A DNA stretch of 32,103 nucleotides from Saccoglossus kowalevskii (Eukaryota > Hemichordata > Enteropneusta > Harrimaniidae), in the NCBI RefSeq assembly GCF_000003605.2, contig NW_003154244.1, forward strand, positions 61,292 through 93,394. The letters are read 5' to 3'. Position 1 is the first letter of the stretch. Every line of letters begins with the position of its first letter. Positions 1-32,103 of the stretch are shown here, in pieces. The translations under genes were made by a program, and so were the position numbers. The notes under the pieces were generated by a model. That model did no database searches. It was not told the origin of the DNA and saw only the letters and a list, made by a program, of their open reading frames with translations.

Positions 1-1012
1 CGCAGTACCACTATGTTCATTACATGGCTAGTGGTTACAAATGTCATGAACTGTGTTAAATAAATTGAAGCACTTTAACGGAGTTTGGTAAAAACACATT
101 GGAAGGTGCATGATATAGTCAGAAGTGATTGTGGCAAATATATGCATTGATGCATGCATGGATGGATGGATGCACTGGTGCCATGGGAAGCATGCTACAT
201 CTGGAAAAGAGACACTTTAGTTTTGGTCGAGAAGTGATGCCTTGTTGCGGCTGCAGGGGCAGCGTTTAAATATTTACAAGGAATGGTGACAATTCAGTCA
301 TGGTGAGTAGTTGTTATGAAGCATGAGACTAAAATGCCACTCTCATCATTATGGTATGATAAACATCCAAAAGTTGTGAATTGTTACTGTGGCAAAGATA
401 CAACCTGATGAATACCTACTGGTGACAGATTTGTTATTAATTAATGCATGTAGTGGTTACCAATATGTAGGTGAGGCAAAGATGAGAAACTAGTGACAGA
501 GATGCCAAAAGCTGGATTCTGGATTCAGTTCGTCTGATAATTTCGGTGGCCAAGAAATAAGACGAGATTTTGTGTTGACTGAGTGAATAAAAGATGCATA
601 CCCACTGCTTGTAATCGACGAGTCTCTAGACAGATTGTCTGGTGTTCAGTGTTACCAAACTTCGCATATACCATCTCGTTACAGGCAAATGGTAATGGTC
701 ACAGATGAACAGTTAAATTTAGCATTTGTGAGACGAAGTGTACTCGGTTGCAATTGGTAATGGTTATGAATTGTTTCCTGTTCCTGTGTTAAGAAAAATA
801 TTTCGAGGCATGTTCTAGTTCGCTCCACACGTTTTCAAATAGAAAAAATATAACAACTGATTAGTCAATATATCTGAATTTAGCAACGATGACCAATTTG
901 ACTGGTATTTGAATGTATCGCCAGTGACCATGGTGCACCGCGGTGCACGATATCACTCAACACAGGAAAAACCAAACTATATCAATTCTTTCTACTCTCG
1001 GGTTCTCTACAC
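1..1012. other. Gene-free stretch, nothing recognised
   Basis: No reading frame of convincing length or similarity is present on either strand. Only a short GATG/GCAT-rich simple stretch near 145-172 stands out. I see no exon, RNA gene or transposon end here. Confidence 0.5.
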
Positions 1013-1640
1013 GTGTCAGGGGGGAAACTCGTCTCGTCTCTCTATCGCGTCCCCTTGAGGTACGGGATCGGGAAAGTCACTTATACTTTACAGTCAAATA
1101 AGGCACACACAACGAAATACGTTTCAGCTCTCGTCTTAGTCGGTCAATCGAGCACTCTATAAGACACAGCGCCCTGGGGAAAAGTCCCCAAGACTATCAC
1201 AAGGCTGACCCAAGACTCTCTTCGACTGCGTCAACACTCGCCCCAAGTCTCTCCAGGACTGCCCACGACTCTCAGACTGCGTCTATCGTGCTCTGCTCCC
1301 CAAGACCAACTCAAACTCTCTTTATTCATTTTCAAAACTCTAACCAATTACAAAGCAGTAAAAAGACTCTAGGGCGTAACCTTCAATCATAAAGCCAATC
1401 ACACTAAGTACTGAATACGTCGTATCTTTTGATTAATCGTTCACTACATTAATAACTATGGATACCAACTGTCAGAATCGCGACGGATATCTCGTAATTA
1501 GTTCCAAATCACTGAGCCAAGTTCCGTCCAAAACTTCAAATAGGCCTAAACGATGACAGACATAACACAGCAATTCAGCTAATAATCAACTAATTAAGTC
1601 GGTCAACAGATACGCAAAACCAAATTCATGACAGATGCCT
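1013..1640. repeat. Dispersed repeat family, copy A
   Basis: This stretch is a diverged direct copy of 3200-3655. Shared blocks include GGGAAAGTCACTTA, CTTTACAGTCAAATA, ACAACGAAATACGTTTCA, AGCCAATCACACTAAGTACT and TTAGTTCCAAATCACTGAG. Copy A carries roughly 170 extra bases in the middle (about 1125-1350), rich in AAGACTCTC-like motifs, that copy B lacks. Neither copy encodes a protein. Copy B sits inside a TIR element, so copy A is probably a remnant of a related element whose ends I could not find. Confidence 0.7.
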
Positions 1641-2949
1641 CTCGATTAGACTTTTCTTTCTTACCCTGTAGAAGATCATGTAACTATACCGGATCGGATT
1701 TCATAACCAAGTTGTGTAACTGACTACAAACGGCATAAGACATGTATGAAAAGTGATGAGAAACAACATGATAAGACAAACTGCTACTACGATCGCAAAT
1801 TAATTGGCGGACAAATGAAATGAGCAAACGTCTCTGGTTCTCGATATAACTAGAAAAAATAGGACTATTTAAAGTCTGTAGAAGCGACTAAAATAGACTA
1901 TAGTTGAACTATGGTGAACAATATCCGTGAAATTTGGCTACGTCATTGACATCCGTGATATTGAACTTGACACCATTACTGCTTTAATTGTGTTATTTCT
2001 TTAATTCTTTATTGTTTATTATTTCCTATCATTTACTTGTTCAAATATTAAATCTAAACTTCTATTCATTTACCTCTTATTATGTGATGGATTGTTTGAA
2101 GAAATTGGATTTATTTCAGTTGGTTTCGTTTTTTTTAAAGAGAAATACTAAATTGATATCCAAAAAAACACTCGGACAAAATATATAATTATTAAATAAG
2201 GCGATCTGAACTTTTTATGAGTATGTGTCCACGAGTTATATGATAACATTCACCGGCCTGACCTAGGGTTATATTTAAAGCGAACATTTAAGGTCATGCT
2301 GCTGAAGGTCTCTTGGCATCATATTCAGAATGTGTATTTGCGATGTAGAGACGTGGCGTGTGTGGAAAACGTTGTACTGAGGTAAGTGGAACTAAAAATA
2401 GTAACTCCAAGTGCAGTATTATGTATTGGGTGTTACATATAGTAATACGGTTGTTAGGGACGATAACAAAACACAGCTCACGAACGACTTTGTCATATCC
2501 TGTCATATTATCGATTACGTATCTTTGTCAGGATAGTCGGTAGCTCTATGTCAGTAGCCGCCTACATATCTGGAATTGGGTTCAATGTTCACATAAAATA
2601 AACAGAATGAAACAAATAAAAATAAATAGATTTAAGCATAGAAATGATAGCTCGAAAAACTGCTTGTGGTATATATGGAGAAATATTCGTTTTTGTTGAT
2701 ATATATACATACATAGTGACGCCCGTCTACTATTTTCATAACTTACATTAATATAAGTTTTCACAAATTAAGGTTACAGAAAGGGGTGTGTGTATTAACT
2801 GTACAACGCCTTCCCATTTCTATAAGTTACAACTTTGTATAGAGTTATATGGGCATACCTAGACTGGGATGTTTATATATCTATATTTTGCATTCTTTGG
2901 TAGAATCATAGACCTTAAAAAGGTCTATGGTAGAATTCATTATACATAC
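1641..2949. other. Gene-free AT-rich stretch
   Basis: There is no supported gene. The 60-70 residue open frames here (for example 1988-2188) are low-complexity and match no family I recognise. One short perfect hairpin is visible: CATAGACCTT then AAAAGGTCTATG, near 2908-2930. Confidence 0.45.
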
Positions 2950-2952
2950 TTA

Positions 2953-4028
2953 GGGAATGACCATCTATTGTTCCTGACGGGGGGGGGGGCAGCATATTTC
3001 CCAAAGCCACGGGGGGGGGGGCAGTGACCTTTTATCAAGGCTGAAGGGGGGCCGAATATTTTTCTCTTAGAAATTTTACTTACTTTACGCCTTTTTATTG
3101 AACACAAAGTAAATAAACTGAATATATTTATAATATAATAAATAAAAATATACATATAGAAAGATTTAAAATTTAAAAGTATCCATTATTGTAAAACAGG
3201 TGTCATGGGGAATTTTTCGTCGTGTGTCTATTACGTTGGCTTGAGGTACCGGACCGGGAAAGTCACTTAAGCTTTACAGTCAAATAGACGCACACAACGA
3301 AATACGTTTCAATAGCTAGTCTTTAGCCACATCGAGAGCGCCTCAAGGCAAACTGCCTCGTCAGAGACTTACAAAAAAGTTTAAAGACATAAGGCGTAAC
3401 CTTCACACATTCAACTTGCAATAGCCAATCACACTAAGTACTGAACACGTCATATCTTTCGATTAATCGTTCACTATATTAATAACTGCAAATACCAAAC
3501 TGCCAGAAATAGTAGTCCGGATGGCGATGGTTATATCGTATTTAGTTCCAAATCACTGAGTCAAGTTACGTCCAGGACCTCGCATGAGCCTAAATGATGA
3601 CAGATATAACACATTCACTAGTAACCAGCTAAATAAGTCTTTCTTCAGGCAAATGTGTAGAACTGTTAATATAAATTTCAAAATATTATATGTCAATTTG
3701 TGTATTTTTACTTCACAGAAATTGCAGATTGCTTGTAGTAGTGTTTATTTATCAAAATGCTTTTTCGAGGCGACAGTTTTATCTCTACTGTTTATAGTAA
3801 AACATTTTATCTGATAAAGATAAAGTGTATATCCACAAAGTAGACAGACTGAAGTATTTTTGTTTCGTCATATATACATGTAAAAGTTCAATAAAAACAC
3901 ATGAATATATATATAGAGAGAGGGGGTTACAAATTTTCATTTTTTTCTAAAGGGGACACCCATTGATTTTTTTGAAAAAGCACTGAGAATTGCCAGACCC
4001 CCATTAGAAATAATAAATGGTCATTCCC
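2953..4028. mobile_element. TIR DNA transposon, PIF/Harbinger-like, non-autonomous
   Basis: The ends are inverted repeats: GGGAATGACCAT on the left, and its complement closing at CATTCCC on the right. Similarity runs about 31 bp and ends in a G-run. Both ends are flanked by TTA (2950-2952 and 4029-4031), the 3-bp TWA duplication typical of PIF/Harbinger elements. There is no transposase frame, so the 1,076-bp copy is non-autonomous. It contains repeat copy B (3200-3655) and two long G-runs at about 2980-3020. Its right end lies only about 120 bp before the UNC93-like gene 1 start codon. The TIRs and TSD are seen directly; the superfamily is inferred. Confidence 0.7.
3200..3655. repeat. Dispersed repeat family, copy B (inside the TIR element)
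   Basis: This copy aligns in the same orientation with 1013-1640 over most of its length and lacks the roughly 170-base central segment of that copy. It lies wholly inside the 2953-4028 element, so it is part of that element's internal sequence or a nested insertion. Confidence 0.65.
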
Positions 4029-4122
4029 TTATTGAGAATTTCTGGAGAACTACTTATTTAATTTTAAATAACTGATCAAATCTCAATTAACTTTAACGTT
4101 AATGAATTATATATTCGTTATA

Positions 4123-4134
4123 TTTTTTATCAGA
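4123..4134 (+). promoter_or_regulatory. Probable 3' splice site of a 5'-UTR intron, UNC93-like gene 1
   Basis: A T-rich tract ending in TTTTTTATCAG lies 13 bases before the start codon. The paralogue has the same arrangement, with TACTTTCAG ending at 11118, 16 bases before its ATG. Conservation of position suggests that both genes have an untranslated upstream exon that I cannot locate. An in-frame TAA at 4139-4141 closes the frame just before the ATG. Confidence 0.5.
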
Positions 4135-4147
4135 TACTAAATTTACG

Positions 4148-6087
4148 ATGGATTTGAAGAACGAACATTTAAATACGGGAATCATCTACAAACCGTCTCG
4201 AGAAGATGGAAATGAAGAGGAAATTATCGATGAAAAAACAGAAATGTTGGACATTAAGAATCAGTCTGTTTATGTTGGTAGGCAAATTTGCACAGAGGAA
4301 ATGCAGACAGATAAAGAGAAAAAGAAAGAAAAAACGAAAATTGTAAAAAATATGCTTGTACTGTGTACAGTTTTTACATTCTTGTTTACAGCGTTCAACG
4401 GTCTAGTCAATCTACAAAGCAGTATAAACTGTGACGATGGTTTAGGATTTGCGTCTTTAGCCTGTATGTATGCCTTTATGATTGTATCTGCTGTATTACT
4501 ACCTTCCATTGCAATCAATACATTTGGTACAAAATGGACATTAGTGATCAGTATGGTATTCTATGTAATTTACACTGCTGCCAACTACTACCCTATGTGG
4601 TACATTCTTATGACAGCTTCAGCTTTCCTTGGAATTGCAGCTGCTCCTCTGTGGACGTGCCAGGCTATGTATATCACCACCATCAGTATCCAGTACGCCA
4701 ATATCAATGATGAAGACTGGCAAAATACAGTAAATCGCAATGTTGGCATATTTTCGATGACTTTAAAGAGTAGCCAAATATTTGGAAATATACTTTCTTC
4801 AGTAGTTCTTGGACTTTCTGATGATCGTAACACTACTTCGTTTAACGATGTAACATATACGTGTGGGGCTAATGACTGCCAGGAAACTGAAGGTAACCAG
4901 ACAACATTTTGTGACTTACCTCCACAGAATTTAACAACTATTTTACTAACTCTGTATGTGGCATGTGGTGTTATAGCTATTATTATTACAGTTATATTTC
5001 TCGACAAACTGAAAGTAGGACAAGAACCAAAGGAACAGAAACAGTCATGTGATCTATTATTGGCCACTATCAAACTTTTGAAAGATGATAGAATATGGTT
5101 CGTCATTCCAATGTCGGTGTGTAGTGGTATAGAAATGGCCGTTATTACAGGAGTCTTTGTGAAAGTGAGTGAAGTCTAATACTTACAATACTACATTATT
5201 ATTGTGTACATTGTTAACACATGCGAATTGGTCCAGCTGTTTAGCTTCTCAACACAAAAAATGTTACATTATTATTTTTTACAGTCTTATGTATCATGCG
5301 TCATTGGAGTCAATATGGTTGGTTATGTTATGATATGTTACGGTGTTAGTAACACTGTTTTCTGTGTCATCGCTGGACGTGTGGCGACATACATAGGCCG
5401 CGTGACCTTGGTTGCCATAGGTGGAGCAATGTTAGTATCACTCTCTATATCCTTGTTGCTTTGGGAGCCACGTGCAGAGCAGATGCCAGTCTACTTTATT
5501 ATTGCTGCTGGGTGGGGACTGGCTGATGCTATATGGCAGACACAGATGTATAGTGAGTTAAAATGAATTCGTAATTGTAATATTTATAGTTACTTAGTTA
5601 CAGAATATATAAGGTGAATCATGACATTCAAACAATTTTCTGAGTATGCATTTCTCTGACGTCACATCCGTCACCAGATTTGAAAACAACTGATTGTGGC
5701 AACAAACAATTATTATACTGTGGTCATTGCTATTTATCATCAGTAAGTTAGAATATAATATTATGGGATATCCATGTTAGCACAACTATAACCAACTCAC
5801 ACACTGATCATCAATCAAAATATCATAGTGGTTTCTTTTCTATCCTTGCAGCTATATATGGTGTGTTATTCCCTGATAATCAGGAAGCAAGTTACTCTAA
5901 CTGTAAACTATGGGAATCTATAGGATTTGCAGTTTCCTTTGCATATAGCATATTTATATGCGTCTATATCAACCTGCTGATCCTTATAGGAATGCTAATA
6001 CTAGCTGTAATTTGTTATTTTGTCGTGGAATACAACATATGGAAAAACAGTAACAACATTAGGAAATATAGCTGCAAGCAGCAGTGA
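4148..6087 (+). CDS. UNC93A: UNC93-like multipass membrane protein, gene 1 (3 exons)
   Basis: The coding exons are 4148-5164, 5285-5552 and 5852-6087, with introns of 120 and 299 bp, phases 0 and 1, and GTGAGT at both donors. The joined frame is 506 aa; vertebrate UNC93A proteins are around 460. Residues 1-65 are hydrophilic and end in a Lys-rich stretch. The first membrane segment follows (about 69-87), then the family motif NLQSSIN (88-94), FGTKWTLV (126-133) and further hydrophobic helices to the C terminus. A loop at 225-263 has three N-glycosylation sequons (N228, N250, N261) and Cys239, Cys244 and Cys255. UNC93 proteins resemble the major facilitator superfamily; known members act as an ion-channel subunit (worm unc-93) or a Toll-receptor chaperone (UNC93B1). 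The cargo or partner here is unknown. The last six residues appear to come from a repeat. Family call firm; exact orthology is not. Confidence 0.88.
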
Positions 6088-6120
6088 TCAACTTATAGGC
6101 TGTTGAATCACGTTGCTATG
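6064..6120. repeat. Dispersed repeat with core TATAGCTGCAAGCAGCA, copy 1
   Basis: The core TATAGCTGCAAGCAGCA, followed by GTGA or ATGA and then a TTGAA-CACGTTGC block, recurs at 14036-14110. Here the core overlaps the final codons and the TGA of UNC93-like gene 1. Full element limits are unclear. Confidence 0.55.
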
Positions 6121-6386
6121 AATACTTCAATGGCTGCTTTGGACACACTCACAAACAAACAATCGGCACAATATGCTCTTTCCGGGTTTGTTGGATATTG
6201 CTGACATTTTTTTATGACATGCTAAAACATGACTTGCATAGTGTTGGTGAAATACCGTGCACAATATGACAATCCTCTTTAGAGCTACATGCTCATCAAA
6301 TATCTGTCAGATACATAAACAGTTCTCTACATATGAGAATGTCAGAATTTGACTGTTGACTTATTAAGTCCAACCAAAATTAGTAT

Positions 6387-6392
6387 AATAAA
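6387..6392 (+). terminator. Candidate poly(A) signal for UNC93-like gene 1
   Basis: This AATAAA lies 300 bases after the stop codon, followed by an AT-rich stretch. It is a simple hexamer match only; no downstream GU-rich element was confirmed. Confidence 0.3.
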
Positions 6393-6422
6393 AATGACAA
6401 ATCACTTTTAAGTGACGAGAGG

Positions 6423-6559
6423 GTCGTCACCTGCGCACGCACGGGAATAGAGTCCCAAGCGACAATAACAACACGCGCTAAAAACGCAAAGGCTCATGGG
6501 TAGACGCTTGTTTGTAAACAATGACACGCCATGGCCATCTGACGCATGCGCAGGTGACG
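6423..6559. mobile_element. Short MITE-like element with about 19-bp inverted ends
   Basis: The left end, GTCGTCACCTGCGCACGC, and the right end, whose complement is GTCGTCACCTGCGCATGC, form a near-perfect inverted repeat around about 100 bp that is GC-richer than its surroundings. The same end motif (GTCGTCACCTGCG) recurs once near 23951. No clear target duplication was found. Confidence 0.5.
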
Positions 6560-6599
6560 ACTTCCCCCACTAGCTCCAACACAGATGATGATTAATGGT

Positions 6600-8341
6600 C
6601 GGCGTATGAATCAAGAAATCAACTGAGTACAATACCATAAGGAATTGGATAGAAAATATACATGAAGGTTCAGTGATTTAAAAACAAACAAATGCATGGA
6701 AAATATTCAAACTTCACAAACATTTACATAAAAAACTAAACTTTTCATGAACAATGCATGACAAATTGTGACCCTCCCACACGTTATAGGTTTAAAGCTA
6801 AGTATTCAAATAATAAATATGTAACAAAGCATATTTTCAACACAGTGCTGATTTTAATATTTAAATTTATCATATTTAAGGCATTATGATTACTGAGTAT
6901 ATAACTTATGTTTATTACGAGTTTCAATGAAATTTCAATGATATTAATTAATAACAATTATATATATATATTTCCATATATTTATATTACTTATAAAATA
7001 TGGCGAATTGACATAAAAGCGATATTATTGTAAATCGCAAATATATACACTCATTTGTCAATAAATAATGTACTGAACATCCAACAATAGTTGCTATACT
7101 TAAATCGCTTGACATGATATTGTTTAGTTTATTGTGTGCAAATAAATAGTCAATGAGATATTTATATTAAGAAATTTATTTAATTCATTTATGAATACTT
7201 CCAATCTGATTAAAAACAAAAGTAATAACAAATAAAAATAAAAATAAAATAGGTTTATAGCCAAAATAATTAAAGCCCGTACACTACATCAGATTTTAAT
7301 CAGATTGGAATACTTCAAGACACATCACACAACAGTATAAGGGTGTATCCCGCCTTTGTCAACCCTTCTACTCACCAACCCATCAGTTCACTTCAACTCT
7401 AGGCTCCCCCTGTTACATGTGTTTGGGGTTTGGGGTATTTTGGTCCAGTAAGTATCAATGTAGGATTTTCGTAGTATACCAAGGCTGAACCTTGATCGTA
7501 TATAAATTATACTACATGCATTAGGTACATTTAACACTTCAAGGTGAATTAAGGATAAGCTTTGGATATCGATGATAACAAATATACATGGATAGTTGCA
7601 TTGCCCTATACGAAATCTTCTGTGTGAATAGAGCGAATATTATTATTGTGTATTGAACAAAAAATGGAAAAATATCACAAATATGATGTTATTTGCTGTT
7701 CACGACTATTTCTTATACACCTACTCAACCATTTGAGTGTTTTTTGTTCTTAGTTCTTTTATAAACAGAACTACAATGAGTATTTAGTGAGCTAATGGGA
7801 GTGATTTTTGCTATTTTCGAAGAAATTCTGAGCAGAATTCGTCCATGAAATGCTTTTTACGCATATTTTGGATGGGTTAACCGTTATTGTAAAAATTGAT
7901 ATACCTTTCCTTTGAAATTCTATTTCAAATTGAGCATTTCATAAAAGAATTGTTTTTAAAGTCCCATACGGTGGCATCCTACACAACCCTTCTGTCACCA
8001 TATTCATCGAGAATTACGTGCATCTTGCTTTCCCAAGCATCGTCAATAGCAGGCATATCATGGGCGTATGCCCTGCCAAACGCGGTTATGTTCATAAATC
8101 AGGGGCGGATACAGGATTTTTTTACGAAAGCAAATTGAATAAATCTTTCAACGGGGGGGGGGGGGTTTCCTTCTACTCCGACGCTAATAGCATGAAGGAG
8201 CGAGATGACACGTTTGCAATCTGGAGACAGGTTCATCCAAATAACACCGATGACAAGGCGATGACCCCAGTAAACCTCAAGGAAAACGAATACTTGTATA
8301 TTGTAAGGATGCACTTAACGCGTTTGTAGACAGTGTAATAA
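6600..8341. other. Intergenic AT-rich stretch with an inverted repeat
   Basis: No gene is recognised. A 17-bp inverted pair, TTCCAATCTGATTAAAA at 7199-7215 and its complement at 7294-7310, encloses about 80 bp of A-rich sequence. It is probably the remains of a small MITE. CAGGGGCGGATACAGG at 8100-8115 looks like a transposon terminus, but I found no partner end. Confidence 0.4.
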
Positions 8342-9633
8342 GGCCACACTGATTTAATTTTATGGATGACATCCTCTTAAGATCCCAAAACTAATGCGAG
8401 AGGGCGAAAAAAAAAATTTGGCCAAAAAAAAAAAATGCTGCTAAAACTACAGGACTACGGAGCTATTATTACGAATTTAACCACAGTGTATCAAAAAAAA
8501 ACAAGTCTTTATTTGTAGGAGGCACATGTTGATGTACACATTTCGTATTGTATTACTGTCACAGGTATCATCACCTTTGATTTTGAAAAGGCAAGAGGAT
8601 AAGGCAGATGTTAGCATTGCCAAAGGCATACACATCAACTCAATAATAAAGAAAAACTTACTGTGTTGTATTGAAAAAAAAATAATTAAAAATGAACAAT
8701 AAGTTTGTCAAAGGCAACCTGGAAATTAACTTCTTTGACATTCAAACTACAGCTTTTAAAGTGACACTTCAGATAGACTAAGTGTAGACACAATTGCTCT
8801 AGAACTACATGTACTTCAACTATGTAACAAATTATAAGAGGCTCGATATTGAAAAAAAACACCAACAGAGAGTCAACAAAAATTTGGATGCAGAAAATTA
8901 TGTACATGTATCTTGATGAAAATGCGTCATATGATCAAAATATTACTGAATGTGTGTGCAAGCAAATTATCCGAATCAGAAAATGAAAAAAAATAAGAAG
9001 AAAAGGGGACTTCGGCCAAGGAGCTTCTGCTGCTTTTGTTGCAGTTTTGTCGACTTCAATGCGGACAAAGCAACCGAACTGATTTGTCGCCTGACTGACT
9101 TTTAGGCCACCATACACCTCCACTCCTCTCCCATTTCTCTCATCGTTGCAGAAGAAACGCGGGACAGCCACTCTGGACAATATGTTTTTAAAGTTGTCTG
9201 GGCAAAACTCGCTTGCCGCTACCGACCTCTCGTATAGCTGTGTAAACGTCTCCCTGGCCAACGTCAATTGCGTACCAGTCTACAACAATCCCTCCGTTTC
9301 ACCTCTGAACTTTTATGCTCACGTATTTTGGTGGTGTGGTCGCCATGTTGGATCATTTATGGCAAAATGTGCATGTTTTAAGGCAATCTCTTTCCCATGG
9401 GTCTTTTCGCTTTACGTAACGCGCATCTAACTGTGCGGAGTTTGGTTTTGAGGTAGTCCAAAAGGAGTTTTACGACAAGTCGGCGCTTTGCGACAATGTG
9501 AGTCGGCAAGTTCCGGACAGAAAACCGATCTGTGGAGACTCGTCGTCGGAGATTTTTTTTTTTTTTTTTTTTGAGAACAGGCGAAAACTAATGCGCGCGC
9601 GGATGTCATCCATAAAATTAAATCGGTGTAGCC
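8342..9633. mobile_element. TIR DNA transposon, PIF/Harbinger-like, 1.29 kb
   Basis: The outer 33 bp at each end are inverted copies with two mismatches; both contain GATTTAATTTTATGGATGAC. The element begins GGCCACAC and ends GTGTAGCC, flanked on both sides by TAA (8339-8341 and 9634-9636), which fits a TWA target duplication. Just inside each end the motif AAAACTAATGCG appears in the same orientation. No transposase is recognised. A 110-codon minus-strand frame lies inside (9267-8935). The element ends 57 bp before the relic UNC93 exon. Structure is seen directly; the superfamily is inferred. Confidence 0.72.
8935..9267 (-). other. Open frame of 110 codons inside the TIR element, unknown
   Basis: This frame is the longest in the element. 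It is not low-complexity in its first 85 residues and then becomes hydrophobic (a run of L, I and F). I recognise no transposase or host domain. Upstream on the same strand, an ATGGCGACC in good start context (about 9344) opens a 15-codon frame that ends in TGA, so this could be a captured and decayed host exon. It may also be chance. Confidence 0.2.
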
Positions 9634-9690
9634 TAATCATAATTTAACAAGTCATTCTGACCTCTATCCTCGCTTTTATTTTTCTTGCAG

Positions 9691-9781
9691 CTATTTAGGG
9701 TGTGCTATTTATTGATAATCAGGAAACAAGTTACTTTTTAAAGTATGAATTTCAAATCTGTAGTTGCGGTCTTTGCATATT
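9691..9781 (+). pseudogene. Relic of UNC93-like exon 3 with its splice acceptor
   Basis: The sequence TTTTCTTGCAG followed by CTATTTAGGGTGTGCTATTT closely parallels the acceptor and start of gene 1 exon 3 (from 5852). Shared stretches include TGATAATCAGGAA and CAAGTTACT, and similarity fades after CTTTGCATAT. In the reading phase of the functional exons a TAG stop appears at the third codon, and the segment after CAAGTTACT has lost bases, so it cannot encode the domain. No matching exons 1 or 2 were found nearby. It resembles gene 1 more than gene 2 at the DNA level. Confidence 0.75.
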
Positions 9782-11118
9782 GATGTGTTCACCTGAAACA
9801 ACAATATAAATATTATTATGATTTATACTTAGGATAAGACAATATATAGCTATTTTTGGGATACGGTAGAATAATAGAATCATTGTCGTTTGTATTGTTT
9901 AATTATTAATACATGTACGTACTGATTGTGTAACCAGACAACAACCTCCTTGGCCACAATGACAGGTTCCTTTAGGGACGACGTCAAAAGATCGATGTCG
10001 GAATAAAAACTTATTTGCTTTAGTTTGGGGTGGGGGTGGGGTTTTTTGACCTCAAAAAGTTTCCATCCTACAAAAACGATTTTATTTTTTAATGAAGTCA
10101 AAAAAACCTTGGAGTATTTGTAGTTCGTTTTTTTCTATCCAATCATGGACAAAAATAACAGGAAATTAAAAAAAAACACATCCAAGACGAGAAAATGGTT
10201 TGGTCCGAGTGTAAAGTCTTTTTACACCCACCCGGCAACCAACTGCTATGCCATACTACTGTCCGATTATCAATTTGTATTTAATGGTTAATGTAGTCTG
10301 ACGCCATGAGAAAAAAGTAAAAGAATTTTTTTATCCGACATCGATCTTTTGACGTCGTCCCTTATCCACTTGATTATTACCGTTATCGCCCCGTCAGAAT
10401 ACAATCGAACTTTGTTCCATAATGAAAAGGGACAATAATAAAATGTGTTATTGTCAACAAGGTACTGTTTGTATTACAGTTTCAATTTAAGGTCAAACGT
10501 TGCAATGCACCCTGGTAAAAATAGTTTTTACACTAAAGGAATTAGTGTGTTGCTGAGGTGAGTTATACAATAATTATTAAATCATTTTATGTGCGTATAC
10601 TTATGCTAAAATGCTTTCTAATTGGACGATGGTATACTATATATTCCAACAAATGAGTTGAAAAAAGAATTTAAAAATGTTCAGAAAACGAATATCTTGA
10701 TGAGACACGCCACTGACTGTTATGACGTAGACAATGTACCTTTCTGCAAAAAACAACCTACATGACACACGCAAATATTAAGCATTAAATTGTATTCCTT
10801 GTATACATAAAACATTGTAAACTCTACGTCACATTTGTAGTAGTCTATACATGAAAGAGTGAGTGAAATTCCACTAAACTAGAACAAAGTGATGTTCGTA
10901 TGTGCTCTACCTTTTAATACAAAATCATAATAAATTCGGTTAATGAAAATGACTGAACAAAGTTAAGGGAGACTTACATTCAGTGAGGTACAAATTAAAT
11001 CGAAAATTGTGGTCGTGGAATATGGGGAGTGTCCGTCATTGTGCTTGATTTTTTCTCGAAGCTATAAGTAAGCTATTATACTAATTAGTCAAGGTCTTAA
11101 TGTTGTATGTACTTTCAG
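9782..11118. other. Intergenic stretch upstream of UNC93-like gene 2
   Basis: No gene is recognised. A pair of related segments occurs in opposite orientation: GACGACGTCAAAAGATCGAT near 9977 and the complementary ATCGATCTTTTGACGTCGTC near 10341. They bound about 380 bp and suggest another small inverted-repeat element. A T-rich acceptor-like TACTTTCAG ends at 11118, 16 bases before the next start codon. Confidence 0.5.
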
Positions 11119-11134
11119 TAATTGAGTAATAGTT

Positions 11135-13261
11135 ATGGATTCGAAGAGTACACAGACGTTAACAAGTGATGATAATGCACTGAATAAAGATTGTGCTGAC
11201 ACGATGATTAATCCAGTAGATGTCAGTGAAATTGGTGTCAATGACAAGATGGACTTTGATTACAGTAAAGATGAAACTGTTGATACCTGGCTGGAATCTA
11301 CAGAAAGGGAATCCGGTTGGGAGAAATGTAAAAGAAGTCTTTTTAAAAACATACTTTCATTGAGCCTTGGATTTCTTTTTCTATTCACTGCATTTCAAGC
11401 TTTGTCTAATCTTCAAAGCAGTATAAATTGTGATGATAGTCTGGGATTTGCATCATTATCATGTATCTATGCATCTCTGATTGTGTCATCATCGTTCCTT
11501 CCTCCGATTATCATACGTCATCTGGGTACAAAATGGACTCTGGTTATCTGCATGATTTGCTATGTGCTATATACTTGTGCAAATTATTATCCAGAGTGGT
11601 ATACACTTATACCAGCTTCAGTGCTCTTGGGATTTGCGGCAGCACCCCTATGGACGTCTAAGGCTACGTATTTAACTACAACCAGTTCCCAATATGCAGA
11701 ATTAAGCCACGAGAGTTCAGAAATCGTCATCAATCGCAACTTTGGTGTATTTTTCATGTTTTTTCAAAGCAGTCAAATATGGGGTAACCTCATGTCATCC
11801 GTGGTGCTGGGATTAGCTGATGATAGCAACTCTACTGAAGAAACTGGGACATACACATGTGGTGCCGACGATTGCCAAAAAAATAACGGGAATGACACAA
11901 CTTTCTGCAATCCACCAGCACGCAATGTGACTAATTTACTAATAACCATGTACCTAGTATGTGGTATCATCGCTATTATTATTATCATCGTATTACTCGA
12001 CAAACTGAATGGTGATCAGGAAAAGAAGACCCACCAGAAACCATCGTGTAATCTTTTCTTAGTCACATTGAAACTTCTCAAAGATTACCGAATGGAATTA
12101 ATGATACCTCTAACAATCTACAGTGGTCTTGAACAGGCTTTCATCGCTGGTGACTTTACTAAGGTATTTCTATTAAAGAATTGCTAACGGTTTGTGACGT
12201 CTTTCGTGTATAACAGATTGTTACCCTTGCAACGAACAACAGTGATTTATCACTCGTGACTAAAATTTCAGATAATATGTCATTACTGAGTACACTGAAT
12301 ACAAACAGTATATTGTGTACTTTGTTCGAATGTTGGCACAAACCCGACTAACTTATTTATATTTTTATTTTTACCAGTCATATGTGTCATGTGTTATCGG
12401 TGTTGAAATGGTCGGATACATCATGATATGCTATGGTGTCAGCGATACGTTATTCTCTTTTATCGCCGGATACGTTGCAAAATATATCGGTCGGGTGATA
12501 CTGATTGCTGTGGGTACTTTGATTCACTTGGTTCTCATAGTATCGTTGTTACTATGGGAACCCCGAGATGATGATGGAGCTATATATTTCACCATAGCAA
12601 TAGGATGGGGTATGGCTGATGCAATATGGCAAACACAGATTAATAGTAAGCCTGCTTTACCCATCTTTGTTATATTCGTAATTATAACTTGAATGCCTCC
12701 ATGCAACGCCATTGTGTAGAAAACGCTTGGTAATTCAAATTGTGTGTTCTGCTTGAGGCTTAACATACATGGTAATTTAATTTGACGAACAGCAGTGTGT
12801 AATGGTGCAGTGTCTCTGCACATATTGCGTTCCTGGTATTTATTGAGGCAACAATCGTGAAAATTTCTAATTTCTATAATGTTATATATAACTGACAATA
12901 CTAAGTAATCAATCATGTTTTAGATTATGACACTGTATTCGATAGATACAATGGAATTAAGACATGCACATGAGAATTCTTGTTACCATTCTTATTTATA
13001 TATTTATATTTACAATTATTTGTTCCTATTTCAGCAATTTATGGGATATTATTCAGCGATGACAAAGAAGCAGCCTTCTCCAACTACAGACTATGGGAGT
13101 CAGTTGGATTCACTGTATCTTTCGCATACAGTATCTTTATCTGTGTATACATCAAGTTATATATTCTGATAGGCGTCCTCATAGTTGGTGTTTTCTGTTA
13201 TTTTATAGTCGAGTACAAGCGATGGAAAAATGACAATCAAGGGTATCCCGTTGACACCTAG
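11135..13261 (+). CDS. UNC93A: UNC93-like multipass membrane protein, gene 2 (3 exons)
   Basis: The coding exons are 11135-12163, 12378-12645 and 13035-13261, with introns of 214 and 389 bp. Intron positions and phases match gene 1 exactly, and the middle exon is 268 nt in both. The product is 507 aa. The N-terminal ~65 residues are acidic and unlike gene 1, whereas the membrane core is highly similar: NLQSSINCDDSLGF (92-105), LGTKWTLV (130-137) and QSSQIWGNLMSSVVLGL (211-227). The extracellular-type loop keeps three sequons (N232, N253, N264) and Cys242, Cys247 and Cys258. Conserved architecture and adjacency point to tandem duplication. The C terminus (ending YPVDT) lacks the repeat-derived tail of gene 1. 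Role is inferred from the family only; a small-molecule or ion-channel-linked function is possible. Confidence 0.88.
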
Positions 13262-13782
13262 GCAGCTATAGTTAAATTGTTTATCTCGTGACCAAAACTC
13301 AACAACCGCAGATAACAATTTGAACTGAATCTTTTTTGATAGACTTCTTAATTATGTTCATCCATGCTGAATTTATCCTTATACATGTATATATGTGTTT
13401 TTGTATTTTGTATGTTGAGATATTTCATCGGATGTCAGTATTCACAATTTTTCTTCTCTCAACATAACCTGCATATATCAGTAAGTATTTTAGTGTTAGT
13501 GTTTATAAGCTTCTGGTGTTTCATACATACGTTGTGGGTATCAAATGCATATTGTACTAGTTCTGTCATTATTTTGATGGTCATGGGCAATGTCACGCGT
13601 ATTCGTAAGACTGGTTAATATGTTCACATATATGGTTGTATCTACTAGGGAGCAACTGTAATTCCATTCGTATGATTTGTGTCATTACCGTGTATTTGGC
13701 TACTGCAACTATAGAGGGCGCTGATTATGCTAGAGACTTTCAAATGTACTAGTATCACTTTATATCTGTTAGTTAAGCAGTG

Positions 13783-13788
13783 AATAAA
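13783..13788 (+). terminator. Candidate poly(A) signal for UNC93-like gene 2
   Basis: This AATAAA lies about 520 bases after the stop codon and is followed by a T/G-rich stretch (GTATTGTGTTGTGTGTAG) near 13831. It is a motif match only. Confidence 0.4.
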
Positions 13789-14035
13789 CAATTGGAGTTA
13801 CCTTACTCGTATATGAACATTGAACTGAAAGTATTGTGTTGTGTGTAGTTATTAGAGTGAATGAGCTGTTATACCAAAGGTTTGCCAATGAAGCACGACA
13901 ATTTAGACGCCACAGTTCTGTTAGGATCTACGTTTTTACCAAACTAGTTTTGCGGTGTGCTTTAAATACGATCTTCCGTAACTTGCCGATACAGTTTTAT
14001 TGATGTGTCCTAGTGGTTTACATTACATTTAAAAC

Positions 14036-14110
14036 TATAGCTGCAAGCAGCAATGAGTGGCTTGGGTCAATAGCATATTGAACACGTTGCATGGGTTGCT
14101 AGGTGCCAAA
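14036..14110. repeat. Dispersed repeat with core TATAGCTGCAAGCAGCA, copy 2
   Basis: The core CTATAGCTGCAAGCAGCAAT matches the 3' end of UNC93-like gene 1 (6065-6085), and a TTGAACACGTTGCATG block follows at similar spacing. This intergenic copy shows that the motif is a repeat rather than UNC93 coding sequence. Confidence 0.55.
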
Positions 14111-14485
14111 ACAATTCCTTCCAACCGTTTTTTCTTTCCACTAAGTAGTATGTTCACAAACACTTTTCTTTCGTTGGTTGCCATGGGCTTGGTTGCAAGA
14201 GACACATCCACCTAAGTCATGTGACCTTATCCATCTAGTAGCATACCTGTATTTGGTTTGCTTGTAATATCGTATGGATATTAATGAGGTCATGCCCAAT
14301 TTATATAAAAGAGATTAGCACACTCTGACTTACATATGCTGTTTCATGCCATGCTATTTTTAGCTTCATGTCGTGAAAAAGTACTCTTTTTAACACTGAG
14401 TCATGTGGCATGGCAATGCATTTATTTGCCTATGACGGTACACAGGAACCGCGAAGTTGGCTCTTCTGCACTGCATTGAGTGATT

Positions 14486-14592
14486 TACCATAAGACAATG
14501 GTGTTATACATGGAAATCTTTACCATAAGACAATGGTGTTATACATGGAAAACTTTACCATAAGACAATGGTGTTATACATGGAAATCTTTA
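14486..14592. repeat. 35-bp tandem repeat, three copies
   Basis: Three head-to-tail units begin TACCATAAGACAATGGTG, and the array ends in a partial TACCATT. The units are nearly identical, so the expansion is recent. Each contains a small inverted pair, ACCAT and ATGGT. Confidence 0.9.
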
Positions 14593-16203
14593 CCATTTTC
14601 TACATATGTGAAATGTCAATCGATTGTCCACGTATGTGTCATCACGTGACCTATTACAATACACCTCTATGCACCCTAACTACCATGTAGAACTGATAGC
14701 CGTAGAGTCACAGCTGCAACAGAAACAATAACACCAAAATACACAAACTAGTGCAATCTATTCAACTAAAAAAACATTCTTCAATGCTGTGGTTGGGAAG
14801 TGATTTAAAACTCGAAAAAACAAACATAAAAACGATCATTTTTGCCACGATTTTCGCTTCGGTGAATGTTTATTAAACAGGTGGATCGATGATGATATTT
14901 TCGATTGTGTGATAAGAGAAAATACTATTAGAGAGTTTTTATTTGCGATATATCTTTGCGTGGCACGTTAGTGGACGCAAGTCTATGGAAGAACCCACAG
15001 CTCTTCTGTGTCGATAGAAGAATTATCAACAACTTTTCCAGACTTTTCTAGCCCCAGTAAAACCCCCAGGGTTCTCTTGCACTTTTACATGTTCACATGG
15101 GCCACGGCTTGTGTTTTACAATGATTTGACGAAATAATCTAAGTTTAAAATATACCATGCATTTATGGAATTAGCATTCCTCAATTTCATAGCACGCCTT
15201 TCATCTTCTCTTGTATGAATTGCAGCGTTCAGAGTAAATTCGGAAAATATTGCGTATTACTAGTATATCATTTCTATGGGCCATGTGGCATTACCATTGG
15301 TACATGCGCACATGCTTCAATTTTGTTGATAGGGTCGTCTACCTCATTGCTAAAACAAATCTCAAAAGTTTGATCTCTAAAACCGTTTCGAGCTGGAGAC
15401 GTTTTTCTTAAAATTTAAAAACAATGTCAAGCATTATAATACAATGAACAAACAAAATCACTCACTGCCAAGTCACCGAGCTACAAACATGGAGCCCGTG
15501 CTGCACCCCAGGACTTACTGAATCAACCAACACCGTTCTGTACACGTGCAGTAGTGGGGGGGGGGGGGCATGTTAACAGATATTCTACATTTAAAAAAAA
15601 TATTTGCATTATAGCGTTCGTATTTGAAATAATAGCAAAAAATAAAATAAGGCAGAGCATCATGTGTATTCTCTAGTTAACTGTCCACGAACTCCAAAAT
15701 GGCAAATGTTTGAGACACTTTAAAATCTCCTTACATCGACCCTTCAACATAAATCTACAATTTATAACACACACAGTGCAAAATATATTCCTTCTTTCAC
15801 AATGCATTTGGGTTTATTTGAAGGCTATATTTTAGATTTCCGTCACTGTTGTTTATGTTTGGGGACAGGTAGAGAGTAAATAATTTCTTATTTTGTTTTT
15901 TGAGAAACTTGCTGTTAAATGTCACTTTTTCGGCTGTTTTATATCCATGAACATATCACGTTGCCCATACGTGTATACAACATGATTTTGGGGGGAAATT
16001 CGGGGAATTGTGCACTGATCGAAGGTTCAGTAGTGAATGACTTGCGTGTCTGTTTGTTTATGGTATCATAATGCTGGACACTCAAGTTGCCTTTAATTTG
16101 CGTACTTCCATGTACATGTACCAATGTACATGCATTGAATAAACACAAACGAATTCCAAAGTTGACCACCGAGGGCGCTCACACCGAGTACAGCGGTTTC
16201 AAA

Positions 16204-19200
16204 ATGGCGAACCTGACGTCTCCCGTGCAACTTACAGACCGTATGGTCGAGCTAACATCATATCGCGACCAACATTTCAAGGTTTGTAGTTATTCTGTTT
16301 GTTTTTTTCAATAGCAAAACAAACATATTGGGTGAAATGAGTCAGTCTCGATCGACAACCTCCACAACACAGCATTGCAATGGTAGTGATGCTTTGTTCA
16401 CCACCCACTTGCTTTGTTTTAACGTGGAACAAACTACCATGGTTTATCCGTAGACCCTAGAAAGTCTATGGTTTTATATGCGTGGTTATAGTATAGGTTT
16501 TTCGTATGTCGTACATAGGTACACACGTTTGCGTCGTTATACACTTAGAGGAAACCTGCTAGTAGTAGTAACAGTAACATTGTAAATTCCAGAAGTTTCG
16601 CATAGTTTGGGTTTTTATTTTCATTTCATTTGTACTATGAATCAGAATTACATAACGTAATATGAATTTGACTTTTTAGCACCATGTGCCAGTTACACTT
16701 TTGAGAATACTAAACACGAACAATCATGGGTTGTCTCTGAAAGTTTGCAAGTGACCCAAGGAACCAACACAGTATCACAACTGTGGATTACATGTATTAC
16801 ATCAGTCACGGTAACGGCGTAAGTTACAGCGTGCCGTAATTTTGCAGTATTTTACGTGGTATTTTCATTCTACCATATGAGGAAATGCAAATTCCAAATA
16901 TGTAATGATTACTTGCATAAGCATCCTCTAATAATAAAACAAACATGGCTGCCACCTGGGTTTGACCCACACAAAGAAGTTTGTTGATTCTGCTCTAAAC
17001 TTCTTGGATTTCGCATTCCCATGATGTATTCTTGGAAGGAAAAGTTGTATAATAATAATGTTATTACGAGGATACCTCAAAGTATGCACTCAGACAGTAC
17101 ACTGTTGCTGTACGTCGGTCGATACTCCTGCTGTACTGTCTTCATGCATACTTTTAGATATCCTCAAAATAACCTCAAATTATTATTTTCAGTAGAACTA
17201 TTGATACTCTTTGGTAGGGGTTGCTGTACATTGCATGTTGAAGTTACCTTGCATAATTGAATTGAATACCAACAATACAATTATTATTTCAATAATTACT
17301 TGTTGTTGTTCTTCCAGATTTGTTTCAACTAGTTTATATGTTATTGTTTTTACAGGGTACTTTGACAGAACAGGAATATCGCTTATCAACTAGTAGCACT
17401 TTATATTTAGGAAACTTATCATTCTACACAACAGAAGAACAAATTCATGAACTATTTTCTAAATGTGGTGATTTAAAACGAATAATTATGGGTCTGGATA
17501 AAGTTAAGAAGACTCCATGTGGGTTTTGTTTTGTTGAGTATCCTTTTAATGTAATAGTGGAAGACCTCCCATCTTCTATTACAGTTTTTTGAAACCAACT
17601 ATTCACAATATTTATTGTTTCAGTGATTTAATCATTATTGGTACAAATGTACTTAGAAACCATTGTCGTGAAAGTACTTTAGCAGGATGAGACTAGATTT
17701 TCTCTGTCTTTCCCCTCCTATATTTCAGTTTTGTCTAGAATAATTTACATTCAAACTTTACACATGCAAATACTCAATGGTACATAATACATTTTTTACC
17801 TTTAGCTCTGATTGACTGTCAGTCAGCCAGTAAAAATGCTCCAAATTGTAATGCAACATTTCACATTTGCATATCATTTCTTAATTACATAAACATACCT
17901 AGAGATTGAACAAACAACTCTGGATTATCACTTTGCATTTGCATAAGCCCATGATTGACAGTCATTTTGAAAAGTCAAACCCATGTTTGAATCATGTCAA
18001 TAATATGGAAATTGTATTATGGATATATTCATGGTTGTGTGCGACATGAAAATAATGTACCATAACACCCCTGAAGTGATGTTTCAAGCTTGAGTGTCAT
18101 TTGTGTACTGAAAACTGGTGGCCATCTTTCCTTTTATACACCCAGAGCCGTGGTTTAATACTTTCACTGAAGGTCAACTCAAATGTAACAATGGAAAATT
18201 TTAGATTTTATGTTTTTCTTATTTTACTATTACTGCTGATAATCCTGCAAATGTATAATGGTAACATCTTTGCTGGTTTGAACCCTTCTTACATCAACAA
18301 TTGTAGACAATAGTTGCCAACCCATGTTGTAAGTAAAAGAATAAGTAAGATCTGTATTTAATTTTTGCATTTCGATGTTGCATTCATATTATTGTTTAAA
18401 TGAAATATGCAAAAAATCAACTTCAAAATTGCCTACAAAATCATTCCTAAAGCTTTGTTGGGATATTTGGGCTATTACTTGTTTTTGAAATATTATGGTA
18501 TGCATATGTACAAATTGATTTGAGATGTAACTTTTTAAATGCATTAGCGAATGAAATTCAAATGTACAATCAAATGAGACCAAAAAGATAAACGTGCTGA
18601 AAAATGTTCGACAATTGAACAGCTACCGGTAGTACATATTTTCAACAAATAAACACTAATTCAGATGTTTCACATAATTGCCAAAAGACCTCAGTGAAAT
18701 TCAGAAATGATTTCAGAGATTACAGATTTAAAATTTGTTGGAAAACAGCAAAAATGTATTTTATGATGAACCTAATATGCATGTGAAAACAATCAATGAA
18801 TTAGGTGAAAATGAGCCTCAACTATTATGATAGATATTACACACGAAATGATGCTGAAAACTCCATGAGATATGTGAATGGTTCCAGATTAGATGACAGA
18901 ATTGTGAGAACTGATTGGGATGCTGGTTTCATAGAAGGTAGACAGTATGGTAGAGGCAAAAGTGGTGGACAGGTATGTATAAGCCTCTGAATGAGAGCTT
19001 ATTTTCTATGCATTCCCATTTACATACATATTACTGATATTTAGTACAAAGTTGCACTGTAGTGGGATACATTTGCGTGTAAAAAAAAAAATTGAGACGC
19101 TATTCAAAATGGTTGACCTTTTTTAGTTACTGTACGGGTGAAGTCCAAAACGAGGACTTGTTTTATAGTCCCAGTGTGTTTGTGTGTCCGGAACTATATC

Positions 19201-20373
19201 TCAGACATACTTAATCACTTTCAATCTTGCACATACTTTTGTTTCGATACATGTGCTCATGCGATGATTTTGTCAAAGATGGCCAACTTGTGGCAATTTT
19301 GGTTTTAAAAATACTCTTAAACCAGGTATTTTTGACATGCCCAGAAACAGATTTCTGTCTGATCATCTTCAGATGTATTTACCATTATAGGTAGTTAATG
19401 CACATCACTTTGAATTGGACTCAAGATTGGTGACTGGTGGGCATTTTGTATTTGACATTAAATTTCAGACATACAATGTACATATATATCCTGTACATGC
19501 TTTGAATAATTGACTTCAAACTTGATACAAAGATAGTACATCATGGCATACTTGCATGCATACAACCAGTTTGTCATCTGACAAAAATGGCAGGCTGCTG
19601 ACCAAACACTAAAATCAGGTATAATGACATGTTCAGAACCAGATCTCAGGCCTGTTTTTGTTTTTTATATAGTTTTAATATCTATAGTTTGAAGTGATTT
19701 CTACCATTAATTCTACTGTTATCTCTTTGATTTGATTATTTTGTATTTGAAATACAATTTGTGATTTTATACCTAAATTTTGTACTGTTATTGTAAATTG
19801 TACCGTTATGTTATGTCAAGTTTTTTGTGACTGAGTCCATGTTACTGAAAATGAAAACAAAAACAAAATATGGGGGTCACCAGTCAAACTAAAGGAATTA
19901 TGGGAGTCCAACAAATTTTTGCCAGCCTTCTGTAGTTTTTGCATTGGTTTCTATGTAATATGTTTTTCATCATCTACGTGTAAAACAAATTGGGTTGGTG
20001 TTATAGACTGAAAAGGTTTTACCGTATATTGTCATTGACATGGTGCAAATTATTTTTGCAGTTTTTTTAACATTGACTACTCAATGGAGACTGCTCTGCA
20101 AAATGCTGTTTGTGGAATAGTCTGATTTATTTATGTATTTTTTGGTTTCTCAAGACAATTATTTCTCTTCTCACCCTATCTCATCTTTGTCTCAGTTTGT
20201 GCTCACAATGACCGGTAATTTTAACTTTTAGATTCTTATAATGTTTACAGGTTCGTGATGAGTATAGGACAGATTACGACAGTGGACGTGGAGGATATGG
20301 TAAAGCAGCTCTCAGACAACAACATACACCACAAGATATTATCACTGCCTGGGGGTACGGAAATAAGCCTTGA
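16204..20373 (+). CDS. NCBP2: Nuclear cap-binding protein subunit 2 (CBP20), 4 exons
   Basis: The exons are 16204-16281, 17356-17537, 18834-18972 and 20251-20373, joining to 173 aa; human CBP20 is 156. The protein binds the m7G cap of nascent Pol II transcripts with NCBP1, in the nucleus. One RRM domain is present: RNP2 LYLGNL (42-47) and RNP1 CGFCFVEY (81-88). Family cap-pocket residues fall at the human positions: Tyr20 and Tyr43 (cap-stacking), Phe83 and Phe85, Arg112, Asp114, Trp115, Asp116, Arg123, Arg127, Gln133 and Arg135. The intron after exon 2 splits a Glu codon (GA|A); this choice restores [15 protein letters not shown], the conserved family sequence. ATG 16204 is chosen over in-frame 16087 because the human N terminus aligns from it without a gap. 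The last ~20 residues, after GRGGYGK, differ from and exceed the human tail. Confidence 0.95.
16282..17355 (+). other. NCBP2 intron 1, with dispersed palindromic repeat
   Basis: The intron starts GTTTGT and ends TTTTTACAG. It includes copy 1 of the dispersed element (16801-17165). Apart from that nothing coding is visible. Confidence 0.8.
16801..17165 (+). repeat. Dispersed element with terminal foldback, copy 1
   Basis: This is the fullest of three copies; the others are 24362-24716 (inverted) and 25131-25405 (interrupted). Shared blocks include GTAAGTTACAG, CCGTAATTTTGC, CTACCATAT, ATTCCAAATATG, CTCTAATAATA, AAAGAAGTTTG and TTATTACGAGGATA. It ends in a hairpin: 17068-17101 pairs with 17132-17165 at 29 of 34 positions around a 30-base loop. 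No protein is encoded. Confidence 0.75.
17538..18833 (+). other. NCBP2 intron 2
   Basis: The donor is GTATCC and the acceptor ATTATGATAG, with a weak polypyrimidine tract. The boundaries are fixed by protein similarity and phase. No other feature is recognised inside. Confidence 0.8.
18973..20250 (+). other. NCBP2 intron 3, with a diverged internal duplication
   Basis: The donor is GTATGT and the acceptor AATGTTTACAG. Two related segments, about 19190-19400 and 19460-19650, share phrases such as TCAGACATAC, ACATGTTCAGAA/ACATGCCCAGAA and AACCAG/AACCAGGTAT. This is an old duplication or two copies of one repeat. Confidence 0.5.
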
Positions 20374-20453
20374 ATTTAAACTAACATCTTTCATTTTACT
20401 AATACCGAGCTGTCATTTTCTGTGAACTGTATCAGTATTTTCAATGGAAAGCA

Positions 20454-21048
20454 TAGACTGACGCAGTCAAGGCGATTAATTTGTTTTTGTAGTTTAAATA
20501 AAATTTAAAAAATCTCGAAATGGATGTGTTAGCGCGAAATCACCCCAACTGGTTTATTCTGCAGGAAATTCATTGCTATTAAATATTCATGAATTGTACG
20601 TATTATAGTGAGGTGGGCGCGGAAATACGTGCATAATGAGGTCAACAAGGTAAAGGTCACACTGCAGACCCAACATGGCGGCACGTTGAAATTCGAGTTT
20701 GTCGTAGTCGTCGTTTCTAATTTATCACAATGTGTAAACAAATAACTCGTACTAGTTGTAGAAAAAAAAATCGGCTGCTACAATCAGCCGACGTCTTCTC
20801 CGTCAGAGGTCAGTTGAAGAGACGTTGTGATTGGCGTAGATGATTGTCAATTAAAACACTCATTAACATAATTACCCGTTGAAAATCGACGGGTTCCTGC
20901 AGTGTCGATAGAGGGCCATGCAGAATAAACCAGTCGGGGTGATTTCGCAATTACATGTGATTTCGCGCTAACACCTCCATTTCGCGATTTTTTTTAATTT
21001 TATTTAAACTACAAAAAACAAATTAATCGCCCCGACTGTGCCAGTCTA
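20454..21048. mobile_element. Long-TIR element with 9-bp target duplication, Mutator-like MITE
   Basis: The element begins TAGACTG and ends CAGTCTA, and both flanks carry the identical 9-mer TGGAAAGCA (20445-20453 and 21049-21057). The terminal inverted repeats run about 125 bp at high identity; both include GGCGATTAATTTG, GTAGTTTAAATAAAATT, GTTAGCGCGAAATCAC and CTGGTTTATTCTGCA. The 595-bp element encodes no protein. Long TIRs plus a 9-bp duplication fit Mutator-like elements. It begins 81 bp after the NCBP2 stop codon and so lies in the transcribed 3' end or immediately beyond it. Confidence 0.82.
20497..20502 (+). terminator. Candidate NCBP2 poly(A) signal inside the MITE arm
   Basis: This is the first AATAAA after the NCBP2 stop (124 bases downstream). 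It belongs to the left TIR of the 20454-21048 element. Because the TIR is inverted at the other end, the minus strand has the same hexamer there. Use is unproven. Confidence 0.4.
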
Positions 21049-21057
21049 TGGAAAGCA

Positions 21058-23287
21058 GTACATGTTGGCAGTGGAATGAAAAGATAGGCATGTCATGTAT
21101 ATGTAGGTCATTCCAAAAATGGGCTTAAATTAAAGAGATATGGTAATCTCAAATTTATGTTACTTTAACTCAAATTTGTTTAAATTGTGGAAATTACATG
21201 GGGGTGTCAATACATGTATAAACTCACATTTTTGTGTTTTAATGAAATTTTTATTTGATACACCATATAATCTTGTTTTTTAAGTTACATAGAACTTATA
21301 CATAGATCACATGTTATTTTACGATTATGAGAATAATTTGATCCTAGGTGCAACTTAGTCAAATTGTGGAAAATACATTTGTTTTGATGTTTGACATAAA
21401 GGAGTAAGACTTTGGTATGGTGTACATCAATAGAATCAAGTTACCAGTACTACCCCAGAGTCTGGAAATGACGGTAGTACACAAAAGTTGTAGATAAGTT
21501 TGTTTAGTACTGTACATGATTATTTTCAACTCTTTAGCTGCTACCTACATGCTGAGGAGTGCAAATCTAAAAACAAAAAAGCGGATCAACAAACTTTTAC
21601 CCAAACGAGGTATTGTTTGTAAATGTACAGTTACTCATTCCCATTCTTTTAAATTACGGAAATAATACATTAACTTTTTTAAGAAAATAATCCACGGATG
21701 AATGAATGAATGAAAAGTTGCATGTAGGATAGAAATCATTTCAGTATTGTTTACTAATAATTAGAATGATAGTGAAGTGTTATTACCTTTTCTTATGAAC
21801 TAAAGAAGTAAGCTACGTTAGTGTGCTTTGATGAGCCATGTTCATTTAACCTCAACAATGTCTGCTAAACCAGGTGTATGTTATTTGAAGTACATCGTAA
21901 GTGTAAGTACCGGTACAGTACTAACATGTATTTAAAAGCCAGAGGCACATTGCTGACAACAAAAGTACATCTTAGGATTCTGAGAGGATCTTCGCCAGAA
22001 CAGTTATCTACAAGGTGTATTTCACTTGGAATACTGAACACCAGAAAACAATAAAAGCAATTTATTACATCCAGTTTCTGTGAGATAAACAAATTATTCC
22101 CAATATTAAAAATGGATGTTTGTTAAATTCATTTCCTTCTATCTGTGTATTATCATTTAAAATACTTGTGTATACATCGACAATTGTCTATTGTTTTAAC
22201 AATGCATCTTTTTTTGTCTCAGTAATGGCATGATTAATATAATGAATGTTTTCAATTAATTGCAGAAAGTGGAAACAATAAAGAGAAGAGACTTTAATTA
22301 AACTGTTTAGCTGTATTTTGTTCCTGCACTATAGACCATTTTAGGTTTTTTTTTCAATATTTAATGTATCTTTTTTTATGTAAGCAATAAATCGTGAAGT
22401 AATATGTTAGTCAAAGTAACTAGCATGCACATGTCAAGTTATATCATTTGTATGGTAATCATACGTGGGTGTGAGCAGCATGCACATGTCAAGTTATATC
22501 ATTTGTATGGTAATCATACGTGGGTGTGAGCTGCATGCAAAGGCCAAGTTGTATCACTGGTCACAAAACATTGTTGTTCTTCTTGTCGTAAATACTGTAA
22601 ATTCTGCAATTCAGAAAAAAAGCATGAAATATTGTAGATATGATGAACATTTCATTAAGATGTTTAAGATGGCAGTATAAAATATATTGCAAAAATTGGT
22701 ACAGGGGTGGGGTGAGGGTATCTGGGAAAATTACACTGTTTGCATTGTTTGTGAAAAACTCCTTTAGATCAAGGAATAAATTGTATGGCCAGTAATGGTA
22801 CTCTTATGGTTGTTACAGTACCATTGCAAATAAAATTAAAAGCATTTGTGGCCCACCAAAAAAAATGCTGGTCAACCGTCATGTTTTACTTGAAATCGTT
22901 CAGGTCACAGCTAGTTTTTAGGTTCCTTTTTCAGAATTTTAGAAACAGTAAGAGAAATTTTTATTAAAAAAAATTCAAACTAAAATCACAGATCTAATGA
23001 CAGTAATAGAAAAAAATTGCCCCGTCCCCCGCAACTACCGGTATCATCTCGGCCTTGTTTTTCATGATAAACGTGACTGAGGGGCGCCGCCAACGTCAAA
23101 ATGAAAAAAATTGCGTTAGTTGTGGAGAAGAGAAACACTCAAACGTGTCGAGCAAACACACCAACATGGCCGATTTCTAGTATATCGTCCTGAACTTTGT
23201 GCAGGCCGTCCAATATTTGGTTAATAAATCAAAATGAATAGGTGATCAAACTATTGTTAGGTGTCGTAACAGAGTCAAAGTGTACCC
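21058..23287. other. Intergenic stretch between NCBP2 and VWA8
   Basis: No gene is recognised; open frames of 60-75 codons here are AT-rich chance frames. It contains the 55-bp duplication at 22422. From about 23020 the base composition shifts toward CpG-containing, GC-richer sequence, as expected for the VWA8 promoter and 5' UTR. Confidence 0.5.
22422..22550. repeat. 55-bp tandem repeat, about 2.3 copies
   Basis: The unit starts AGCATGCACATGTCAAG and includes ATCATACGTGGGTGTGAGC. The first two units are almost identical, and a third, diverged start (GCATGCAAAGGCCAAGTTG) follows. Confidence 0.85.
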
Positions 23288-26200
23288 ATGTTGAGAGTCG
23301 TAAGGATGAGTGCAGAAAGTGCACTCCGGCGAGTTCGTCAGTTGAATGGAGTTATTACGAGCAACACCTCGGCTCAACTACGGTCACAAAGTACAGGTCA
23401 GTGGATCTCTGAGTGGGGTTGTAACAACAATGTTGTGAATAGAAAAACGCCGGTCGCTTTGCTTAATTTTATAAGTCTACGACAATATTGTATTGTTCTA
23501 CGCATTAATCTGTTGTCTTTATCCAATTGGTTCATGGCGTAGAAAGATATTATTTACACCCATTCGACGTACGTACAACTATACTCTTCCAAATTTAGCC
23601 CTGAACGAGCATGTTAGGAGTGTGGATGATATTTACATACGGCTGCCACACAGACGCCATCATTGATCCTCTTGTGGATAAAAATGCGAGTATGCAGCAA
23701 ATTGATGCACCCTGTTTTTAGATCAAATTATCAAAACACATATTATTGTATAAAATCTAAAACTTCTAGGTTGATCTATATCTAGTAAATAATATAAATT
23801 AAAAATTTCATGAAGACAGGAGCTTGCTTTTAAGCATGTATGAAAAATACTCCGGTAAATTATCAGGCTTTATTCAGATCGAATGAAGACTCTTCCATTG
23901 GCAATAGAAACTATTTGGTAACACACAAGAGTCTTTCCTTAAAGCGAGGGAGTCGTCACCTGCGACATGTTGGCTTCACACTCAAACACTATTCTAATAC
24001 ATGTATAGCAATATAGGATGACAGCATAAGATTGAATGCACACATTATACATACATGCACCAAAAATTAATTAATTTAACTGATAACAAACTCAAGATTT
24101 CACGAATATAGTCTACTGTAGTTATAAACAACAATATGTATGTATTTCTTTGGTGTACTAATTCACAAATGCACCATTATACAGTGTTTCTTGCGTGTCA
24201 CCATCACTGAAAATGATGCCAGTGTGTAATTTCCCCCCAAACTTTTCTGTTTTGCAATATTTTATCAATTCTTTTTGACAAAACACTGCTTTGCTAAGCT
24301 TTTGTTCTATAATTCTTGATGCAAACATTTACCCTAGTATTAATATGAGGTAAGTAAAAAATATACCTCAAAGTATACACAAAGACAGTATAGCGGGGAG
24401 TATCAACCGATGTGCAGAGGTTGATGCGACGGTGTACTGTCCGAGTGCATATCCTCGTAATAACCTTATTATTATACATCTTGATAATGTCAAAATCCAA
24501 AATGCTTAGAACAGAATCACCAAACTTCTTTGTGTGGAGTCTGGTCAAACCATAATGGCAGCCATATCTCTTTTATATTATTAGAGGATGTTTATGTGCG
24601 TAATCATGCCATATTTGGAATTCGCATTTCCCAATATGGTAAAATGAAAATACCCCATAAATTACCACAAAATTACAGCATGTTGTAACTTACATTGTAT
24701 GACGTGAGTGACAGATTTATAATAATTAGTAATATCACCTAGTATGATCATCATTGCAAATTTAATGTGAGAAAAATGACAAATGTCCATTTGAAATTCA
24801 GGCCTAGGGCTGGCATAGCACTTAAATATTAGCAACAGAATTCTTTTTTTCAAACGAGCCATAGATGTGATGACATAGTGATCCCTTCCCTACCACTGAG
24901 AATGCCACAATATTTCGTCCTAATTGCATTTGTCTTTAGCAATAGGACACAAAATCATTGATAAGAGCTTTGACAAGCTCTTGTTTTACATATCTCAATG
25001 CAAATATTGGCCCTTGTGATAATTAGTTCTGAAAGCCTGCATGTAGTGGGGAGTGGGGGTGAGTTCCAACAAGAAATATAAATCTCATGTTTAATACATA
25101 TCGTCCTGTTCATAACCAGTATTATTATACATCTGTCACCGTAACATTGTAAGTTACAGTATGTCGTAATTTTGCGTATTTTACGGGGTATTTTCAGTCT
25201 ACCATATTAGGAAATGTGCATTCCAAATGTATAACAATTGCGTGTGTAAGCATCTTCTAATAATAAATAACTATTAAAAATAGCTATTTTTTAGCTATTT
25301 TTAATAGTTATTTAGGACTACGATTACCAAATATTATCTTCTATATATCATATTTATCAGTCCGAGCAGCGTTTATTTATTTATTTATAAACTTCTAATA
25401 ATAAAAACAGGCACCAGACCGTATACAGTTCACTCAATCTGTTCTAATTAAATTAAATTTAATTAAACTTTTGTCCAGCAAGAGTCTTGTGTGGGCAATA
25501 CCAAAGACCAGTGGCATGTGATAGTACTGTAAACCAAACATTCTGGTGAAAACAATTCATGTATATACCCATAATGCACTGCAAACCAAACATTCTGGTG
25601 AAAACAATTCATGCATATACCCATAATGCACTGCAAACCAAACATTCTGGTGAAAACAATTCATGCATATACTCATAATGCACTGCAAACCAAACATTCT
25701 TATAACAATTCATGTTTATACCCATAATGCACTGCAAACCAAACATTCTGGTGAAAACAATTCATGTATATACCCATAATGCACTGCAAAACAAACATTC
25801 TTATAACAATTCATGTTTATACCCATAATGCACTGCAAACCAAACATTCTGGTGAAAACAATGCATATACCCATAATGCACTGCAAACAAATCTTTCTGG
25901 TAAAAACAATGCATATACCCATAATGCGCTGCAAACCAAACATTCTAGTGAAAACAATTCATGCATATACCCATAATGCACTGCAAACCAAACATTCTAG
26001 TGAAAACAATTCATGCATATACCCATAATGCACTGCAAACCAAACATTCTAGTGAAAACAATTCATGCATATATCTATAATGCACTGCAAACCAAACATT
26101 CTGGTGATAACCATTCATGCTTATACCCATAATGCACTGCAAACCAAACATTGTGGTGAAAACAATTCATACATTTACCCACAATGCACTGCAAACAAAA

Positions 26201-29200
26201 CTTTCTGGTGAAAACAATTCATGTTTATACCCATAATGCACTGCAAAACAAACATTCTTATAACAATTCATGTTTATACCCATAATGCACTGCAAACCAA
26301 ACATTCTGGTGAAAACAATTCATGCATATACCCATGATGCACTGCAAACCAAACATTCTGGTGAAAACAATTCATGTATATACCCATAATGCACTGCAAA
26401 CCAAACATTCTGGTGAAAACAATTCATGCATATATCTATAATGCACTGCAAACGAAACATTCTGGTACAAACAATTCATGCATATACCCACAATGCACTG
26501 CAAACAAAACATTCTGGTGCAAACAATTCATGCGTATACCCACAATGCACTGCACACGAAACATTCTAATGATAACCATTCATGTTTATACCCATAATGC
26601 ACTGTTAAACAAACATTCTAATGATAACCATTTATGTTTTTACCCATAATGCACTTCACAACAAACATTTCAATGATAACCATTCATGTTTATACCCATA
26701 ATGCACTGTAAACTAAACATTTTGGTGATAACAGCCAAACATCCTGTTAGGGACCCAATATCATCAGTATTCATTGCTGTTTTCCAGCGTGACATTTTGT
26801 TTTTTGTCCACACAGACAACAGCCATGTAAGTATCGGAGATGTCAGTATACAATTACAAACACCAAAGAAACCTGAATTGGTGCCAACAAAATATAGTAA
26901 GTATATATAGGATGGATTATACAGTGTTCAGGGATCTGCCCACGCTGGTCGGCGCCGGTCGCTAGCAACCGCCACTCAGAATTTCCGACCAGGACAAAAA
27001 GTTGGCGATCAGGACTATTCTATTTGTTTACCGGTATTATACACACAGGATGTCGGCCACTGGACCATCATTCTATTGTCCTTGCTGGTTTTAACACACA
27101 GCACAATGCAAAAAATTAACACACAACAAAACTTGAAATAAAATACCGCTGTTCAAAATCAACGTACACGTGTGACATCGGCCTATTGTGTTTTTGTTTT
27201 AACCTCCGATTGACATTCTGTATCCATATCGGAATAAGTCGTACATCAAGATAATGGAAGTGGAGACAATGATAAATAAACAGAAGGAAGGATTACCATT
27301 GCAAGTTTACATGTAGTTGTGTGTAGGATTTGCCGAGTTAAACAATAACTTGCTCACTTCACCGGCAGCAATGCGTCAAGCTGTCGTTCGTTTAATCTGC
27401 ACTTGCACTCAAGTGTAGTAACCGTCATTGATGTTTTTGGCTCGTTCATAAAATTAAATTCATAAGCTATATTCAGTCAGCGATACAAGGAATACTAATT
27501 TCTCACTATTAATGTGATTTACCAGCGTTCCATCGGAAAAGAAAACAATTATTAATTTCTTGTTGCCACTTTGGCCATTACAAACAGACGACATGCTTTG
27601 AAAAAAAAATGGCTGCCAGGTCAGAGGTCAATGTCTCAAAATACGTATTTTAGACGTGATTTAAAAAATATTTAGTGTATATATTTTTTCACTTTTATTA
27701 AAGCAGATTAATTTTACATTGAAATATTTAAAATAAATAAAAGTTAAAATAATTAAAGTAGTTAAATCGTAGCTAGTAGAATAGAAAATGAATATTAATT
27801 AGCTCATGAATATTAATGAGCTCATGAATATTAATTAGCGACCAGCACTCAAATCAAGCTGGGCAGAACCCTGAGTGTTATAATATCAACAAGCTTGTTA
27901 CTTTGGTCCTGTTTTATGTCAGTTTCAGTGGTAGACTGTCGACAGTCGGTCGTACCTATTATTAATTTGTTATTATTAATAAATAGTGTGTATAAACGTA
28001 ATAGGCGTGAATAAATAAGTATGGAGTGCCGTTAGGCACAACCGACTGTCCGGTGCTGCAATTCACTGGTAAGATTTCTTACCAGATCCGGGTACTTTCA
28101 TATGCAAATGGAGATGTCTATCATTTTATCGTGAAAAGGGTCACAGGTCGCTAGGTACTAGGATCGCCGACGACTTACGTTTGTTTTGACAGTACTATAC
28201 GCGATCGCGACACTTTCCACAGCAGTTTTTGATATCATGACACAAACAAATCAAATGCATTATAAAAGGGCTGGAACGTTTAGACTTCCATGATATTTCT
28301 TGCACAGGGGGGAGAGATGTGTTCGTCAACGTGCCGTGTTGACATTCGTCTTGTCAAAAAGAACTCATTTCGAAACCAGGGATCACCCACTTTCAGTTGC
28401 AATTCTCTTAGAGGAAAATGCCTGCGACCTTTCCAATAACTCTTCTAGTTTGTTGAAATTTCTTCCTGAACTCATCCATGTTTTTATGCAGAGTCAACGC
28501 TCTCAGTCCACAATATCACATATAATAAAACTTAGTGCATGTGCATCCTGGAACAATACACAGATCTAAATCTATGCATAATATTTGCTTAATTGGCATA
28601 ATAATTTATTTGGGTCATTGAGGTAATCCACAGACATAATTAGTTTAATGTTGATAAACATGCATATTGATTATCTAATATTAGCCCATTTCTGATATTT
28701 AAAAAAATCAGATTTAAATAGAATTCATCACAGAGGTGCTCTGGAACTAATTAGACTAAAAACCATGGATGAAAATCAAATGTATTTTCTGTATGTATTA
28801 TAAATTTTGATAATGTGAATTACATTGTTTTCAGACAAATATTAGTTGCCAGGTTTCTAATTTGGAAGGCCAATCGTAATTTTTAAATTACTTTTAATTT
28901 TAGTTCTTTCTAAGCTTTCTTTGATTTTTGCATGAATCCAGACATTTTCATGCCAAATATAATGTATTCTACAAGGAATACATGGCATGGCTGTGTTTTG
29001 CCTTTAGTTACTATAGCAACAATAATCTGTGATTCTAACAATGTCATTTATTTTCTCATTCAGTTCCTGACACTCCTCCACAAACTCTGATGAGGCATCT
29101 AAGATGGATCATGCAAAAGGTACAATCTCCTGCATGCTAACATGCACAACAATATTAGGTACAATCTCCTGCATGCTAACATGCACAACAATATTAGGTA

Positions 29201-31944
29201 CAATCTCCTGCATGCTAACATGCACAACAATATTAGGTACAATCTCCTGTATACTAACATGTACAACAATATTAACTACAATCTCCTGCATGCTAACATG
29301 CACAACAATATTAGGTACAATCTCCTGCATGCTAACATGTACAACAATATTAGGTACAATCTCCTGCATGCTAACATGTGCAACAATATTAGGTACATTC
29401 TCCTGCATGCTAACATGCACAACAATATTAGGTACAATCTCCTGCATGCTAACATGCACAACAATATTAGGTACAATCTCCTGCATGCTAACATGTACAA
29501 CAATATTAGGTACATTCTCCTGCATGCTAACATGTGCAACAGTATTAGGTACATTCTCCTGCATGCTAACATGTGCAACAGTATTAGCTACAATCTCCTG
29601 CATGCTAACATGAACAACAATATTAGGTACAATCTCCTGCATGCTAACATGTACAACAATATTTGGTACAATCTCTTGCATACTAACATGTACAACAATA
29701 TTAGGTACCGGTACAATCTCCTGCATGCTAACTTGTACAACAATATTAGGTACAATCTCCTGCATGCTAATATGTACAACAATATTAGGTACAATCTCCT
29801 GCATACTAACATGTACAACAATATTTGGTACAATCTCTTGCATACTAACATGTACAACAATATTTGGTACAATCTCTTGCATACTAACATGTACAACAAT
29901 ATTAGGTACAATCTCCTGCATGCTAACATGCACAACAATATTAGGTACAATCTCCTGCATGCTAACATGTACAACAATATTAGGTACAATCTCCTGCATA
30001 CTAACATGTACAACAGTATTAGCTACAATCTCCTGCATGCTAACATGTACAACAATATTAGGTACAATCTCCTGCATGCTAACATGTACAACAATATTAG
30101 GTATAATCTCCTGCATGCTAACATGTACAACAATATTAGCTACAATCTCCTGCATGCTAACATGTACAACAATATTAGGTACAATCTCCTGCATGCTAAC
30201 ATGTACAACAATATTAGGTACAATCTCCTGCATGCTAACATGTACATCAATATTTGGTACAATCTCCTGCATACTAATGTGTACAACAATATTACTGGGG
30301 TAGCTACAATCTCCTGCATGCTAACATGTACAACAATATTAGCTACAATCTCTTACATACTACCATATAACATGTACAACAGTATTTTTCTACAATGCTG
30401 TCTCATACTGTGTATTTGTTTTTTCTAGGATTTGTTGGGTCAAGATGTGTTTCTCATTGGTCCTCCAGGTCCCTTTAGAAGGGAAATAGTTATGCAGTAT
30501 GCTGTGAGTATATTTATCATTTGAATGTGATGTAAATAAGTATTCACTTCCATTCTACTTCCATTACAAAATATGATGTATCATTGTTAGCTTAATGTTG
30601 GTATTTCCATAGCCTTCAGTGTGCTTATGAACAAACATTATTCCATGGTTCAATTTTTTTATATTCCTGTAGTACAGGATAAATATTTATGCCTTGTTTC
30701 CATCAATGATGATACACTCTTCTTAACTCTTACAGGAACTAACCAAGCGTGAAGTAGAATATATTGCTTTAACAAGAGATACAACAGAAACCGATTTGAA
30801 ACAAAGAAGAGAAATTCTATCATCAACTGCTTACTACATAGACCAGGTAACGTTTATTTATATATTTATCATTCATTGAATATTTTGTTTTTATCACAGC
30901 AATAAAATATCATCTTCACATTACAGGCATAATCTAAAACTGTTGATGTGTTACATTTTTTAGTCTAAAATTTGAACTTATTGATTAACAATGTCAAAAC
31001 TTATTATCAAAGTATGTATGAAAGGATTAATTTCACAATTAAAATACTAGTAGTATAGTCTAATGTTGTTATTTTTATTATATATTTTTTTACATAATAC
31101 ATTACAAATGTTTCAAATTTTTTAACTTTGAAATGTAATATTTTCTTTAATCAGATTTAAATTAAATTTATCACAGAGGTACTCTGGAATTAGTTAGACT
31201 AAAAACCATGGATGAAAAATCAAATGTATTTTCTCTATGTATTATAAATTTTGATAATGTGAATCACATTGTTTTCATGTTGTGCATCTCAAATAGCAGA
31301 CAAATATTAGTTGCCAAGATTCTCGTTTGAAAAGCAAATCTTTAAATTTTGAGTTAATTTCAGGAGTTTAGCGATAGTTTTGAAAAAAAAATATACCGGT
31401 AGTCAATGATTCATTGCTTCATGTTAATACATGTTAAAGAGTCGATGTGAGACAGTCAGTGTTTTGAAATCTTTTTTTTTCAAATTTTCAAATCATCACA
31501 GTATTTAACACCCATTTGCCCTGTTAATTACTGAAATACAAAAAGCTCATGCAGCTCAGCTCAAGATGTCAATTCATGACTTCGTGATTTATTCGACTGG
31601 TAAGAGAGACATGTAACAGTGATATTCATCGTCCTCATACAACTTTTAAAAATATATTTATTCTTCTGTCAATTGTACATGCATTAGTAGTTGAAATAAG
31701 GTAGTAAATATCCTAGGCTTGTGATATTGAGGTTTATTTTCTTTTAATATGAGTACTTTTACTGCTTTGTTTCCAGTGTGCTGTGAGGGCAGCCACCAAT
31801 GGCCACATTCTTGTCATTGATGGCATAGAGAAAACAGAGAGAAATGTATTACCTGTCATTAATAATTTATTAGAGAACCGAGAAATGCAATTAGAGGATG
31901 GTAGATTCCTTATGGCCGCCGATAGATATGATAAGTTATTACAA
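23288..31944 (+). CDS. VWA8: VWA8, mitochondrial AAA+ / VWA-domain protein, N-terminal part (exons 1-6)
   Basis: The exons are 23288-23396, 26816-26896, 29064-29119, 30429-30503, 30736-30846 and 31777-31944, giving 200 aa; the gene continues past the window. Phases are 1, 1, 0, 0, 0, 0 and every intron is GT-AG. Residues 1-36 are rich in Arg, Ser and Ala with one acidic residue, fitting a mitochondrial targeting peptide. Conserved family segments follow: TPKKPELVP (52-60), HLRWIMQKDLLGQDVFLIGP (75-94), REVEYIAL (112-119), DTTETDLKQRREI (122-134), and NNLLENREMQLEDGRF (174-189). VWA8 is a large mitochondrial ATPase with AAA+ modules and a C-terminal VWA domain. The first P-loop reads GPPGPFRR (93-100) and lacks the Lys-Ser/Thr of a canonical Walker A; from memory the human protein is similarly degenerate. 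A Walker B-like ILVIDG is at 155-160. Introns 1 and 3 carry minisatellites. Confidence 0.93.
24362..24716 (-). repeat. Dispersed element with terminal foldback, copy 2 (inverted)
   Basis: Read on the minus strand, this matches 16801-17165 across its length, including GTAAGTTACA, TTCCAAATATGG, CATCCTCTAATAATA, AAAGAAGTTTG and GTTATTACGAGGATA. Its foldback arms are preserved but more diverged (GGACAGTACACC against TATACTGTCTTTG). Confidence 0.7.
25131..25405 (+). repeat. Dispersed element, copy 3, interrupted by an insert
   Basis: Positions 25131-25267 match the first part of copy 1 (GTAAGTTACAG, GTCGTAATTTTGC, GGGGTATTTTCA, CATTCCAAATG). The match stops at CTTCTAATAATAAA, and this 14-mer recurs at 25392-25405 after a 124-bp insert. 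Confidence 0.65.
25264..25314. repeat. Perfect 23-bp hairpin with 5-base loop
   Basis: The arm TAAATAACTATTAAAAATAG (plus CTA) at 25264-25286 is the exact complement of 25292-25314 around TTTTT. It lies at the left edge of the 124-bp insert in copy 3. A transcript would fold into a stable stem, but the AT-rich arms make DNA cruciform formation or a MITE remnant equally likely. No small RNA is claimed. Confidence 0.85.
25531..26745. repeat. 52-bp minisatellite array, about 23 units, VWA8 intron 1
   Basis: The unit is typified by AACCAAACATTCTGGTGAAA, ACAATTCATGCATATACCCA and TAATGCACTGCA in order. Spacing is 52 bp between most units, while a few are shortened (for example where TTATAACAATT replaces TGGTGAAAACAATT). 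Divergence rises toward the right end, where CTAATGATAACCATT variants dominate. The array ends about 70 bp before exon 2. Reading frames across it are repetitive and carry no recognisable domain. Confidence 0.95.
26929..27873. mobile_element. TIR element with CAGGG/CCCTG ends, hAT-like, 945 bp
   Basis: The left end is CAGGGATCTGCCCA and the complement of the right end is CAGGGTTCTGCCCA. A second shared block, GGTCGCTA, lies further in on both sides. The flanks share AGTGTT (26923-26928 and 27874-27879), a 6-bp duplication rather than the 8 bp usual for hAT. No transposase is recognised. Near the right end, an 18-bp unit beginning GAATATTAATTAGCTCAT repeats three times (27790-27840). The superfamily is uncertain. 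Confidence 0.6.
28705..28885. repeat. Intronic repeat pair, copy 1 (VWA8 intron 2)
   Basis: This stretch is a direct copy of 31152-31345. Shared blocks include AATCAGATTTAAAT, ATCACAGAGGT, GACTAAAAACCATGGATGAA, ATGTATTATAAATTTTGATA and GACAAATATTAGTTGCCA. No protein is encoded. Confidence 0.8.
29120..30380 (+). repeat. 39-bp minisatellite, 30 units plus two degenerate, VWA8 intron 3
   Basis: The unit reads, in order, GTACAATCTCCTGCATG, CTAACATGTACAACAA, TATTAG. Thirty unit starts are at 29120, then every 39 bases, with one 45-base unit (29705, containing an extra GTACCG). The regular array ends at about 30295; two degenerate units follow from 30304. Twenty-six units begin GT and four begin CT (29276, 29588, 30023, 30140). 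Because 39 is divisible by three and the unit has no stop in several frames, long open frames of 13-residue repeats appear on both strands; these are by-products. Confidence 0.97.
29120..30428 (+). other. VWA8 intron 3, almost entirely minisatellite
   Basis: The donor GTACAA is the first base of repeat unit 1, and the acceptor is TTGTTTTTTCTAG. Only the last ~50 bases are free of repeat similarity and supply a normal polypyrimidine tract. Confidence 0.9.
30847..31776 (+). other. VWA8 intron 5
   Basis: The donor is GTAACG and the acceptor TTTGTTTCCAG. It contains the second copy of the repeat pair (31152-31345) and otherwise AT-rich sequence with no recognised feature. Confidence 0.8.
31152..31345. 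repeat. Intronic repeat pair, copy 2 (VWA8 intron 5)
   Basis: This is the partner of 28705-28885. It carries an extra segment (ATGTTGTGCATCTCAAATAG) just before GACAAATATTAG. Confidence 0.8.
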
Positions 31945-32103
31945 GTAAGTGAAGATTAGACATTACATTCATATTCAATTTATCATGCAATGGAAATAGA
32001 TGCTGTTTCTGGCAAGTGTTTATTGCTTGGGGAGATACTGCTACTATGTAATATCAGTTGAAGTGTCTGAAAACATGTACTTTCAGATTCATCTGCATGC
32101 ATG

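Follow-up and report, generated by a model that had tools for sequence, protein, structure and literature searches.

A 39-bp minisatellite starting at the splice donor fills most of VWA8 intron 3 in the hemichordate Saccoglossus kowalevskii

Introduction

A minisatellite that begins at a splice donor and repeats that donor in its units raises the question of whether the spliceosome makes use of the copies, or whether the repeat simply grew at this place. Intron 3 of a gene of Saccoglossus kowalevskii presents such a case. A preliminary description of the locus saw each unit of a 39-bp array as a miniature intron, with GT at its start, CTAAC inside and AG at its end, and offered three readings: a stepwise splicing ladder, a U1 snRNP sink or decoy, and functionless replication slippage seeded at the donor. 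We analysed the array within the window, by which we mean a stretch of 32,103 nucleotides (RefSeq assembly GCF_000003605.2, contig NW_003154244.1, positions 61,292 to 93,394 of the forward strand), at whose right end the contig stops. Coordinates below are those of the window, and a slash marks a splice junction or its repeated copy.

Results

We take the gene to be VWA8, a name that comes from the preliminary description and from the human protein. The joined translation of exons 2-6 matched Pfam AAA_5 (E = 2.5e-32). A search for the remainder of VWA8, with a human stretch as the query, gave no match and carries no weight. Exon 3 ends with ...ATG CAA AAG/GTACAA and exon 4 starts, after TTTTTTCTAG, with GAT TTG TTG GGT, so that the joined frames read ...RWIMQK/DLLGQDVFLIGPPG... 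(Table 1). Skipping of exon 3 would shift the reading frame; exon 4 is in frame and encodes the GPPGP of the first AAA domain. Elsewhere, the window contains two UNC-93 family genes in tandem (4106-6087 and 11126-13261) and an NCBP2 gene (nuclear cap-binding protein subunit 2; 16072-20373), one exon of which matches solved NCBP2 chains (E = 9e-25).

Table 1. Features of the VWA8 exon 3 to exon 4 region in window coordinates
Feature	Position	Strand	Evidence
VWA8 exon 3 (56 nt)	29064..29119	+	reading frame runs on from exon 2 and into exon 4; acceptor TTTTCTCATTCAG
Native 5' splice site AAG/GTACAA, weak	29117..29125	+	2.95 bits; without G at +5
39-bp minisatellite, 32 units (last partial)	29118..30369	+	TRF and wrap-around alignment
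VWA8 intron 3, 1309 nt	29120..30428	+	frames of exons 3 and 4 join
Decayed array continuation	30370..30409	+	one-stretch alignment to unit; 0/1000 shuffles as good
T-rich tract at the intron 3 acceptor, ...TTTTTTCTAG	30410..30428	+	12/16 pyrimidines
VWA8 exon 4 (75 nt), in phase 0 on either side, coding for DLLGQDVFLIGPPGPFRREIVMQYA	30429..30503	+	frame; AAA_5 match begins inside

TRF reported a period of 39 with 31.7 copies at 29118-30366, and wrap-around alignment extended the array by three bases, with small insertions enlarging two of the units. The consensus unit, read from the donor, is GTACAATCTCCTGCATGCTAACATGTACAACAATATTAG. The array proper is undoubtedly beyond chance and occupies 1250 of the 1309 nt of intron 3 (95.5%). 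Both methods bear out the earlier observation that it begins at the donor of intron 3, while the number of about 26 units given there was too low. The first unit begins at the 5' splice site (29120), and the tandem repeat spans the exon-intron boundary, with the AG of exon 3 and the GT of intron 3 both lying within the unit register; this AG is the only part of exon 3 in the unit. Taken as one stretch, the 59 nt after the array are unit-like until about 30409, but positions 30391-30414 alone showed no significant similarity to the unit (24% of shuffles as good). The three units nearest to the donor are identical and the right end is decayed in the wrap-around alignment; the two halves of the array diverge alike (means of 2.43 and 2.19 differences).

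CTAAC occurs 29 times in the array, TACTAAC six times, both as previously described, and TGCATG 24 times. The distance from the GT to the branch A of CTAAC is 20 nt, and that from the branch A to the AG is 18 nt. There are 21 internal AGGT sites, 16 of which are exact TTAGGTACAA junctions, fewer than the approximately 26 recursive TTAG/GTACAA junctions first proposed; the remaining unit junctions read AGCT or TTGGT, or are interrupted by small indels. Since the register starts at the AG/GT donor and shares its AG with the exon, GT...AG follows at every intact junction, and this look of each unit is no independent evidence. Of 20,000 stretches of 39 bases drawn at random elsewhere in the window, 60% contained the loose branch motif YTNAY, 1.9% CTAAC, 2.0% TGCATG and 0.3% TACTAAC.

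All 30 matches to the unit with two or fewer mismatches in the readable 572-Mb genome lie inside the array. Elsewhere we found 14 matches, each with three mismatches, versus 37 for a reversed control pattern. We therefore rejected the unit as a dispersed satellite or a transposon-borne repeat, its near-exact copies being at one locus of the readable genome. Exons 3-5 are flanked by two copies (28695-28884 and 31138-31349) of a dispersed repeat roughly 190 bp long, which has at least 41 genome matches from 278 candidates, 40 of them scored. The idea that the array edge is part of this repeat was likewise rejected, because the repeat is a separate dispersed family.

How surprising is the position of the array edge? 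In the sampled genome DNA, nine arrays of at least ten copies were counted over 97,883 readable bases. Two of these lie within the window, and the sample is small and clustered (9 of 18 stretches were all N, and the three arrays from other contigs share one contig). Taking about 90 such arrays per Mb, a poorly known density, and assuming 150,000-200,000 introns for the 572 Mb, one would expect chance alone to place the start of some tens of arrays within 2 nt of a donor; this is a rough expectation and not a test. Of the 11 sampled arrays with at least three copies, only that of VWA8 intron 3 has AGGT at a sense-compatible edge. The fit between the array edge and the donor is real but not extreme, because the array fills the intron and leaves little room for its left edge elsewhere.

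The other large minisatellite of the window (25526-26733, 52 bp x 23.6) lies in VWA8 intron 1, ends some 80 nt upstream of the exon-2 acceptor and abuts no splice site. Further long minisatellites were met in other sampled stretches (L015 6194-9354, L010 3044-4186 and L019 4397-9940), with arrays of 34 bp x 92.6, 21 bp x 53.8, 35 bp x 18.1, and 59 bp x 14.4 and 11.8, which suggests a minisatellite-rich genome. Another stretch (L020 1-10000) holds tandem arrays with a period near 261 bp; judged by eye, their unit resembles a tRNA gene region.

We then considered what the unit was made from. The seed could have been a duplication across the exon-3/intron-3 junction, of the type seen in lancelet genes, with the exonic half of the unit since decayed. 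The exon end GCATCTAAGATGGATCATGCAAAAG/GT can indeed be aligned in line with the unit end GCATGCTAACATGCACAACAATATTAG/GT. This alignment was not significant, however: 7-8% of shuffles of the exon end and 23% of shuffles of the whole exon did as well, of the window's 2941 other AG ends, 253-308 were as good under two scorings, and a stricter scoring aligned nothing past the AG. A junction-spanning seed is thus an unlikely origin.

The changes in each alignment column were counted over 28 units, leaving out units 15, 30, 31 and 32, which are partial or contain indels. The four AG/GT columns had nine changes (mean column 0.97), and random column sets were as variable or more in 10.7% of cases (P = 0.107); CTAAC had one change (P = 0.23) and TGCATG six (P = 0.62), all of these P values being loose because the units are related by descent. 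The column changes across the 28 units gave no sign of selection on the internal splice motifs.

This result bears on a reading in which the array would act as a copy-number splicing enhancer, that is, as a putative cluster of RBFOX sites or of weak U1 sites securing the inclusion of exon 3. The 24 TGCATG copies in the array compare with 19 on the plus strand of the other 30.9 kb; they lie at 29131-30320, one per consensus unit, the first at intron position 12 beside the weak donor of a small exon, which could not be skipped in frame. Clustered (U)GCAUG motifs are described as controlling mammalian exons. However, TGCATG is present by chance in 2% of 39-mers, the array has multiplied a single event into its 24 copies, and there are many other protein motifs that might have been picked post hoc. 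The motif was kept no better than other columns and sits in the stem of a predicted hairpin, and the mammalian work found four to six motifs to be enough, with bigger clusters adding nothing. On this balance, an enhancer role appears quite improbable.

The internal donors and acceptors were examined for their usability. Under a generic scoring matrix, the native donor (2.95 bits) is the lowest of the 12 confidently read donors in the window, and 13.7% of 3792 background GTs score at least as high. A 13th, uncertain donor, GA/GTATCC of NCBP2 at 17537, lies below it at -2.83 bits. The commonest internal copy, TAG/GTACAA, which is the donor that a U1 sink would offer, is weak and reaches 1.49 bits, a value that 22% of background GTs equal or exceed. 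Five internal sites outscore the native donor, namely three TAG/GTACAT (3.12), one TAG/GTACCG (3.43) and one GTAGCT (4.56), and these count against a simple strength-based preference for the first donor. On the acceptor side, the 16 positions before the 21 internal AGs contain 5-7 pyrimidines, compared with 10-13 at eight real acceptors, in agreement with the earlier remark that the internal 3' sites have no polypyrimidine tract. A recursive splice site has such a tract before its AG, and none was found at the 21 internal sites. Read-through from exon 3 in frame 0 gives ...MQK VQSPAC-stop, the TAA lying in unit 1, and frame 0 meets 57 stops through intron 3. The 39 bp of a unit equal 13 codons.

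The proposed ladder would have exon 3 advance along the internal AG/GTACAA sites by 39n nt at a time, each joining regenerating the donor AAAAG/GTACAA, as far as the real acceptor. The 21 internal AG/GT sites, the 29 CTAAC motifs and the 18 nt between branch A and AG are consistent with this proposal, as is the fact that joining onto a GTACAA copy restores the letters of the native donor. The 39-nt unit is smaller than an ordinary animal intron, and by such size limits single-unit steps would be too short. Neither the missing pyrimidine tracts nor the lack of conservation of the AG/GT columns fits the proposal.

Two published systems come close to it. Dual-specific splice sites, in which AGGT is usable as both a 5' and a 3' site, occur as a tandem array in human UBC (PMC10809524). 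As in UBC, the AGGT sites of VWA8 stand in tandem, one per repeat unit, and the unit length is a multiple of three; the UBC units are coding and their sites are used, whereas the VWA8 sites are intronic and weak. Drosophila ratchet points juxtapose a 3' and a 5' site around an AG/GT junction inside an intron (PMC8906543). The VWA8 array has intronic AG/GT junctions too, but it lacks the pyrimidine tract and is spaced at 39 nt, and its intron measures 1.3 kb, while published accounts of recursive splicing concern long introns. Published minisatellites at exon boundaries reportedly leave splicing undisturbed, or show the use of a single-unit donor and exon skipping. Sequence and precedent thus speak against the recursive ladder, which we hold to be very improbable. 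A working ladder in the full sense, with the minisatellite setting the number of catalytic steps, allele length tuning the speed of splicing and in-frame stops policing failures, seems barely credible.

Discussion

Intron 3 of VWA8 was probably once a short intron that grew by neutral slippage and is spliced mainly in a single step. This reading is supported by the array itself with its register and its filling of the intron, by its restriction to a single locus, by the unconserved AG/GT columns, by internal AGs devoid of a tract, by the weaker internal donors and by the TAA met on read-through. The minisatellite-rich DNA that we sampled and the precedents of human ABCA7 and the lancelet genes also argue for it. 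Functionless replication slippage accordingly fits best among the options that had been put forward for the locus. On the other side, the neutral model explains only post hoc why the edge of the array coincides exactly with the donor. Growth may also have been polarised to the donor end, because the first three units are identical and the right end is decayed, and plain slippage does not require such polarity.

The course of events may be pictured as follows. A 39-bp tract at the donor of intron 3 would have been duplicated in tandem, and slippage or unequal exchange would then have raised it to the approximately 32 copies now present. Without all copies but one, the intron would measure about 100 nt, by arithmetic from the lengths. 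The position of the array is presumably bounded by exon 3 to its left and by the acceptor tract to its right, because growth into either would be harmful. The hairpin TGCATG-CTAA-CATGCA in unit 1 could promote slippage, and as DNA it is more stable than shuffled sequences (z = -2.9 and -3.1). No such excess was seen with the consensus unit (z = -0.9 and -0.4 as DNA, -1.2 as RNA), and we rejected hairpin-driven expansion, since the excess holds for the sequence of unit 1 and not for the consensus.

Splicing most likely proceeds in one step from the first donor at 29119 to 30429. The later donor copies are probably used rarely, because their context is weaker and they lie at a greater distance from the exon. 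Use of a later donor would add 39n nt and keep the frame, and the TAA of CTAAC would then stand in the first retained unit, so that the transcript would be truncated or decayed. A likelier visible side effect would be length-dependent in-frame skipping of exon 4, after the precedent of ABCA7. Such skipping would delete the GPPGP stretch of the AAA domain.

The preliminary description knew of no described class of donor-seeded minisatellite, but there are precedents, which we compare here. The VNTR in intron 18 of human ABCA7, with 23.7 copies of a 25-bp unit in the reference, lies directly next to exon 18 and opens with that exon's canonical donor GT (PMC5954066). The donor of unit 2 is sometimes used, with retention of one unit, and skipping of exon 19, which is in frame and lies within a nucleotide-binding domain, climbs with VNTR length (PMC5954066). 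The VWA8 array resembles this VNTR in adjoining an exon, in beginning with the GT of the upstream exon's donor and in carrying donor copies in its units. The ABCA7 unit is C-rich, and its 25 bp shift the frame when a single unit is retained, in contrast to the VWA8 unit, which has 39 bp, is AT-rich and contains an in-frame stop as well as CTAAC and AG. The ABCA7 VNTR is moreover polymorphic and tested at the RNA level, whereas we know the VWA8 array from one assembly.

In lancelets, the "mirages" of Adh3, globin, TnC and PGBD5 are minisatellite-like duplicated exon-intron boundaries with AG/GT; the Adh3 units measure 10-72 bp, and some PGBD5 repeats abut 5' splice sites (PMC3087553, PMC3902484). 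They are reported not to interfere with the regular splicing of Adh3 and globin transcripts. The VWA8 array is likewise a tandem repeat at an exon-intron boundary, many of its units having AG/GT, but mirage units are described as boundary-spanning, whereas the VWA8 unit holds only the exonic AG. A search for the GFP family, as a mark of a cephalochordate host, gave no match in this genome or in any control genome and is therefore uninformative.

The repeat unit of human IFI6 (6-16) is reportedly 12 nt long. Its minisatellite is cited as providing several splice donors (Turri 1995). The IFI6 units serve as donors, and those of VWA8 likewise carry donor copies. In Caenorhabditis elegans, the minisatellite CeRep25B has been described as over-represented near regions of alternative splicing.

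The array in VWA8 intron 3 is a further example of a donor-containing minisatellite, of the kind already known in human ABCA7 and lancelet genes. With it, VWA8 joins the small number of genes in which a minisatellite is known to contain an exon's own donor; here nearly the whole intron is filled, the length of the unit is a multiple of three, and the units include a stop. Loci of this sort offer a natural test of the spliceosome's choice between many copies of one weak donor, and ABCA7 leads to the prediction that in-frame skipping of VWA8 exon 4 would rise with allele length.
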